A stretch of DNA of 55,304 nt from Bacillota bacterium (GTDB taxonomy: Bacteria > Bacillota > UBA994 > UBA5500). Location of the stretch: positions 1 through 55,304 of the forward strand of contig JAKOXL010000025.1 in assembly GCA_029781045.1 (NCBI GenBank). Direction: 5' to 3'. The notes beneath the pieces were generated by a model, which worked only from the letters and a program-made list of their open reading frames with translations, was not told where the DNA came from and searched no databases. Both the position numbers and the translations under genes were made by a program. Of this stretch, positions 1 to 55,304 are shown piece by piece (position 1 is the first letter of the stretch; each line of letters starts with the position of its first letter).

Positions 1-138
1 GCCAGCCTGATAGCGAAGAAACCAGTTCTGCAGGGTGGTTCTCCCAACCCCATACCTACGTGCAACAGATGTTAGAGACTGTCCACCTTCTACTTCCAAC
101 ACTAACCTTAGGCGAAACTCCCTACTGAACTTGGTCAA
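1..138 (-). CDS. Transposase N-terminus (partial, runs off left edge)
   Basis: Reading the minus strand from a TTG at 138, an open frame of 46 codons runs off the left edge. It begins MTKFSREFRLRLVLEVE and continues with a helix-turn-helix, SVARRYGVGRTTLQNW, followed by an aromatic/basic segment. This is the usual N-terminal DNA-binding region of IS3-type OrfA and related transposases. A GGAGG lies 10 bases upstream of the TTG, which supports the start. Only the DNA-binding end is visible, so the family, completeness and activity cannot be judged. The upstream 280 bases contain a repeat also found at the right end of the window. Confidence 0.72.
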   Translation of the reverse strand, partial: MTKFSREFRLRLVLEVEGGQSLTSVARRYGVGRTTLQNWFLRYQAG

Positions 139-442
139 AAGAAATGCACCTCCAAATGCTAGATCGGTGTCTAACATCTGGGGTGCACTTCACAAGACAG
201 CCCCTTCTTTTCGTTGTATTCCCATAAGACCGTGGTCATAGAGTGCCTGTGCCCAATCTCTCTGTCGGAATGAACTAGCCGCCAAAGACGCCGTGCTTGT
301 TATCGCTGCTTTTCCTCAGCTCCCTCGCTCTACTGCTTGTTGGACCCAACACGCTGTGCGTATACCTGCGTCCTCTCGCAGTATCCGCTCGGGGTACTTA
401 AAAACCTTAGTGTAACTGCCCCGTTCTACTGTCCTGTCGTAG
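139..442. other. Intergenic stretch upstream of the transposase
   Basis: No convincing gene lies here. The part from about 301 to 420 belongs to an intergenic repeat listed separately. The rest holds only short frames without good ribosome-binding sites. The segment may be the leader of the insertion sequence, or older degenerate repeat sequence. Confidence 0.5.
301..422 (+). repeat. Dispersed intergenic repeat, left copy
   Basis: About 120 bases match, in inverted orientation, the stretch 55109-55229 at the other end of the window. By eye roughly 80 percent of positions agree with only single-base gaps. Conserved blocks include CGCACAGCG, GAGCGAGGGAGC, GGAAAAGCAGCGA and ACTAAGGTTTT read on the minus strand. 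Weaker relatives are seen at 12052-12124 and 21634-21690. Confidence 0.75.
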
Positions 443-1729
443 CTATGTCGTGAGTGGCTGCAATAGCGGGAGTAACAATTCTCGCAAGGAGGCCAACTCC
501 TCATCGGCCTGCAAATGGCTCAAAACTTTGCCGGCCACTTGCGCCAAACTGGTGGCTGACCAATGCTTAATACCCAAGGGGTTCCTGGTGCCAGCACCCC
601 GTCCTTCCCTTTGATCAAGAGCCAAGTGGCCAATAAGCACCAACTGAAAATAGACCACTAGCCTGCGCAGATCGCTTAGGGTAGGCGGCTGGCTTTCCGG
701 GTCCCCATCCTGCTGTAACCGCTCCAGATAGATCTCCAGAAATCCCATTTCTTCTTCCGCCGTTAACTGCAATGTCGGGTCACAGATCAACTCCACCACA
801 TCCAGGGCCGACACATCCCGCCGCAAACCGGCCCAGTGGCAACTGCGGATCTGATCATTGGCAGTAAAGAAACCGCGAGGGGAAGCATTGGCCAGACGAA
901 GTCCCTTCTCCAGTTGAGCCAATGCGTACAAGGGTTGGGCTGCAGCGTGCACCTGCTGGATGGTGGTATCAGCCGCCTGCAAACCGTTGGCCAGAGCAGC
1001 CTCCAATGCCTCGCGCATACTAGCTACATTCAAACTAGGGCCAGGCGGCAACAAAGTCGCCAGATCTTTACCACGGCTATGCAGAACCGCCAGCTTTTGT
1101 ACCAACTGGGTTAGCATGCTTTTGCGGGAGTTGGCGTCCCAGCCTTGCCAGGCGTCATCAAACCGCTCCGTACCTATGGCTTCAGTGATAGTGATCAGTC
1201 GTTGCTCATCGTGGCCAAGCAGCCGTGGGAACACTTGGCTATGAATAGACAACATACGGAGATGATCAACTTCCCTGTTCACCAGAGCTGCCTTGGCAGC
1301 CATCACCTTCTCTTCCTGTGCCAGATCTTTAAAGGGATCCTGTTGCAGTTGGGCGGCTACGTTGACACTGCTTTGCATTTGTGTGGCCATCCCCTGCATC
1401 AAGTTGGCATCCTCATTTCCAGGTCGATTCCGCCGCTCTCGTTCTTCGTGCAGTTCTTCCAGCGGATAGACTATTTGCACCAGTACAGAGCGCTTGCTGC
1501 CATCGGCAAATTCCGTATCCAAATGATAGTAAGCCCTTTCCTCTGGAGCTCCCAGGGGCCTATCCACCGGCAGTCGGCTAGTTTGCACACGCACTGGTCC
1601 GCGCCCTTCTGCATCGTGCAAGAAGCGCGCCAGATACCTGCGATTAACACGCAGATCTCCCGGATGATTAATACGCCAAGCCAACAAAACTATGCTGATC
1701 ACCAAAATGACGTAAAATACTATTAACAT
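443..1729 (-). CDS. Membrane-anchored protein of unknown function, possible degenerate APH-fold kinase
   Basis: I do not recognise a named family. The protein is about 428 residues. A single N-terminal membrane helix (MLIVFYVILVISIVLLAW) is followed by a soluble domain. The ATG at 1729 is preferred over the upstream TTG (1744) because GGAGGG sits five bases before it. The soluble part has a weak resemblance to aminoglycoside-phosphotransferase-like folds: a segment ending in LAVLHSRG, then RGFFTANDQI where such kinases have HGDxxxxN, then an acidic segment ending ICDP. If the comparison is right, the catalytic Asp is missing and this would be a pseudokinase. That reading is inference and could be wrong. 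Confidence 0.75.
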   Translation of the reverse strand: MLIVFYVILVISIVLLAWRINHPGDLRVNRRYLARFLHDAEGRGPVRVQTSRLPVDRPLGAPEERAYYHLDTEFADGSKRSVLVQIVYPLEELHEERERRNRPGNEDANLMQGMATQMQSSVNVAAQLQQDPFKDLAQEEKVMAAKAALVNREVDHLRMLSIHSQVFPRLLGHDEQRLITITEAIGTERFDDAWQGWDANSRKSMLTQLVQKLAVLHSRGKDLATLLPPGPSLNVASMREALEAALANGLQAADTTIQQVHAAAQPLYALAQLEKGLRLANASPRGFFTANDQIRSCHWAGLRRDVSALDVVELICDPTLQLTAEEEMGFLEIYLERLQQDGDPESQPPTLSDLRRLVVYFQLVLIGHLALDQREGRGAGTRNPLGIKHWSATSLAQVAGKVLSHLQADEELASLRELLLPLLQPLTT

Positions 1730-1847
1730 TTCACCCTCCGTCAAGCTAGGAGCAACACCCTACCCCGTTTCTATCACCAGATGGCCAAGGCCACCCTGTG
1801 GACAACTACTATTTCTGCAAAAGTAGGATTTATCCTGCAGACCAGGG

Positions 1848-2837
1848 CTACACCACCAATCTGATCATGAGTTGACTGGCGATAGCAATGGTGGCAAAGA
1901 GGGTGGCTCCCAAGAGCAAGGCCCGCCAACCTCTGGCTCCCAAGTTCTGCAAACTAACACCTAACCCCATGGCAACCATAGCGGCCGTAATAAAGGTTTT
2001 GCTCAATCCCTTCAAATCCACTATCAGAAGGCCCAAATCGATCTGGCGAGTTAGTATGCCCATGGTGGCTAGCACACCCACGGCCACAAAACCTAGCACC
2101 TCTGGAGGAATCCAACGCCGACGGGAACCATCTCTCAGTTGCCCGGCATAACGCCAGTTGAGGAATATTGCCACTGGCGCCAGCATGAGAACGCGCCCCA
2201 TTTTGACTAAAGTACCAATCTCTCCACTCAGCTCGCTATAGGCAAAGGCAGCCGCCACCGCGTGGGCTACTCCCTGCAACGACACCCCCGCCCAGATGCC
2301 ATAGGCAACAGGCTCCATGCCCAAAAGGCGCCCGCAAAAGGGATACAGCAGCACGCCAGCAGCCCCCAGCAGACTGATGGCGGCCACAGCTAAGGCCATG
2401 TCTTCCTTTTCCGGCCGCACTATGGGTTCTACAGCTGCCATCGCCGAGGCACCACACACCGATGAACCCACGCCCAATAGAACCGCCAGTTTCTCATTCA
2501 TGCGAAAGGCTCGTCCTAGCCACTGGGCAGCAAATAGGGCAAAAACTACGGTAGCAATAATTAAGAGGATGATTCTCGCTCCAAGACGCCCGATGAGAGC
2601 AAAGTTCAGCTCAATACCCAAGAGGATAATACCCCACTGGAGAATGCGTTTTTCTATGAACTTCACGCCGGGGCGCACTGCAGGAGGCAAGGCCAGCAAG
2701 TTGTTAACAATGATCCCCAAAAGCACTCCAAAAGTGAGCGTATCTAGCAGTGGAAAAAGACCACTCAACCAGCCGGCCAGCAACTGGATCAGTGCCACCA
2801 GTAGAATTCCAGGAATCAGACCCAACAGCCAAGACAT
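1848..2837 (-). CDS. YeiH-family putative sulfate exporter (UPF0324)
   Basis: A 329-residue polytopic membrane protein with about ten hydrophobic segments. It has the hallmarks of the YeiH/UPF0324 family: an N-terminal helix pair with GVLLGIIVNN, the ERILQWGIILLG segment, the GVGSSVCGASAMAA motif and the VSLQGVAHAVAAAFAY motif. Family members are annotated as putative sulfate exporters on limited evidence, so the substrate is uncertain. The start has GGAGG eight bases upstream. The gene stands alone between the unknown membrane protein and a divergent EamA transporter. Confidence 0.88.
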   Translation of the reverse strand: MSWLLGLIPGILLVALIQLLAGWLSGLFPLLDTLTFGVLLGIIVNNLLALPPAVRPGVKFIEKRILQWGIILLGIELNFALIGRLGARIILLIIATVVFALFAAQWLGRAFRMNEKLAVLLGVGSSVCGASAMAAVEPIVRPEKEDMALAVAAISLLGAAGVLLYPFCGRLLGMEPVAYGIWAGVSLQGVAHAVAAAFAYSELSGEIGTLVKMGRVLMLAPVAIFLNWRYAGQLRDGSRRRWIPPEVLGFVAVGVLATMGILTRQIDLGLLIVDLKGLSKTFITAAMVAMGLGVSLQNLGARGWRALLLGATLFATIAIASQLMIRLVV

Positions 2838-2979
2838 AGATGTTACCTCCCAAAAATCAGATACTTCTTATTGTACTTGTTTTTGTTGGGCCCGGGAATA
2901 GGGCGAGATTAGAGACAGGGATTAGAACGGCCATCTCGAATCAAGAGATAGTCACTCGTTGGAAGGGCGGGGTTCATAG

Positions 2980-3849
2980 TTGCAGAAGAATGTCAATCCC
3001 TATGTTGTTCTTTGCTTAGGTGTGATGGCTGTGTCCGGGGCCGCCGTGTTTATCAAGCTGTCCCAAGCCCCGCCATTAGTTATTGCTAGTTATCGCATGC
3101 TGCTGGCCAGCCTAATCCTCTCTCCCCTGGCTTGGCAGTACCGGCAGGAGTTGTTATCTTTGCAGCGACGGCAAGTGGCCCTCCTGCTGCTCAGCGGTAT
3201 GGCCTTGGCAGTACATTTCGCCGCCTGGATCAGCTCTTTAAGCTATACGTCGGTGGCCAGTTCTACCGTTCTGGTTTCTACCCAGCCCGTTTTTGTCTTG
3301 GCCTTGTCTTATATTCTGTTCAAGGAGAAGGCTAGTAGGCGGCAACTGATTGGCACTGGCTTAGCCATGGTAGGCAGCGTCCTCATAGGCTTGGCTGATA
3401 GGGGTGGAAATGCCCTATCTCCTCTATGGGGCGATCTACTGGCCCTTTTGGGTGCCCTGGCAGCGGCCATCTATTTTCTCTGCGGCAAAGCTCTTCGGCA
3501 GGGGCTAGGAGTTGTCCCTTATGCCACCAGTGCCTATGGCATAAGTGCTGTTATGCTCTTGGCTTTGACTGGACTGACAGGAGCCCCTCTCTGGCCCTAC
3601 AACCTGCGCGAGTGGTTGTTATTTATAGCTCTGGCCCTCGTCTGCACCGTGATCGGCCATAGTTGCCTCAACTGGTCTTTGGCCTATCTTCCTACTGCGG
3701 CTGTAGGTGTTGCCATCCTCGGGGAGCCACTAGGTGCCAGCCTAATGGCCTTCCTTATCTGGAACGAAAGGCCCTCTCCACTACAGCTGGCAGGCAGCGC
3801 CCTTCTGCTGAGCGGGATTCTGCTTTTTCTCTGGCAAAACAAAAACTAG
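2980..3849 (+). CDS. EamA/DMT-family transporter
   Basis: A 289-residue protein with about ten predicted membrane helices arranged as two EamA repeats, each of about 140 residues. The first ends in the characteristic KEKASRRQLIGTGLAMVGSV stretch and the second contains LGEPLGASLMAFLIW. Members export small metabolites or amino acids; the substrate cannot be read from sequence. The start is a TTG behind a G-rich stretch rather than a clean ribosome-binding site, so the true start could differ by a few codons. It is divergent from the YeiH gene and convergent with plsY. Confidence 0.88.
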   Translation: MQKNVNPYVVLCLGVMAVSGAAVFIKLSQAPPLVIASYRMLLASLILSPLAWQYRQELLSLQRRQVALLLLSGMALAVHFAAWISSLSYTSVASSTVLVSTQPVFVLALSYILFKEKASRRQLIGTGLAMVGSVLIGLADRGGNALSPLWGDLLALLGALAAAIYFLCGKALRQGLGVVPYATSAYGISAVMLLALTGLTGAPLWPYNLREWLLFIALALVCTVIGHSCLNWSLAYLPTAAVGVAILGEPLGASLMAFLIWNERPSPLQLAGSALLLSGILLFLWQNKN

Positions 3850-3879
3850 GACTGCGAGCACAATCCTAGCTTCCCCCAA

Positions 3880-4464
3880 TTATGCTCTTACACCGCTATT
3901 TTGCTCCAAAAGGCCCTTGGCAGCAATACTCTGAAGGCGCCTCAGAACTATCATCAGACAAGAACTGGCGTAAAAGAGTAACGTTTGCAGTGACTCGCCG
4001 ATAAAGGCAAAAAGCAGCGGAACACCTATGCAAGCCGTTAAGGCGCTGATGTCGTGATCACGGATCACCAGATAACAGAGCCCCCAGATCGCCATACCAA
4101 AAAGGGCGCTTTTGAGGTCGCTTAACACTAGGCAACTGCCGACAAAGGTGGCTAGACCGCCTCCCCCTCTAAAGCGCAGCCAGATGGGCCAGTTATGGCC
4201 CACTATAGCGAAAGCGGGTAGAGCAAAGCGCAGTTGACCCACTGGGGCTACGGAACTAATGGCAGCTGCGGCCCAACCCTTCCCCATGTCACCCAGCAGC
4301 GTTAGCAAACCGGCTAGCCAGCCCACCTGCTTTACCACATTGGTCGTCCCCACATTGCGGGACCCTAGAGTACGAATGTCACCCCCATGGAATAGGCGAG
4401 TAGTTACGTAGGCGAAGGGAATCGAACCTAGCAGATAGCACAGTAAGGCATACTTGGCCACCAT
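3880..4464 (-). CDS. plsY: PlsY-like glycerol-3-phosphate acyltransferase (variant motifs)
   Basis: A 194-residue membrane protein of the PlsY family, which moves an acyl chain from acyl-phosphate to glycerol-3-phosphate in phospholipid synthesis. Visible motifs are LGSIPFAY, a GSRNVGTTN segment (usually GSGNxGxTN), DMGKG, GHNWP, and FRGGGGLAT. The last normally reads GGKGxAT, so the conserved lysine is replaced by glycine. Two family motifs therefore deviate and this may be a divergent paralogue rather than the housekeeping enzyme. It lies just downstream of a broken amidohydrolase on the same strand. Confidence 0.82.
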   Translation of the reverse strand: MVAKYALLCYLLGSIPFAYVTTRLFHGGDIRTLGSRNVGTTNVVKQVGWLAGLLTLLGDMGKGWAAAAISSVAPVGQLRFALPAFAIVGHNWPIWLRFRGGGGLATFVGSCLVLSDLKSALFGMAIWGLCYLVIRDHDISALTACIGVPLLFAFIGESLQTLLFYASSCLMIVLRRLQSIAAKGLLEQNSGVRA

Positions 4465-4485
4465 GGCACTATCCCCCTTTTTTTC

Positions 4486-4943
4486 TTATATGCTATCAAG
4501 CTTGACGCCCTTCTGGAGTAAGTCTTGGTAGGCCTGCAGGTGCGTCCACGCAGTTTAATGGCCATACCCGTGCCACCCACTAGGTTGGCCGAACCAGGGC
4601 CGGTATAGACGGTGGTAAAGCCCGCGTTGCGTACGATGGGGATAGCGGGATCATAGGGGTTCAGCGCATCAATGCCCCGAATTTGGGCGGTGATTGGACT
4701 AGTCATCTCGTTCCCGTCCATGGTGGCGGGCACTGAAGGTTCGCCAAAGAGGGAGATATGACTATGGGCGTCTATTAATCCCGGCATTACGGTTTTGCCA
4801 GTAGCATCGATGACTTGTGCCCCTTCTGGTATAGCCACATCTTTGCCAATGGCAGTGATCTTTCCATTCTCAACTAAGATCACACCATTTTCGATAACAC
4901 CCTGAGTGATAGTGATGATCTTGCCACCTTTAATGGCAATCAT
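4486..4943 (-). pseudogene. Amidohydrolase remnant with internal deletion
   Basis: From an ATG at 4943 with GGAGGAG upstream, the frame encodes the first 130 or so residues of a metal-dependent amidohydrolase of the imidazolonepropionase-like group: an N-terminal beta segment, MPGLIDAHSHISLFG with the metal-binding HxH, then VGGTGMAIKLRGRT. Homology then stops. Shifting frame at that point gives LQAYQDLLQKGVKLDSI and a stop at 4486, which resembles a short piece from further along such enzymes. Most of the catalytic barrel is absent, so the product cannot be a working hydrolase. Internal deletion is the simplest explanation. Confidence 0.75.
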
Positions 4944-4986
4944 GGCAACTCCTCCTTCTGTGAACTTGTTAGGGCGGCCCGCTGAC

Positions 4987-5036
4987 AAAAGGCGCCTCAA
5001 GCACTCTTAATATACTTCGTGCCTGAGGCGCCTTTT
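4987..5036 (-). terminator. Bidirectional terminator after feoAB
   Basis: A 14-base stem (GGCGCCTCAAGCAC at 4991 against its near-complement ending at 5032, one mismatch) is flanked by AAAA on the left and TTTT on the right. It can work in either direction. It lies 50 bases past the feoB stop. Confidence 0.85.
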
Positions 5037-5085
5037 CCTCTTTACGTAACCCGAAATCATCTACTTCCCAAGAAGGTAACTACCA

Positions 5086-6906
5086 TTAGACCAAGCCCAA
5101 GATGAGAGTGCCAGCTTTGTTGATTAGCCCTCCTACTAGAATGGCAGTTATGGTAGTGGAGAGAGCAATGCCCACGGCCACTTTGGTGTTGAATTCCTTC
5201 GCCAGAATGCCAAAGACCGAAAGACAAGGTAGATAGAGCAGCCCAACAGCGGCCCCGGTAAACATCTGCAAGGGAGTTAAATTAAGGGCCAAGAGGGGCG
5301 CTATCGCCATTTCCCGGCGCACGATGCCCAGTATAAGACCTAATACGGCTTCACTAGGCAAACCTAGCCAACCAACCATCATAGGCTTAAAGAACTCGGC
5401 AATGCCATCTAGTATGCCGGCTTCTTTAACCACTGCTGCTAAGGCAACGGCAAGTAACATAGGTGCCTCGGCGTCCATCAAAAAGGACTTGACTCGGACT
5501 TTAAGTTTGACCCAATAGGCCCGCCCGTCGGGAATCAACAGATTAGGTACCTCAATTATGAGAGGATCAATGCTCCCTTTAAACAGTCTACTGGTAACAA
5601 CACCCACCAGCACGAAGATAGATAGAGCCAGAGCTATGATGGCCACCATCATCCAGAGGGAGTAGTTCCCAACAAGCGATAAAAGGGCACCGGTCTGAGA
5701 AATGCAGGGCACTGCAAAGCAAATCATGGTGGTCAGCATCAACCGCTCTTTACGCGTAGTGGTAGCTCGAGTGCCTATTATTGCCGGAACCGCACAACCG
5801 AAGGCCAGCATGATGCTGACCAGACTACCACCCTGCACACCTACTTTGCGCAGCACACTGTCAAACAAAACAGCCAGGCGTGGCAGGTACCCGCTATCCT
5901 CCAAAAAAGTGAAGATCACATAGAAGACCAGCACAAAAGGAACGATCGAAGTTAGAATCCACTCAAAGCTGATAACAAAGAAGCCATATTCGCCCACCAG
6001 AATGTTGAGTAGTGTACCGGAAGGAATAAAACTGGAAAACAGTCTTTCCATAAGAGGCACCAGAACATTATCAACCACAGGAGCGATTATCGTATCAGCC
6101 AGAATATTACCGGTAGCTACCACAATACCGAGAGATGCCAGAATAACTACCATGGCTATCGGGATCCCCGGCCAGGGCCGCATCATAGCCTCCCCCAAAC
6201 GATCAAGGAAACTAGGGGTTGCATTGACATTGCTAATAACGTCCCGCGCTATTCTCCTCGCCTGCTCCCAATAGTGAGTGCTATCCTGATGGCGGGAAAG
6301 ACAGGGTAAATGGCAGGATGCGCACCCCGCACCACAGGCGCTGCAAGGAGGCAACGGACTGGCTGTAGTAGGCGCATTAACCACCTGCTCTAAAGCAGCC
6401 CTAACTTCTGCAAAACCTTGCCGTTTTACCGCTATAGTAGGAATAACCGGGCCACCCAGCTTCTGAGACAGCAGAGGTATGTCAATCTCCAGACCCTTTC
6501 GTCGGGCCACGTCCACCATGTTCAACGCATAGACAATGGGAACGTTGAACTGTTGCAACTCTAGGGCTAGACGTAGTCCACCCTCCAAATCGGTGGCGTT
6601 TAAGACACAGAGAACGGCTTTGGGGTTACTCTGCATAAAGCGTACTGCTACAGCTTCCGCTTCCGAGGTGGCCTCCATGGTGTAGGTACCTGGCAGGTCA
6701 ATTAGATGATAGGTCTTATCCCCTAGCTGCATTTCACCCTGCATAAAGGAGACGGTGGTTCCGGTGTAATTGGAGCTTACCACATAGACACCGGTGAGTT
6801 CTGAGAAAAACACACTCTTACCCACATTAGGACAACCCATCAGCAGGATTTTATTCTCTTTACCTAGTACCGAGGGGTCTTCCGCCACGGTGCAATGACT
6901 ACTCAT
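5086..6906 (-). CDS. feoB: Ferrous iron transporter FeoB
   Basis: FeoB imports Fe(II) across the cytoplasmic membrane. The N-terminal G domain has G1 GCPNVGKS (residues 24-31), a DLPGTY G3 motif and NMVD as G4. It is followed by a linker and about ten membrane segments with the Gate motifs, including GCAVPAIIGTRAT and CISQTGALL. About 606 residues is at the short end for the family. The linker near residue 195 is cysteine-rich, with spacing C-x2-C-x3-C-x2-C-x3-C. The ATG at 6906 is preferred over 6912 because GGGAGG is seven bases upstream; it follows the feoA stop almost directly, indicating coupled translation. Confidence 0.95.
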   Translation of the reverse strand: MSSHCTVAEDPSVLGKENKILLMGCPNVGKSVFFSELTGVYVVSSNYTGTTVSFMQGEMQLGDKTYHLIDLPGTYTMEATSEAEAVAVRFMQSNPKAVLCVLNATDLEGGLRLALELQQFNVPIVYALNMVDVARRKGLEIDIPLLSQKLGGPVIPTIAVKRQGFAEVRAALEQVVNAPTTASPLPPCSACGAGCASCHLPCLSRHQDSTHYWEQARRIARDVISNVNATPSFLDRLGEAMMRPWPGIPIAMVVILASLGIVVATGNILADTIIAPVVDNVLVPLMERLFSSFIPSGTLLNILVGEYGFFVISFEWILTSIVPFVLVFYVIFTFLEDSGYLPRLAVLFDSVLRKVGVQGGSLVSIMLAFGCAVPAIIGTRATTTRKERLMLTTMICFAVPCISQTGALLSLVGNYSLWMMVAIIALALSIFVLVGVVTSRLFKGSIDPLIIEVPNLLIPDGRAYWVKLKVRVKSFLMDAEAPMLLAVALAAVVKEAGILDGIAEFFKPMMVGWLGLPSEAVLGLILGIVRREMAIAPLLALNLTPLQMFTGAAVGLLYLPCLSVFGILAKEFNTKVAVGIALSTTITAILVGGLINKAGTLILGLV

Positions 6907-6908
6907 GC

Positions 6909-7181
6909 TCATACCTCCCGGACCAGAATACGACTGGCAATATCTTTACCGACGGCTACCTCCCGGCTGCCCACCTGCAACAGTACGGGACCGCCCAGGC
7001 TATAGCGATACTTCTTCTGCACCACGCTCTTGGGACAAATACCCAAACAAGAGAGCAGAGGTGCTGGTGGTACTTGCTCCACCTCATAGCACTTGCCTTC
7101 GCAGACGGTATAGAGGTTACTCAACTGACCGCACGAGCAGTGCTCACGTCCATGACCTCCATGTCTCCTACGTCCTTTCAC
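6909..7181 (-). CDS. feoA: FeoA-type SH3-like protein
   Basis: A 90-residue protein immediately upstream of feoB. The C-terminal two thirds match FeoA: hydrophobic core segments, LGICPKSVVQ and a final GKDIASRILV. FeoA is a small cytoplasmic SH3-fold partner of FeoB. The start is a GTG behind GGAGGAAGGAAC. An unusual N-terminal extension of about 20 residues is rich in His and Cys (HGGHGREHCSCG), and two further Cys follow in CEGKC. Two Fur-like boxes lie upstream, so iron repression of the operon is likely. Confidence 0.9.
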   Translation of the reverse strand: MKGRRRHGGHGREHCSCGQLSNLYTVCEGKCYEVEQVPPAPLLSCLGICPKSVVQKKYRYSLGGPVLLQVGSREVAVGKDIASRILVREV

Positions 7182-7205
7182 GTTCCTTCCTCCTTGTTGC
7201 AGAGA

Positions 7206-7224
7206 TTATGATAATCATTCTCAA
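7206..7224. promoter_or_regulatory. Fur-like box proximal to feoA
   Basis: A 19-base site reading TTGAGAATGATTATCATAA on the minus strand closely matches the Fur consensus GATAATGATAATCATTATC. It lies about 25 bases upstream of the feoA start. The shared TTGAGAAT core with the second box supports a real operator. Confidence 0.75.
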
Positions 7225-7247
7225 TTCATTTCCAAATAAAAATCGGC

Positions 7248-7264
7248 TTGATACCGATTCTCAA
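7248..7264. promoter_or_regulatory. Second Fur-like box of feoAB
   Basis: A 17-base imperfect palindrome, TTGATACCGATTCTCAA, lies 23 bases beyond the first box and shares its TTGAGAAT half-site when read on the minus strand. Tandem sites of this type suggest cooperative binding of a Fur-family repressor. Confidence 0.6.
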
Positions 7265-7321
7265 TTTCATATAGATTATACCTAACTCTGGAGTAATTGT
7301 CATCCCTTCTTTAGAAAATAA

Positions 7322-7355
7322 ACTCGGGTCCAATAATGAATACTTGGACCCGAGT
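7322..7355 (-). terminator. Terminator after the YckD-like gene
   Basis: A perfect 12-base stem (ACTCGGGTCCAA and its complement, ten-base loop) followed on the minus strand by a T-rich run. It ends the gene at 7370-7708 and lies upstream of the Fur boxes of feoA. Confidence 0.82.
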
Positions 7356-7369
7356 GCAAACACACCTGG

Positions 7370-7708
7370 CTAATCTGCTGGAACGTCTTGCCTATCCCTC
7401 AGGTTGGGCTTAAGCTTCCTCATCTTCCCCTTCCCTTCCTTCGGCAGCTTCTCCAAACCGTGCTTTAACTGCCATTCAAGACGCTCATCCAGCTTTTGCT
7501 TGTACTTCTCACCCTCTTCTGCCGTCAGTTTGCCGGCAGCCACCAGCTTATCAATGATCTGCTTCTTGAGGTCAAGAATCTGTCGTCGCAGAGCCTCTAT
7601 CTCCTCTTCCAGCTTTTCCTCGGCTGGAGCCGCCATGAGCGCAGAATCAGGAGTGATGGCCAACAGGATTAGAGCAGCCAGCAATACTGCTGCCGACCAC
7701 CTTTTCAA
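7370..7708 (-). CDS. Secreted YckD-like (DUF2680) small protein
   Basis: A 112-residue protein with an N-terminal signal peptide (hydrophobic AAVLLAALILLAI then AMAA-type cleavage region). The rest is a highly charged helical segment with the DUF2680 pattern: QIIDKLVAAGKLTAEEG followed by a KQKLDERLEW helix. B. subtilis YckD belongs to this group. The family's function is unknown; the region looks like a coiled coil. The gene has its own terminator and stands alone between rtcB and feoA. Confidence 0.78.
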   Translation of the reverse strand: MKRWSAAVLLAALILLAITPDSALMAAPAEEKLEEEIEALRRQILDLKKQIIDKLVAAGKLTAEEGEKYKQKLDERLEWQLKHGLEKLPKEGKGKMRKLKPNLRDRQDVPAD

Positions 7709-7752
7709 GCGCTCACCTCCCTTCCGCGAATATTAGCCTGTTGGTAACCGTC

Positions 7753-9189
7753 CTACTCGCCACTACCTTTAATCACTGCCAGCGGTGCCACTCGCACCAC
7801 CTTCTCCACCATGCCGATATCCGCAAGAACATTAACAACCCTATCAATGTCCTTATAGGCAGAAGGGGCCTCATCAATAATCTGACGGTAGTTCTCCGCA
7901 TTGGTGATGATACCGCCCATACTCTTTTGTAAAGCCTGCTCACTGATACTGCGGCGAGCTTCACCCCGCGACATAACCCGCCCCGCACCGTGATTGACAG
8001 AACAGAAGGTCTCGCTTACCTGGGGTTTGCCCACCACCACGTAAGATGATGTACCCATACTGCCAGGCAATAGGGCGGGATGACCAGTGGCTTGGTAGAC
8101 TGGCGGGTTTTGCTGATGACCCGGCGGCAGTGCTCGCGTGGCGCCCTTGCGATGTACCAACAGTCTTCTTCCTTCGTGTTCCTCAAACTTAGCGATATTA
8201 TGCGCCACATCATAGACCACATCTAATCCTATGCTCTGATCCCTCTCCGCAAAGACTTCGGCAAAGGCCTGCCGCACCGCATGGGTAACAATCTGGCGAT
8301 TGGCAAAGGCATAGTTGACCGCACAGGCCATGGCCCCCAAATAGGCTTGCCCCATTTCGCTGTTAATGGCGGCGGCCGCCAACCCCTTGTTGGGCAGTCT
8401 AATACCCTGACGTGGAGCCTCCTTCGCCATCATGGCGCTATACTCGGTGCAAATCTGGTGACCGAAGCCACGACTGCCAGTATGTATCATAAAAGTGATA
8501 CTTCCAACTTCAAGACCCAGCACCTCCGCCAAGGACGGCGAGTATACTTCTTCCACCCGCTGTACTTCCAGAAAATGATTGCCCCCACCCAAAGTACCAA
8601 GTTGCACCGCCCGTTTCAGCATCCGCTGGCTGAGGGCATCGGGATTGGCAAAACTCAAGCAGCCATTTTCCTCTGTGTGTTCCACATCCCGCGGCCGCCC
8701 ATAGCCCTCTGCCACCACGGCTCGGCTGCCTTTTACAAATATTTCCTGTAGCACTTTCCCGCGCCAAGTGCGGTCGGGCGTAGCCATACCTATACCGGTG
8801 GGTACTCTCCGGGTGATGGCTGCCACCAACTGCTCTAAGCGTTTACGTGTAATCTCTTTGGCCGGTACATTTGTTCTTAGTAGCCTTACACCACAGTTAA
8901 TATCCATACCCACCGCCCCGGCCGAAACAACCCCCACTTCAGCATCAGTAGCCATCACACCACCAATGGGAAGGCCGTAACCACTATGAATATCAGGCAT
9001 GCCCAAGACGGCCCGATAGGTGCCAGGCAAACAGGCGGCGTCGCGCAACTGCCTGACCGATTCTTCATCTAGCGACTCCCGCAGCAGCACCTCATCCAAA
9101 TAGACTAGGGCTTCAACCTGCATGTCCCCCATTTTCGGTAGGCGGTAACGATTCTTGCCCACCGGCTGCAAGAGCTGTAGCAGACTCAT
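7753..9189 (-). CDS. rtcB: RtcB RNA ligase
   Basis: RtcB joins 2',3'-cyclic phosphate or 3'-phosphate RNA ends to 5'-OH ends using GTP and Mn(II), and acts in RNA repair. The 478-residue length is normal. Motifs in order are DIHSGYGLPIGGV, GMDINCGVRLL (metal-binding Cys), GTLGGGNHFLEV, IHTGSRGFGHQI, YDVAHNIAKFEEH, HRKGATRALPP, GSMGTSSYVV and the guanylated-His region CSVNHGAGRVMSR. All expected metal and histidine ligands appear present. No archease or RtcA is adjacent, so the gene is a stand-alone unit. Confidence 0.96.
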   Translation of the reverse strand: MSLLQLLQPVGKNRYRLPKMGDMQVEALVYLDEVLLRESLDEESVRQLRDAACLPGTYRAVLGMPDIHSGYGLPIGGVMATDAEVGVVSAGAVGMDINCGVRLLRTNVPAKEITRKRLEQLVAAITRRVPTGIGMATPDRTWRGKVLQEIFVKGSRAVVAEGYGRPRDVEHTEENGCLSFANPDALSQRMLKRAVQLGTLGGGNHFLEVQRVEEVYSPSLAEVLGLEVGSITFMIHTGSRGFGHQICTEYSAMMAKEAPRQGIRLPNKGLAAAAINSEMGQAYLGAMACAVNYAFANRQIVTHAVRQAFAEVFAERDQSIGLDVVYDVAHNIAKFEEHEGRRLLVHRKGATRALPPGHQQNPPVYQATGHPALLPGSMGTSSYVVVGKPQVSETFCSVNHGAGRVMSRGEARRSISEQALQKSMGGIITNAENYRQIIDEAPSAYKDIDRVVNVLADIGMVEKVVRVAPLAVIKGSGE

Positions 9190-9215
9190 ACCTATCCCCC
9201 TTTTGTTTTTGCTGA

Positions 9216-9258
9216 TAAAAAGGCGACTCCGTCGTGGACAGTTGCGGCGGGGTCGCCT
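9216..9258 (-). terminator. Terminator after the RNase HI-propeller gene
   Basis: A 14-base stem with two mismatches (AGGCGACTCCGTCG against its partner ending at 9258) is followed on the minus strand by TTTTTAT. It lies about 85 bases past the stop at 9344. Confidence 0.8.
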
Positions 9259-9343
9259 AAGTAAGGTTATCCTTACAAGGCCAGATCCGTAGTACGGTCA
9301 ACGGCCTTGTTTGCATTATAGACGTAACTCTTTGGATCCTTAG

Positions 9344-10690
9344 TTAGCACTTGAGATATGCGATACCGTCGGGATGGATACCCACGTCGATGCGGTCCAC
9401 TTCCTTCAAGGTAGTTACATCGATCACCGAGATATCGTTAGTCTTATTATTGGCCACATAGGCGAAATGGCCACTGTCGTCAAAGACAACACCGCCAGGC
9501 CACACTCCCACTCGGATGCGCTTAATCTCCCAAGGCCGGCCACAATCGATAATCGACAGGTCCCCCGACTCCCGGTTGGGCACAAAGGCATAGCGTCCGT
9601 CGGGACTCATCATGAGGCGAATCGGAACGGTGCCCAGTTTCAATGTGTGTAACACCCGGTGGTCCTGCGGATCCAGTACGTATAGATTGTTATCGTGCTG
9701 GTTGGCCACATAGACCTGATTGGTATGGGGATGAACCGCCACGCCTTCTGGACCACGACCCACTGGAATATGGGTGACTATCTCCTCCTTTTCCATATCA
9801 AAAAGGGTTAGACTATCCGATCTGATATTGGCAATATAGGCAAAGCGCTCGTCGGGCGTGAGCGACACCATATGTACTGATTCTTGTCCGGTAGCATACA
9901 CTCGCTTAACCTCTAAGGAAGGCAAATCGAAAATGAAGAACTTGCCCGAGCGGGTCGATGCCAGTAGGAGCCTTTTGCCGTCGCGGGTGATGGCCAGGCC
10001 ATGAGGAAAGCGAAAATCGGGGTGCGTTACCCGCTTGGTTATGGTCATAGTATCGTTGTCGAAGGCCAAAAGAGTATCACCGCCGGAGCAGGTAACATAG
10101 GCTTGTTTGCCATCGGGACTAACGACGACTTCATGAGGGTTCTTATCGACCGGGATTGTCTTCACAATCCGGCGGGCGGCAATATCCACGTACATTACGG
10201 TGTCTTCATCTTTATTGAGCACCAGCAAGTAACCGGTCTTGGTCATTGTATCTCCTCCTTTTATGGCCATACGAGCCAAATAGTCACAACGTTCATTTAG
10301 TTCGTTGCCGGCATGACCGGCCACCTTTTCCCATCGGACTCGACGTCTGGCCGCTAGACTTAGTAGTCGCTGCCATAGATCCTTATTGGCCACCGGATCA
10401 CCTTTAGCATTTAGCCAGCCATTTCGCTGCCATTTATCCAGCCAGCCTTCTCGCCAAGCCCGTACCAAGTAGGCGCTATCGCTGTGTATAATCACCTCAC
10501 TTCCTTCGGGGGTGTTTTCTAGAGCCACTACTGTCGCCAGCATTTCCATCCGTTGGTTGGTGGTCTGCTCTTCCCTGCCAAAAAGCTCTTTTATTCCAGC
10601 CGTACTTTTTATGATCACACCGTAACCGCCAGGACCTGGATTCCCTGAACAGGCCCCATCAGTGTAGACTACTATGGTTTCGTTGCTCAT
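9344..10690 (-). CDS. rnhA: RNase HI fused in frame to a YVTN-type beta-propeller
   Basis: Residues 1-145 form a complete RNase HI, which cuts the RNA strand of RNA-DNA hybrids: YTDGACSGNPGPGGYG (Asp11), TTNQRMEM (Glu49), HSDSAYL (Asp71), GHAGN and CDYLAR (Asp136). There is no stop. The frame continues into about 300 residues of seven YVTN/lactonase-like repeats such as VVVSPDGKQAYVTCSGG. The ATG at 10690 has GGAGGG upstream and overlaps the nth 3' end by 32 bases. An intact second ribosome-binding site and ATG lie inside the frame at 10246, so the propeller may also, or mainly, be made separately. The fusion may reflect loss of an rnhA stop codon. Confidence 0.85.
   Translation of the reverse strand: MSNETIVVYTDGACSGNPGPGGYGVIIKSTAGIKELFGREEQTTNQRMEMLATVVALENTPEGSEVIIHSDSAYLVRAWREGWLDKWQRNGWLNAKGDPVANKDLWQRLLSLAARRRVRWEKVAGHAGNELNERCDYLARMAIKGGDTMTKTGYLLVLNKDEDTVMYVDIAARRIVKTIPVDKNPHEVVVSPDGKQAYVTCSGGDTLLAFDNDTMTITKRVTHPDFRFPHGLAITRDGKRLLLASTRSGKFFIFDLPSLEVKRVYATGQESVHMVSLTPDERFAYIANIRSDSLTLFDMEKEEIVTHIPVGRGPEGVAVHPHTNQVYVANQHDNNLYVLDPQDHRVLHTLKLGTVPIRLMMSPDGRYAFVPNRESGDLSIIDCGRPWEIKRIRVGVWPGGVVFDDSGHFAYVANNKTNDISVIDVTTLKEVDRIDVGIHPDGIAYLKC
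10244..10260 (-). promoter_or_regulatory. Internal ribosome-binding site and ATG for the propeller
   Basis: On the minus strand AAGGAGGAGATACAATG sits exactly at the junction of the RNase HI and propeller domains. It has ideal spacing (ATG at 10246) and is read in the fused frame as KGGDTM. Its strength argues that a propeller starting at residue 149 is produced on its own. Confidence 0.75.
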
Positions 10691-11333
10691 CAGACTTCCC
10701 TCCAGTTTTCTGAAACTCGGGGCATAATCGGGCCAAGGGACAGATGGCGCAATTGGGGCGGCGGGCATGGCACTGGCGGCGACCATGCCAGATAAGCCAA
10801 TGATGGGCGTGAACCCACTGCTCTTCTGGCAGCAGAGCAGTCAGTTCGGCCTCCACCTGATCGGGAGTGCGTCCTTGCGCCAGTCCTAAACGACGGCTAA
10901 CCCGCAGCACATGGGTATCTACAGCAAAGGCCGGAATATTAAAGGCATTGGCAAGCACCACATTAGCCGTCTTACGGCCAACTCCTGGCAGCTGCATCAG
11001 AGCTTCCCGCGAAGGGGGCACCTGCCCTCCATACTCTTGCAGCAAGACTTGGCAAGTGGCCGCGATGTGCTTGGCTTTATTGTGAAACAGACCCACACCC
11101 TTTATATGTTCTTCCAATTCCTCAATGGTCAGTTCCGCCATGGCCTCCACCGTTGGGTACTTGGCAAACAACTCTTTCGTCAGCTTGTTTACCTGCTCAT
11201 CGGTGGACTGGGCCGAGAGGATGGTGGCCACCAGCAGTTGAAAGGGGGTTTCAAACTTTAGCTCGCAGTGGGCATTAGGATATACTGTTGCTAAGATGGC
11301 AAAGACCTCTTGTGCATGTGTTCTTAGATCCAT
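10659..11333 (-). CDS. nth: Endonuclease III
   Basis: A base-excision repair DNA glycosylase/AP lyase for oxidised pyrimidines. The 224-residue protein has the helix-hairpin-helix LPGVGRKTANVVL with the catalytic lysine, the catalytic aspartate in FAVDTHVLRVSRRLGL, and the C-terminal [4Fe-4S] loop C-x6-C-x2-C-x5-C (CHARRPNCAICPLARLC). It is translationally overlapped by the downstream rnhA start. Divergent from the alkyladenine glycosylase gene, so two repair genes share one intergenic region. Confidence 0.95.
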   Translation of the reverse strand: MDLRTHAQEVFAILATVYPNAHCELKFETPFQLLVATILSAQSTDEQVNKLTKELFAKYPTVEAMAELTIEELEEHIKGVGLFHNKAKHIAATCQVLLQEYGGQVPPSREALMQLPGVGRKTANVVLANAFNIPAFAVDTHVLRVSRRLGLAQGRTPDQVEAELTALLPEEQWVHAHHWLIWHGRRQCHARRPNCAICPLARLCPEFQKTGGKSDEQRNHSSLH

Positions 11334-11385
11334 AGTTTTCTCCTTATCTCAATTCTCATCTTTCTAGTTGGGGAGGATACTCCAG

Positions 11386-11970
11386 ATGGAGCCATTACCC
11401 ATTGATTTCTACCTAAACGGCGATACAACCTCCATCGCCCGCGACCTCTTGGGCAAAATACTTATTCATGAAACGGACAAAGGTATAGTCGGCGGCATAA
11501 TTGTAGAAACCGAGGCCTACTTAGGCCAGAATGACCCGGCAAGCCATGCCTATCGTGGATTGACTCGCCGCAACAGCAGTATGTTCGGGCCGCCGGGGAC
11601 CAGTTACGTGTACATCAGTTACGGAGTTCATCACTGCTTTAACGTGGTGTGTCAGCCCTCCGGAATAGGAGAGGCAGTGCTCATCCGAGCCTTAGAACCA
11701 TTAATGGGCCTAGAGATAATGGAAAGCAATCGCAAGGGGGTGGCTAAAGAACAACTAACCAACGGCCCAGGGAAACTATGCCAGGCACTGGGCATTGACT
11801 TGAGGCTGAATGGCCACGATCTAACTCAACGACCTCTCTTTCTGTTACCTGGCCCCTCCCCCTACGCCATCGGTAACAGCCCGCGCATTGGCATTAGCGT
11901 AGGCCGGGAGCTACCGCTGCGGTTTTATATCAAGGGAAATCGTTATGTTTCGCGTTCCCCAAGAAACTAA
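11386..11970 (+). CDS. 3-methyladenine DNA glycosylase (AAG/MPG type)
   Basis: A 194-residue protein of the AAG family, which removes alkylated purines. Motifs include RDLLGKIL, VETEAYLGQNDPASHAYRG, the GTSYVYISYGVHHCFNVV segment, AVLIRALEP and LTNGPGKLCQALGI. The glutamate in VETEAY is the expected catalytic residue. The ATG at 11386 is chosen over the upstream TTG at 11368 because GGGGAGG lies nine bases before it. It stands divergent from nth and is followed by its own terminator. Confidence 0.93.
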   Translation: MEPLPIDFYLNGDTTSIARDLLGKILIHETDKGIVGGIIVETEAYLGQNDPASHAYRGLTRRNSSMFGPPGTSYVYISYGVHHCFNVVCQPSGIGEAVLIRALEPLMGLEIMESNRKGVAKEQLTNGPGKLCQALGIDLRLNGHDLTQRPLFLLPGPSPYAIGNSPRIGISVGRELPLRFYIKGNRYVSRSPRN

Positions 11971-11978
11971 GTTGAAAA

Positions 11979-12012
11979 AAGGAGCTGTAAGAGAACAGCC
12001 CCTTCTTCTTTA
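11979..12012 (+). terminator. Terminator after the mpg gene
   Basis: A ten-base stem with one mismatch (AAGGAGCTGT and ACAGCCCCTT, six-base loop) followed by CTTCTTCTTT, nine bases after the stop. Confidence 0.75.
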
Positions 12013-12051
12013 TAGTACCGACGGGCCGACATGTTTGAGACCCAGTCAAGA

Positions 12052-12124
12052 CCAGCGATGCTCCGCCGACCTTAGCCCCTCTTCTCTTTAATAATCGGGC
12101 CCAAAAGCACTGTGCGTGTAACCT
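12052..12124 (+). repeat. Dispersed intergenic repeat, degenerate copy
   Basis: Between two converging genes lies a stretch related to the repeats at both window ends. Read on the minus strand it has ACGCACAGTGC, TTGGGCCC, ATTATTAAAG, GAGGGGC and TAAGG in the same order and spacing. Similarity by eye is about 65-70 percent over 60 bases, much weaker than between the two end copies. Confidence 0.5.
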
Positions 12125-12577
12125 CTACTTTTTCTCCATTTCGGCTCGCCGATAGGTATCGATGTTATCGGAAACCTGTTGTAACAGCCCGATGAATTCC
12201 TTAACCTTGTCTTCTGGCAGTCCGCGGGCTGCTATTCTCAAGAAGTCGGCGTAAACGCTCTGTATGTATTCTTCCTCCTGCCAAGCCTTTTCGGTTAAGT
12301 GGATCAGATTGGAGCGCTTATCGTTGGGGTTGGGTTCTCGCACGATGTAGCCCTTTTTCTCCAAGGAGTTGATAGTGCGAGAAATGGCTGGCTTGCTCAC
12401 ATCTACCCCAGTGACGATGGCATCCTGACTGACCCGGTCACCGTTGGTATATAAGAACATTAGCACGTTGGTCTCCGCGCTGCTAAGGTTTTTCTCTTTG
12501 AATGCCTGGTTTAAATAGAGTTGAGCGCTCTGCACTATGTTGCTGCCCACACTGATTAGTTGTTTGATACTCTGCAT
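12125..12577 (-). CDS. MarR-family transcriptional regulator
   Basis: A 150-residue winged-helix regulator. The DNA-binding core shows SSAETNVLMFLYTNG, then VSKPAISRTINSLEKKGYIVRE as recognition helix and start of the wing, and DKRSNLIHLTEKA as the wing/effector segment. N- and C-terminal helices would form the dimer interface. The neighbours do not reveal its target: it is convergent with mpg and has no transporter beside it. A role at the fab promoters is conceivable, since FabT is a MarR protein, but nothing here shows it. Confidence 0.9.
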   Translation of the reverse strand: MQSIKQLISVGSNIVQSAQLYLNQAFKEKNLSSAETNVLMFLYTNGDRVSQDAIVTGVDVSKPAISRTINSLEKKGYIVREPNPNDKRSNLIHLTEKAWQEEEYIQSVYADFLRIAARGLPEDKVKEFIGLLQQVSDNIDTYRRAEMEKK

Positions 12578-12651
12578 ATAGCATCCCCTGTTCCGTTAAA
12601 AAGCAAATTCTCTATATATTATGTTGCCTCATTTCTGTTACATAATCAAGC

Positions 12652-12690
12652 AAAAAAGCTGCCCCTCTAGCCTAGCTGCTGGAGAGGCAG
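12652..12690 (-). terminator. Terminator after the small hypothetical gene
   Basis: Imperfect 13-base stem between CTGCCCCTCTAGC (12659) and its partner ending at 12690, followed on the minus strand by CTTTTTTG. Confidence 0.75.
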
Positions 12691-12698
12691 TCTTCTTA

Positions 12699-12932
12699 TC
12701 AGTGTAGGCGACGCACAATTAGATACTGCTCATCGTCTCCCTCACTCTTATAAGGTTGATATGTATAACCATTGGAGGTAAGCAAGTTGATCAGCGACCC
12801 TGCCTGGGGCGAGTCGGTGGAATCCACTCGTATGCGGAGTCCTTCATCTTGGGCCAGTTCAGCCAACCGCCGTCGCAGACGTCGCAGATCCTCTTCGCTT
12901 ATACCGCGGCTCATATCAAATGTGTACTCCAA
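12699..12932 (-). CDS. Small hypothetical protein, 77 residues
   Basis: Not recognised. A TTG at 12932 with GGAGG nine bases upstream starts MEYTFDMSRGISEEDLRRLR. The product looks like a small alpha/beta domain: beta strand, a basic helix (SEEDLRRLRRRLAELAQ), a strand (RIRVDS), a helix (AGSLINLLTSNGY) and a final strand (QYLIVRRL). An upstream in-frame start at 13013 is unlikely because it would lie within the terminator of the next gene upstream. Own terminator downstream. Confidence 0.6.
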   Translation of the reverse strand: MEYTFDMSRGISEEDLRRLRRRLAELAQDEGLRIRVDSTDSPQAGSLINLLTSNGYTYQPYKSEGDDEQYLIVRRLH

Positions 12933-12978
12933 CCATCCACACCTCCCATACTTCGCCCTTAGGTTGTGCAGCTTATGC

Positions 12979-13017
12979 AAAAAAATACGGCATGACGCAG
13001 GAACCTGCGTCATGCCG
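12979..13017 (-). terminator. Terminator after the TagO-like gene
   Basis: A perfect 14-base inverted repeat starting CGGCATGACGCAGG, tight loop, followed on the minus strand by ATTTTTTT. The stem begins 18 bases past the stop at 13035. Confidence 0.9.
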
Positions 13018-13034
13018 AGGGATGGTCTCCAATA

Positions 13035-13994
13035 CTAATGGCGACTGGCAAACAAGAAGATGAGGGCGGTAAGAGAGAAACAAATACTGATCAAGTACAT
13101 GAAATAGACGGTTTGGACTTGATTCAGGCCCCAGCGCTGCAAGCGGTGATGGGTGTGCCCTAAGTCGGCCACATAGAAGGGTTGACCGTTCTTGGTGCGG
13201 CGGATAACATTCATAGCCGTATCAGCAATCGGCAAGCCGAGGGCCAGTATGGGTATGATCATACCGACAAAGGTGGCACTCTTGAAAGAGCCACTTACCG
13301 AGATGGCTCCTAGCAGAAACCCTAGAAAATTGGAGCCCATGTCTCCCATGAAAATGGATGCCGGGTACTTATTGAAGCGCAAGAATCCTAAAGTAATACC
13401 CACCACAATGACGGCCAAGGTTGCCGAGGGCGTTTGGTTCATCTGCCAAGCCACCAAGGCCAAGGTGCTAGCAGCGATACAGGTAATGCCGGCTGCTAGT
13501 CCATCGAGTCCGTCCATGAAGTTCACCACATTCATAACGCCAACAACCCACAACACCGTCATTAGATAGGACACCAAGGGCGAGAAAAAGATCAACTGTC
13601 TGGTGGCGGAGAATGGATTCGTAATGTGGAAAATACGTATCCCACAACTAGCCAATATGAGGGCAGCTAGAACTTGTCCCAGCAGCTTGGGTAGCGCTCC
13701 CAGCTCTTTCCCCCGCGATTTGGTATAATCGTCTACTAACCCCACGCCAAAAGCCACTATCGCACCTAGTAGGATACCAAGACGATTGCCCTTTAAAGGC
13801 ACAGCTAGCAGCGAAGAAATGAGGAAACTAATCAACATGGCCCAACCACCCATCAAAGGTGTGGGTTTAGCATGGGGTTTACGTTTACTAGGTATATCTA
13901 TTAGACCTAAACGGTAGGAAAGGCGTTCAGCCAAAGGAGTAAAAAGCCATACCAGCAATCCGGACAATACAAATATGGTTATATAGCGTAACAA
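13035..13994 (-). CDS. tagO: Undecaprenyl-phosphate GlcNAc-1-phosphate transferase (TagO/WecA type)
   Basis: A 319-residue membrane enzyme of the MraY/WecA/TagO family, which loads a sugar-1-phosphate onto undecaprenyl phosphate to start wall polymer synthesis. About ten membrane segments are present. Motifs: RKPHAKPTPLMGG, VDDYTKSRG (aspartate pair), NFMDGLDGLAAG, IFMGDMGSNFLG and the HTHHRLQRWG loop typical of WecA/TagO rather than MraY. TTG start with GAGGAG upstream. Presumably primes teichoic-acid-like or other wall glycopolymers, but no other such genes are in view. Confidence 0.92.
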   Translation of the reverse strand: MLRYITIFVLSGLLVWLFTPLAERLSYRLGLIDIPSKRKPHAKPTPLMGGWAMLISFLISSLLAVPLKGNRLGILLGAIVAFGVGLVDDYTKSRGKELGALPKLLGQVLAALILASCGIRIFHITNPFSATRQLIFFSPLVSYLMTVLWVVGVMNVVNFMDGLDGLAAGITCIAASTLALVAWQMNQTPSATLAVIVVGITLGFLRFNKYPASIFMGDMGSNFLGFLLGAISVSGSFKSATFVGMIIPILALGLPIADTAMNVIRRTKNGQPFYVADLGHTHHRLQRWGLNQVQTVYFMYLISICFSLTALIFLFASRH

Positions 13995-14079
13995 GGTCTA
14001 TCCGCTCCTCGTTTTGTCTAGCAGTCTAGCAATATAGCAAATCTACTACACCAATTATATAGCTACTTCGCCACTATGG

Positions 14080-14880
14080 TTAGATGTCCTGCCAATTCAT
14101 TTTAGGTAATACCTGCCTATACTTGGCACGCATTTCTTCCCGGCTCAACTCGGGAGGCCACAACTCAATGGCGGAAAGCGGTAACCTCATGGCCGCGCTA
14201 ACGTTGCTATAAATCGACGGATTCTCTTTCCCCAGATCCCGCAAGAGTTCTTTCACTCGTTGCCGGGTTGACTTTCCATCAATTGGACAACCGCTGGGCA
14301 CCGGTTCCCAGTCAAAGAAGCTTCTAGTAGCCCGGATTTCGTCTTCTCGTAGATAAATAAGCGGGCGAATAACCAACAGACCGCTCCGATCCTGTCTTGT
14401 AACCGGAGTAAATGTCTTAATCTGACCAGAATAGAGAATGCTCATCAGCAAGGTTTCGACCGCATCATCATGGTGGTGAGCAAGGGCTAAACGATTATAG
14501 CCTTCTCGTTTAGCAATTCGATTCAAAGCCCCGCGACGCAAATAGGCACAGCGAGGGCAAGGGTTCTGGCGACTAGGAGCAAAGACGGCGGCTGCCAGAT
14601 TAATCCTCTCTAGAAAAAGGGGAACGCCCAGGCTATCGCATAACTCCTGCAATCGATGGGCGGGGAAGTTGTCAGCATACATAGGATCAATGGTGACAGC
14701 GGCCAAATCAAACGGGAAAGGAGCCGTATGCCTTAGGGCTGCTAAAGCGTATAGCAAAAAGGCACTATCCTTCCCTCCTGACAGCCCAACTAGACAACGG
14801 TCACCCGGACCCAGCATAGAAAACTCCATGAGGGCGCGCCAGATAGTGCGGCCTATTGATAGTGGCAGTTGTGGTTGCAT
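14080..14880 (-). CDS. TtcA-like tRNA thiolation ATPase
   Basis: A 266-residue PP-loop protein of the TtcA/TilS superfamily. It has the ATP-binding SGGKDSAFLL loop, a CPRC pair in the middle (cysteines expected to hold an Fe-S cluster), LALAHHHDDAVETLLM, and a late Cys in PSGCPIDG. TtcA thiolates cytidine 32 of tRNA. Clostridial homologues include several related subgroups, so the exact modified base is uncertain. The start has GGGGAGG upstream. The following gene on the strand upstream is a UbiA prenyltransferase about 80 bases away. Confidence 0.86.
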   Translation of the reverse strand: MQPQLPLSIGRTIWRALMEFSMLGPGDRCLVGLSGGKDSAFLLYALAALRHTAPFPFDLAAVTIDPMYADNFPAHRLQELCDSLGVPLFLERINLAAAVFAPSRQNPCPRCAYLRRGALNRIAKREGYNRLALAHHHDDAVETLLMSILYSGQIKTFTPVTRQDRSGLLVIRPLIYLREDEIRATRSFFDWEPVPSGCPIDGKSTRQRVKELLRDLGKENPSIYSNVSAAMRLPLSAIELWPPELSREEMRAKYRQVLPKMNWQDI

Positions 14881-14961
14881 ACTCTTCCCTCCCCAATCAA
14901 ATCAGTATAACTCGATTTGCAGCATTGCTCAAGAGGAAGGAGTATGAAAGGGTAAGGTGAC

Positions 14962-15870
14962 TCACAATAGCCAACCCAATGCCCAGGCGTGTAGAAGGTT
15001 AATGCCCAAAATCTGCAGTTCTCGGCGCGCCATCTGCTGCCTTGATGATACGTTCTGATGATAAGCCAAGCAGGCTCCACAACCAGCTGCCAGAGCACTC
15101 CCAAGAAAGCGTCGGTTACTAAAGCTGAGGTTAAGTGCTATAAACAGAGCCAGCAAAAAGTAGGCTACCACAACTAGACGAGTCGCTTGACCTCCAAAAC
15201 GGGCAGCCACATAAGCCACGGTAGTACGCTTTGCCGGTTTTGCTTGCAGATCTCGCTGCCAATCGGGCAAATGATGCTGCATCAACCAAGCCACCGACAG
15301 CAAGCCATGGAGCACCGCCTCGGCCCAAGGGGAAAAATCGAGACGATCCTGCAACCCTTGGTAAAAGGCTAGACTACAAGCCACTATGGCAGGGAAAGCG
15401 GCCAACCATTCACCCAGAAGCGGCACATAGGACAAGCGCCAGGGCCACTGGCTATAGGCTATGGCACCCCAGAGCCCAATCAGCAGATAGACGTACAGAA
15501 GATAATTGCTAGCCTGGCTGAAGACAAGGCCTAAAACCAAAAAAACACTAAAGTAAGCAATGGGCAGCAACTGATGTTGCCCTAAATAGCCGATGCGCAA
15601 GACCCCACTGCCGCCCGACCATATTTCTTGGGCATCCACATCAGTACCGCTTTGCCAATCGGTCAAGTCATTTAAACTATGGGCCAACCAACCTTGGATT
15701 AAACCTGCTACCAATATAAGTCGCACTAGGGGTGCCATGGCTATTGGGGAGCCGCCTCTCCAAACCAACCCCACCGCCATGAGACAAGCACCCCCCGACC
15801 AGGCCAGGACGGGCACCGGCCTTAGTAGTACCCATAGACCCTGGAGCAGCCTCTTTCCTTGCCCCATCAT
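14962..15870 (-). CDS. UbiA-family prenyltransferase
   Basis: A 302-residue membrane protein with about eight to nine helices. The two prenyl-diphosphate-binding motifs are visible: HSLNDLTDWQSGTD (NxxxDxxxD) and HHLPDWQRD (DxxxD). Such enzymes attach a polyprenyl chain to an aromatic or related acceptor, as MenA does in menaquinone synthesis. The start overlaps the stop of the polyprenyl synthase gene by four bases (ATGA), so the two are translationally coupled and the upstream enzyme likely supplies the prenyl donor. The acceptor is not evident from this window. Confidence 0.85.
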   Translation of the reverse strand: MMGQGKRLLQGLWVLLRPVPVLAWSGGACLMAVGLVWRGGSPIAMAPLVRLILVAGLIQGWLAHSLNDLTDWQSGTDVDAQEIWSGGSGVLRIGYLGQHQLLPIAYFSVFLVLGLVFSQASNYLLYVYLLIGLWGAIAYSQWPWRLSYVPLLGEWLAAFPAIVACSLAFYQGLQDRLDFSPWAEAVLHGLLSVAWLMQHHLPDWQRDLQAKPAKRTTVAYVAARFGGQATRLVVVAYFLLALFIALNLSFSNRRFLGSALAAGCGACLAYHQNVSSRQQMARRELQILGINLLHAWALGWLL

Positions 15871-16832
15871 GAGACCCGCGCCAGAACAAAATCGGCTATC
15901 GCCAACAGGGCCTTTGTGGCCTCATGTTCCGGCGCACCTTTCAGATGGTTCTTGGCCTGGGCAACAAGCTCGGCTACCCGTTGTCCAGCAAACGCTAAGG
16001 ACCCCGCTTCGTGTATGCATTCCAACACCAAACTCAAATCGTAGTCGCGACCGCTCCTGATCAGCTCCGCCAGCTCTCTGCGCCGGGGATGAACTCTTAA
16101 GGTGTGGATTATCGGTAGAGTGATGACCCCTTCTCGCAGGTCATGGTTGGTGGGCTTCCCCATTGTCTGTTCATCTGCAACATAGTCCAGAATATCGTCG
16201 GCCACCTGATAGGCCAGACCCAGATTCAAGCCGAAGGCATGCAGCTCCTCCGGTTCCACCGGATTACCCGGGCTATAGAGAGCTCCCAGACGACAACACT
16301 CGGCAATAAAGGAAGCCGTCTTGCGCCGGATCCGCTCCCAATACTCCTCTTCTGTAATCGAAATATCATAGCTGCGCTGCAACTGGTCTAACTCGCCTTC
16401 CACTAAGCTGCCGATTACGTCAGATATAACCTGCACCGCATCTATTCCTACCTGGCGTGCCAAGTCTAGGGAACGGGCGAACAAAAAGTCACCCAAGAGA
16501 ACCGCTACCCGATTACCATAGACAGCATTTATGGAAGGCTGCCCTCGCCGCCAGCAAGAGTCGTCAATCACATCGTCATGTATTAATGAACCAAGATGAA
16601 CCAACTCTAAAGCGGCAGCGGCTCGAACCACTTGGGGTGTCTGCGCCTGCCCCATTTTGGCAGCCAATATAGTAAGAAGAGGGCGCAGCCGCTTACCTCC
16701 AGCCTGAATTAGGGAGCGGGCCGCATCCTGCCAAAACGGGGATAACGAGCTAATCGCCCGGCACATTTCTTCATCGACAGCTGCCAATTCTGCTTGTGCT
16801 GGGCGATAAACTGCTTGTAAAGTCGAGTCCAT
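15867..16832 (-). CDS. Polyprenyl diphosphate synthase (heptaprenyl/octaprenyl type)
   Basis: A 321-residue trans-isoprenyl diphosphate synthase. Motifs are GGKRLRPLLT, the first aspartate-rich motif in LIHDDVIDDS, RRGQPSINAVYG and the second in VADDILDYV. These enzymes extend farnesyl or geranylgeranyl diphosphate with isopentenyl diphosphate to make the quinone side chain. The ATG at 16832 follows GGGAGG by seven bases and is preferred over the upstream start at 16847. Forms an operon with the UbiA enzyme. Confidence 0.92.
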   Translation of the reverse strand: MDSTLQAVYRPAQAELAAVDEEMCRAISSLSPFWQDAARSLIQAGGKRLRPLLTILAAKMGQAQTPQVVRAAAALELVHLGSLIHDDVIDDSCWRRGQPSINAVYGNRVAVLLGDFLFARSLDLARQVGIDAVQVISDVIGSLVEGELDQLQRSYDISITEEEYWERIRRKTASFIAECCRLGALYSPGNPVEPEELHAFGLNLGLAYQVADDILDYVADEQTMGKPTNHDLREGVITLPIIHTLRVHPRRRELAELIRSGRDYDLSLVLECIHEAGSLAFAGQRVAELVAQAKNHLKGAPEHEATKALLAIADFVLARVS

Positions 16833-16896
16833 GCTTGCACCTCCCAAGTCTTACCTTCTAGTATCGGCTAAGGGAGGTGCGGTTATGCCGTTGTGC

Positions 16897-18000
16897 CTAC
16901 TGTAGCCGCAACTCTATTTCATCGATAACAGCCCGAGCCGCCCAGGGCCTGCCCAACGCAGCAGCTCTTTGCCCCAGTTGAGTCAGCCGTTCCTTATCAT
17001 TCAGCAGCTGGGTCATTTTCACACCCGTATCTTCATCGGCAGACAGGCGAATTGCACAACCCTGCTCCGTCAGCCAACGGGTATTGCGGTCTTCTTGACC
17101 AGGAATCGGGGACATGATGATTATGGGTTTGCCCTGACTTAAGGCCTCGGCCGATGTCACCCCTCCCGGCTTAGTGAGCACAATATCGGCGGCTGCCATA
17201 AGCTCATTGACAAAATCAATGAAGCCATAGACGAAGAACTTGTTGCGCCAGCGTCGATTCTTCAGCTCATTGTGTAGTATTTCGTTGCGGCCGGTCACCA
17301 CCAACACTTGGCTTCCTTCGGCACAGGCATCAAAACGTTCTACCACCTGTCGGATTTCCCCTAATCCTAGGGAGCCACCCATAACCAGGACCGTGGGCAG
17401 GTTATCCAGTCGGTGCTTTGCCCGTACCAGATCGGGATCCGCCTTCTCGGAAAAGCGGGCAAGAATAGGTATGCCGGTAACAACAACCTGTGATCGCGGA
17501 ACACCCAGATCATCCATTGTTCCTAGCAACTGCTCATGGGCTATGCAATAGAGGTCTGCACCTTTATGTAGCCAATAGGCGTGCACGGTAAAATCGGTAA
17601 TCACCACAGTTAAATGCTGATGGATGCGTTGCCGTCTTTTTAGCGTACCCAACAGCCCAGCGGCAAAGGCATGGGTACAGATGATGGCGTCGGGGGAATA
17701 GTCCCGAATCACTTTAGCCAAAGCCCGTGACAGCAGCCGATAGGGCAGGTTGGCCAGGTCGCGGGCCCCCTCTCCCGCCTCGGTTTTCTCATAGAGCTTG
17801 CCATAAACGGCCGGCGAAAGCTTAAGCAGTCCCAAATACCCTTCGATCAACAGCTTATTGAGTATCGGACTAATACAACTAATCGTATCCACAATAGCCA
17901 CTCGCGCATTGGGATAACGCCGCAAAATTTCCTCCTGTAAAGCCCGCGCCACTTGATCATGGCCCGCACCCACGGATGCGGAGAATATGAGGGTATCCAT
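16897..18000 (-). CDS. MGDG synthase-like / processive diacylglycerol glycosyltransferase
   Basis: A 367-residue GT28-like enzyme. The N-terminal [15 protein letters not shown] loop and the [19 protein letters not shown] donor-binding segment are typical of monogalactosyldiacylglycerol synthases and UgtP-like enzymes, which move sugar from a UDP or GDP donor to membrane diacylglycerol. [18 protein letters not shown] is the expected acceptor-side motif. The ATG at 18000 follows GGGAG by eight bases. It sits upstream of the polyprenyl synthase; joint transcription is possible but no shared pathway is obvious. Confidence 0.87.
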
Positions 18001-18077
18001 ACAAAACACTCCCTATAAATTCCTCTAAATGGAACATACTATATATGCCATACCAAACTAAGAAGGGATTGATCACA

Positions 18078-18551
18078 TTGTCTGAGATCTTCGTCGGCAA
18101 ACCGGCTCCCGATTTCACTCTACCTGATCAGAACGGCAAGCCGGTAACTCTCAGTGATTACCGGGGAAAGCAGAATGTGGTGCTGCTCTTCTATCCGCTG
18201 GACTGGACACCGGTGTGAGCTTCCGAGTTACCAGCGTGCGAAGAACTGAGTGCCAGATTCGCTGAGCTGGATACCCAGGTTCTGGGTATTAGTGTGGATA
18301 GCAGCCCTTCCCATAAGGCTTTTGCCGAAAAATTGGGCGTCACTTTCCCCCTGTTAAGTGATATTCACCGTCACGTAAGCGCTTTATATAATGTACTCAT
18401 AAAAGATGAGGGAATTTCTGCTCGCGCAACTTTCATCGTAGATAAGGGCGGCATCATTCGCTATCAGTTGGTGACTGACCTCGATATTCGCCGCGATGTC
18501 AACGAATTCCTGCGTATCGCGGAAGCCCTGGAAAAGCAGCAGAAGGGTTAA
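18078..18551 (+). CDS. Selenocysteine-containing peroxiredoxin (in-frame UGA at residue 47)
   Basis: A 157-residue Bcp/AhpC-type thiol peroxidase. The frame from a TTG at 18078 begins [17 protein letters not shown] and reaches FYPLDWTPV, then TGA at 18216-18218, then [14 protein letters not shown], and continues to a stop at 18551. Peroxiredoxins have TPVCxxE here, so the TGA takes the place of the peroxidatic cysteine. Everything after it is intact peroxiredoxin ([29 protein letters not shown]). A hairpin starting 13 bases after the TGA fits a bacterial SECIS. A Cys at residue 54 could resolve the oxidised Sec. Sec incorporation is inferred; the selenium machinery is not in the window. Confidence 0.87.
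18231..18270 (+). promoter_or_regulatory. SECIS-like hairpin
   Basis: Downstream of the UGA three nested stems can form: CCAGC (18231) with GCTGG (18266), GCGAA (18238) with TTCGC (18258), and CTG (18246) with CAG (18254) closing the loop AGTGC. The apical loop begins 31 bases after the UGA and has G as its second base. Both features fall in the range described for bacterial SECIS elements. Confidence 0.7.
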
Positions 18552-18562
18552 GAAGGTGCGAC

Positions 18563-18615
18563 ATAATAGGTGCAAAAAAAGGCAGCCCGACGGCTGCCTA
18601 TTCTGCACCTATTAT
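18563..18615 (-). terminator. Nested bidirectional hairpin between prx and nfo
   Basis: An inner stem (GGCAGCC with GGCTGCC) lies inside a perfect 12-base outer inverted repeat (ATAATAGGTGCA with TGCACCTATTAT). On the minus strand the inner stem is followed by TTTTTTT, making a terminator for nfo. The outer arm overlaps the last codons of nfo. Confidence 0.75.
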
Positions 18616-19440
18616 TGCTTTTACGCGCGCAATGTCTTGCGCATAGTCCCGATATGTAGTAACCGGAGTCTCCAAATGCCATGCCAACCGCCGAACGAAG
18701 GGGTGGTGCAGCAGATTAGCAAAGCCCTCTTCGCCTATCTCCCCCTGCCCTATGTTAGCATGTCGATCCCGCCTACTGCCGCTAGGCATCTTACTATCAT
18801 TGAGGTGCAGCACTTTCACCGGCTCCAGACCGATGCTGGCATCCAAATCAGCAACTAACCGCTCCACCTCTTGGGCCTTGGTAAAATCATAACCGGCAGC
18901 AAAAAGGTGGCAGGAGTCGAGGCAAACCCCCACCTGCTGGGGACGACCCAAAGCATGCCAAATGGCGGCGATTTCCTCAATGCTTCCGACCTCATTCCCT
19001 TGCGTAGCCATCGTCTCCAGCAAGAGACAGACCGAACTTCCGCTCTCCTCTAGTACCTTATCCAGGAGGCGGATGATACGGTGCAGGGCATCCGTTCGCC
19101 TGTCCGAGGCACTACCAGGATGTACCACCAGATAGTCAATGCCTAGAGCCGCCATTCGCCGCAGATCATCGGCCACCACCATACTGGCAAACTCTATCAG
19201 GTTCTCCTTATCACTGGCCAAGTTAACCGTATAAGGTAGATGGCCACATACCTGGGCTATGTCAGCCTCACGAGCCGCCTTAAACCAGCGAGCTATTTCG
19301 TCATCGCCAATGGTGCGAGCCCCACCTCCACGGGGATTACGGGTAAAGAACTGAAAAGTGTTGGCTCCAATTTCTAAAGCTTGGGGCACCACTTTATCAA
19401 TGCCCTTAGTTATGGATAGAAACGCACCCAGACGTACCAT
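18598..19440 (-). CDS. nfo: Endonuclease IV (deoxyribonuclease IV)
   Basis: An AP endonuclease with a TIM barrel and three zinc ions, which cuts abasic sites in base-excision repair. The 280-residue protein shows ITKGIDKVVPQALEIGANTFQ, FTRNPRG, VCGHLPYTVNLAS, LVVHPGS, LLLETMATQGNEVG, GVCLDSCHLFAAGYDF, VLHLNDSK and DRHANIGQGEIG, which carry the metal-binding His, Glu and Asp residues. Third base-excision repair gene in the window after nth and mpg. It lies 11 bases from a conserved unknown gene and is probably cotranscribed with it. Confidence 0.95.
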   Translation of the reverse strand: MVRLGAFLSITKGIDKVVPQALEIGANTFQFFTRNPRGGGARTIGDDEIARWFKAAREADIAQVCGHLPYTVNLASDKENLIEFASMVVADDLRRMAALGIDYLVVHPGSASDRRTDALHRIIRLLDKVLEESGSSVCLLLETMATQGNEVGSIEEIAAIWHALGRPQQVGVCLDSCHLFAAGYDFTKAQEVERLVADLDASIGLEPVKVLHLNDSKMPSGSRRDRHANIGQGEIGEEGFANLLHHPFVRRLAWHLETPVTTYRDYAQDIARVKAIIGAE

Positions 19441-19451
19441 AGCTTCGTTAC

Positions 19452-19976
19452 CTAGCCCAGCAGCTGGCGAACCCGATCAGCTATGTATTCCACCAAGGGT
19501 CGGCCCCCAATGGTCACACCACCAGCGAAGTCGGGCTGCAAACGGAAGAAGTTGATGATCAGGGCATCGCCCCTTACATATGCCTCCTCCAGATGCAAGG
19601 GCGCAAAGTAGACGGTGATGGTACGGTCTTGGGCAAATTCTTGCGACAGCTGATTCGCCAGACTATCCAGATTGAGCTGCTTTATAGGCTGGGCCATCTC
19701 CGAGGTGAGTCCCAAATCCTCTAACATCCATAGGTTGTTGTTAAAGAACCTACCTTCTTTGCGGTTGGCTGGATTAATAGGCTCTCGGTTGGTGATGCCG
19801 CTAAGAATACGTCGCACCGATTCAGCAGTAAACTCCTCATCATAAACCATCTGCATCACTGGTAGCTCCGCCAAGTTGGTTAGAAACTTCTCGTTCACCT
19901 TTTCCTTTTCACTGGTCGCCTGCCAGAAATACAGCATAGCCTCGATGGCTTCCAAATTGGTCTTGAGAGTAATCAA
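19452..19976 (-). CDS. Conserved hypothetical protein (resembles the TDE2712-type family)
   Basis: A 174-residue soluble protein. The opening ITLKTNLEAIEAMLYFWQ, the middle ITNREPINPANRKEGRFFN and NLWMLEDLG, and the ending DALIINFFRLQPDF agree from memory with an uncharacterised family found in Firmicutes and spirochaetes, but I cannot verify this. No catalytic motif is obvious. It is closely followed by nfo on the same strand, so a link to DNA repair is possible but unproven. Confidence 0.7.
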   Translation of the reverse strand: MITLKTNLEAIEAMLYFWQATSEKEKVNEKFLTNLAELPVMQMVYDEEFTAESVRRILSGITNREPINPANRKEGRFFNNNLWMLEDLGLTSEMAQPIKQLNLDSLANQLSQEFAQDRTITVYFAPLHLEEAYVRGDALIINFFRLQPDFAGGVTIGGRPLVEYIADRVRQLLG

Positions 19977-20040
19977 TGGTCACACCTCCCTTTCCTTTAT
20001 GACCCATTTATTATACCACTGTGGGCAGTAGGAGCTCAGC

Positions 20041-20283
20041 CTAATTTGACTTTTCCGGCACAAATCCAGGCTTAGGCGGTCCCGAACTGGCGTGTTTTAT
20101 TTTCTCGGCGAAATAATGCAACTCCTCCAGTGTCCTCTCCAGCCATTCCACGCTAGTGGCAATCAGCTGACCATCTATTTCTTCATCCGGCACCTGCCAG
20201 GCCCCCATTAGGTTCTCCAATGTTTCCTGAACACGATAGCGGCAGGCCTTGCGGTACTGTTCCAGATTCATGTAGTCGGTCAT
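20041..20283 (-). CDS. Small hypothetical protein, 80 residues
   Basis: Not recognised. An ATG at 20283 preceded by GGGAGG starts MTDYMNLEQYRKACRYRVQE. The product is mainly helical and charged, with two predicted amphipathic helices (QYRKACRYRVQETLENLM and VEWLERTLEELHYFAEKI) and a short proline-rich C-terminus. It lies between the aldo/keto reductase terminator and the conserved unknown gene on the same strand. Confidence 0.6.
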   Translation of the reverse strand: MTDYMNLEQYRKACRYRVQETLENLMGAWQVPDEEIDGQLIATSVEWLERTLEELHYFAEKIKHASSGPPKPGFVPEKSN

Positions 20284-20337
20284 TGTAAGCAACCTCCCAA
20301 CCGAAATATCATCCATAGGTTGCTCCTAAGGTCAGGC

Positions 20338-20382
20338 AAAAAAACAAAGAGCCCGACGGGAGGGTGTTCCCACCGTCAGGCT
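20338..20382 (-). terminator. Terminator after the small gene or before it
   Basis: A ten-base stem with one mismatch (AGCCCGACGG at 20350 and CCGTCAGGCT ending at 20382). On the minus strand it is followed by CTTTGTTTTTTT. It lies just past the stop of the aldo/keto reductase gene at 20400. Confidence 0.82.
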
Positions 20383-20399
20383 GGTAGAACTACTAGCAA

Positions 20400-21542
20400 C
20401 TAGGCCCGATGAAAGGCGGCATGGATATCCTTTAAGTGCGACCTAATAGTGATTCCCTGTGGACAAGCTGCTTCACACTGGCCACACTCGACACACTGGT
20501 CCGCACCTTTTCCTTCTTCCACCATGCGCCCGTAGTTCCTAGCTACAACATCCGGATCTAGATTATAGATAGAAGCTTCGTTGTACAGGGTGAACAACTG
20601 CGGTATGGTCACCCCAGCCGGGCAGGGCATGCAATAATCGCAACCGGTGCATTTAACCTTCGTACGGCTGAGATAGAACTCCTTGGCCTGATTGATAATA
20701 GTCAATTCTTCTTCCGTGAGTGAGTTGGGCCCCGCCTCACCTGCTACCCGTAGGTTCTCCACCACCTGTTCCATGGTGCTCATACCACTCAGAACCACTG
20801 TTACCTCCGGCTGGTTCAGTACCCAGCGCAATGCCCATTCGGCCGGGGTGCGCTTGATAGGCGCCTGTTCCCAGATAGCTTGCACTTCCGGCGGTACATT
20901 TTTCGTAAGACGGCCACCGCGTAAGGGCTCCATAATAACGACAGCTAACCCTTTAGCAGCCGCATAGCGCAGGCCCTCCATGCCAGCCTGATAATCTTGA
21001 TCCATGTAGTTGAGCTGAATCTGGCAGAAATCCCAATCGAAGGCATCTACGATTTCTTTAAATGCCGCCAAATCATCGTGGAAAGAGAAGCCCACGTGCT
21101 TAATACGGCCGTCGGCCTGAGCGCGACGCAAGAAATCCAATACTCTCAGATTGCAAGCCTCTTGCCAACGTTCTTTGCTTAGGGCGTGCAACAAGTACAG
21201 GTCAATGTAATCAACTTGTAGGCGCTCCAACTGCTCATTAAGCAACCGATCATAATCCTCATGGGTTTCGGCCAGCCAAACAGGACACTTGGTTGCCAGC
21301 TTTACCCGCTCTCGATAGCCATCTTGCAAAGCACGGCCTACAAAACTCTCGCTCTTACCACCATGGTAGCCATAGGCCGTGTCAACGTAATTGACGCCCT
21401 GGTCAATGGCATAGCGCAGCATACGCATGGCCTCTGCTTCATCGATTTTGGAAACGTCACCGTCAATGACTGGCAGACGCATGCAACCAAAACCCAAAGC
21501 GGAAACCTCAAAATCTAGTCGGCCAAACTTCCTGTATTGCAC
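20400..21542 (-). CDS. Aldo/keto reductase with C-terminal 2x[4Fe-4S] ferredoxin domain
   Basis: Residues 1-270 are an aldo/keto reductase barrel with catalytic Asp and Tyr in YVDTAYGYHGGKSE, Lys in LATKCPVW and His in YLLHALSK. The C-terminal 100 residues carry CTGCDYCMPCPAGV and CVECGQCEAACPQGI, two 4Fe-4S cluster motifs. This combination is common in anaerobic bacteria; substrates are unknown, and the clusters may hold electron transfer or structural roles. GTG start with GGAGG seven bases upstream. Single-gene unit with its own terminator. Confidence 0.92.
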   Translation of the reverse strand: MQYRKFGRLDFEVSALGFGCMRLPVIDGDVSKIDEAEAMRMLRYAIDQGVNYVDTAYGYHGGKSESFVGRALQDGYRERVKLATKCPVWLAETHEDYDRLLNEQLERLQVDYIDLYLLHALSKERWQEACNLRVLDFLRRAQADGRIKHVGFSFHDDLAAFKEIVDAFDWDFCQIQLNYMDQDYQAGMEGLRYAAAKGLAVVIMEPLRGGRLTKNVPPEVQAIWEQAPIKRTPAEWALRWVLNQPEVTVVLSGMSTMEQVVENLRVAGEAGPNSLTEEELTIINQAKEFYLSRTKVKCTGCDYCMPCPAGVTIPQLFTLYNEASIYNLDPDVVARNYGRMVEEGKGADQCVECGQCEAACPQGITIRSHLKDIHAAFHRA

Positions 21543-21633
21543 CAGACATCCTCCTTCTTACTTAAGAACAACATCTTCTCTTAATTCATTCTAGGCTAGC
21601 AACTACAACTCCTTTCGCCTAGCGAAAAATTAT

Positions 21634-21690
21634 GCGCGCTGCGCCTATGACCAACGGCCCTATGATAGTGGCTGCTCCGGATATATCTTA
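21634..21690 (+). repeat. Dispersed intergenic repeat, short fragment
   Basis: The stretch GCGCTGCGCCTATGACC and the following AACGGCCCTA closely match the complement of the right-end repeat (GCGCTGTGCGTATGACC, AACGCCCTA). About 24 of 27 bases agree; similarity then fades. It lies in the gap between tyrS and the aldo/keto reductase gene. Confidence 0.5.
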
Positions 21691-21724
21691 GATCTTATTG
21701 CGCCGGCCCCCATCGAGTTGCTCA

Positions 21725-22966
21725 CTATTCTGCCGGCACCAACTTAGCAAACTTACGCTTGCCAACCTGAATAACCAGCTCCTTGTCCAATAGCAACTCC
21801 TGGCGGCTATCAGTTACCCGCTCCTGGTTAACCCGCACTGCACCCTGCTCCACCATTCGCCTACCTTCACTACGGGTAGGCACCAGCTGAGTGGCTTGCA
21901 AAAGATCAATGATGTTGGCTTTTGCCTCACCGGTCCAGATTATCTCTGGGATATCCTCCGGCAAGGCGTTCTCCTGGAAAACTGTGCGGAAATGCTGCTC
22001 CGCCTCCTTGGCCGCCTCTTCGCCATGATACATACACACCAGACGATAGGCCAGTCCCATCTTGGCGTCCCGGGGATGTACGCTGCCATCGGCTAGGCCG
22101 GCAGCTAGTGCCTGCAACTCTTCTGAACTAATATCTGTTGTCAATTCATAGTATCTGAGCATCAGTTGATCGGGAACCGACATGGTTTTGCCGTACATCT
22201 CGTGTGGCGCATCGTTGATTCCAATGTAGTTGCCCAAGCTCTTGCTCATTTTGTGGACGCCATCCAGACCCTCCAGCAAGGGGAAGGTCATTATTACCTG
22301 TGCCGGCATGTTCCGCTCTCTCTGTAGATGACGACCCACCAGCAAGTTGAAAGTCTGGTCAGTACCACCAATCTCGATGTCGGTCTCCAGAGCCACCGAA
22401 TCATATCCCTGCATCAGAGGGTAGAAAAATTCATGCAAGCTAATGGGCAGATTCTGAGTAAAACGCTTCTGGAAGTCGTCGCGTTCCAGCATTCTGGCTA
22501 GCGTCATGGTTCCGGCCAAGCGGATAACGTCTTCAAAAGTCAATGGGGCCAGCCACTGACTGTTAAAATAGACTTGGGTGCGCTCCATATCGAGAATCTT
22601 GCCATATTGCTCCACATAGGTGCGGGCGTTGGCCTTCACCTGTTCTTCCGTCAACGGCTTTCTTACTTCCGAGCGCCCGCTGGGGTCACCAATCCGGCCC
22701 GTGAAGTCACCGATAACCAGCTGCACTTGGTGCCCAAGCTCCTGGAACTGTTTCAATTTGCGGATTACAACCGTATGCCCCAAGTGAATATCGGGGGCCG
22801 ACGGGTCCAGCCCCAGCTTAACCTTCAGTGGTCGCTGTTCCCGAATAGATGCGGCCAGTTTGGCCTCAAACTCCTCCTCAGGGATGATATCCACCGCTCC
22901 GCGCTTAAGAATGGCCAGCTGGCGTTCAAATTCAGCCCGTTGGCTACTAGATAGTTGCTTTGGCAT
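21725..22966 (-). CDS. tyrS: Tyrosyl-tRNA synthetase
   Basis: A class I synthetase charging tRNA-Tyr. The ATG at 22966 follows AAGGAGAG and begins MPKQLSSSQRAEFERQ. The HIGH-type motif is DIHLGHTVV and the KMSKS motif is HKMSKSLGNY. The C-terminal 60 residues are an S4 RNA-binding domain (RRMVEQGAVRVNQERV). The 413-residue length and the absence of an N-terminal YHIGH-type start place it near the TyrZ-like group. Expression is controlled by a T-box leader directly upstream. Confidence 0.95.
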   Translation of the reverse strand: MPKQLSSSQRAEFERQLAILKRGAVDIIPEEEFEAKLAASIREQRPLKVKLGLDPSAPDIHLGHTVVIRKLKQFQELGHQVQLVIGDFTGRIGDPSGRSEVRKPLTEEQVKANARTYVEQYGKILDMERTQVYFNSQWLAPLTFEDVIRLAGTMTLARMLERDDFQKRFTQNLPISLHEFFYPLMQGYDSVALETDIEIGGTDQTFNLLVGRHLQRERNMPAQVIMTFPLLEGLDGVHKMSKSLGNYIGINDAPHEMYGKTMSVPDQLMLRYYELTTDISSEELQALAAGLADGSVHPRDAKMGLAYRLVCMYHGEEAAKEAEQHFRTVFQENALPEDIPEIIWTGEAKANIIDLLQATQLVPTRSEGRRMVEQGAVRVNQERVTDSRQELLLDKELVIQVGKRKFAKLVPAE

Positions 22967-22989
22967 ACCCACTTCTCTCCTTCTGCAAA

Positions 22990-23250
22990 TAATAGATGAT
23001 AAACAAAAAACTCGTCCCTCAAAAGGGACGAGTTTTACTCGCGGTACCACCCTTGTTGGCAGGGAACCCCTGCCCACTCGAACCCAATAACGGTGGGGAC
23101 CGATGGCGGCTACTTTGGTTCACCACCATAGCTCCGAAAGGTAATTCGCCACCTACACCGTATCGGTTCACACCAGCCACCGACTCTCTAAAAGCAAGTG
23201 TAGGCACTACTGACTTTCTTCCTCGCTGTGGCCTACGAATTTTCTAATAG
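22990..23250 (-). promoter_or_regulatory. T-box riboswitch leader of tyrS
   Basis: The minus strand carries the conserved T-box AGGGTGGTACCGCG (23040-23053), followed by the terminator stem AAACTCGTCCCT with its partner (23007-23036) and a run of T. Upstream lies a long structured leader. A candidate specifier codon TAC (Tyr) occurs at 23160-23162 in GAACCGATACGGTG, agreeing with the downstream gene. Uncharged tRNA-Tyr would favour the antiterminator. Exact stem I limits are approximate. Confidence 0.88.
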
Positions 23251-23316
23251 ATTACCATGCCCGGGCCGCAATTACAAGTATTCATAGGTCCATCAAGTCT
23301 GGCCCGCATAGTACCC

Positions 23317-23529
23317 CTAGCGTACCATCACCAAGTAGATGAACCCATAGATGGCACCAGCAATCAACAATAGGGGAATACCGAGGGTGAGGAAGGCGGC
23401 GATCAACATAGCCAACATGTCGCCTTTCTCTAGCTGAATCTCTTCCATTTTGCGATAGTGCTCATCCAGTTCCTCAGGGCTTTTTTCCTTAGGAAGAAGC
23501 GCTCTTAGCTTCCTCAGCAACTGTTTCAC
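23317..23529 (-). CDS. Small single-span membrane protein at the end of the opp operon
   Basis: A 70-residue protein with a charged N-terminal half ([19 protein letters not shown]) and one or two hydrophobic segments at the C-terminus ([20 protein letters not shown], then YGFIYLVMV). Its start overlaps the OppF-type gene by 41 bases, so it is probably translated from the same message. Not recognised; perhaps an accessory subunit of the transporter, but that is inferred only from position. Confidence 0.6.
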
Positions 23530-25030
23530 CTCTATTTACTAGCGGGTAGTGACAAGCAACAAAGTGTCCTGGTTTCATTTCCCGCCACTCGGGCACCACC
23601 TGCTTGCAGTGCTCTTTGGCATACTTGCAGCGCGTGTGGAAACGACAACCACTGGGTGGATTGATGGGGCTCGGAATATCACCTTCAATCACTGCCAACT
23701 CCTTCTTCCCTTCATCTTCCGTAGTAGGAATAGCATCCAGCAAAGCCTCTGTGTAGGGATGCAGAGGATTGGCAAAAATCTCGTCAGGCGTAGTGAGCTC
23801 CACCAAATTGCCCAGATACATGACCCCCACACGGTCACTGATGAACTTAACCACACTGAGGTCGTGGGAAATAAACAAATAGGTTAGCCTTTTCTGCTCC
23901 TTCAGATCCAATAAGAGATTAATGATCTGTGACTGTATGGAGACATCCAAGGCGCTCACCGGCTCATCACAAACCACAAACTTGGGCTGAGGAGCTAGAG
24001 CTCGGGCAATACCAATCCGTTGCCGCTGACCGCCAGAGAACTGATGCGGGTATCGATGCAGCATGTAGTTCTGCAACCCGCATTGCTCCATCAGACCGAG
24101 CACATACTGCTCCAACATCCGACTGCCGGGCTTGAAAATGCCGTGGGCCGTCAAAGCCTCGCTGATCAACTGCCCCACAGTCAGACGTGGATTGAGGGAG
24201 GAGTAGGGATCTTGGAAGATTATCTGTAACTCCCGACGCAAAACTCGCATTTCGCTGGGAGTAAGCTTCGACAGATCTATGCCATCATCCTGCATGGCTT
24301 CCAGCCGCGCAAAACAATCCTTGCTGGCATAACGCTCCTTTAGCTCCTCAATAACTGCCCCTTTGCTTTCAAACTCTCTCTTGGCCTTGGTAAGCTGGGG
24401 CATCAATTCTTCTATTTCCCGCTTGCAGTCTGAAAGCCGCTTGTTCTCCTCCATAGTGCGGTCAGTTAGGACTTCCAACGCGTCCCGGTTCATCTCCAAA
24501 TCCTTGAGGCGAGCAGCCAGAGGTGCATACAGGCTCCCCGCTTCGTACTCGGCCTCCAACGCCCGGGCCACTTCCTGCAGATCGTCGGCCAGAACCAGAC
24601 CGCCGGCTATGCGGAGCGCATCTTCATAGCGGGAACGCACCCTACGGGCCCTGCGGTCTAAAGACTGGAAGTCAGCGGCCAGCAGATCATGCCCCTTCTC
24701 CTGCACCAAGCGCTCGTAATCAGTTACAATGCTAGGCAACTCATGGATGACCCGGCGCACGTACTTGGGCTTAAACTCTTCCAACGTCCGGCCGTAGTAG
24801 AGGGTGGTGCCACTGGTCTGGGGATACAGCTGCAAGATCACCCGGCCTAAGGTGGACTTTCCGCAACCACTCTCCCCTACCAGACCCAGAGTCTCGCCCT
24901 CATAGATATCCAGCGAGATATTATCGTTGGCCTGCACGTATAATTGCTGGCGCTGGAAAATGGATTTCTTCTTGATAGGGAAGTGCTTGGTTAAGTTCCT
25001 GACACGAATGAGTACCTTCTTATTCTCCAC
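23489..25030 (-). CDS. oppF: Oligopeptide ABC transporter ATPase (OppF type) with a long charged insert
   Basis: Residues 1-70 hold the N-terminal half of an ABC ATPase including Walker [10 protein letters not shown] (53-60). The Q-loop segment [15 protein letters not shown] appears only at about residue 275, the signature [15 protein letters not shown] follows, then Walker [10 protein letters not shown] and the switch histidine FISHDLSVV. The C-terminal oligopeptide-binding extension with clustered Cys ([15 protein letters not shown]) is present. Typical OppF is about 330 residues; here about 180 extra residues of charged helical, coiled-coil-like sequence lie between Walker A and the Q-loop. 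GTG start overlapping oppD by 11 bases. Confidence 0.9.
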
Positions 25031-26015
25031 TGCTTCTCACTCCCTTCTCGGGATAAAAGCACCTGACCGCTTGTACATCGTTGACCTGTACCAATTCCGG
25101 TTCATGCTCATGGCATTTGGCGGTGGCATACTTACAGCGGGGAGCGAACTTGCATCCCGGTGGCAAAGCCAACGGATGAGGCACCGCCCCCGGAATAGCT
25201 TCCAGGCGGTTACCTTGATGGCTCTTAAGCAAAGGAATTGACTTCAGAAGTGCCTCCGTATAGGGGTGTGAGTAGTTACTCCGCGGCCTGAAAATATAAT
25301 CAACGGGTGCCATTTCCACCACTTGCCCACAATACATCACTACCACATCATCGGCCATTTGGTTAATAACACCCAGATCGTGGGTAATGAACATGATAGC
25401 CGTTTTGAATTCTTCTTTTAACTCATTCATAAGGCGCAAGATTTGAGCTTGAATGGTAACGTCAAGGGCAGTAGTGGGCTCGTCGGCTATCAGCAAACGC
25501 GGCCTACAGGCCAAAGCAATAGCTATCATCACCCGCTGACGCATTCCACCAGATAACTGATGCGGGTACTGATAGGCGATCTCTTCCGGATTGGAGATCT
25601 TCACAGCCGCCAGCATTTCCACCGACCGCTGATGGGCCTCCTGCTTACTCAGACCCTGATGTAGCATAAGCACTTCACTGATTTGGCGGCTGATAGTAAA
25701 CACCGGGTTCAAGGAAGTCATGGGCTCCTGGAATATCATAGAGATAGCATTACCCCTGATCTTGTACAACTCTTCCATGGATAAATGGGTAATGTCCCGA
25801 CCATCAAAGATGATCTGGCCCGAATATATCTTCTGGTTCTCCTCAAACAGCTGTAGTACACTGAGGGCCGTCTGGCTCTTGCCACTTCCCGATTCGCCGA
25901 CCACCCCCAGGGTCTTACCCTCTTCCACTGTCAGTGAGACACCGTTAACCGCCTTTATCAGACCCCGTCGAGTCTCAAAATAGGCGTGTAGGTCTTTAAT
26001 CTCTAGCAAGCTCAT
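25020..26015 (-). CDS. oppD: Oligopeptide ABC transporter ATPase OppD
   Basis: A 331-residue ABC ATPase of the Opp/Dpp D type, powering peptide uptake. Walker [11 protein letters not shown]-loop [14 protein letters not shown], signature [15 protein letters not shown], Walker [13 protein letters not shown], switch FITHDLGV and the C-terminal [15 protein letters not shown] motif are all present. It has normal length, unlike its OppF partner. Starts 13 bases after the permease gene and is followed by an overlapping oppF. Confidence 0.95.
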
Positions 26016-26028
26016 TCCTTTTCACCCC

Positions 26029-27906
26029 CTATTTCTGGTTCGCTCTCGGATCCATTGCCTCACGTAAAGCGTCACCCACCAGGTTGACACTCAGAGCAGC
26101 AAGGACCACGAACAGACCGGGTATCAGCCATCGCCACCAATAGTACTCGATAACTGAAGACGTCTGTGCGTTAATTAGGATGTTGCCCCAAGAAGGCGTA
26201 GGGGGAGCCACGCCGAAACCGAGGAAAGACAAACCGGCCTCAGTCAAAAGGGAGCTGGCGTAGCTAAGGGTAATGTTAACTATCACCAAGTTGAAGATAT
26301 TGGGCAATATATGGCGGACTATGATGTTCTGGTACTTGACTCCTAGGGCCCTGGCCGCCAACACAAAGTCCTTTTCGCGTTCCAGAAGGATCTGGGCTCG
26401 GACCAAACGGGCCAAACCTGGCCAACTGAGGAAACCAATAATAACCATGATCATGTAAATGCGGTACATTTCAGATACTCGGCCCCGCACAACTGCCGAA
26501 AGAGTAATAGCAATAGGCAAGAAGGGTATCGCCATGAAAACCTCAGTTAAGCGCATCAGGGCATTGTCTACCCAGCCGCCGAAGAATCCGGCCGTCATAC
26601 CAACCGCAAGAGCAATCACCACGGCAATGCAAACGGAAATAGCCCCCACCGTCAATGATATACGCCCGCCGTGAATGATGCGGGTGAAAAGATCACGCCC
26701 CTGCTCGTCGGTACCAAAGGGGAAACCTTTGTTGCCCCAGGCGGTAATGGTACCGTCTTCGTGGACGGCGTAGTTCTGGAACATACCACCATAGATGCGC
26801 TCCACCGGCTTAGCGGTCAAGGCGACGGGCAGTTCCAGTTGCCCATAATGGTTGGCGCCCCAATAGGCCACCTTCCCATTATCGAACAGCAGGGCCATGT
26901 TGTTCTTACCACCCAACATTTGCTTAACCTTGCCCTGTATTTCCGGCAATTTGAGAAGCCCATACTCGGTGTCGCCCCACACATGCAGTTCACCCTGGTC
27001 ATCGAGGGCCAGTACAGCCCGATACGAGGAGACAATGTCCACAACTCGCACCGAACCATTCTGCAACTCCAGCGGCACGCGGCGGAAAGCGTTCTCAATA
27101 CCAGTGGTATGGACTGTTCCATCATCAAGCAACAAAGCCATGTTGTTAGAGCTGACAGCTACCTTAACAATCCGACCCTGCAATTCTTGCGGAATAAGGT
27201 CCACCCGGTTGGCCATGACACTACCCCAGGCATAAACTTCACCATCGGTAAAAAGAACAGCCGAATAGAGCTCACTGGCATAGATCTCTTTGACCTTCTT
27301 GACTATGAGCTTCTGCTGTAACTCAAAGGGTATCTCTGCTTGCTGGAAGTTGTTTTGACCCCAGCCATAGACCCTCCCCTGATCATCAAGGGCGAGAATA
27401 TGCCTATCACCGGCTGCAACCTGCACGATATTGGCGGCCTTCACTTCCGCGGGAATCTTAAAGATGCTGGTGGAGAAGCCCTCCAGCAAATAAGTGGGTT
27501 GGGTACCCCAGACATAGATATTACCCGCTTCGGAGAGCGCCACAGAAAAGGAGACTCCTGACGAAATGTGTTTTACGCCCTCCTTAACCAGGGCCTTGGG
27601 ATACTTAAGATAGTTCACGCCTGGCCTTATATTACGCAGAGTGGTCTCCGTATGGCTCAAGTCAATGGGTTTGAGGTAAGACCCCACGAAGGAAAAGGAC
27701 AAAATGCAAATAAAACCGATCAAACCGATTATGCCAAGTTTGTGACGGAGGAAGTTCCTGATGATCATCTTGGCAGGGGTCATCAAAGCTTCCTCTTCCA
27801 AGACTGATAGCTGAGGCTTGTCCCTCAGGAAGAGCCGTTTAAACATGGAGAAAAAAGAAGCCAATACCCCATTCTTCTTTGGCTCACGTTCCATCTTTGC
27901 TTCCAT
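26029..27906 (-). CDS. oppC: OppC-type permease with inserted seven-repeat RCC1 propeller
   Basis: A 625-residue permease, about double the usual length. Residues 1-80 hold the cytoplasmic N-terminus and the first membrane helix (LGIIGLIGFICILSFSF). Residues about 105-395 contain seven RCC1-type repeats such as HILALDDQGRVYGWG and NMALLFDNGKVAYWG, which predict a complete seven-bladed propeller. The chain then resumes with the OppC motif FGTDEQGRDLFTRIIHGGRIS and the remaining helices, including the EAA loop (ALGVKYQNIIVRHILPN). The first helix topology puts the propeller outside the cell. It may bind a substrate, the binding protein or the cell wall. Confidence 0.93.
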   Translation of the reverse strand: MEAKMEREPKKNGVLASFFSMFKRLFLRDKPQLSVLEEEALMTPAKMIIRNFLRHKLGIIGLIGFICILSFSFVGSYLKPIDLSHTETTLRNIRPGVNYLKYPKALVKEGVKHISSGVSFSVALSEAGNIYVWGTQPTYLLEGFSTSIFKIPAEVKAANIVQVAAGDRHILALDDQGRVYGWGQNNFQQAEIPFELQQKLIVKKVKEIYASELYSAVLFTDGEVYAWGSVMANRVDLIPQELQGRIVKVAVSSNNMALLLDDGTVHTTGIENAFRRVPLELQNGSVRVVDIVSSYRAVLALDDQGELHVWGDTEYGLLKLPEIQGKVKQMLGGKNNMALLFDNGKVAYWGANHYGQLELPVALTAKPVERIYGGMFQNYAVHEDGTITAWGNKGFPFGTDEQGRDLFTRIIHGGRISLTVGAISVCIAVVIALAVGMTAGFFGGWVDNALMRLTEVFMAIPFLPIAITLSAVVRGRVSEMYRIYMIMVIIGFLSWPGLARLVRAQILLEREKDFVLAARALGVKYQNIIVRHILPNIFNLVIVNITLSYASSLLTEAGLSFLGFGVAPPTPSWGNILINAQTSSVIEYYWWRWLIPGLFVVLAALSVNLVGDALREAMDPRANQK

Positions 27907-27921
27907 CTTCGCTCGCCCCCT

Positions 27922-28893
27922 TTACTCCAACTTGATCCGCGGATCAACCAAACCATAGGTAATATCAGCCACGAAGTTGGCTACGATGCTGAGCATAGCG
28001 AAGAAGAGGTTCATACTGATTACCAACATAAAGTCCCGGTTATTCAAAGCCTTAACAAGCACATGGCCGATGCCGTTCCAGGCAAAAACCGTTTCCGTAA
28101 TGGCTGACCCATAGAATAGAGAAAAGATGGCGCCGATAACAATTGTAGAAATGGGAATGAGAGCGTTGCGGAAGGCATGGGAATAGATAACAACCTTCTC
28201 TGCCAAGCCCTTGGAACGAGCGGTACGAATATAATCCTGATTCAGCGCATCAATCATGGCATTACGCACATAACGGATAGTTCCTGCCAAGCTGATAATG
28301 GTTAACGTCAGCACAGGCAAAGCCATATACTTCAGCCAGGAAAGATAATAGGCCAGATCCTTACCATATACCGTCAGCGGCATGCCTCCTGGAGGCAGCA
28401 AGCGCAGTCTTATGGCTATGGTGAAGATCAGAGTTAAAGCCACAAAGAAAGAAGGCATGGAATAGGTAATGAGGGAAAACACCTGCCAGGCGTTATCGTA
28501 GAATTTTCCGCGTTTGACAGCCATTTTGATCCCTACGGGTAGGGTAATGGCCAACTCCAGTATGATCACGAAGATGTTTAGAATAATGGTGTTTTTCAAG
28601 GGCTCCTTAATGGCGTCTTTTACCGGTCTGTTATGCAGCGTGGACCAACCCAACTCGCCTTGCAGAGTATTCCCTATCCAGCGCAGGTATTGCTCCGGAT
28701 AGGATTTATCCAAGCCGAGTTTTATCTTCATTGCTTCATAAGCAGCCTGATAATGCTCCGCCTTCAGCCCCGGGTTAAGCATCATGCGCACCGGATCGCC
28801 GGGCATCATCTTGAGCAAAGCAAAGAGCATGATGGTGATCAAGATAATTACCGGGATCAAAGAGAGTATTCTACGGATGATGTATCTTAACAA
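27922..28893 (-). CDS. oppB: Oligopeptide ABC transporter permease OppB
   Basis: A 323-residue permease with six predicted helices and the OppB hallmarks: IRRILSLIPVIILITIMLF at the N-terminus, MPGDPVRMML, LGLDKSYPEQYLRWIGN, and the EAA-type loop TARSKGLAEKVVIYSHAFRN. TTG start with GGAGG upstream. It pairs with the propeller-bearing permease to form the pore. No unusual domains. Confidence 0.95.
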   Translation of the reverse strand: MLRYIIRRILSLIPVIILITIMLFALLKMMPGDPVRMMLNPGLKAEHYQAAYEAMKIKLGLDKSYPEQYLRWIGNTLQGELGWSTLHNRPVKDAIKEPLKNTIILNIFVIILELAITLPVGIKMAVKRGKFYDNAWQVFSLITYSMPSFFVALTLIFTIAIRLRLLPPGGMPLTVYGKDLAYYLSWLKYMALPVLTLTIISLAGTIRYVRNAMIDALNQDYIRTARSKGLAEKVVIYSHAFRNALIPISTIVIGAIFSLFYGSAITETVFAWNGIGHVLVKALNNRDFMLVISMNLFFAMLSIVANFVADITYGLVDPRIKLE

Positions 28894-29042
28894 AGCGGCA
28901 CCTCCTTTTCCATTTCTCTCCCTCTACTACAGTGCCTCGTTGGTCACCCGCTCGCAACCAGCTGAGCATACAAGGTGATAGGGGACAGCGCGATGCCATC
29001 CCCTATCTTTTCTACCCTAGGCTCGCTAGTTGAGCTTATTGC

Positions 29043-30839
29043 CTATTCTTTATAGATGTCGCAGATGATATCGGACCAGTCAGCAAAAGGCGTGGTGTTC
29101 ATGCCTTTGACGTGCTTGCTGAAGATATCATAGTATTGGTTGGAGTAGAGCGGAATCGTTGGCAGATAGTCGGCGTAAGCCTTCTGGAATTCCAACCAGA
29201 GTTTGGAGTACTCTTCTCTCTGGGTAGGCTCCAGACTTCTCATTGCCTTAGTCAGCCTATCAATCTCTGGGTCATTGACCTGGTTAGCGTTCATCCAGGT
29301 ACCTAGCCAATCAGAGTGGAAGCTATAGTACGGGTCATAGGCAACGCTGAAGTTGGAGGCCAAGTTGAAGGTATGATACTTACGCTCTCCCTCGGGGAGC
29401 TCATAGGCATAGTAGTAATGGCTTAACAAGGCATCGAAGTCACCGCGAGTCAAGGTAAACTCAATACCGGCCAGCGGTGCATTGGCTTTCAGCTGCAATT
29501 CTACATTGTCGGTCACCGTGTTGTCTTCGGTACCGAAGTGGTTTATCACCAGCTTTTCGCCCTTGGAGTTGTGGCGAATGTAGGTGCCTTCCGCATTGGC
29601 CTTGGACGGATCAAACGGAGTTACACCGTCGGCCTCGAATCGCCATTCGGTCTGATCCAAGAGCTCATTGGCCTTAGCGATGTCGCGGCTGAAGTGAGGC
29701 AGAGCATCGATCTCGGCCTTGTTCTCTTGGTACATCCACTGGGCCAGACCATAGTGGCCGTTGGTTACCGAACCATAACCGCCCAGCACGTTCTTGATGA
29801 TTTCATCGCGGTCCATCAAGTATGCCAAGGCATGGCGCACTTCTTTAACTGCGGTAGGCCCGAAGTCGCAATGCATGAAGAAGCCACCAAAACCATTGCG
29901 GGCATACCAGTGTGTTACCGTGTTCTTATCGGCCTTAGCCTTTTCAATCTTCTCGCCTTGAATTACACCGGTGACCATGTCGATTTCGCCGTTAATGACC
30001 TGGTCCACATCGGTGGCCTGGTTAACCGAGCGAATAATAACAGTTTCTAGTTTTGGTTTCTTGCCATCATAGGTGCCTTTGAAATGCTCATTCTTCACGA
30101 GGGTGACCGCATTGTTCTCGTAGCTCACGAACTTGAACGGTCCACAGCTGACCGTAGGAGCAAAACGGTAGCCAGCGGCTATAGCTGCGGTCGCCTCTTT
30201 TAGGTCAATGCCGGCGATCTTGGCACCATCTTCATTCTGGTCGATGGTGGCACCCGGAGCCCACACTGCCATGGGCAGCGGCATGAAAGAAGCATAAACG
30301 GTTTCATAGAAGTAGGGCAGTTCAGCGGCATCAATGGTCACTGAGAAAGTATAATCATCAATTAACTTGACGCCTTTAAAGCGATCCACTTGGCCACTGT
30401 AGTACGCCCTATAGCCTACTAGACCTTCGCCCACGGTGCTGGAGGCACCGGCTTCAACCCACTGGGGCGATGCATACCAGAGAATGTAGAACACATAGTC
30501 GGCGGCCGTAATTGGGCTACCATCATTCCATTTCAGATCATCGTGGATAGTGAATGTATAAGTCTTGTTGCCCGCATCATCGACTTCGGTAGTGAGATTC
30601 TTCACGACTGTCTCATCCAGCACAATCTCACCAGCCGGTGTGGTGGCATATGTGCTATGACCCAAGATCATGTTGCGAACCCAAACGTCGTAGGCGTTAT
30701 TACCAAATCCGGGAATGAAGTTGCCCGAGAGTTCCGGACTGCCCACGATTAGTGTCTTGGTATCAACTTTTGGCCCACACCCTACCAAAGCGACCAAGAC
30801 TAGTGCCACTGAAAGCAACAGCAACAGCGACTTTCTCAT
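29043..30839 (-). CDS. oppA: Oligopeptide-binding lipoprotein OppA
   Basis: A 598-residue solute-binding protein (SBP family 5). The signal LLLLLSVALVLVALVGCG ends in a lipobox whose Cys would be lipidated and anchor the protein to the membrane. Family features include the N-terminal TKTLIVGSPELSGNF segment, YTFTIHDDLKWNDGSPITAADYVF, VRHALAYLMDRDEIIKNV and a C-terminal YADYLPTIPLYSNQYYD segment. First gene of the operon; ATG preceded by AAGGAGGAGG. Confidence 0.95.
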   Translation of the reverse strand: MRKSLLLLLSVALVLVALVGCGPKVDTKTLIVGSPELSGNFIPGFGNNAYDVWVRNMILGHSTYATTPAGEIVLDETVVKNLTTEVDDAGNKTYTFTIHDDLKWNDGSPITAADYVFYILWYASPQWVEAGASSTVGEGLVGYRAYYSGQVDRFKGVKLIDDYTFSVTIDAAELPYFYETVYASFMPLPMAVWAPGATIDQNEDGAKIAGIDLKEATAAIAAGYRFAPTVSCGPFKFVSYENNAVTLVKNEHFKGTYDGKKPKLETVIIRSVNQATDVDQVINGEIDMVTGVIQGEKIEKAKADKNTVTHWYARNGFGGFFMHCDFGPTAVKEVRHALAYLMDRDEIIKNVLGGYGSVTNGHYGLAQWMYQENKAEIDALPHFSRDIAKANELLDQTEWRFEADGVTPFDPSKANAEGTYIRHNSKGEKLVINHFGTEDNTVTDNVELQLKANAPLAGIEFTLTRGDFDALLSHYYYAYELPEGERKYHTFNLASNFSVAYDPYYSFHSDWLGTWMNANQVNDPEIDRLTKAMRSLEPTQREEYSKLWLEFQKAYADYLPTIPLYSNQYYDIFSKHVKGMNTTPFADWSDIICDIYKE

Positions 30840-31106
30840 TTTCTACCTCCTCCTTGAAATTGACAACGATAATGTACATTTTTAGCTCTCGGGTGAAACC
30901 CGATGTTGCTATAAATCATATTTCACCATGCAAATAAAAAGTCCTGCCTGTTTTAAGCCAAATTTCTATCAAATCTGATGGGCAATACTTATTAGCCTTC
31001 CGTGCCTTATCTCTACTCTCTAAAAAGCTCCTTTATATAATCATCTAGGGACTTGATGTTTTGACCCAGTTAAGTAAACCGATTCCAAACAAGAAAAGGA
31101 CATTCC
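30840..31106. other. Intergenic region upstream of oppA
   Basis: About 267 bases with no gene. It is AT-rich and holds the presumed opp promoter, but I see no clear -35/-10 pair. A short inverted repeat CTCGGGTGAAACCCGA lies at about 30891. The left end overlaps the terminator of the reductase remnant. Confidence 0.4.
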
Positions 31107-31118
31107 CTAAAAATGTCC
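31090..31118 (-). terminator. Terminator overlapping the reductase stop
   Basis: Stem GGACAT with ATGTCC, nine-base loop, followed on the minus strand by TTTTCTT. The stop codon of the upstream frame lies within it (31107-31109). Confidence 0.65.
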
Positions 31119-32188
31119 ACGTACGCGTACACTAAAGAGGCCAGAACGCATGGCCAGATTCCTGAGTTGCGGTTGATACATGACCGGCGACTTGAGATTC
31201 TTGCCTAATAGATTTAGGCGCAGTTTCACCGCCGCCCTGCGGTAACGGTCCAAGACTCCCTCCAATCCTGGTTGCAAACAGTCGGCCAGCATTATGGCGC
31301 TGCGTAGAGCATAACTGATACCTTCCGCCGAGCTGGGACTGATCCACCCAGCGGCTTCCCCAATTAGGGATACCCCTCCTAAGACAGGCAGTGGTTCTGT
31401 GAACCAAGGACGTAACAGGAATGCCCCCTCTCGCCCAGTCTTCTCACCCCATCTCAAGCCATAGTCCCACAGACGTTCTTTGAAAGCCTGAAATAGCTGG
31501 CTGGCCTTGGAGCCAGGTGCTAGAGCCACCCCGACCAGCAACTCATCCTGCTTGGGGATAGTCCATCCATAAAAGTCGGTAATGTGACGGGCAAAGACGG
31601 CAGTGAAATAAGGCATCGACTGTTCAGCACGAAATCTTTCTTGGATAGCCACATATGGTCGCAAATGACTGCTGGCCCCTAAAGCCTGCCTTCTGACCAA
31701 CGAGTTGGCGCCATCGGCTCCTATTAGCAAGCGGGCCCGTTCCTGCCAGCGTCTGCCCTCCCGTTGTAGGGTCAAGGTAAGGTAGTTATCTCGCCCTCCC
31801 GTTGATAACCACAGAAGGTGGCTCCAAAACAAGTGGTGACTCCAACGGCGGAGGCTAAAGAAACCAGCCAACGATCAAACCTTTCCCGCTCTATATTGAT
31901 ATAAAAACGCTGATAGTAGCGTTCGAAACCCTGATCCAGGTCAATGGTGCGGACAACAAACAACTGGGGCCCAACCAATACTTCCCGCGGAAGCCCCAAT
32001 CCTAACTGGGCCAACACCTTCTGGGCATCGGGAGCCAACAACCCACCACAGCTCTTGATGGGGCTACCAGCTGTAACCTCTTGATCCAGATCGCGCCGAT
32101 CAACCAATAGTATTCGATAGCGCTTCCCCAGTAGTCGCGCCAAAGTGGCTCCCGCCGGACCTGCCCCTACAATGGCTAGATCATACAT
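31107..32188 (-). pseudogene. Geranylgeranyl reductase-family flavoprotein, frameshifted
   Basis: The 5' part starts at an ATG at 32188 (AGGAGG upstream) and encodes an FAD Rossmann motif (LAIVGAGPAGATLARLLG) and the family's CGGLL segment. It then hits a stop at 31772. The second frame, from roughly 31800 on, carries the rest: LLIGADGANSLVRR, YGWTIPKQDELLVGV, LIGEAAGWISPSSAEGI and the C-terminus. One extra G in the GGG run near 31795 would restore a single frame. Members reduce isoprenoid double bonds or otherwise use FAD. This is either a recent inactivation or a sequence error. Confidence 0.8.
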
Positions 32189-32209
32189 GGGCATCCTCCT
32201 ATAAGAACT

Positions 32210-32233
32210 AGCCCCGCCTAAAAGGGCGGGGCT
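32210..32233 (-). terminator. Hairpin after pepF
   Basis: Strong GC stem AGCCCCGCC with GGGCGGGGCT, five-base loop, 15 bases past the pepF stop. Only a short T-rich run follows (TAGTTCTTATAG), so its strength as a terminator is uncertain. Confidence 0.6.
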
Positions 32234-32247
32234 CAGCTCCCTCCATA

Positions 32248-34047
32248 TTAGAAACTTTCCACTACCAGATCCACCAATGAACCCACGTAAGCCACCGCAG
32301 CATAAATGGGATCGGGCTTGGTCATGTCAACGCCAGCCATCTTCGCCAACTCCATTGGTGGTTTGGTACCGCCGGCCTTCAGCACCTCTAACCAGCGGTC
32401 TACCGCCGGCTGCCCCTCCTCCAGTATAGCTTGGGCCACCGCCGTACCAATAGTCAATCCCGCTGAATAGCTGTAGGGATATAGACCCATGTAATAGTGG
32501 GGCTGGCGCATCCAGGTTAGGCGGGCCCCCTCATCAATCTCCACTGTGTCACCCCAGAACTCTTGCAGTATCTCACCCTGGACTTGACTGAGCACGCTGG
32601 CCGTAATAGGCTGCCCCTTTTCCGCCATGGCAAAGATACGACGCTGCAGCTCACCCTCGATCAAGTGGCGCACGAAGTTGTGATAATAGGTCATCAGCAG
32701 CTGCATGGCCAACCAGCGAATCATCCGCGGATCGTTGCTCTGCGACTTGATATAGTTGCCTACCAACAGCTCGTTAATGGTTGATGGAGCTTCGATGAAG
32801 AACATGGAAGCGCGAGCATTGCTGGGTCGCTGATAACGTAAGGACAATACCCCGTGGCCCGCATGGCCCAACTCATGACTCAGCAACAGGGCGCTGCGCA
32901 TGTTGTCAGTCCAAGTCACTAGGATATAGGGATGTACATCGGGAACCGTAGTACAGAAGGCACCCGTGGACTTACCAATGTTGTTGGCCAAGTCGATCCA
33001 GCGATTCTTTAGACCAGTTTCAATGATGGTCGCATACTCTTCTCCCAGAACCGAAAGACCTTTGAGGATGATCTCCGAAGCAACTTCGAATGTGGCCGGT
33101 GGGCTAAACTCTGGATCTAGCGGCGCTTCAATATCACAGTAGAGCAGTTTATCCAGCCCCAGCACCTTCTTACGCAGCTCCGCATAACGGCGCATGTGGG
33201 GCGCCAGCTCCTTCAGGATAATGTCGTGCAGGTTGTTATAGACCTCTAGGCTCACTTCTTGGCCATGCAGTAGCATATGGGTAGCAGATTCAAAACCTCG
33301 CAACTTGGCCAGAGTCACTTGTTTCTTTACTTCCGTACCCCAGGTTGCCCCATAGGTGTTCTGATAGGCTTGCAAGCCCTTCGTGAAGGAGGCATAGGCA
33401 TTGCGCCGGAGGGTAGTATCGGGTGACTTCTCATAGGCTTCCTCATACATGGCAAACGACATGGGGTGGCTGTTGCCTTGGCTGTCTAAGACCGGTTCAA
33501 AGGTCATATCGGCGGCCTTTGAACGGGTGTAGATCATATATGGCGCATTCAGCACTTCACCTAAAGAGGCCAACGCCTTTTCCGTTTCCGGATGCAACAT
33601 ATAGGGTTTTTCCGCTGTCAGTTTTTCAATAAGCCGCTGGAACTCCCTCAATCGGGGCTCTTCCTCCAAGTAGCGCTCCAGTGTTCCCTCCGGCAAACTC
33701 AAGGCCTCTGAACGAATGAAGGAAGTGGCCGCCTCCACCTGGGCTGCCATAGCCGCGGCCCGCCCCATGGCCATCTGGTTGGCCGGATCGGTACCATCGG
33801 CCGACTGCTTCAAAGAAGCATAGGTCCTAACCCGCATTACCTTCTTCGTCAAATCTTCCATCGCTTCCAAACATGCCAGGAAGACGTCCGGCCCCTCTCC
33901 CAAGCGCCCTTGATACTGGGTGACGGAAGGGACTTCGGCCAACACCGCAGCTAGCGCTTCTTCCCAAGCCGTATCATCGGGATAAATGTCGGTTAGGTTC
34001 CAGGTCAAATGTTCAGGGACCTCTGCCCGTCGCAAACGTTTACTCAT
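32248..34047 (-). CDS. pepF: M3-family oligoendopeptidase F
   Basis: A 599-residue zinc metallopeptidase cleaving oligopeptides in the cytoplasm. The zinc site is LLSHELGHAGHG (HExxH) and the downstream glutamate is in FFIEAPSTINELLVGN. Other family traits are the YHNFVRHLIEGELQRRIF segment and the SYSAGLTIGTAVAQ near the C-terminus. ATG start with AAGGAGG upstream. Downstream on the same strand, after the frameshifted reductase, is the peptide importer, so it probably hydrolyses imported peptides, though cotranscription is not shown. Confidence 0.94.
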   Translation of the reverse strand: MSKRLRRAEVPEHLTWNLTDIYPDDTAWEEALAAVLAEVPSVTQYQGRLGEGPDVFLACLEAMEDLTKKVMRVRTYASLKQSADGTDPANQMAMGRAAAMAAQVEAATSFIRSEALSLPEGTLERYLEEEPRLREFQRLIEKLTAEKPYMLHPETEKALASLGEVLNAPYMIYTRSKAADMTFEPVLDSQGNSHPMSFAMYEEAYEKSPDTTLRRNAYASFTKGLQAYQNTYGATWGTEVKKQVTLAKLRGFESATHMLLHGQEVSLEVYNNLHDIILKELAPHMRRYAELRKKVLGLDKLLYCDIEAPLDPEFSPPATFEVASEIILKGLSVLGEEYATIIETGLKNRWIDLANNIGKSTGAFCTTVPDVHPYILVTWTDNMRSALLLSHELGHAGHGVLSLRYQRPSNARASMFFIEAPSTINELLVGNYIKSQSNDPRMIRWLAMQLLMTYYHNFVRHLIEGELQRRIFAMAEKGQPITASVLSQVQGEILQEFWGDTVEIDEGARLTWMRQPHYYMGLYPYSYSAGLTIGTAVAQAILEEGQPAVDRWLEVLKAGGTKPPMELAKMAGVDMTKPDPIYAAVAYVGSLVDLVVESF

Positions 34048-34142
34048 AGGGACCCTCCTTGTATTTGGTTTCTTCTAGAATATTTCTCAGTCAGCACCCT
34101 TTTCCCTGCCTGACTTAAGCCTAAGCAGCCAAATAGTGTGGC

Positions 34143-34171
34143 TTGAATTAGGATGGCCAGCAGTCTATAAT
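34143..34171 (+). promoter_or_regulatory. fabZ promoter
   Basis: TTGAAT (34143-34148), 17-base spacer, TATAAT (34166-34171): a good housekeeping sigma promoter. It is followed at once by the TGTGCA repeat pair. Confidence 0.75.
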
Positions 34172-34189
34172 TGTGCACAGAATTGTGCA
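34172..34189 (+). promoter_or_regulatory. Repeat operator at the fabZ promoter
   Basis: TGTGCACA (34172-34179) and TGTGCA (34184-34189) are direct repeats with a 12-base period. They cover the expected transcription start of fabZ, a position where a bound regulator would repress. The same arrangement appears twice at the fabH promoter. Confidence 0.55.
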
Positions 34190-34209
34190 AGATAGCTGGA
34201 GGTGTTCCG

Positions 34210-34647
34210 ATGGATATTGTTGAGATTATGGCCCTGCTCCCCCACCGCTACCCCTTCCTATTAGTAGACAAAGTCATTGAAATTATTCCCGGCAGATCGG
34301 CCCGCGCTCTAAAGAACGTGACCATCAACGAACCCTTCTTCGCCGGCCACTTTCCCCAATATCCGGTGATGCCCGGGGTGCTGATCGTGGAAGCAATGGC
34401 GCAAGTGGGAGCCCTTGTTCTCCTGAGCCTGCCTGAACACAGCGGCAAGTTGGGCCTGTTTGCCGGCATTGACAAACTGCGCTTCCGCCGCCAAGTGAAG
34501 CCTGGTGATCAACTAGTGCTGGAGGTGGAAATTGTCGCCCAAAAGGGGCCTATCGGTAAAGGCAAGGCCGTCGCTACCGTTGATGATCAAACAGTGGCCG
34601 CTGGGGAGCTGATGTTCGCCCTCAGCGACCCTGCCAAGGAGAAATAG
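34210..34647 (+). CDS. fabZ: 3-hydroxyacyl-ACP dehydratase FabZ
   Basis: A 145-residue hotdog-fold enzyme that dehydrates 3-hydroxyacyl-ACP in fatty acid elongation. Visible motifs are [14 protein letters not shown], the catalytic-His segment [14 protein letters not shown] and the catalytic-Glu segment [13 protein letters not shown]. The ATG at 34210 follows GGAGG by seven bases; upstream in-frame starts lack such a site. It has its own promoter and terminator ahead of the main fab operon. Confidence 0.95.
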
Positions 34648-34660
34648 AGCAAACCTGAAA

Positions 34661-34697
34661 AAGGGGGTGTGCACAAAATGTTGCACACCCCTTTTTC
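34661..34697 (+). terminator. Terminator after fabZ
   Basis: Stem AGGGGGTGTGCA with TGCACACCCCTT followed by TTT. Its right arm overlaps the -35 of the fabH promoter, and its sequence contains a further TGTGCA-type repeat pair. Confidence 0.8.
34668..34687 (+). promoter_or_regulatory. Repeat operator overlapping the fabH -35
   Basis: TGTGCACA (34668) and GTTGCACA (34680) repeat with the same 12-base period as at fabZ, covering the fabH -35 TTGCAC. The site overlaps the fabZ terminator, so part of the similarity may come from the hairpin itself. Confidence 0.4.
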
Positions 34698-34709
34698 TCA
34701 TGCTATAAT
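34681..34709 (+). promoter_or_regulatory. fabH operon promoter
   Basis: TTGCAC (34681-34686), 17-base spacer, TATAAT (34704-34709) with an extended TG ahead of the -10. Drives fabH-fabK-fabD-fabG-acpP-fabF. Confidence 0.8.
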
Positions 34710-34720
34710 CCATTTATCTA

Positions 34721-34740
34721 TGTACACAAATATGTGCACA
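34721..34740 (+). promoter_or_regulatory. Repeat operator downstream of the fabH -10
   Basis: TGTACACA (34721-34728) and TGTGCACA (34733-34740), again a 12-base period. It lies over the early transcribed region just before the ribosome-binding site, as at fabZ. Confidence 0.55.
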
Positions 34741-34754
34741 CGGGAGGTGTAGTC

Positions 34755-35732
34755 TTGCGTCTTGCAGGGATTCTAGGTTGGGGCTATCACGTACCCGACC
34801 ATGTCTTGACCAATCACGACCTGGCGCAAATGGTAGACACCAGCGATGATTGGATTATTGCTCGTACTGGTATAAGAGAGCGACGCATTGCGGCAACCAC
34901 AGAAGCCACATCAGACCTTGCTACCAGGGCTGCCGAAATGGCATTAGCCCAAGCTCAAATAGCACCCAGCGACATTGATCTCATCATAGTGGCCACAGTT
35001 ACACCCGATATGGCTTTCCCATCCACCGCTTGTCTGGTGCAGTCCAACATCGGAGCGTTCAACGCAGCTGCCTTTGATCTCTCGGCTGCCTGTTCCGGTT
35101 TTATCTATGGACTAAAGCTGGCCCAGAGTCTGGTTGCCACTGGTGCCATCGATAATTGCCTGCTAATCGGGGCCGAAACCCTGAGCCGCATCGTGGATTT
35201 TATGGACCGTAGCACCTGCGTTCTTTTTGGTGACGGTGCCGGAGCGGTTGTCATCGGTCCCAGTCAGCAACATACGCTACAGACCATAATAGTTGGAGCT
35301 GATGGCAGCGGTGGTCATATTCTACGGCAGCCAGCTGGCGGTTCTCGCAATCCTGCTACCCAGGAGACGGTGGCCTTGCGCCAACACTTCATTCATATGG
35401 ACGGGCAGGAGGTATTCAAGTTTGCAGTCTCCAAGGTTCCGGAGGCGGCGGAAGGGTTGTTGGCAAAGATCGGTCTCCAGGTGGAAGACATCGACTGGTT
35501 TATTCCCCATCAGGCCAACAAACGCATTATAGATGCTGTCATCAAACGACTGGGGCTATCGCCACAGCAAACTATTGTGAACCTGCACAAATACGGTAAC
35601 GTTTCCAACGCCTCTATTCCCATCGCTCTGGCAGAAGCGGCAGCAGCAGGAGTTTTCCAGTCGGGCGAACGCATACTTTTGGCTGGCTTCGGCGGGGGTC
35701 TCACTTGGGGCACCGGGCTGTTGCAATGGTAG
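34755..35732 (+). CDS. fabH: 3-oxoacyl-ACP synthase III FabH
   Basis: Starts fatty acid chains by condensing acyl-CoA with malonyl-ACP. The Cys-His-Asn triad is visible in DLSAACSGF, WFIPHQANKRI and GNVSNASIP. DDWIIARTGIRERR at the N-terminus is typical. The TTG at 34755 follows GGGAGG by seven bases; the GTG at 34734 would precede that site. 325 residues, normal length. First gene of the six-gene fab operon. Confidence 0.95.
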   Translation: MRLAGILGWGYHVPDHVLTNHDLAQMVDTSDDWIIARTGIRERRIAATTEATSDLATRAAEMALAQAQIAPSDIDLIIVATVTPDMAFPSTACLVQSNIGAFNAAAFDLSAACSGFIYGLKLAQSLVATGAIDNCLLIGAETLSRIVDFMDRSTCVLFGDGAGAVVIGPSQQHTLQTIIVGADGSGGHILRQPAGGSRNPATQETVALRQHFIHMDGQEVFKFAVSKVPEAAEGLLAKIGLQVEDIDWFIPHQANKRIIDAVIKRLGLSPQQTIVNLHKYGNVSNASIPIALAEAAAAGVFQSGERILLAGFGGGLTWGTGLLQW

Positions 35733-35743
35733 GAGGAGCAACC

Positions 35744-36694
35744 ATGATAACTACTGCCCTAACCAAGCTATTGGGAGTAGACTGTCCCATCATTCAAGGA
35801 GGCATGGCGTGGGTGGCCACGGCCGAACTGGCCGCCGCCGTATCGCAAGCCGGCGGCCTAGGTGTGATCGGTGTGGGGAACATGTCGGTGGACGGATTCC
35901 GGAAAGAAGTGCAAAAGGCCAAAGCCTTAACCCAACGACCCTTTGGCGTCAATGTGATGCTAATGGCCCCTCAGGCGGAAGCCGTTCTGCAGGCAGCCAT
36001 TGAATTGGAGGTTCCGGTGGTAACAACGGGTGCCGGCAATCCCGGTCCCTATGTGGAAAAACTCAAGCAGCATGGCATAAAAGTATTACCTGTGGTCTCT
36101 TCGGTAGCTCTAGGCAAGCGCTTGGCCCGTTTGGGCGTGGACGCGCTGATCGCCGAAGGCTGGGAAGCCGGTGGACACATCGGCAACATCAGCACCCTGG
36201 CTTTGGTCCCCCAGTTAGTGGACGCCGTCGATATACCGGTGGTAGCCGCCGGCGGCATAGCCGATGCTCGCGGGATTGTGGCCGCCTTCGCGCTCGGTGC
36301 AGCTGGCGTACAAATGGGCACCCGTTTTATCTGTAGCAGTGAATGCACCGTGCATCCCGCCTATAAAAAGGCCATCTTGCAGGCGAGCGATCGAGATGCC
36401 ACCGTAACCGGCTATAGCACCGGTCATCCAGTGCGCTGCCTCCGTAATCGCTTTACCCGGCAGTATCAGGAGCTGGAGCAAAGCGGCGCCAGTGTCGAGA
36501 TGCTCAACCAGTTTGGAGCTGGGCGCTTAGCCAAGGCGGCCCGGAAGGGGGATGTGCTCTACGGTTCCGTAATGGCCGGCCAGGGAGCAGGCCTAGTAAA
36601 ACAGATTTTGCCTGTGCAGGCAATAATGGAGGAGCTAATGGGCGATGTGCAGATGCTAATACGCCAATTGGGGGGTTTTTCATGGCAAAACTAG
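35744..36694 (+). CDS. fabK: Enoyl-ACP reductase II FabK
   Basis: A flavin-dependent enoyl-ACP reductase replacing FabI. The 316-residue protein has the NMO-like barrel with CPIIQGGMAWVAT, the glycine-rich GGLGVIGVGNM, EAGGHIGNIS with the catalytic His, VAAGGIADARGI, and GVQMGTRFICSSE. ATG at 35744 preceded by AGGAGGAG. It overlaps fabD by 13 bases. FabK-type enzymes make the organism insensitive to FabI-directed inhibitors, as known for the family. Confidence 0.95.
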   Translation: MITTALTKLLGVDCPIIQGGMAWVATAELAAAVSQAGGLGVIGVGNMSVDGFRKEVQKAKALTQRPFGVNVMLMAPQAEAVLQAAIELEVPVVTTGAGNPGPYVEKLKQHGIKVLPVVSSVALGKRLARLGVDALIAEGWEAGGHIGNISTLALVPQLVDAVDIPVVAAGGIADARGIVAAFALGAAGVQMGTRFICSSECTVHPAYKKAILQASDRDATVTGYSTGHPVRCLRNRFTRQYQELEQSGASVEMLNQFGAGRLAKAARKGDVLYGSVMAGQGAGLVKQILPVQAIMEELMGDVQMLIRQLGGFSWQN

Positions 36695-37635
36695 CCCTAC
36701 TTTTCCCTGGACAAGGGGTCCAGAACGTAGGCATGGCTGGAGATCTGGCCAGCACCTATCCGCAAGCCTATGACCTGCTGGCTCAGGCCGATGTGTCTCT
36801 GGGTTGGTCCCTATCACAGCTAATGCTCAACGGTCCGGCAGAGACATTAAATCTAACACCCTACACCCAGCCGGCTATCCTAACCGCCTCCCTCGCCTAC
36901 TGGCAGGCATGGCAGTCAGAAGGAGTAAGGGCCGAGGGCGCTATCGGGCTTAGCCTGGGTGAATATAGCGCTCTCGTGGCTGCCAATGCTCTGGATTTTG
37001 CTTCTGCCGTGCGTCTGGTGCACGAGCGTGGTAAGGCCATGGAGTCCGCCTATCCCGCAGGAGCAGGCGAGGTTGTGGTGGTGCTCGGCTTGCAGCGGGA
37101 AGTGGTAGAGAATCTGTGTCAAGCTGCCTCTGACTCCACTTCTTATGTACAGGCCTCTAACTTTAACTGTCCTGGTCAAATCGTGATTGCCGGTGATAAG
37201 GTGGCCGTGGAACGGGCTGGCCAGGCCCTTTTGGCGGCGGGAGCTAAACGCCTTGTTCGCTTACCTGTAAGTGCCCCTTTCCATACCCGGCTATTACAGC
37301 CGGCTGGTACCACCTTCGCTCCCCACTTGCGGGCTACCCATTGGCAAGAGCCCACTATGACAGTGGTCAGCAACGTAGACGCCAGCGTTTACCAGTCACC
37401 GGAACAGATACAAAGACTGCTTGTTCGCCAAATCAGTGAACCAATAGAGTTTACTCACGGAGTGGAGCGGCTACTTGCCGCTGGCTTTACCCACTTCTTA
37501 GAAGTAGGACCTGGCACCAGCCTAGGTGGCATAGTGAAGAAAATTGAGCATAAGGCCACCGTCTACCACGCCAGTTCGGTAGAACAGATCTCCGCAGTGG
37601 CGGAGCAAATCCGTAGAGAGTTGGAGGTGGATTAG
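36682..37635 (+). CDS. fabD: Malonyl-CoA:ACP transacylase FabD
   Basis: Moves malonyl from CoA to ACP. LLFPGQGVQNVGM opens the protein, IGLSLGEYSALV holds the active-site Ser, and VSAPFHTRLLQPAG the catalytic His. The serine motif reads GLSLG instead of the common GHSLG; such a variant occurs in other Firmicutes and does not remove the nucleophile. 317 residues, overlapping fabK and ending one base before the fabG start. Confidence 0.94.
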   Translation: MAKLALLFPGQGVQNVGMAGDLASTYPQAYDLLAQADVSLGWSLSQLMLNGPAETLNLTPYTQPAILTASLAYWQAWQSEGVRAEGAIGLSLGEYSALVAANALDFASAVRLVHERGKAMESAYPAGAGEVVVVLGLQREVVENLCQAASDSTSYVQASNFNCPGQIVIAGDKVAVERAGQALLAAGAKRLVRLPVSAPFHTRLLQPAGTTFAPHLRATHWQEPTMTVVSNVDASVYQSPEQIQRLLVRQISEPIEFTHGVERLLAAGFTHFLEVGPGTSLGGIVKKIEHKATVYHASSVEQISAVAEQIRRELEVD

Positions 37636-38385
37636 TTGCAGGAACGTCGCGTTGCCCTCGTTACCGGTTCAACCGGCTCCTTAGGTACGGCGATATGCTA
37701 TGAATTGGCTGCCGCTGGTTTTGATCTGGCCCTCCACTGCCGTGGAGCTCACGGATTGATGAAAGCCCAACAGCTGGCCCTTGAGCTGTCCCACTATGGC
37801 GGCATCTACTTACCTGTAACTGCTGAACTACCCGATGCAGGGCAAATAGCCCACATGTTCGCAGAAATAAAGGAGACCTTTGGGCGCCTGGATGTACTGG
37901 TGAACAACGCAGGGGTAAATAGAGACCAACTACTGATACGTATGGGACAAGAAGAATTTGAACAAGTACTGGATGTGAATTTGAAAGCAGCTTTCCTCTG
38001 CTTGCAGCATGGGGCCAAGATGATGATTCGGCAGCGTTACGGTCGCATTATCAATATCGCCTCCGTCGCTGGGCAGCTAGGCACTTATGGCCAAGCCAAC
38101 TATGCGGCTTCCAAAGCGGCTCTTATCGGCCTCACGAAGACGGCGGCGCGGGAACTGGCATCCCGACAAATAACCGTAAACGCAGTGGCACCAGGATTCA
38201 TCGATGCCGGTCTCACCAGCAGTCTTACCCCTGAGCAACGCGAATCCTTCATTGCCCAGATCCCCCTGGGGCGGCCCGGCTCCCCCCGGGATGTGGCACT
38301 GGCCGTAGGCTTTCTTGCGGGCGACAAGGCCGATTACATTACGGGGCAAGTACTCAATGTGAACGGTGGCTTACTCATGCCCTAG
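37636..38385 (+). CDS. fabG: 3-oxoacyl-ACP reductase FabG
   Basis: A short-chain dehydrogenase reducing 3-oxoacyl-ACP with NADPH. The cofactor loop is VTGSTGSLGTAI, followed by NNAGVNRDQLL and the Ser-Tyr-Lys catalytic set in IASVAGQLGTYGQANYAASK; VAPGFIDAGLT and the C-terminal ITGQVLNVNGG are typical. 249 residues. TTG start immediately after the fabD stop with GGAGG upstream inside fabD. Confidence 0.94.
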   Translation: MQERRVALVTGSTGSLGTAICYELAAAGFDLALHCRGAHGLMKAQQLALELSHYGGIYLPVTAELPDAGQIAHMFAEIKETFGRLDVLVNNAGVNRDQLLIRMGQEEFEQVLDVNLKAAFLCLQHGAKMMIRQRYGRIINIASVAGQLGTYGQANYAASKAALIGLTKTAARELASRQITVNAVAPGFIDAGLTSSLTPEQRESFIAQIPLGRPGSPRDVALAVGFLAGDKADYITGQVLNVNGGLLMP

Positions 38386-38407
38386 CCCTTGGGAAGGAGG
38401 TGAAAAA

Positions 38408-38641
38408 ATGAACACCATCGACAGAGTAAAAGGAATTGTTGCTGACCAGTTGGGACTTGACGCAGACCAAGTCGCAGCCGAGGCAAGAATTAAAGATGAT
38501 CTGGGGGCCGACTCCCTGGATATGGTGGAACTGATCATGGAGCTAGAAGAAGCCTTCGGCATGAAGATTGCGGAAGAGGACATGAGGCAAATCCTTACAA
38601 TACAAGACGTGGTCGACTACATTGAGAAAAACCGGGGCTAA
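38408..38641 (+). CDS. acpP: Acyl carrier protein
   Basis: A 77-residue acidic four-helix protein carrying the growing acyl chain. The phosphopantetheine Ser36 sits in GADSLDMVELIM. The ATG at 38408 has AAGGAGGTGA upstream, the strongest ribosome-binding site of the operon, fitting the high expression ACP needs. Confidence 0.97.
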   Translation: MNTIDRVKGIVADQLGLDADQVAAEARIKDDLGADSLDMVELIMELEEAFGMKIAEEDMRQILTIQDVVDYIEKNRG

Positions 38642-38653
38642 GGAGGCCGGCAA

Positions 38654-39886
38654 ATGCAACGGGTTTATATAACTGGAATTGGCTTAGTTACTCCTCTAGG
38701 CCTCGACAAGAATGAAGTCTGGGCTAAATTGAAAGCCGGCATTTCTGCGGTTGGGCCGATTACCCGCTTTGATGCCACCGATTACCCTACCCGCATTGCC
38801 GCCGAAGTCTCCGCTTTTGACCCTAGTGATTTTATGGATAAAAAGGAAGCCAAACGCACCGACCGTTTTGTGCAGTTCGCTCTTGCAGCGGCCGAAATGG
38901 CCTTGTGGGACAGCCACCTTGACGCGGAGCAAATCAACAAGGAGCGGGCCAGTGTCTATATCAGTTCCGGTATCGGTGGTTTGGAGACCCTTGCCGCACA
39001 GCATGAGGTGCTGCTGACTAAGGGGCCCGGCAAAGTCAGCCCCTTTCTGGTACCTATGATGATCGGCAACATGGCGGCTGGCCAAGTAGCCATTCGCTAT
39101 GGCTTCTCCGGCGCAGCCAACAACGTGGTAGCCGCCTGCGCTAGTGGTGGTCAGGCCATTGGCGAGGCTCTACGTTGCCTACAACGAGGGGAGGCCGATG
39201 TGGCCTTGGCAGGCGGTACCGAAGCCTCAATTAACCCTATTTCCTTAGCGGGATTCTGTGCCCTGCGGGCATTGAGTACCCGCAACGACGATCCACGAGG
39301 TGCCAGCCGCCCCTTTGATGCGGAACGCGATGGTTTTGTCATGGGAGAAGGAGCAGCGGTGCTGGTGCTGGAGACGGAGGAACACCTAGTGCGGCGCGGT
39401 GGCAAGGCCTACGCTGAGGTGGCTGGTTACGGAGTCACCAATGATGCCAGCCATGTGACCGCACCCCACCCGGAGGCGAAAGGAGCCATCCGGGCTATGC
39501 AGCTGGCTCTAGCCGATGCCAGGCTCGAGCCCACTGATATTATCTACATCAATGCCCATGGAACCTCCACTCCCATGAATGATCGCCTAGAGACGCTGGC
39601 CATTCGGCAGGTATTTCAGGCCCACGCCTATCATCTGGCAGTCAACTCCACCAAGTCAATGATGGGCCACTTGCTGGGAGCAGCTGGGGCCGTGGAATTG
39701 GCTGTCACTGCCTTGTCAATGCAGGAAGGATTTGTGCATCCTACTATCAATTTGCAAACAAGGGACCCCGATTGCGACTTGGACTATGTGGCTAATCGTG
39801 GTCGCGCCCTATCTATCCGAGCCGCCCTCTCCAACTCCCTCGGTTTTGGCGGCCACAACTGCACGCTGGTACTCAAACGGGCGTAG
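38654..39886 (+). CDS. fabF: 3-oxoacyl-ACP synthase II FabF
   Basis: Elongation condensing enzyme of 410 residues. The Cys-His-His triad is in VVAACASGGQAIGEAL, INAHGTSTPMND and SMMGHLLGAAGAVE. The N-terminal VYITGIGLVTPLG and C-terminal NSLGFGGHNCTLVL are typical. Last gene of the operon, followed by two hairpins. 12 bases after acpP. Confidence 0.96.
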   Translation: MQRVYITGIGLVTPLGLDKNEVWAKLKAGISAVGPITRFDATDYPTRIAAEVSAFDPSDFMDKKEAKRTDRFVQFALAAAEMALWDSHLDAEQINKERASVYISSGIGGLETLAAQHEVLLTKGPGKVSPFLVPMMIGNMAAGQVAIRYGFSGAANNVVAACASGGQAIGEALRCLQRGEADVALAGGTEASINPISLAGFCALRALSTRNDDPRGASRPFDAERDGFVMGEGAAVLVLETEEHLVRRGGKAYAEVAGYGVTNDASHVTAPHPEAKGAIRAMQLALADARLEPTDIIYINAHGTSTPMNDRLETLAIRQVFQAHAYHLAVNSTKSMMGHLLGAAGAVELAVTALSMQEGFVHPTINLQTRDPDCDLDYVANRGRALSIRAALSNSLGFGGHNCTLVLKRA

Positions 39887-39930
39887 ACAAACAGAGATAG
39901 GACACTGGCTCTGTTTGACCACGGCCCGTC
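39878..39930 (+). terminator. First hairpin after fabF
   Basis: CAAACAGAG (39888) pairs with CTCTGTTTG (39909), and outer arms ACGGGC and GCCCGT extend the structure. It begins within the final fabF codons and lacks a following T-run; it may stabilise the message rather than stop transcription. Confidence 0.5.
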
Positions 39931-39939
39931 GATAAAACA

Positions 39940-39980
39940 AAGTGTAAGGGGCTGTTTTACCACAACCCCTTACACTTCTT
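39940..39980 (+). terminator. Terminator of the fab operon
   Basis: Perfect 12-base stem AAGTGTAAGGGG with CCCCTTACACTT, 14-base loop, followed by CTT. Confidence 0.8.
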
Positions 39981-40082
39981 AGCAACGTAACTAAAAGCCT
40001 TGGGCCCACTACAGCCTTTAACCAAGGGTAGCTGGGCCTGTTGTTACCACAGAGATTGTTGTCCTTACCAACACGGTACCTG

Positions 40083-40634
40083 CTACTCCCTTCCTTTACA
40101 TCTGCGATAAACAATCATACGGAATAGCCGATCTTTATACTCGCCCTGCTCCACTTCCTGCCCTACCTCAGCAAAGCCACAGCGCTGCAGCAAAGCGCGA
40201 GACCGCAAATTCCTTTTCTCTGTATGGGCCTCCAGAACCCGCAGCCCCATGCTGGAAAAACCATAGTCCATCACGGCCAACAGGGCCTCTTGCATCAACC
40301 CCTGCCCTTGAAAACGGGGATGCAGAGTGTAGCCCACTTCGCCACTTTCCTGCTCCGTTTTCAGATTCCAGATGCAGATGGTGCCAATGACCCGCCCCGT
40401 GGCCCGATGTTCAATGCCCCAAAGGATCCAGACGTGCTCGTCTATGCCCCGATTCATGGCTTTTATATAGTTCTTGGTCTCCTCCAAACTGCTATCGGGT
40501 CTTGTATCGGTATGCTCATGCACACGGGGGTCGCTTCTTAAGGAGAACAAATCATCGGCATCAGATAGCTGAAGGCGCCTGAGCTTGAGGTTGGCTGTCT
40601 CGATGCTAGGAAAGGGGTAAAAGTTGATCCGCAA
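40083..40634 (-). CDS. GNAT-family N-acetyltransferase (RimJ/RimL type)
   Basis: A 183-residue acetyltransferase. The N-terminal ETANLKLRRLQLSDADDLF and the acetyl-CoA loop VGYTLHPRFQGQGLMQEALLA followed by MGLRVLEAHTEKRNLRSRAL are typical of the RimJ/RimL branch, which acetylates ribosomal protein or other N-termini, peptides or small molecules. The target is unknown. TTG start. It lies 21 bases from deoD on the same strand. Confidence 0.88.
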   Translation of the reverse strand: MRINFYPFPSIETANLKLRRLQLSDADDLFSLRSDPRVHEHTDTRPDSSLEETKNYIKAMNRGIDEHVWILWGIEHRATGRVIGTICIWNLKTEQESGEVGYTLHPRFQGQGLMQEALLAVMDYGFSSMGLRVLEAHTEKRNLRSRALLQRCGFAEVGQEVEQGEYKDRLFRMIVYRRCKGRE

Positions 40635-40655
40635 ATGGTCTACCCCCTGTCCACG

Positions 40656-41363
40656 CTATGCGAGAGAAAGGGCAATCTCCATCATTTGTGTAAAGGTCCG
40701 CTCCCGCTCTGCCGCTGGCAGGGCCTCCTTGGTAACAAGGGAATCGGAAACGGTGAGGATACAAAGGGCGTCTACCCCAGCGTAGGCCGCGTTCATGTAT
40801 AACGCGGCTGCCTCCATTTCCACGGCCAAGACACCCATCTTGGCCCAGCGTTTCCAAGCCTCCGGGTCGGCATCGTAGAAGATATCGGATGAGAGCACAT
40901 TACCCACCTTAACCGGATATCCTTTAGCTTCAGCCACAGCCACCGCCTGCTTCAGTAGCTCCCAGGAAGCCGTAGGCGCATATGTACCGGGAAGGCCAAA
41001 CTGGCTGGCGTAGTTGGAGTTAGTAGAGGCCGACATGGCTATGATAATATCTCGCACCTTGATATCAGGCTGGTAAGCCCCACAAGAACCCACACGAATC
41101 AGTTTCTTCGCTCCATAAAAGTGGATCAACTCGTAGGAGTAGATGCCTATGGAAGGCATACCCATGCCGGACCCCATTACTGAAACCGGCTTACCCTGAT
41201 AGAAACCGGTATAACCCAGCATGTTTCTAACCGCATTAAACTGGACCGGATTCTCAAGGAAGTTCTCTGCTATGAACTTGGCCCGTAAAGGATCACCGGG
41301 CAGTAGTACCGTTTCGGCAATCTGTTCCGACGATTTAGCAGCTATATGTGGTGTTGGCAACAT
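40656..41363 (-). CDS. deoD: Purine nucleoside phosphorylase DeoD
   Basis: A 235-residue hexameric-type phosphorylase that splits purine (deoxy)nucleosides in salvage. Motifs: [49 protein letters not shown], and EMEAAALY with the ribose-binding Met-Glu. ATG start behind AAGGAGG. Promoter elements precede it. Confidence 0.95.
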
Positions 41364-41395
41364 ACTTAAGACCTCCTTGATTCTTCTATGCTACC

Positions 41396-41424
41396 ATTAT
41401 AAAGTCCTCAATATTTTGGAACAA
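41396..41424 (-). promoter_or_regulatory. deoD promoter
   Basis: On the minus strand TTGTTC (41424-41419), 17-base spacer and a perfect TATAAT (41401-41396), about 33 bases before the deoD start. Confidence 0.65.
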
Positions 41425-41466
41425 ATGCTGAGTGATTTTGACGATTAACCGCCAAACTAATTTCCA

Positions 41467-41495
41467 TTGACGCTCGCACGGCAAAATGCTATATT
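41467..41495 (+). promoter_or_regulatory. Promoter of the first MATE gene
   Basis: TTGACG (41467-41472), 17-base spacer ending in TGC, and TATATT (41490-41495). About 50 bases upstream of the start codon. Confidence 0.75.
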
Positions 41496-41544
41496 TAACG
41501 GGTACAGAAAGATTTGTTTAGCTAACTATTGGGGAGATGGTGTA

Positions 41545-42924
41545 ATGGCAATAGCAAGGCAAGCCCTCGACATGGAACAACGAAACGAACTAACCGTGCA
41601 AGAAGCACGCCGTGATGTGATTAATTTGGCCTGGCCCGCTGTCTTAGAACAACTGCTGGTTCAGGTCTTTAACATGGTGGACATGATGATGGTAGGTGGC
41701 GTGGGTCCGGCAGCCATCGCCGCCATCGGCCTAACCAACCAGCCCATTTTCCTGGCTATGGCCGCCTTCATGGCACTAAACGTAGGAACTACCGCCCTTG
41801 TGGCCCGCTTTATCGGTGCTGGCGAAATTGATGAAGCCAACACGGCAGCTCGCCAATCGCTACTTCTTACTGTTGTGCTGGGAATGATAGCCACCGCAGC
41901 CCTCTATTTTTTTGCCGAGCCCATTGTGCTTTTCATGGGGGCAGAACCTGATGCGGTCGGGTACGGCGTGGATTATATGCGCTCCATTTCTTTTGGTTTT
42001 ATTCCGCAAACCATCGGCATGTGTGTCACCGCTATGCTACGCGGTGCCGGCGACACCCGTACACCACTGCGCTTTAATCTAATTGGCAATGGCATAAACG
42101 TTATCGGCAACTACTTGCTGATCAATGGTCATTTGGGCTTCCCCCGCCTAGAGGTCTTTGGCGCTGGCTTAGCCACCTCCTTTGGACGCCTAATCATTAT
42201 GATTCTATCCTTGTACGCAATTTCTAACGGTAAATCGGTGCTGCATATTTCCCTGAAGGATAAGTTTACGCCCCGCTTTGACCTCATCAGCCGTGTTGTC
42301 AAGGTTGGTGCCCCAGCCATGCTGGAACAGTTGATAATGCGCTTCGGTATGATCACTTATACACGAGTAGTTTCCAGTCTGGGCACCATGGTCTACGCAG
42401 CCCATCAAATTGGCATGAACATTCTGGGTCTATCCTTCTCGCCAGGCATGGGTTTTGGTATGGCGGCCACCTCGCTGGTGGGACGCAGCCTGGGCCGCAA
42501 ACGCCCCGATTGGGCAGAAACCTATGGTTGGCAGACCAGCTGGGTAGGTAACCTGGTGGCCACCTTTATGGGTGTAGTGTTTTTCTTTGGCGGCAGTTTC
42601 CTGGCCTCCCTTTATACCGATGACCCGCTGGTCATCAAGAATGCCGCAACAGCCCTCAAGATTATCGCCCTCGTGCAACCACTACAATCAACCCAGTTCA
42701 TCCTGGCCGGTGCCTTGCGTGGTGCAGGTGACACTCGTTGGCCGCTGATCTCCACTCTCGTAGGCGTGGCCGTTGTGCGGGTGGTTCTGGCCAAAGTATT
42801 TGTGGATGTATTAGGTTGGGCTCTTGTCGGTGCTTGGCTGGCCACTGCCATTGACCAGTGCACCCGTTCCGCCTTCATCTATTTCCGGTACCGCTCTGGT
42901 CACTGGAAGGCAACTCAAGTATAG
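41545..42924 (+). CDS. MATE-family efflux transporter
   Basis: A 459-residue, twelve-helix multidrug/toxin extrusion protein exchanging Na+ or H+ for cationic substrates. Typical segments: NLAWPAVLEQLLVQVFNMVDMMMVG, then GAGDTRTPLRFNLIGNGINVIGNYLL in the first half and its counterpart GAGDTRWPLISTLVG in the second. ATG at 41545 behind GGGGAG. Only 30 percent or so like the second MATE at 48339 by eye, so the two are not recent duplicates. Confidence 0.93.
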   Translation: MAIARQALDMEQRNELTVQEARRDVINLAWPAVLEQLLVQVFNMVDMMMVGGVGPAAIAAIGLTNQPIFLAMAAFMALNVGTTALVARFIGAGEIDEANTAARQSLLLTVVLGMIATAALYFFAEPIVLFMGAEPDAVGYGVDYMRSISFGFIPQTIGMCVTAMLRGAGDTRTPLRFNLIGNGINVIGNYLLINGHLGFPRLEVFGAGLATSFGRLIIMILSLYAISNGKSVLHISLKDKFTPRFDLISRVVKVGAPAMLEQLIMRFGMITYTRVVSSLGTMVYAAHQIGMNILGLSFSPGMGFGMAATSLVGRSLGRKRPDWAETYGWQTSWVGNLVATFMGVVFFFGGSFLASLYTDDPLVIKNAATALKIIALVQPLQSTQFILAGALRGAGDTRWPLISTLVGVAVVRVVLAKVFVDVLGWALVGAWLATAIDQCTRSAFIYFRYRSGHWKATQV

Positions 42925-42942
42925 TTGGCAAATGTGTTAAGG

Positions 42943-42980
42943 AACCCGGTCGCCAGATTGCGACCGGGTTTGTTTGATTC
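42943..42980 (+). terminator. Terminator after the first MATE gene
   Basis: Perfect 11-base stem AACCCGGTCGC with GCGACCGGGTT, followed by TGTTTGATTCTTTT. Confidence 0.88.
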
Positions 42981-42993
42981 TTTTAGGCCAAGG

Positions 42994-44544
42994 CTAAGGT
43001 CGGCGCCGCAAAGCTTTGCCGGGCAGGTGCTCCGTCTGAACACCCTGATCAATCACCATCTGCCCATTCACAATGACGTAATGGATTCCCACCGCATGAC
43101 GATGGGGCTCAACGAAGGTGGCGGTATCGCGCACCCGCTCTTCATCGAAAATTGTTATGTCCGCGTAGCTGCCGGGACGTAACACACCCCGATCCCACAG
43201 TCGGAATCGGGCAGCTGTCAACCCACTCATCTTGTGCACAGCGGCTTCCAAAGTCAACACACCCCGCTCCCTCCCGTAATGGCCTAGTACCCGGGGAAAA
43301 GTGCCATAGGCTCGGGGATGGGGTTTACCTTGAGCCAGCGGGCCACTGGTGGCTAGGGCGCTGGCATCAGAACCGATCATAACCAAGGGATGGCGCATTA
43401 CCAGTTCCACATCCTCTTCGCACATGGCAAAACGCACCATGCCCACATCGAAATCCTCCGCCAGCAATAGCTCCAGCGCCGCCTCAATAGGTGCCTGACC
43501 GGTCATGGCGGCTATTTCCTCTACACTCTTACCTTCAAATTGCTTGTTCTCTTCTTTCCTGCAAGACGCCACCAGTATCCAGTCCCAGCGGTACCCCTGC
43601 GCAGCGATTTCCGCCCGGATTTGCGCTCCTATCTGCGGGTCTGACACCCGTTGTCGCATGGCTTCTACCCCATCGGCATGGGCCCACTGGGGAACTATGA
43701 CTTTTAAGCCCGTAGAGGTGGCAATGTAAGGATACTGGTCCAGCGTAATATCAACCCCTGCTTCCCGCTTGGCATCAATCAGGGCCAATGTGTCCTTTAC
43801 CTTCCCCCAGTTGGCTTCTCCACAAGTCTTATGGTGGGAGATATGCACCGGAATTCCGGCTTGCTCTCCAATGGTGATGGCTTCAGAAACCGCCGCCAGC
43901 AAGTTGTCACCCTCGTCTCGCATGTGGGTGGCATAAATCCCACCGTGGGCAGCCACCACTTTGGCTACAGCTACTAGCTCGTGGGTATCAGCATAGGAAC
44001 TGGGCGGATAGATCAAGCCACTAGAAAACCCGAAAGCCCCTTCGCGCATGGCGGCATCCGCCAACTGACACATGGCCCTTAATTCCTCGGCAGTTGCCGG
44101 CCGATTGGCCATCCCCATCACCAGTCGCCGCACGTTGCCATGCCCAAAGAGCGGGATCACGTTCACAGCGACTCCTTGTTTCTCCAAGAGGTCTAGGTAA
44201 TCGCCCAGACTATGCCACCGGGGCAAGTCCCAATTGCTTTCAGCGGCCTCCACCCGCGGCGCCGCGGAAGTACCACATTGGCCGATTACCTCGGTAGTCA
44301 CTCCCTGAAACACCTTGCTCTCTGCCTTAGGATTGATTAGTAAAGCCTCATCCGAATGGGAGTGGGAGTCGATAAAACCGGGAGCTACCACCAACCCTTC
44401 CGCATCAATCGTCCGCTTAGCTCTTTTGTCATCTAGTCGGCCGACCGCCACGATCTTCTCGCCTTGTACCGCCACATCCCCATAGAACCAGGGGTTTCCT
44501 GTTCCATCCACCACTTTGCCGTTCCTAATCAGTAGGTCATACAT
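42994..44544 (-). CDS. N-acyl-D-amino-acid deacylase
   Basis: A 516-residue amidohydrolase of the D-aminoacylase family, which removes the acyl group from N-acyl-D-amino acids. YDLLIRNGKVVDGTGNPWFYGDV opens the beta domain. Metal-site segments are GFIDSHSHSDEALL, THMRDEGDN, HISHHKTCG and MIGSDASAL. The ATG at 44544 follows a GGGGCGG stretch. Convergent with the MATE gene. With the racemase at 52190 it hints at D-amino acid use, but the genes are far apart. Confidence 0.9.
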   Translation of the reverse strand: MYDLLIRNGKVVDGTGNPWFYGDVAVQGEKIVAVGRLDDKRAKRTIDAEGLVVAPGFIDSHSHSDEALLINPKAESKVFQGVTTEVIGQCGTSAAPRVEAAESNWDLPRWHSLGDYLDLLEKQGVAVNVIPLFGHGNVRRLVMGMANRPATAEELRAMCQLADAAMREGAFGFSSGLIYPPSSYADTHELVAVAKVVAAHGGIYATHMRDEGDNLLAAVSEAITIGEQAGIPVHISHHKTCGEANWGKVKDTLALIDAKREAGVDITLDQYPYIATSTGLKVIVPQWAHADGVEAMRQRVSDPQIGAQIRAEIAAQGYRWDWILVASCRKEENKQFEGKSVEEIAAMTGQAPIEAALELLLAEDFDVGMVRFAMCEEDVELVMRHPLVMIGSDASALATSGPLAQGKPHPRAYGTFPRVLGHYGRERGVLTLEAAVHKMSGLTAARFRLWDRGVLRPGSYADITIFDEERVRDTATFVEPHRHAVGIHYVIVNGQMVIDQGVQTEHLPGKALRRRP

Positions 44545-44611
44545 TAACACACCGCCCCTTTCACCTTACATATTTATATAGATAGATTCGCTAAGCACCA
44601 AGAATGACCTG

Positions 44612-44648
44612 TCAGCAAGAAAGCCAGCCACGCTCTCGTGACTGGCTT
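44612..44648 (-). terminator. Terminator after the GGDEF gene
   Basis: Twelve-base stem with one mismatch, AAGCCAGCCACG (44621) and CGTGACTGGCTT (44648), followed on the minus strand by TCTTGCTG. Five bases past the stop. Confidence 0.75.
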
Positions 44649-44653
44649 GTCCC

Positions 44654-46873
44654 TTAATGTCGCTTATCTTTAGTACCAGGATAGACCCTAATCCGACTAC
44701 GCCCATCCTCTTTCGCCCGATAGAGGGCATAATCACTGCGGGCAATAAGTTCGCTGGGTCGGTTGAAGCTGGCAGGAACCATGGTGGACACCCCGATGGA
44801 AACGGTTATGTTGGGAATGGGGAAAGACTCGGGCAAGCGAATTCCGCACTTGACCACATTATTAGCAATGACCTGGGCCACCTGCAGAGCCCCGTCCTCA
44901 TCGGTTTCCGGCAGCAGTACCACAAACTCATCGCCACCGTACCGAGCCACCAAACCGTTGCTTCCCTGTAAGCTGCGCTCTAAGACCTGGGCGATCTTCT
45001 TAATCACATCGTCTCCCGACAAGTGACCATAGTAGTCGTTGTAGGCCTTTAAGCAGTCCACGTCAATCATCAGTAGCGAAACGCTACTCTGCTCCCGAAT
45101 GGCCTCTTCCCATACCTGCTGCAGAGTCTCGTCAAAGTAGCGCGGGTTGGCCACGTTGGTCAAGCCGTCCCTCTGCGACAGACTGGCCAACTCGCGATTT
45201 AATGCTTCCAACTGCCGCTGGGCCTGTTCCCTCTGCTTAATCTCCTCCTGCAGAGCCTGGGCTTGGCGGGCATTCTGCACTGCAATGGAAAGATAGGCAG
45301 ATAGCATTCCCAACAAGTCCAGGGTCTTCTGGTTATAATCATTCTCTCGTCGACTCTGAACCGTAATCACGCCAATACAGCGGTCTTGAAACATCAGAGG
45401 TTGGAACATAAGAGCCTGCATAGGCGGGTCACTGAGCCATCTCACCCTGTCCACATACGCGGAGATATCCTGCGTCAAGGAGTTGACCAACAGGCCTCTC
45501 TTCTGCTTAAAGCAGGCCACGGCAAAACTGTCGGTGCTATCCATTTTGATGGCTAAACCATGGAGCCCCCTTTCCTCTTCAACTAAGAACTCATACTCAA
45601 TGCAATCCGTACTCGCGTTATACAAGCCGATCCCGAAGGAGTCTACCGGCATCAGCTTCTGGAGATGCTCATACACCAAGGAAAAGATGCGGTCTAGGCT
45701 GAGGGTAGCTGTAATGCTCCTACCAATGTCGCTAATGGCTTGCCAAGTCTTAAAGGACTCCTCCAACTCCTTGGCTTTCCGGTCCAGCTCCTCACTCAAA
45801 ATCCGATAGGCTTCCTTCTCTCTCAGGGATTCGTCGGCCATGATCTGCATGCTGATAGCCCGTAGACGCTGCTCCCGTTCAGCCTGGTCGATGGCCTCCA
45901 TGGTTTTCATATATTGCTTATGGTAGAACAGCGCCTTACCTACATCCCAAACGTGCTCATATACGCGCGCCATTTCTTTGTAAATGGTGAGGCGCAAGGC
46001 CAAAGAATCGGCTTCTTCTGCTTGCACCAGAGCTTCGTTCAAATAGCGCAGCGACTCCTGAACATTGCCAGCGGCAAAATACAACTCATGAAAAGACAAT
46101 AGGACCTCAGTGGCATGGATAGTCTCTTTAGTGCTGCGATAAATAGCCAGACTGGCTTCCAAATACTCAATGGCTTGCTCCTGCTGCCCCCGCTGACGCG
46201 CAATGTTCCCCAAGAACTGTAGACAAACTGATTCCACCATCTGGTCCTTCTGCTCGCGGGCAACCGCAAGAGCTTCTTGCGCATAATGCTCCGCCTTATC
46301 CAGATCGCCCATCTCCAAGTAGCTGGCACTCAAATTGGCTATGGGCACCGACTTGCGCGGATAATCAGTTAGGTCTTGCTGCACCTCTATGCTCTTGTTG
46401 TAATAATCAATGGCGGTGGTTAGATCCTTATTCTCCCGATAAATCTCGCCAATATTGTTTAGGAACTGGGCTTCCAGCCTCTTATTGCCTATCGTGCGGG
46501 CTAGGGACAGACCTTGTTGGTAAACGGCAAAGGCCTTATCAAAAACCTTGGAGTAAAGGTAGTTAAGACCGCGAGAGTTCAAAATCTCCGCCTGCAATAA
46601 GGGATCCAGATGCTCTACGGCCTGGGCCTGCGCTAGAAAGCGTTCTGCCTCCGTTAGGTTTCCTAAGCGCACGTGGGCCTTCCCCATCTGCGCTAGACTA
46701 CGGGCAATCCCCGCCGCATAGTTTATCTTAACTGCCAATTCGTAGGCCTCTTCAGCCTTCGCCAACATCTCAGATGGCGCGATCGGTTCCAAAACAGCGG
46801 CCTGTTGGTTTAAGGCATCCACTTCCCTACTCTCTCCTGATGGATGCGGCGCTGATGTCTCACCGTTAGGCAA
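44654..46873 (-). CDS. TPR-GAF-GGDEF diguanylate cyclase
   Basis: About 739 residues. The N-terminal half has roughly seven to eight tetratricopeptide repeats, such as AQFLNNIGEIYRENKDLTTA. A coiled-coil linker follows, then a GAF domain (SIGRSITATLSLDRIF to AVQNARQAQAL) and a C-terminal GGDEF domain with the intact active motif VARYGGDEFVVLLP and DGLTNVANPRYFDE. The RxxD inhibitory site usually found just before GGDEF is absent. No signal or membrane helix, so cytoplasmic. The TTG at 46873 fits AGGGGG eight bases upstream, but GTG at 46894 is possible. Confidence 0.9.
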   Translation of the reverse strand: MPNGETSAPHPSGESREVDALNQQAAVLEPIAPSEMLAKAEEAYELAVKINYAAGIARSLAQMGKAHVRLGNLTEAERFLAQAQAVEHLDPLLQAEILNSRGLNYLYSKVFDKAFAVYQQGLSLARTIGNKRLEAQFLNNIGEIYRENKDLTTAIDYYNKSIEVQQDLTDYPRKSVPIANLSASYLEMGDLDKAEHYAQEALAVAREQKDQMVESVCLQFLGNIARQRGQQEQAIEYLEASLAIYRSTKETIHATEVLLSFHELYFAAGNVQESLRYLNEALVQAEEADSLALRLTIYKEMARVYEHVWDVGKALFYHKQYMKTMEAIDQAEREQRLRAISMQIMADESLREKEAYRILSEELDRKAKELEESFKTWQAISDIGRSITATLSLDRIFSLVYEHLQKLMPVDSFGIGLYNASTDCIEYEFLVEEERGLHGLAIKMDSTDSFAVACFKQKRGLLVNSLTQDISAYVDRVRWLSDPPMQALMFQPLMFQDRCIGVITVQSRRENDYNQKTLDLLGMLSAYLSIAVQNARQAQALQEEIKQREQAQRQLEALNRELASLSQRDGLTNVANPRYFDETLQQVWEEAIREQSSVSLLMIDVDCLKAYNDYYGHLSGDDVIKKIAQVLERSLQGSNGLVARYGGDEFVVLLPETDEDGALQVAQVIANNVVKCGIRLPESFPIPNITVSIGVSTMVPASFNRPSELIARSDYALYRAKEDGRSRIRVYPGTKDKRH

Positions 46874-46894
46874 CCAGAGCACCCCCTCCCCCAC

Positions 46895-47163
46895 ATTCTA
46901 GAAACAATAATAACATAAACTTAACACAACTCCGTATCTCATTAGAGCCCAATACAAACTGATTTTCGATAACTTAAATGATTAAGTTGTAGAAAATGGA
47001 TGGCGACCCAGAGTGAGAGCATAAAATAGAGCAGGCCGATACTACCGACTTCCTGGTAATACCCCTTTCGCCGCTACGACCCAATAGTAATTGCCAACCA
47101 TAGAAAACTACAGTAAACTATAAAGGATGCAATAGGTTACGCCCTAGAGTAAGGAGGAGAAGC
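46895..47163. other. Intergenic region between the GGDEF and FMN-binding genes
   Basis: About 270 AT-rich bases between divergent genes. No gene is seen. A perfect inverted repeat AACTTAA-ATGA-TTAAGTT at 46971-46988 could be an operator. No convincing promoter pair was identified. Confidence 0.4.
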
Positions 47164-47166
47164 GTG

Positions 47167-48270
47167 ATGCGAGAAACAGTTAAGTTAGGGGCGATTTTGG
47201 GCCTGATTTGTGCGATTGCCGGCGCATCATTGGCTATTGTCCATGGCATTACTGAAGATATAATTCTAGCCCGTCAAGAGGCGGAATTCCAAAGTAAACT
47301 GCAAGCATTATTGCCTTCCGCCGAGAGCTTTGAAGAAGTGGAGCTTGAGGAAGGCGGGGCTTACTACCTGGGTAAGAAGGGCGGCAAGACTGTAGGAGCC
47401 ATTATGGAAGGTAGGGCTCAGGGTTACGGTGGGCCTCTACGCCTCTTAGTAGCCCTCGATGGCGATGGGAAGGTCGCAGGTATCCAGGTTGTTGAACATG
47501 GCGAAACCATTGGCATCGGTACCCGGGCTTTAGAACCCGGTTTCTTGCAGCAGTTCACTGGCATCGCCCATGATGAGCAACTGGTGGTGGGCAAGAATGT
47601 GGACATCATCACCGGTGCCACCGTTTCTTCCCGTGGCGTCATGTCCAGCGTGGGCAATGCTTTAGAGTTATATACAGTGCATGTGCTGAAGGTTGATCCC
47701 GATGACGATTGGGATTTAAGCAAAGTAGCCGACGGTGTCTATGAAGGTTCAGCCCAAGGATTTGCCGACCAGATTCGAGTCAAGGTTACTGTTCAAGGCG
47801 GGCGCATAACCGCTGTTGAGGTAGTGTCTATTAACGATACTCCAGAAGTCTATCCGGAAGCAGTAGCTGTTGTACCCGATCGCATCATCGAAAGACAGCA
47901 CTGGAAGGTGGATGCCGCCACCGGTGCTACCATCTCCAGTAAGGGCATCATGGAAGCAGTAAAAGCTGCTATACCTGACACAAGCCTCCGCTTTGACCAA
48001 ATTGCCGATGGCACCTACGAAGGGGTCGGGCAAGGTTTTGGCGGCGAACTCAAAGTGCGAGTGGAAGTGGCAGACGGAAGGGTAACAAAGGTCACCATCG
48101 TATCTCACAACGAGTCACCCTATGTCAGTGACGACGCCATTGCCAATCTGCCTAAGACCATCGTGGAAGAACAGAGCGTGAAGGTGGATACGGTCTCCGG
48201 TGCCACCTACACCAGCAAGGCCATTATTGAAGCCGTCACTAATGCTTTGGAGAACGCTCCCAAGCGTTAG
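47167..48270 (+). CDS. Extracytoplasmic protein with three FMN-binding domains
   Basis: A 367-residue protein with an N-terminal membrane anchor (LGAILGLICAIAGASLAIVHG) and three FMN_bind domains in tandem. The first is RnfG/NqrC-like. Each ends in a flavinylation motif: DIITGATVSS, DAATGATISS and DTVSGATYTS, where the Thr carries covalently attached FMN in known members. This suggests a multi-flavin electron carrier outside the membrane. ATG at 47167 or GTG at 47164, behind AAGGAGG. No ApbE or other Rnf genes are nearby, so modification and electron partners lie elsewhere. Confidence 0.9.
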   Translation: MRETVKLGAILGLICAIAGASLAIVHGITEDIILARQEAEFQSKLQALLPSAESFEEVELEEGGAYYLGKKGGKTVGAIMEGRAQGYGGPLRLLVALDGDGKVAGIQVVEHGETIGIGTRALEPGFLQQFTGIAHDEQLVVGKNVDIITGATVSSRGVMSSVGNALELYTVHVLKVDPDDDWDLSKVADGVYEGSAQGFADQIRVKVTVQGGRITAVEVVSINDTPEVYPEAVAVVPDRIIERQHWKVDAATGATISSKGIMEAVKAAIPDTSLRFDQIADGTYEGVGQGFGGELKVRVEVADGRVTKVTIVSHNESPYVSDDAIANLPKTIVEEQSVKVDTVSGATYTSKAIIEAVTNALENAPKR

Positions 48271-48289
48271 AAACTGCAACAAACTGCAT

Positions 48290-48330
48290 ACAACAAGGGG
48301 CTGTCTTGCGACAGCCCCTTATCCTTTACG
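48290..48330 (+). terminator. Terminator after the FMN protein
   Basis: Perfect 11-base stem AAGGGGCTGTC with GACAGCCCCTT, four-base loop, followed by ATCCTTT. It lies between two converging genes. Confidence 0.85.
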
Positions 48331-48338
48331 ATCGATAC

Positions 48339-49736
48339 CTAAGCGGTGGCCCTGACCTCTTCTTCCTTCTCTCTGGTAACGCGCCAGGTGCGCCAGCGCC
48401 CCCGCAAATAGGCTATTACGAGGATGATACCACCAGCCAGTTCGGCGGCAGTAAAACTCAATGCGGTCACATAGAAAGGCATCTTTAGAATCTGGACCAC
48501 CAGGAACAGAAAGGGCACCTGCACTCCCCACCTGGCCACAACACCAGCAATCAAGAAGGGCAGCGTATAACCGGCGCCAGCCAAGGCACTAGCCAACCCG
48601 TTGGTAAATCCGGCAATAGCTAGCATAGGTAATACGGCAAAAGTGGCAGCACGCCCTAAGGTAATTACCGCGGTTTCAGTAGTAAAGAGAGCAAAAATCT
48701 GCTCCTGGAACAGGGCGACTATCATCGCCAGGCAAACCATACTCACCAATCCCAGCAAGGATGCTGCTTTGGCCGTGCTTTCGGCTCGCTCCACCTGCCG
48801 GGCTCCCAAATTCTGTCCTACAATCGTGCTGCCGGCCGAGACCAACCCGTTAATGGGCACAACAAGGAAACCGATCAGCCTTGATACTATCCCCATAACC
48901 GCCAACGCAACGGTGCCAAAGCCCGACACGAAACGTATCACTATCACATCACCCACGCTCTGCAAGAGCGAACCCAAACTCTGCGGCGCACCAATTTTCA
49001 ATAACTGCCAGTCAATCTCCCAATCTAAACGCAGCAACCGGCTCAAGCGCGGCTGCACCTGCGTTTTGCCTGAGAAAAGTAACCAAGCACCATAGAAGAA
49101 GGCTATTGCGGCTGAAATCTCAGCAGCCAAAGCGGCTCCAAAGACCCCCATCCCCAGTCCCGGGATACCCAGCACGGGGACCCGATCAAAGATGAACAGC
49201 GGGTCAAGCACCACGTTAAGTCCCGCAGAAACGAACATTATGTACATGGCCCGTTTCGAATCACCAATGCAGCGTAAGGCGGTGCCCACCGTAAAGGAGC
49301 TGAACATGATTGGCAACATGACAATCCGCAGCCGTCCATAGTTCAGTGCCTCCTGCAAAACCACCGGATCATCGGTGAAGAGGCGTAAGAGGCGAGGTAG
49401 CAGGGGGAAGATAATAATACCGGCCACCATAGCCATAAGAGCTTTAAATATGAGGGTCTGTTCTATTACTCGCTCCGTTCGCTCATAGTCTTTGGCTCCG
49501 AAACTTTGTGAAATCATGGATACGGAAGAATTGCCCACCACATTGTTCAGCACAAAAGATAAGGCATGAATACCGGAGAAAACGGTAACGGCCGCCACCG
49601 CACTGGAGGAAAGCTGGCCCACCCACGCCATGTCCACCAACTCATACAAGGTCTGGGCCATAGACCCCAACATGATGGGAATGGCGGTGGCCACCAGATT
49701 GCCGATAATACTGCCTTGGGTTAGATCACGTTTCAT
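48339..49736 (-). CDS. MATE-family efflux transporter
   Basis: A 465-residue twelve-helix MATE protein. MKRDLTQGSIIGNLVATAIPIMLGSMAQTL and the following VDMAWVGQL are typical of the bacterial DinF/NorM-like group, as are ALRCIGDSKRAMYIMF in the first half and GQNLGARQVERAEST in the second. ATG at 49736. Substrates are unknown. Convergent with the FMN protein gene. Confidence 0.93.
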   Translation of the reverse strand: MKRDLTQGSIIGNLVATAIPIMLGSMAQTLYELVDMAWVGQLSSSAVAAVTVFSGIHALSFVLNNVVGNSSVSMISQSFGAKDYERTERVIEQTLIFKALMAMVAGIIIFPLLPRLLRLFTDDPVVLQEALNYGRLRIVMLPIMFSSFTVGTALRCIGDSKRAMYIMFVSAGLNVVLDPLFIFDRVPVLGIPGLGMGVFGAALAAEISAAIAFFYGAWLLFSGKTQVQPRLSRLLRLDWEIDWQLLKIGAPQSLGSLLQSVGDVIVIRFVSGFGTVALAVMGIVSRLIGFLVVPINGLVSAGSTIVGQNLGARQVERAESTAKAASLLGLVSMVCLAMIVALFQEQIFALFTTETAVITLGRAATFAVLPMLAIAGFTNGLASALAGAGYTLPFLIAGVVARWGVQVPFLFLVVQILKMPFYVTALSFTAAELAGGIILVIAYLRGRWRTWRVTREKEEEVRATA

Positions 49737-49843
49737 TAAGCCCACCCTCTCTCTATGCTGAGATAAATATACAAGACTACCTTAAAAATGTCAACATGAA
49801 TATAGCTATTTACTAGGGATATGTATTTATCCTTTTGAAGAGG

Positions 49844-49878
49844 AGTGTGGGGCGAAGGCCAAGCCTCCGCCCCACACT
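49844..49878 (-). terminator. Terminator after the Arg/Cys-rich peptide
   Basis: Stem AGTGTGGGGCG with CGCCCCACACT, extended by AGG/CCT inside. It lies about 60 bases past the stop at 49940, with only a short T-rich run after it on the minus strand. Confidence 0.65.
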
Positions 49879-49939
49879 CGCTAAACACCAGTATTTGCTG
49901 CTATGCACTTATGAATCACCGCTGCCCTATCCTGGCAAC

Positions 49940-50098
49940 TTACATGGCACCATTCACTACCTCCGGACGAAAGCGGCAGCAACGCCGACAGACGATACGG
50001 CAAACACGACGGCAAATCCGGCGTGCATACCGGCTATTGAATCTGCGGCAGATCCGGAAGCAGCAGCGACGGCAACGACGACGGCGCCACCAGTACAT
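49940..50098 (-). CDS. Arg/Cys-rich small peptide, 52 residues
   Basis: Not recognised. An ATG at 50098 is preceded by AAGGAGGTG, a nearly perfect Shine-Dalgarno sequence, ten bases upstream. The peptide starts MYWWRRRRCRRCCFRICRR and continues with repeated CRR and CR units before an uncharged tail PEVVNGAM. It has 19 Arg and 9 Cys in 52 residues, no Lys and only one acidic residue. Such a composition fits a nucleic-acid-binding, metal-binding, spore-coat or antimicrobial peptide; the sequence does not decide. A hairpin follows the stop. The strong ribosome-binding site is the main argument for a real gene. Confidence 0.65.
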   Translation of the reverse strand: MYWWRRRRCRRCCFRICRRFNSRYARRICRRVCRIVCRRCCRFRPEVVNGAM

Positions 50099-50340
50099 TT
50101 TGCTTACACCTCCTTAAGATGCCTTGTACTCTTTACCCGGCATCTTCCCTAGCAATATATGAAGGAGGCGGTGAATACGCTACACTCACTGAATATACTT
50201 GCCGCCTTATTGCCTTACACACTTGGGTATATCTTTCGCTACAATAAGAGATGATTTTTCTGGGGAATGCAAAAGGAAATACTCCTGACGCGTGGAAGGT
50301 ACGATACAGTAAAGGTTATAAGCAGAAGGGATGATATCGC
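50099..50340. other. Intergenic region between the small peptide and threonine aldolase genes
   Basis: About 240 bases holding the divergent promoters of both neighbours. The strong ribosome-binding site of the small peptide lies at its left edge. I saw no other convincing element. A 27-codon frame at 50171 is noted among the rejected items. Confidence 0.4.
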
Positions 50341-51369
50341 ATGTACGGCTTTTTGAACGACTACAGCGAGGGTGCCCATCCCCGCATTTTGCAGTTAATG
50401 CTGGAGCACAATCTGGAGCAAAACCTGGGCTATGGCGAAGATGTCCACAGCCAACGGGCAAGGGACTACATCAGAAAGCTAATAAACCAGCCCCGAGCCG
50501 ACATCCACTTCATTCCCGGGGGCACACAGACCAATCTCATTGTCATCTCCGCCTTCTTACGGCCCCACCAATGCGTCATTGCCGCCGATACCGGCCACAT
50601 CAACGTGCATGAAACAGGGGCCATAGAGGCTACCGGTCACAAGGTGGTGGCCATGCCCGGCGTGAATGGGAAGCTTACCCCTGAGGCCGTGGAGGCAGCT
50701 TTAAAGTATCACCGGGATGAACATATGGTGCAACCCAAAATGGTCTATATCTCCAACTCTACCGAACTGGGCACCATCTATTCCAGAACCGAGCTGAAGG
50801 CTCTCCACGACCTCTGCCGTTCCCGTGGATTGCTGCTATTCCTGGACGGAGCCCGCCTTGGTTCGGCTCTCACATGTAAGACAAACGACCTAAGCTTGGA
50901 AGAAATTGCCGAATTGGTAGACGTGTTTTATATAGGTGGTACTAAGAACGGTGCCCTCTTAGGAGAAGCTTTGGTAATTTGTCGCGATGACCTTAAGACC
51001 GATTTCCGTTTTCTCATTAAGCAGCGAGGAGCCCTCATGGCTAAGGGCTTTGTGACTGGCATGCAGTTCGAAGCCCTGTTCCAAGACGACTTGTTCTTCC
51101 AGTTGGCCCAGCACGCCAACCTGATGGCAGAGCGTATTGCCCAGGCCATAGGCGCCTGTGGTTACCGCTTCTACGCTCCACCTTGTACCAATCAGCTATT
51201 CCCCATAGTGCCCAAGGCACTGCTGCCACAGCTATCGGAGCAGTTCCTATTCTCTCTGCAAGAGGAAGTGGACGACGATCACAGCGTCATCCGCCTAGTA
51301 ACTTCCTGGGCAACTACAGAAGAAGCAGTAGCAGCTTTAATAGACTTTTTTCAGAGGCATAGAGCATAA
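50341..51369 (+). CDS. Low-specificity threonine aldolase (PLP-dependent)
   Basis: A 342-residue fold-type I PLP enzyme splitting threonine or allo-threonine to glycine and acetaldehyde. YGFLNDYSEGAHP at the N-terminus, FIPGGTQTNLIVIS, HINVHETGAIE, FLDGARLGSAL (cofactor-binding Asp) and the PLP lysine in FYIGGTKNGALLG are visible. Related beta-eliminating lyases are possible. ATG start behind AGAAGGG. Stand-alone gene upstream of purC. Confidence 0.9.
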   Translation: MYGFLNDYSEGAHPRILQLMLEHNLEQNLGYGEDVHSQRARDYIRKLINQPRADIHFIPGGTQTNLIVISAFLRPHQCVIAADTGHINVHETGAIEATGHKVVAMPGVNGKLTPEAVEAALKYHRDEHMVQPKMVYISNSTELGTIYSRTELKALHDLCRSRGLLLFLDGARLGSALTCKTNDLSLEEIAELVDVFYIGGTKNGALLGEALVICRDDLKTDFRFLIKQRGALMAKGFVTGMQFEALFQDDLFFQLAQHANLMAERIAQAIGACGYRFYAPPCTNQLFPIVPKALLPQLSEQFLFSLQEEVDDDHSVIRLVTSWATTEEAVAALIDFFQRHRA

Positions 51370-51424
51370 AGTTCAGACTGTGTTATTATAATGCTATTCC
51401 TACTTGCCACAGAGGAGTGATTTG

Positions 51425-52111
51425 ATGAAACTGATCTACAGCGGTAAGACCAAAGAAGTATACGACAAAGGTGATGGCCACTACCTGTTGAAGTTCAAAG
51501 ATGACGTGACCGGCACCGACGGCGTCTTTGATCCGGGTGCCAATACGGTGGGCCTGACCATCGAGGGCGTGGGCAAATCCTGCCTCAAGCTGACCAAGTA
51601 TTTCTTTGAGAAGATCAACGCCCTGGGCATTCCCACCCACTATGTGGATGCCGATGAGGAAGCGGGCACTATGACCGTCAAACCGGCCAGGACCTTCGGT
51701 TCCGGGGTAGAAGTAATACTACGATACCGAGCTGTTGGGAGTTTCTATCGCCGCTATGGCAGATACTGCCAGGAAGGAGACCCACTCCCCGCCTATGTGG
51801 AAGTAACGTTGAAAGACGATGGACGCAATGACCCCCTCATCACTGCTGATGCCCTTGACATACTGGGTATCATGAGCAAGGAAGAGTATGAAACTCTGGC
51901 AACCCTAACGCGTCAAATTGGGGCTATTGTGAAGGAAGAGCTGGCCAAGAAGGGTCTAGAACTCTATGATATTAAGTTTGAGTTTGGTCGCATCGGAGAG
52001 GACAATCAGATCGCCCTTATAGATGAGATCTCTGGTGGTAATATGCGCGCCTACCGTGGCGACGAATACATTCCACCGCTAGAGCTGGAGCAAATCTTGC
52101 TCGCCCAGTAG
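51425..52111 (+). CDS. purC: SAICAR synthetase PurC
   Basis: Joins aspartate to carboxyaminoimidazole ribotide in purine synthesis, using ATP. The 228-residue enzyme begins MKLIYSGKTKEVY and has TVKPARTFGSGVEVILRYRA, LYDIKFEFG and ALIDEISGGNMR, typical of the bacterial family. ATG at 51425 behind GAGGAG. It is not in a pur operon here, which is unusual, since purC often lies among other pur genes. A TATAAT lies at 51387-51392, but without a good -35. Confidence 0.94.
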   Translation: MKLIYSGKTKEVYDKGDGHYLLKFKDDVTGTDGVFDPGANTVGLTIEGVGKSCLKLTKYFFEKINALGIPTHYVDADEEAGTMTVKPARTFGSGVEVILRYRAVGSFYRRYGRYCQEGDPLPAYVEVTLKDDGRNDPLITADALDILGIMSKEEYETLATLTRQIGAIVKEELAKKGLELYDIKFEFGRIGEDNQIALIDEISGGNMRAYRGDEYIPPLELEQILLAQ

Positions 52112-52137
52112 CAGCCAGCCCTTTGACACCAGGCAAA

Positions 52138-52180
52138 CAAAAAGCCCTGACTACTATAACGGTAGTCGGGGCCTGTTTAT
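52138..52180 (+). terminator. Terminator after purC
   Basis: Stem GCCCTGACTAC with GTAGTCGGGGC (one mismatch), seven-base loop, followed by CTGTTTATAT. Shared between converging purC and the racemase gene. Confidence 0.8.
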
Positions 52181-52189
52181 ATCTCCGGC

Positions 52190-52882
52190 TCACGCCAGCA
52201 TATAATCTAAAATAGCTTCAATATGAATCTGAGTAGTGTCCAGTAGCAAGGTGTCCAAATCGCCTTCTTTGATTATCAATGGCAGTTCGGTGCAGCCAAG
52301 GACCAAGGCATCTGCATCGGTAGCTTTTATCATCTGTGATGCAATTCGCAGCATGGCCTCCTTCTCCTCCTGCAGAACAATGCCTGCCTGTAGGTTGGGG
52401 AAGATTATGTTATGGATTACCTGTTGCTGCTCCTTATCAGGAACGAAAGCATCTATGCCAAATTTGGCGAGGGCATCGGTATATAGCCCGCTACTCATGG
52501 TAAAAGCAGTACCCAGTACTACGACCCTCTTACATCCCTCGGCCTGTGCGTACTGACAGGTAGCCTCCACCAGACTAACCAAGGGCACAGGCGACCTACT
52601 ATTAACTTCGTCAAATACGATGTGAGCCGTATTAGCACCTATAGCTGCAAATTCTGCTCCGGCAGCACTAAGGTTTTTAAGAGAATCGATTATACGATCA
52701 GCAAACTTATCCCACTGCTGGGTTGATGATAGGGTATACATCTCCTTTAGATTCAAACTGTCGATTACCATCTGAGGGTAGGTATCCTGAGCTAGCCTCT
52801 GGCGATAGCCCGCAATAATGCCCCTGTAATAGTCGATTGTGGACTCAGGGCCAATCCCCCCTACCAGTCCAAGCTTCTTCAT
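52190..52882 (-). CDS. Aspartate/glutamate racemase-family protein
   Basis: A 230-residue protein of the Asp/Glu racemase superfamily. LGLVGGIGPESTIDYYRGI is the usual start, and ALVLGCTELPLII carries the second catalytic Cys. The first catalytic position, in IGANTAH, is Ala where two-cysteine racemases have Cys and E. coli YgeA has Thr. Activity may be altered or confined to one enantiomer, or the family subgroup may act differently. ATG at 52882 behind GGGAGG. Next to the stalk-domain protein on the same strand. Confidence 0.85.
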   Translation of the reverse strand: MKKLGLVGGIGPESTIDYYRGIIAGYRQRLAQDTYPQMVIDSLNLKEMYTLSSTQQWDKFADRIIDSLKNLSAAGAEFAAIGANTAHIVFDEVNSRSPVPLVSLVEATCQYAQAEGCKRVVVLGTAFTMSSGLYTDALAKFGIDAFVPDKEQQQVIHNIIFPNLQAGIVLQEEKEAMLRIASQMIKATDADALVLGCTELPLIIKEGDLDTLLLDTTQIHIEAILDYMLA

Positions 52883-52905
52883 AATATACACCTCCCAAAG
52901 CCCCT

Positions 52906-54159
52906 TTACCTAATTGCTGCTCGCAGAACTTGCCACACTTCCTCTTGTACTAGGCCCAAACGCCACAACGCGATGCCCTGCAATTTATAGCGCTTGGCTA
53001 TACCCACCTTGGTCACAATACTGGTCGGGTTTTCGCTGGGTAGCGATATCCCAAGGACTAGCTTCTCTGGTGCAACATGTTGCAGTGCCTGCTCAACCGC
53101 CTGCAGTACTAACGCAGCTGGCTCGGGCTTAGTGCCATAGTCATAAGCCATGATAATTATCCTGTCGGCAATCTGACCGAGCGCCTTGTAATCATAACCC
53201 TTGAAAGCGCTGTTAGGCGCATGCAACGTAAGCGTCAGACTCAGCCCTTCATTGTGCAAAGCCTCTGCTAGGAGCCTTGCCATCTTGGTGAAATTGCTTT
53301 GTATTTGCATCAACTCTTCTGTACTGGCGTTTAACCCAAGCCCCTCCAGATCGAGGTTCACGCCTGCATAGTAATCTCGCGCTTCTAGAGTGATCTGGTC
53401 CACCATCTGTGCTACCGCTACATCATCTGCCAGTAGCTTATCAAGCATCCGTTCCCAATTGACCTCATGCACAACCATTTCAGTTCTGAGCTCATAATGC
53501 CCTGCAGCTGCCAAGACTGACTCCCAGCCAGTCGGGCGCTGCCAACCCGTTCGGCTACGTGTCAGCAAGTTGCCCTCCCCATCTATGGCATACCAGCCTG
53601 CAGCTATTTCATCCACAATGTCGGTATTACCAATGGCATGGTCGGGAAAAACTTGACCAAAAAGGTTTGTCCAGCTGCTAGTTGCTGTATCTCCTAAAGC
53701 GTAAAAACCAATTACGTTCATCTCCCTACGTGGTGAAACAATGGTGACTATGCGTAGAGAACTGTTCCAAGCCACCTTACAATCGAAGGCTTCACTAAAA
53801 AAACGTAGGGGGATAAGCGTTCTGCCCCCAATAATCTCAGGAGGGACTTGCAGGGTCATGGGCTGATCGTTACGATAAGCAATCCTATTATCAATCTGCA
53901 TACTAACCGAGTTATCACTATCATGGGCCCGAATAGTGCGAGTAGCCCCGTCCCAGTGCACCACCACATTCAAGGCGTTGGCAACCGCTCGAAAGGGCAC
54001 CAAAGTTCGGCCATCTTTGATAACCGGCTGTACATCGAATTGAACTGGCAACCCGTCAATCAGTACGCGAATTTCCCCCTCCTCTTGAGCGAAAGTAGGC
54101 TGAGCAAAGTTACTGGTCAGGATCAAGACCAATAATACAGCCAATGCGAAGTGTTTCAT
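52906..54159 (-). CDS. Secreted protein: two stalk domains plus GH18-like domain
   Basis: About 417 residues. An N-terminal signal peptide ends near QPTFAQEEG. Residues about 30-145 hold two copper-amine-oxidase-N-like stalk repeats (GRTLVPFRAVANALNVVVHWD and GRTLIPLRFFSEAFDCKVAW). The rest resembles a glycoside hydrolase 18 barrel: VNLDLEGLGLN matches the DxxDxDxE region with the last Asp and Glu retained, and MAYDYG and the end-barrel GIALWRLGL follow. Similar proteins act on peptidoglycan or spore cortex; activity is unverified as the first Asp is Asn. ATG at 54159 preferred over 54165. Confidence 0.85.
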   Translation of the reverse strand: MKHFALAVLLVLILTSNFAQPTFAQEEGEIRVLIDGLPVQFDVQPVIKDGRTLVPFRAVANALNVVVHWDGATRTIRAHDSDNSVSMQIDNRIAYRNDQPMTLQVPPEIIGGRTLIPLRFFSEAFDCKVAWNSSLRIVTIVSPRREMNVIGFYALGDTATSSWTNLFGQVFPDHAIGNTDIVDEIAAGWYAIDGEGNLLTRSRTGWQRPTGWESVLAAAGHYELRTEMVVHEVNWERMLDKLLADDVAVAQMVDQITLEARDYYAGVNLDLEGLGLNASTEELMQIQSNFTKMARLLAEALHNEGLSLTLTLHAPNSAFKGYDYKALGQIADRIIIMAYDYGTKPEPAALVLQAVEQALQHVAPEKLVLGISLPSENPTSIVTKVGIAKRYKLQGIALWRLGLVQEEVWQVLRAAIR

Positions 54160-54308
54160 ACTCATCCCCTCCCCCGATCGTCGTCACACTATAGTCTTCG
54201 GCTAAAACAATCTTGGCTCCTGCAACAAAGAACACAGAAGCTACGTTTTGGCAACTTACTTGCCTAAGTTGCGTAGTAAGTAGTAAAGGTGAGAGGGAGG
54301 GTTGCCCG

Positions 54309-55094
54309 ATGGAACTAGATAACGGCTTCCGGGTCCTACACAAGAACAGGTGGATTTGGTTGCTGCCAACCGTGCTATCGTTAGTAAGCTTACTGCTGAC
54401 TCCCCTTTTTGGCTTTTTCCCCACTGTTCAACGAGGAATCCATATAAAGTTCGCGGTACCCACAGGAATGCCCGATTTGGATTCTATTCTAAAACTAGAA
54501 CAGATGAACATTGGCGTTCCCGTCCGCCCGCAGATGTTGCTGTTCGCCTTGATAAGCATCCTAGTCGATACCTTCTTTACCGGTGGTTGGCTGGCCATGG
54601 TATTCGCCGCTCTTAGAGGAACAGAGCCGGATAAGACCGACCTGTGGGAGCAGTCCCGTTATTTCTTTAGTCGCCTACTCTTGACCAGGATACTAACCCT
54701 TCTCGTAGGGATATTCGGATTAGTCCTGCTCGCTATATTTCTAGGCCCATTGGCATTCATACTGCTGATATTAGCATTCGTAGGACTCATGTATGTCTTC
54801 TTCTGGGAGTTGGCCATTGTGGGCGAGGATTTGTCCGTAGGAGAAGGATTCACCCGAGGTTATGAGGTGCTGCGAGCCAATTTGGGCGAGGTGCTTAGAG
54901 TAGTGCTACCCATTGCGCTGTACACCGCTATAATAAGCCTTGTAGCTAACCTGATTGCGCAGTACATCTTGGGCTATGTACTACTGATTCCAGTTTGGTC
55001 CTACATCGGTGGTGGCTTTTCTGCGGCCATTTGTGCACTGTATGAGCGACTTACTAAGCTTCCCACTTCTCCACCAATAAACAACCTGCAATAG
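54309..55094 (+). CDS. Polytopic membrane protein of unknown function
   Basis: A 261-residue protein with five to six hydrophobic segments: one after the N-terminus (WLLPTVLSLVSLLLTPLFG), a soluble loop, then LLFALISILVDTFF, LTLLVGIFGLVLLAIFLG, a further pair, and two near the C-terminus. FTRGYEVLRANLGEVLR is a cytoplasmic amphipathic helix of a kind seen in glycerophosphodiesterase membrane-domain-like proteins. I do not recognise the family with confidence. The ATG at 54309 follows GGGAGG by eight bases. Divergent from the stalk-domain gene. Confidence 0.75.
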   Translation: MELDNGFRVLHKNRWIWLLPTVLSLVSLLLTPLFGFFPTVQRGIHIKFAVPTGMPDLDSILKLEQMNIGVPVRPQMLLFALISILVDTFFTGGWLAMVFAALRGTEPDKTDLWEQSRYFFSRLLLTRILTLLVGIFGLVLLAIFLGPLAFILLILAFVGLMYVFFWELAIVGEDLSVGEGFTRGYEVLRANLGEVLRVVLPIALYTAIISLVANLIAQYILGYVLLIPVWSYIGGGFSAAICALYERLTKLPTSPPINNLQ

Positions 55095-55120
55095 TGCGAC
55101 AAGAAAGGGGCTGTCGCACT
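55093..55120 (+). terminator. Hairpin at the right-hand repeat boundary
   Basis: Perfect nine-base stem AGTGCGACA with TGTCGCACT, ten-base loop, followed by AAGGTTTTC. It begins one codon before the stop of the membrane protein and marks one edge of the repeat. It may act as a terminator. Confidence 0.6.
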
Positions 55121-55304
55121 AAGGTTTTCAAGTACCCGAGCGGATATTGTGTTAGGGCGTTGGTCATACGCACAGCGCGTTGGGCCCAATAATCAAAGGA
55201 GCGAGGGAGCCAAGGAAAAGCAGCGACAACAGGCTGAGCAGTCTTTCGCTGCACCACAATAGGAGCTTAGCTTCTGGCTTTCCGACGGTTACAACGGGGC
55301 GATT
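55109..55304 (-). repeat. Dispersed intergenic repeat, right copy
   Basis: Inverted relative to the left copy at 301-422. The core alignment covers 55109-55229; beyond it similarity is weak but still includes a shared GTCTTT and TTCCGAC. If the left transposase is part of the same element, its counterpart here would start past the window edge on the plus strand. Confidence 0.7.

Follow-up and report, generated by a model that had tools for sequence, protein, structure and literature searches.

Does the in-frame TGA in a small peroxiredoxin gene mark a broken gene, or does it encode selenocysteine (Sec) in a working one? We raise this question for a locus in a window of 55,304 nucleotides (the whole stretch of DNA analysed), in which the codon lies where the peroxidatic cysteine would be expected. 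Very probably, the gene at 18078-18551 is functional and encodes a small peroxiredoxin that is a selenoprotein, a reading based on the full frame, the catalytic place of the TGA, the Sec machinery of the genome, the conservation of both the TGA and the hairpin place in a second genus, and selection acting after the TGA.

The product of the open reading frame (ORF) matches the AhpC-TSA family in a profile search (E 6.5e-44; 149.3 bits against a cut-off of 26) and contains a single TGA, at the peroxidatic residue of PLDWTPV-U. An earlier, sequence-only reading had placed this TGA at the active-site position, codon 47, and had described the frame as open beyond it without other defect; coordinates and ORF agree with the sequence on the first point, and the frame does run on for 110 codons. 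Its expectation that an annotation pipeline would break the gene is borne out by the standard-code ORF list, where the sole long ORF of the gene is a GTG-started 85-residue tail (18294-18551). The TTG start is plausible, since the orthologue described below has ATG at the corresponding place. The coordinates of all features are collected in Table 1; Arg116 is the conserved active-site arginine of peroxiredoxins.

Table 1. Features of the predicted Sec-peroxiredoxin gene and its surroundings, in window coordinates.
Feature	Position	Strand	Details
Predicted Sec-peroxiredoxin coding sequence	18078..18551	+	157 residues, TTG start, TAA stop; translated with TGA=U
In-frame TGA, codon 47, putative peroxidatic selenocysteine	18216..18218	+	Sec or Cys in 126/126 aligned proteins
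Thr44 codon of PxxxTxxU motif	18207..18209	+	Thr in 117/126, Ser in 9/126 rows
Arg116 codon	18423..18425	+	Arg in 126/126 rows
Cys54 codon, candidate resolving cysteine	18237..18239	+	Cys in 2/126 rows
Purine-rich aagaaggga, likely ribosome-binding site	18060..18068	+	By inspection
Three-part hairpin, candidate bacterial SECIS	18231..18270	+	+13 to +52; minimum free energy (MFE) fold
Hairpin lower stem	18231-18235/18266-18270	+	
Hairpin middle stem	18238-18242/18258-18262	+	
Hairpin upper stem, 3 pairs	18246-18248/18254-18256	+	
Apical loop AGUGC	18249..18253	+	Begins +31 from TGA; G second

The genome containing the gene is a draft of 2.01 Mb in 57 contigs, of which the window is C6. The sequence-only reading had made its claim depend on the presence of selA, selB, selC and selD, and all four were found: selA (E 5.9e-187) and selB (E 3.6e-116) by profile search, tRNA-Sec (77 bits; anticodon TCA by ARAGORN), and selD (E 6.2e-113), which has a TGA of its own in the N-terminal active-site loop (GUASKLG). 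The genes for selA, selB and tRNA-Sec lie at most 5 kb apart on one contig (C28). In-frame TGA codons also occur in GrdA (CFVU; E 2.7e-77) and in GrdB, where the codon precedes GTCTRC (E 8.2e-174), so that, with selD, other established selenoprotein families in this genome use UGA as Sec. On the same contig, near 130 kb (L157), genes for a GrdE-like protein, GrdA and GrdB stand in a row as glycine reductase, which would point to amino-acid fermentation. The alpha subunit of formate dehydrogenase was not found in this genome at E 0.001.

We searched 15 genomes of the class for orthologues (E 1e-25) and obtained two matches, the genome itself and G004, which belongs to another genus of the same family and supplies the sole true orthologue behind the comparison. 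The G004 protein is 80% identical to the 157-residue peroxiredoxin, has its TGA at the same codon and starts with ATG. The order of genes on either side of the locus is shared by the two genomes: aldo/keto reductase comes first, then a small protein and an AP-endonuclease-like protein; after the oppositely oriented peroxiredoxin gene follow an MGDG-synthase-like glycosyltransferase and polyprenyl synthetase. Two minus-strand genes of the window encode proteins without a Pfam match, one of 174 residues (19452-19976) that is absent from the G004 neighbourhood list, and one at 20041-20316. With synonymous sites saturated, pN/pS against G004 is 0.043 over the 44 codons before the TGA and 0.192 over the 106 codons after it, values that indicate purifying selection on the protein beyond the TGA; selection is weaker downstream than upstream, which we count against the Sec reading. 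Two same-genus genomes (86% and 94% complete) have selA and no match to the peroxiredoxin at E 1e-20, a further point against that reading, so the gene is either dispensable or was missed. G004 additionally carries a true PrxU with an in-frame TGA (L064 458-1048, contig C51; 335.9 bits against a cut-off of 270).

Downstream of the TGA, the sequence-only reading had described a hairpin from +13 to +52 with its apical loop at +31 and a G in the second loop place, and this description is correct to the base. The 43 bases at 18230-18272, a piece picked after its fold had been seen, have an MFE of -16.9 kcal/mol (z -3.2), and other cuts of the region give z +0.7 (45 bases), -1.2 (63 bases) and -1.9 (91 bases). 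Folds as stable occur at the same offset after 25 of the 1598 TGAs in the window and in 53 of 3000 random 43-mers. The G004 hairpin, likewise cut out after its fold had been seen, reaches -20.3 kcal/mol (z -3.9; z -1.9 for a 65-base cut); its loop begins at +31 or +32 according to the fold considered, and reads GUCC, or GGUCCU in a near-optimal structure. The bacterial SECIS rule as given in PMC13188914 asks for a loop of 3-9 nt, an upper stem of at least 4 pairs, a G in the first two loop places, a spacing of 16-37 nt and an MFE of at most -7.5. In our own rendering of that rule as a scanner, the hairpin agrees in loop, G, spacing and energy but fails on the upper stem, which has 3 pairs in the MFE fold where the rule has 4; the G004 orthologue passes. 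The scanner discriminates poorly: 47 of 86 Sec sites satisfy it, but so do 6 of 40 Cys sites and 54 of 250 random TGAs. A search of 17500-19500 against Rfam (E up to 10) returned no SECIS family and three unrelated matches, all below gathering. We regard the hairpin as a plausible, not a proven, SECIS element; two sequences are too few for covariation.

Relatives of the protein are widespread. Across 398 genomes of the phylum, a peroxiredoxin matched at E 1e-20 in 91, many of them with one TGA. A scan of named genomes used the patterns FYPL[DA]WTP and [FR]VG[KD][PQ]AP[DT]F, of which the peroxidatic codon is not a part; among the best 80 of 401 relatives, which were kept, the equivalent of codon 47 is TGA in 69 and Cys in 11. 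Their phyla include Bacillota, Acidobacteriota, Chloroflexota, Actinomycetota, Myxococcota, Planctomycetota and Zixiibacteriota, and the viral contigs scanned held no relative. Alignment with Cys homologues, also proposed from the sequence alone, bears the assignment out: the residue 47 column holds Sec or Cys in all 126 rows (TGA 86, Cys 40, nothing else). This set is enriched in TGA, 13 Sec rows (L056-L068) having been added for their TGA, so 86/126 is no frequency; L071-L075 were left out of alignment and tree as repeats of L027, L039, L040 and L054.

Presence of selA is associated with the Sec form of the protein. A selA gene was found in 44/44 Sec genomes tested (43 over cut-off, one a sub-cut-off fragment) versus 5/11 Cys genomes (Fisher p 1.6e-5); close relatives among these genomes are not independent. 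The search took in every one of the 11 Cys loci and, after near copies from Bacillaceae had been set aside, 44 of the 69 Sec loci; many of the genomes are drafts. Genomes of the Anaerolineae-type Cys forms (L093, L096, L102 and L122) gave no selA match, and two other Cys forms (L081 and L152) have selA in their genomes.

Several distinct peroxiredoxin groups contain a peroxidatic TGA, including PrxQ-like TxxU proteins (L054, L057, L061 and L065) and proteins with FTPVU (L060 and L066), and the tree requires 9 Sec/Cys changes. A GrdB-like gene lies downstream of the peroxiredoxin in the same orientation in 29 of the best 80 relatives, and all 29 are Sec forms, of the Bacilli and Acidobacteriota types; two more GrdB-like matches (L109 and L148) stand in another arrangement. 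At two loci (L089 6486-7214 and L133 6547-7296) the GrdB-like gene has its own in-frame TGA (GUP), and the pair is likely a two-selenoprotein operon. No GrdB-like neighbour lies beside the peroxiredoxin in our stretch or in that of G004.

Three other explanations of the TGA have to be weighed against Sec. The frame is interrupted, as it would be in a pseudogene created by a nonsense mutation in a Cys peroxiredoxin, and at the thresholds applied the gene is missing from two other genomes of the genus; decay is nevertheless very unlikely, given the same TGA in another genus, a pN/pS of 0.192 over the 106 codons past it, and a sequence whose sole defect falls on the one catalytic codon. A sequencing or assembly error at the TGA might be suspected in a draft of 57 contigs, but is hardly credible when the orthologue is too diverged to share one error (80% protein identity, saturated synonymous sites) and TGA occupies the codon in 69 of the best 80 relatives. 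The G004 gene thus stands in, in part, for the resequencing that the sequence-only reading had named as a way to refute its claim. For UGA being read as some other amino acid, by suppression or under a genetic code that assigns UGA to Trp, we found no point in favour, and the restriction of the column to a Sec codon or Cys in 126/126 rows, together with the presence of selA, selB, selD and tRNA-Sec, makes it extremely improbable.

To which class does the predicted selenoprotein belong? In an IQ-TREE phylogeny of the 126 rows, rooted at the midpoint, it pairs with the G004 protein (support 100/98) within a larger group (83 rows, of which 72 are Sec and 11 Cys) whose members are small and mostly carry a single Sec; the backbone of the tree is weakly supported (62/48). 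An AlphaFold model (mean pLDDT 96.8) has as its top Foldseek match AhpE of Mycobacterium tuberculosis (5c04_A; E 8.0e-20, TM 0.91, 43% identity), and phmmer scores chloroplast BAS1 (109.4 bits) about equal to AhpE (109.1 bits). The score against the NCBIfam PrxU equivalog NF040737 is 98.5 bits, far below its cut-off of 270, and no NCBIfam model exceeds its cut-off for the protein or for four relatives. An Ala-Phe dyad in PxAF(T/S)xxC is described as the motif of the AhpE group (PMC5302317); in our protein the dyad is absent and Asp42-Trp43 stands in its place. Because AhpE and BAS1 tie in sequence and the dyad is missing, we describe the predicted protein as AhpE-like but do not assign it to AhpE.

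The nearest known kinds are the TxxU Sec-peroxiredoxins and, by fold, AhpE of M. tuberculosis. With M. tuberculosis AhpE, a 1-Cys enzyme, it shares a similar length and the lack of a C-terminal resolving Cys, and it differs in having Sec for Cys, Asp-Trp for Ala-Phe and the extra Cys54. Typical 2-Cys peroxiredoxins (Prx1/AhpC) are approached through the BAS1 score that ties with AhpE, but their C-terminal resolving Cys segment is missing and they fall in another group of the tree. As in PrxQ/BCP proteins, a second Cys follows the peroxidatic residue in the same helix, at a spacing of seven rather than five; the PrxQ-like Cys protein of the same genome is a separate gene (L017). The AhpC-TSA fold, the PxxxTxxU motif and the UGA at the peroxidatic codon are those of TxxU Sec-peroxiredoxins, whereas the chain is shorter, lies on another branch and scores below the PrxU cut-off. 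Peroxiredoxins with TxxU were reportedly first described in Eubacterium acidaminophilum, by Soehling in 2001. They are an established selenoprotein family in the accounts given by PMC1794560, PMC1088965, PMC9312934 and PMC13188914, so the kind is already known and our gene adds a member. Searches of the open-licence literature (AhpE with selenoprotein, PrxU, a Bacillus peroxiredoxin with in-frame UGA, the motif) listed no paper on the AhpE-like Sec group.

Pro40, Thr44 and Arg116 are invariant in 32/32 aligned proteins, which from the behaviour of the family suggests the usual peroxiredoxin chemistry, carried out by selenium instead of sulfur. In the mechanism that we propose, SelB and Sec-tRNA would read the UGA, helped by the hairpin at 18231-18270, and the Sec47 selenolate, held by Pro40, Thr44 and Arg116, would attack the peroxide and become a selenenic acid. 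Its reduction would most likely fall to an external thiol system, whether glutaredoxin, thioredoxin or a small thiol. Resolution within the chain by Cys54, after local unwinding of helix 45-56, would be the less likely route.

The sequence-only reading had offered Cys54 as the resolving residue. The cysteine is indeed present, but its role is doubtful: among the 126 rows it is confined to our protein and its G004 orthologue, and many Sec relatives lack any further Cys, which makes an outside reductant likelier. A selenoprotein in which Cys54 truly resolves, through an in-chain selenenylsulfide with a seven-residue spacing, is accordingly an unlikely variant. Cys54 is the sole Cys of the protein and is kept in both members of the lineage, yet at 80% identity its retention in one orthologue says little, and in the predicted model Sec47 and Cys54 sit about two turns apart in one helix (45-56).

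Chains of 248-253 residues make up 12 of the best 80 relatives (L076, L082, L091, L093, L102, L122, L123, L134, L137, L141, L142 and L143), and all three that we scanned (L076, L093 and L123) end in a glutaredoxin domain that exceeds the Pfam cut-off. These fusions may point to a glutaredoxin-type natural reductant. Among ten proteins scanned as neighbours of other relatives there was no adjacent glutaredoxin, the matches being GrdB-like, ferritin-like and weakly thioredoxin-like. Reduction of M. tuberculosis AhpE by mycothiol or mycoredoxin, as described in PMC8945050, agrees with an outside reductant here.

Taken jointly, these observations allow a tentative history, which we put forward as possible rather than probable: the FYPL[DA]WTPV-U branch of small, AhpE-like proteins may have the selenoenzyme as its ancestral and also its usual form, its Cys forms (those of Anaerolineae, for example) may have arisen through loss of the Sec machinery, its reductant may be of glutaredoxin type, and the Cys added at +7 in this lineage may give a new in-chain selenenylsulfide. 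Annotation as a short peptide and an 85-residue fragment would hide a real antioxidant enzyme. The lack of any NCBIfam model over cut-off for our protein and four relatives suggests that a widespread Sec group is without a dedicated model, and such a model would recover these genes across several phyla. With its matched Sec and Cys forms, the group would also offer a way to ask why a peroxide-reducing enzyme keeps selenium.

Follow-up and report, generated by a model that had tools for sequence, protein, structure and literature searches.

An OppC permease with a complete RCC1-type propeller built into one of its loops is encoded in the window, which here means the whole 55,304-nucleotide stretch of Bacillota DNA that was analysed. 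By the tree of its permease core, the fusion has a single origin, and it is accompanied by a helical insert in the OppF ATPase of the same operon. We propose that the propeller serves outside the cell as a rigid docking module, placed on the OppC/OppF half of the transporter and most likely holding the substrate-binding protein OppA or regulating delivery; the probability we attach to this reading is about 0.4. A sequence-only reading of the window had already drawn the architecture correctly, but it missed the conserved family of single origin, the OppF insert and a smaller insert in OppA.

Results

The fusion gene and its predicted fold

The gene occupies 26029..27906 on the minus strand as one open reading frame of 625 aa with an ATG start, and the plus strand over the same positions is riddled with stops. 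Pfam profiles recognized OppC_N at residues 43-88 (25.9 bits versus a cut-off of 23.9) and BPD_transp_1 at residues 433-622 (108 bits versus 26.4). The RCC1 HMM search detected six stretches of RCC1_2 (PF13540; E 1e-35, 121 bits versus 22) as well as PF00415 (40 bits versus 21.7), and the RCC1-like whole-domain model PF25390 (WD40_RLD) reached 144.1 bits, below its curated cut-off of 150. For the core, the top NCBIfam model was Opp4C (NF045476), with 306.2 bits over residues 392-621, under its cut-off of 350 bits. Sequences of HERC2, UVR8, RCC1 and BLIP-II in the PDB matched residues ~102-395, and those of OppC and DppC of E. coli and of M. tuberculosis matched residues 391-623. Along the minus strand the protein is divided into OppC_N with the first transmembrane helix, TM1 (residues 44-88, 27643..27777; AlphaFold2 helix 56-78), the RCC1-type propeller (residues 105-395, 26722..27594) and the post-propeller OppC core (residues 396-625, 26032..26721). 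The core contains the FGTDEQGRD motif, TM2-TM6 and the EAA coupling motif, and it matches 8z21_B and 8z1v_B.

AlphaFold2 on an alignment of 36 sequences gave a mean pLDDT of 84 for the full protein and a pTM of 0.77, with pLDDT values of ~90-95 in most blocks of the propeller. The model showed a complete propeller of seven blades with three strands each (111-134, 160-184, 205-228, 246-269, 288-311, 327-350 and 368-391). When the PDB was searched with Foldseek, the nearest compact solved structure was BLIP-II (1jtd_B, TM(target) 0.84, rmsd 2.5), and the permease core matched E. coli OppC (8z21_B, TM(target) 0.71, rmsd 2.3). These results bear out what had been claimed from the letters of the window: an otherwise intact OppC permease with a seven-repeat RCC1 domain, a repeat count that fits a closed propeller, and propeller limits at about residues 105-395, which proved right within a few residues (strands 111-391).

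The legs that join the propeller to the membrane part were ordered in the model (pLDDT ~90 at residues 91-110 and 390-400), and the two legs seem to adjoin each other, judging by isolated bridge residues near 96 and 395-399. Because the legs are ordered and seemingly adjacent and the pTM is 0.77, the model favours a propeller that is fixed in place over a floppy one.

Insertion site and topology

Taking the propeller-free OppC L012 (...DLSNIQSPPSLAHPMGTDEVGRD) as reference, we found that the canonical TM1-TM2 loop (DLSHTETTLRNIRPG...) is retained in the fusion protein. The propeller sits after this retained stretch and before FGTDEQGRD, and its final blade ends with WGN a few residues ahead of the motif. 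The insertion point had been described as precise, and it was the same in all 36 full-length proteins. The topology of the TM1-TM2 loop was taken from the E. coli structure (PMC12136057). By homology with E. coli OppC/DppC, the loop with the propeller should face the outer side of the membrane, which agrees with the extracellular placement suggested earlier.

Extra sequence at this site was also observed in other OppC lineages. The sister lineage L015/L016 holds ~85 aa extra in the TM1-GTD loop without RCC1 repeats, and L028 (G049:C36), an OppC of 514 aa, holds ~210 aa of unrelated beta-rich sequence. The TM1-GTD loop looks like an insertion hotspot, and the RCC1 fusion may have been able to arise there because the loop takes extra sequence in these lineages too.

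Spread, origin and conservation of the fusion

The window and 35 loci from other genomes gave 36 full-length proteins, each with one open reading frame, the same insertion point and seven aligned repeats; the remaining family members are 37-80% identical to the window's protein. Full-length homologues were present in both other genomes of the genus and in another genus of the family. Farther off, they occurred in a second family of the same class (71%) and in other parts of the phylum (61%). The fusion was detected in 13 of the 398 sampled genomes of the phylum, with a wide score gap to other RCC1 proteins. When 84,980 named species were scanned with two peptide patterns, which favour close relatives and say little on non-Bacillota, it was found in many more Bacillota, including the cultured Hungatella effluvii DSM 24995 and bins of Roseburia, Ruminococcus, Christensenella, Eubacterium and Erysipelothrix. 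No plasmid record covered 80% of the fusion protein. The window's genome also encodes a second RCC1 protein (L002/L035; G000:C33, ~9235-9450), a 405-aa frame that has a membrane anchor or signal at its N terminus and lacks the permease part.

When a maximum-likelihood tree was built from the permease core only, all 36 fusions fell into a single clade (100/98), separate from the 18 propeller-free OppC in the tree. Because they form one clade on this tree, we infer that the fusion was acquired once. The clade spans several classes and families. The survey of spread proposed by the sequence-only reading ended in a conserved family of single origin in many Bacillota. Propeller distances correlate with those of the OppC core and OppB (r 0.91), which indicates that the propeller was inherited with the permease and not exchanged. 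The propeller is under purifying selection, with a dN/dS of 0.07-0.19 where synonymous change is unsaturated.

Conservation is highest in blade 7, which leads directly into TM2 (mean 0.63 versus 0.46-0.54 for the other blades; core 0.68). The conserved stretch of this blade is FQNYAV...WGLKGF, and F376, Q377, N378 and Y379 together with K393 and F395 are near-invariant although they deviate from the common RCC1 motif. As deduced from the strand order, the best-kept loops, those of blades 6, 7 and 2, lie on the face where the chain exits to TM2, and the inter-blade loops of the opposite face are the least conserved.

The operon and its flanks

The order oppA-oppB-oppC(RCC1)-oppD-oppF was found in every locus with a long enough contig. 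The five-part operon encodes an SBP_bac_5 protein, two BPD_transp_1 permeases and two ABC ATPases with oligo_HPY. In the window, on the minus strand, OppA is a substrate-binding lipoprotein of 598 aa with the lipobox LVGC (29043..30839; SBP_bac_5 in Pfam), OppB is a permease of 323 aa (27922..28893; Pfam/NCBIfam and alignment) and OppD is an ordinary ATPase of 331 aa (25020..26015; Pfam). Clade-specific inserts were sought in OppB and OppD by comparison, and none was found. The OppA loop at ~185-225 is longer than in OppA of other Opp operons, and clade-specific runs occur at residues 202 and 407; against the comparison set of 16 OppA from other operons, one stretch of 8 residues and one of 7 residues are strictly private. 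Gene content and folds identify the system as a complete member of the Opp/Dpp family of type I ABC peptide importers. With a normal permease core and ATPase fold and a normal 4Cys motif in OppF, the pump should work as a peptide importer.

The flanks of the fusion operons held no constant neighbour genes outside the operon from which a substrate could be read. In the window, the gene of oligoendopeptidase F (PepF, Peptidase_M3; 32248-34047, minus strand) lies upstream of the operon, and peptidases flank some other fusion operons. Two overlapping frames share a flavoprotein-like gene (31107-32194, minus strand; N-terminal MPMYDLAIVGAGPAGATLARLL), which may have suffered a frameshift or be a pseudogene.

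The helical insert of OppF

OppF of the window (23489..25030, minus strand) is an ATPase of 513 aa by Pfam, and alignment placed an insert of ~165 aa in it between Walker A and the Q-loop (residues ~89-250, 24281..24766). OppF of the fusion operons is ~490-540 aa long, and the insert bears a conserved I.GGL..ADDL motif. AlphaFold2 (pLDDT 86.5 for OppF) predicted a helical or coiled-coil insert with helices at 98-112, 126-147, 151-186 and 193-234 (block pLDDT 82-98). A profile search of the insert against the PDB returned generic coiled coils only (best E 0.0024). The rest of OppF matches E. coli OppF (8z21_D, TM(target) 0.91), and C462, C468, C475 and C493 are invariant. The spacing of these four cysteines resembles the [4Fe-4S] site of E. 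coli DppF (PMC12136057).

A profile of the insert matched strongly in 13 of the 398 phylum genomes (E below 1e-44), 12 of which also carry the fusion. In G351 the fusion was found without a match to the insert, but its contig ends inside oppD, which makes this genome uninformative. In G193 the insert lies in an orphan oppD-oppF pair beside kbl/tdh, without adjoining oppA, oppB or oppC (L162, G193:C42, 5220-7755), which rules this locus out as an operon of a propeller-free OppC with the insert. Thirteen other Opp operons with OppF were seen in the same or neighbouring genomes, and their OppF is 325-352 aa long in 11 of them; the stop-to-stop frames of the remaining two are 407 and 419 aa, and the insert profile finds nothing there. 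Both additions, the propeller and the OppF insert, are confined to a single clade.

In the E. coli structure DppB pairs with DppD, and DppC with DppF (PMC12136057). Because DppC contacts DppF in E. coli, we infer by analogy that the OppC propeller and the OppF insert share one half of the transporter.

Discussion

What the propeller may do

The sequence-only reading had named peptide, OppA, cell wall or another cell as candidate partners of the propeller. In the docking mechanism that we favour, the two short adjacent legs and the conserved blade 7 would fix the propeller on the permease, next to the site where substrate enters. The propeller would then be a protein-docking platform, most likely for the lobes of OppA. 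Loaded OppA could be retained or selected, and released peptide could be kept from escaping. The OppF insert would probably adjust ATPase coupling or recruit a cytoplasmic partner. The docking of a protein is favoured because the closest domain relatives, BLIP-II, RCC1, UVR8 and RPGR, are protein binders, and because a loop in the OppA of fusion operons is private to them. On the other side, OppC need not seal the cavity, because the scoop motif that seals it in E. coli belongs to DppB. No excess co-evolution between propeller and OppA was detectable (partial distance correlation of 0.09 given the OppC core and OppD).

The propeller might instead be a sensor, which would bind a ligand of its own outside the cell (a signalling peptide, a cell-wall fragment or an antimicrobial peptide) and gate the pump, with the OppF insert as the reader inside. 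The outside and inside inserts do co-occur (12 genomes with both, against 13 with the propeller and 13 with the OppF insert; n=398), although co-inheritance of one operon alone also predicts this, and G193 keeps the OppF insert without the propeller at least once. By the E. coli pairing both inserts would be on the OppC-OppF half, and variation is greater in the outward-facing inter-blade loops than in the region of blades 6 and 7, as it might be on a ligand face; a constant signalling gene was absent from the flanks. We regard a sensor, or 'transceptor', as possible but doubtful. It is unlikely that the system is a two-sided regulated importer, in which the propeller would respond to the state of OppA or to a ligand outside the cell, and the OppF domain would pass this on as an intracellular signal or by controlling ATP hydrolysis. 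If it were, a peptide pump would double as a receptor.

An anchor that ties the transporter to peptidoglycan, the S-layer or an extracellular peptidase, where peptides are made, is an improbable role as well. RCC1 propellers usually bind proteins, which speaks for such a tie, and genes of M3, M29, M20, M32 and S15 peptidases adjoin a minority of the operons, with PepF (M3) in the window. This minority was counted without a background rate, however, and none of the peptidases is a constant neighbour of the operon; the propeller would also turn its conserved part to the permease side and not outward, as deduced from the strand order.

It is very unlikely that the propeller is a spacer, neutral or structural, which was inserted by accident into a permissive loop and is tolerated there. 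The loop does hold other extra sequence (~85 aa in L015/L016, ~210 aa in L028), but seven repeats were kept in 36 of 36 members with a dN/dS of 0.07-0.19, and a fusion of single origin has spread over several classes and families. Misassembly or the erroneous joining of two genes, a check named by the sequence-only reading, is a negligible explanation, since the same single-ORF fusion is repeated in 36 sequences from different genomes, including cultured Hungatella effluvii DSM 24995, and is real. The other refuting outcome that the sequence-only reading had named, a structure prediction without a propeller, did not occur either.

Comparison with known systems

Bacteria take up peptides as food through Opp/Dpp importers, which also bring in signal peptides and antibiotics. 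The system in the window shares with those of E. coli (8z21, 8z1v-8z1y) and M. tuberculosis (8j5q, 8wd9) the gene content and order, SBP_bac_5, two BPD_transp_1 permeases with the EAA motif, two oligo_HPY ATPases and the 4Cys pattern of OppF; E. coli OppC is 41% identical to the permease core of the fusion over 224 aligned columns. It differs in the 290-aa OppC propeller between TM1 and the GTD motif, the ~165-aa OppF insert and the extra OppA loop. The core resembles Opp4C, but the NF045476 model of 278 positions has no propeller, and the score of 306 bits stays under its cut-off of 350. In OppC L015, L016 and L028 the extra sequence is at the same TM1-GTD site, but it is short or unrelated and without RCC1.

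The compact seven-bladed fold is that of BLIP-II and bacterial RCC1-like propellers (1jtd_B, 3qhy_B). BLIP-II is a free secreted beta-lactamase inhibitor, whereas the propeller here belongs to a membrane permease. Guanine exchange on a Ran-type GTPase, the activity of RCC1, would not be expected of a domain on the cell's exterior. The importer type and the propeller type are both known. Our literature search found no paper joining RCC1 and OppC and no described function for the architecture, as the sequence-only reading had said; by the literature searched, the combination appears to be new. The fusion lineage offers a natural case in which to ask how permeases hold, select or gate their substrate-binding proteins, and whether peptide pumps can serve as receptors, and the cultured carrier Hungatella effluvii DSM 24995 makes the system open to testing.

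The nearest precedent is the P2 domain of MalF in the maltose importer, which is also an extracytoplasmic domain in a loop of one type I importer permease. MalF P2 contacts its binding protein, and extracytoplasmic permease domains hold or select binding proteins in other importers. P2 has another fold and lies between TM3 and TM4, where the fusion OppC has no homologous domain; here an RCC1 propeller lies between TM1 and TM2. A docking role of the propeller would parallel that of MalF P2, by means of an unrelated domain at a different loop.
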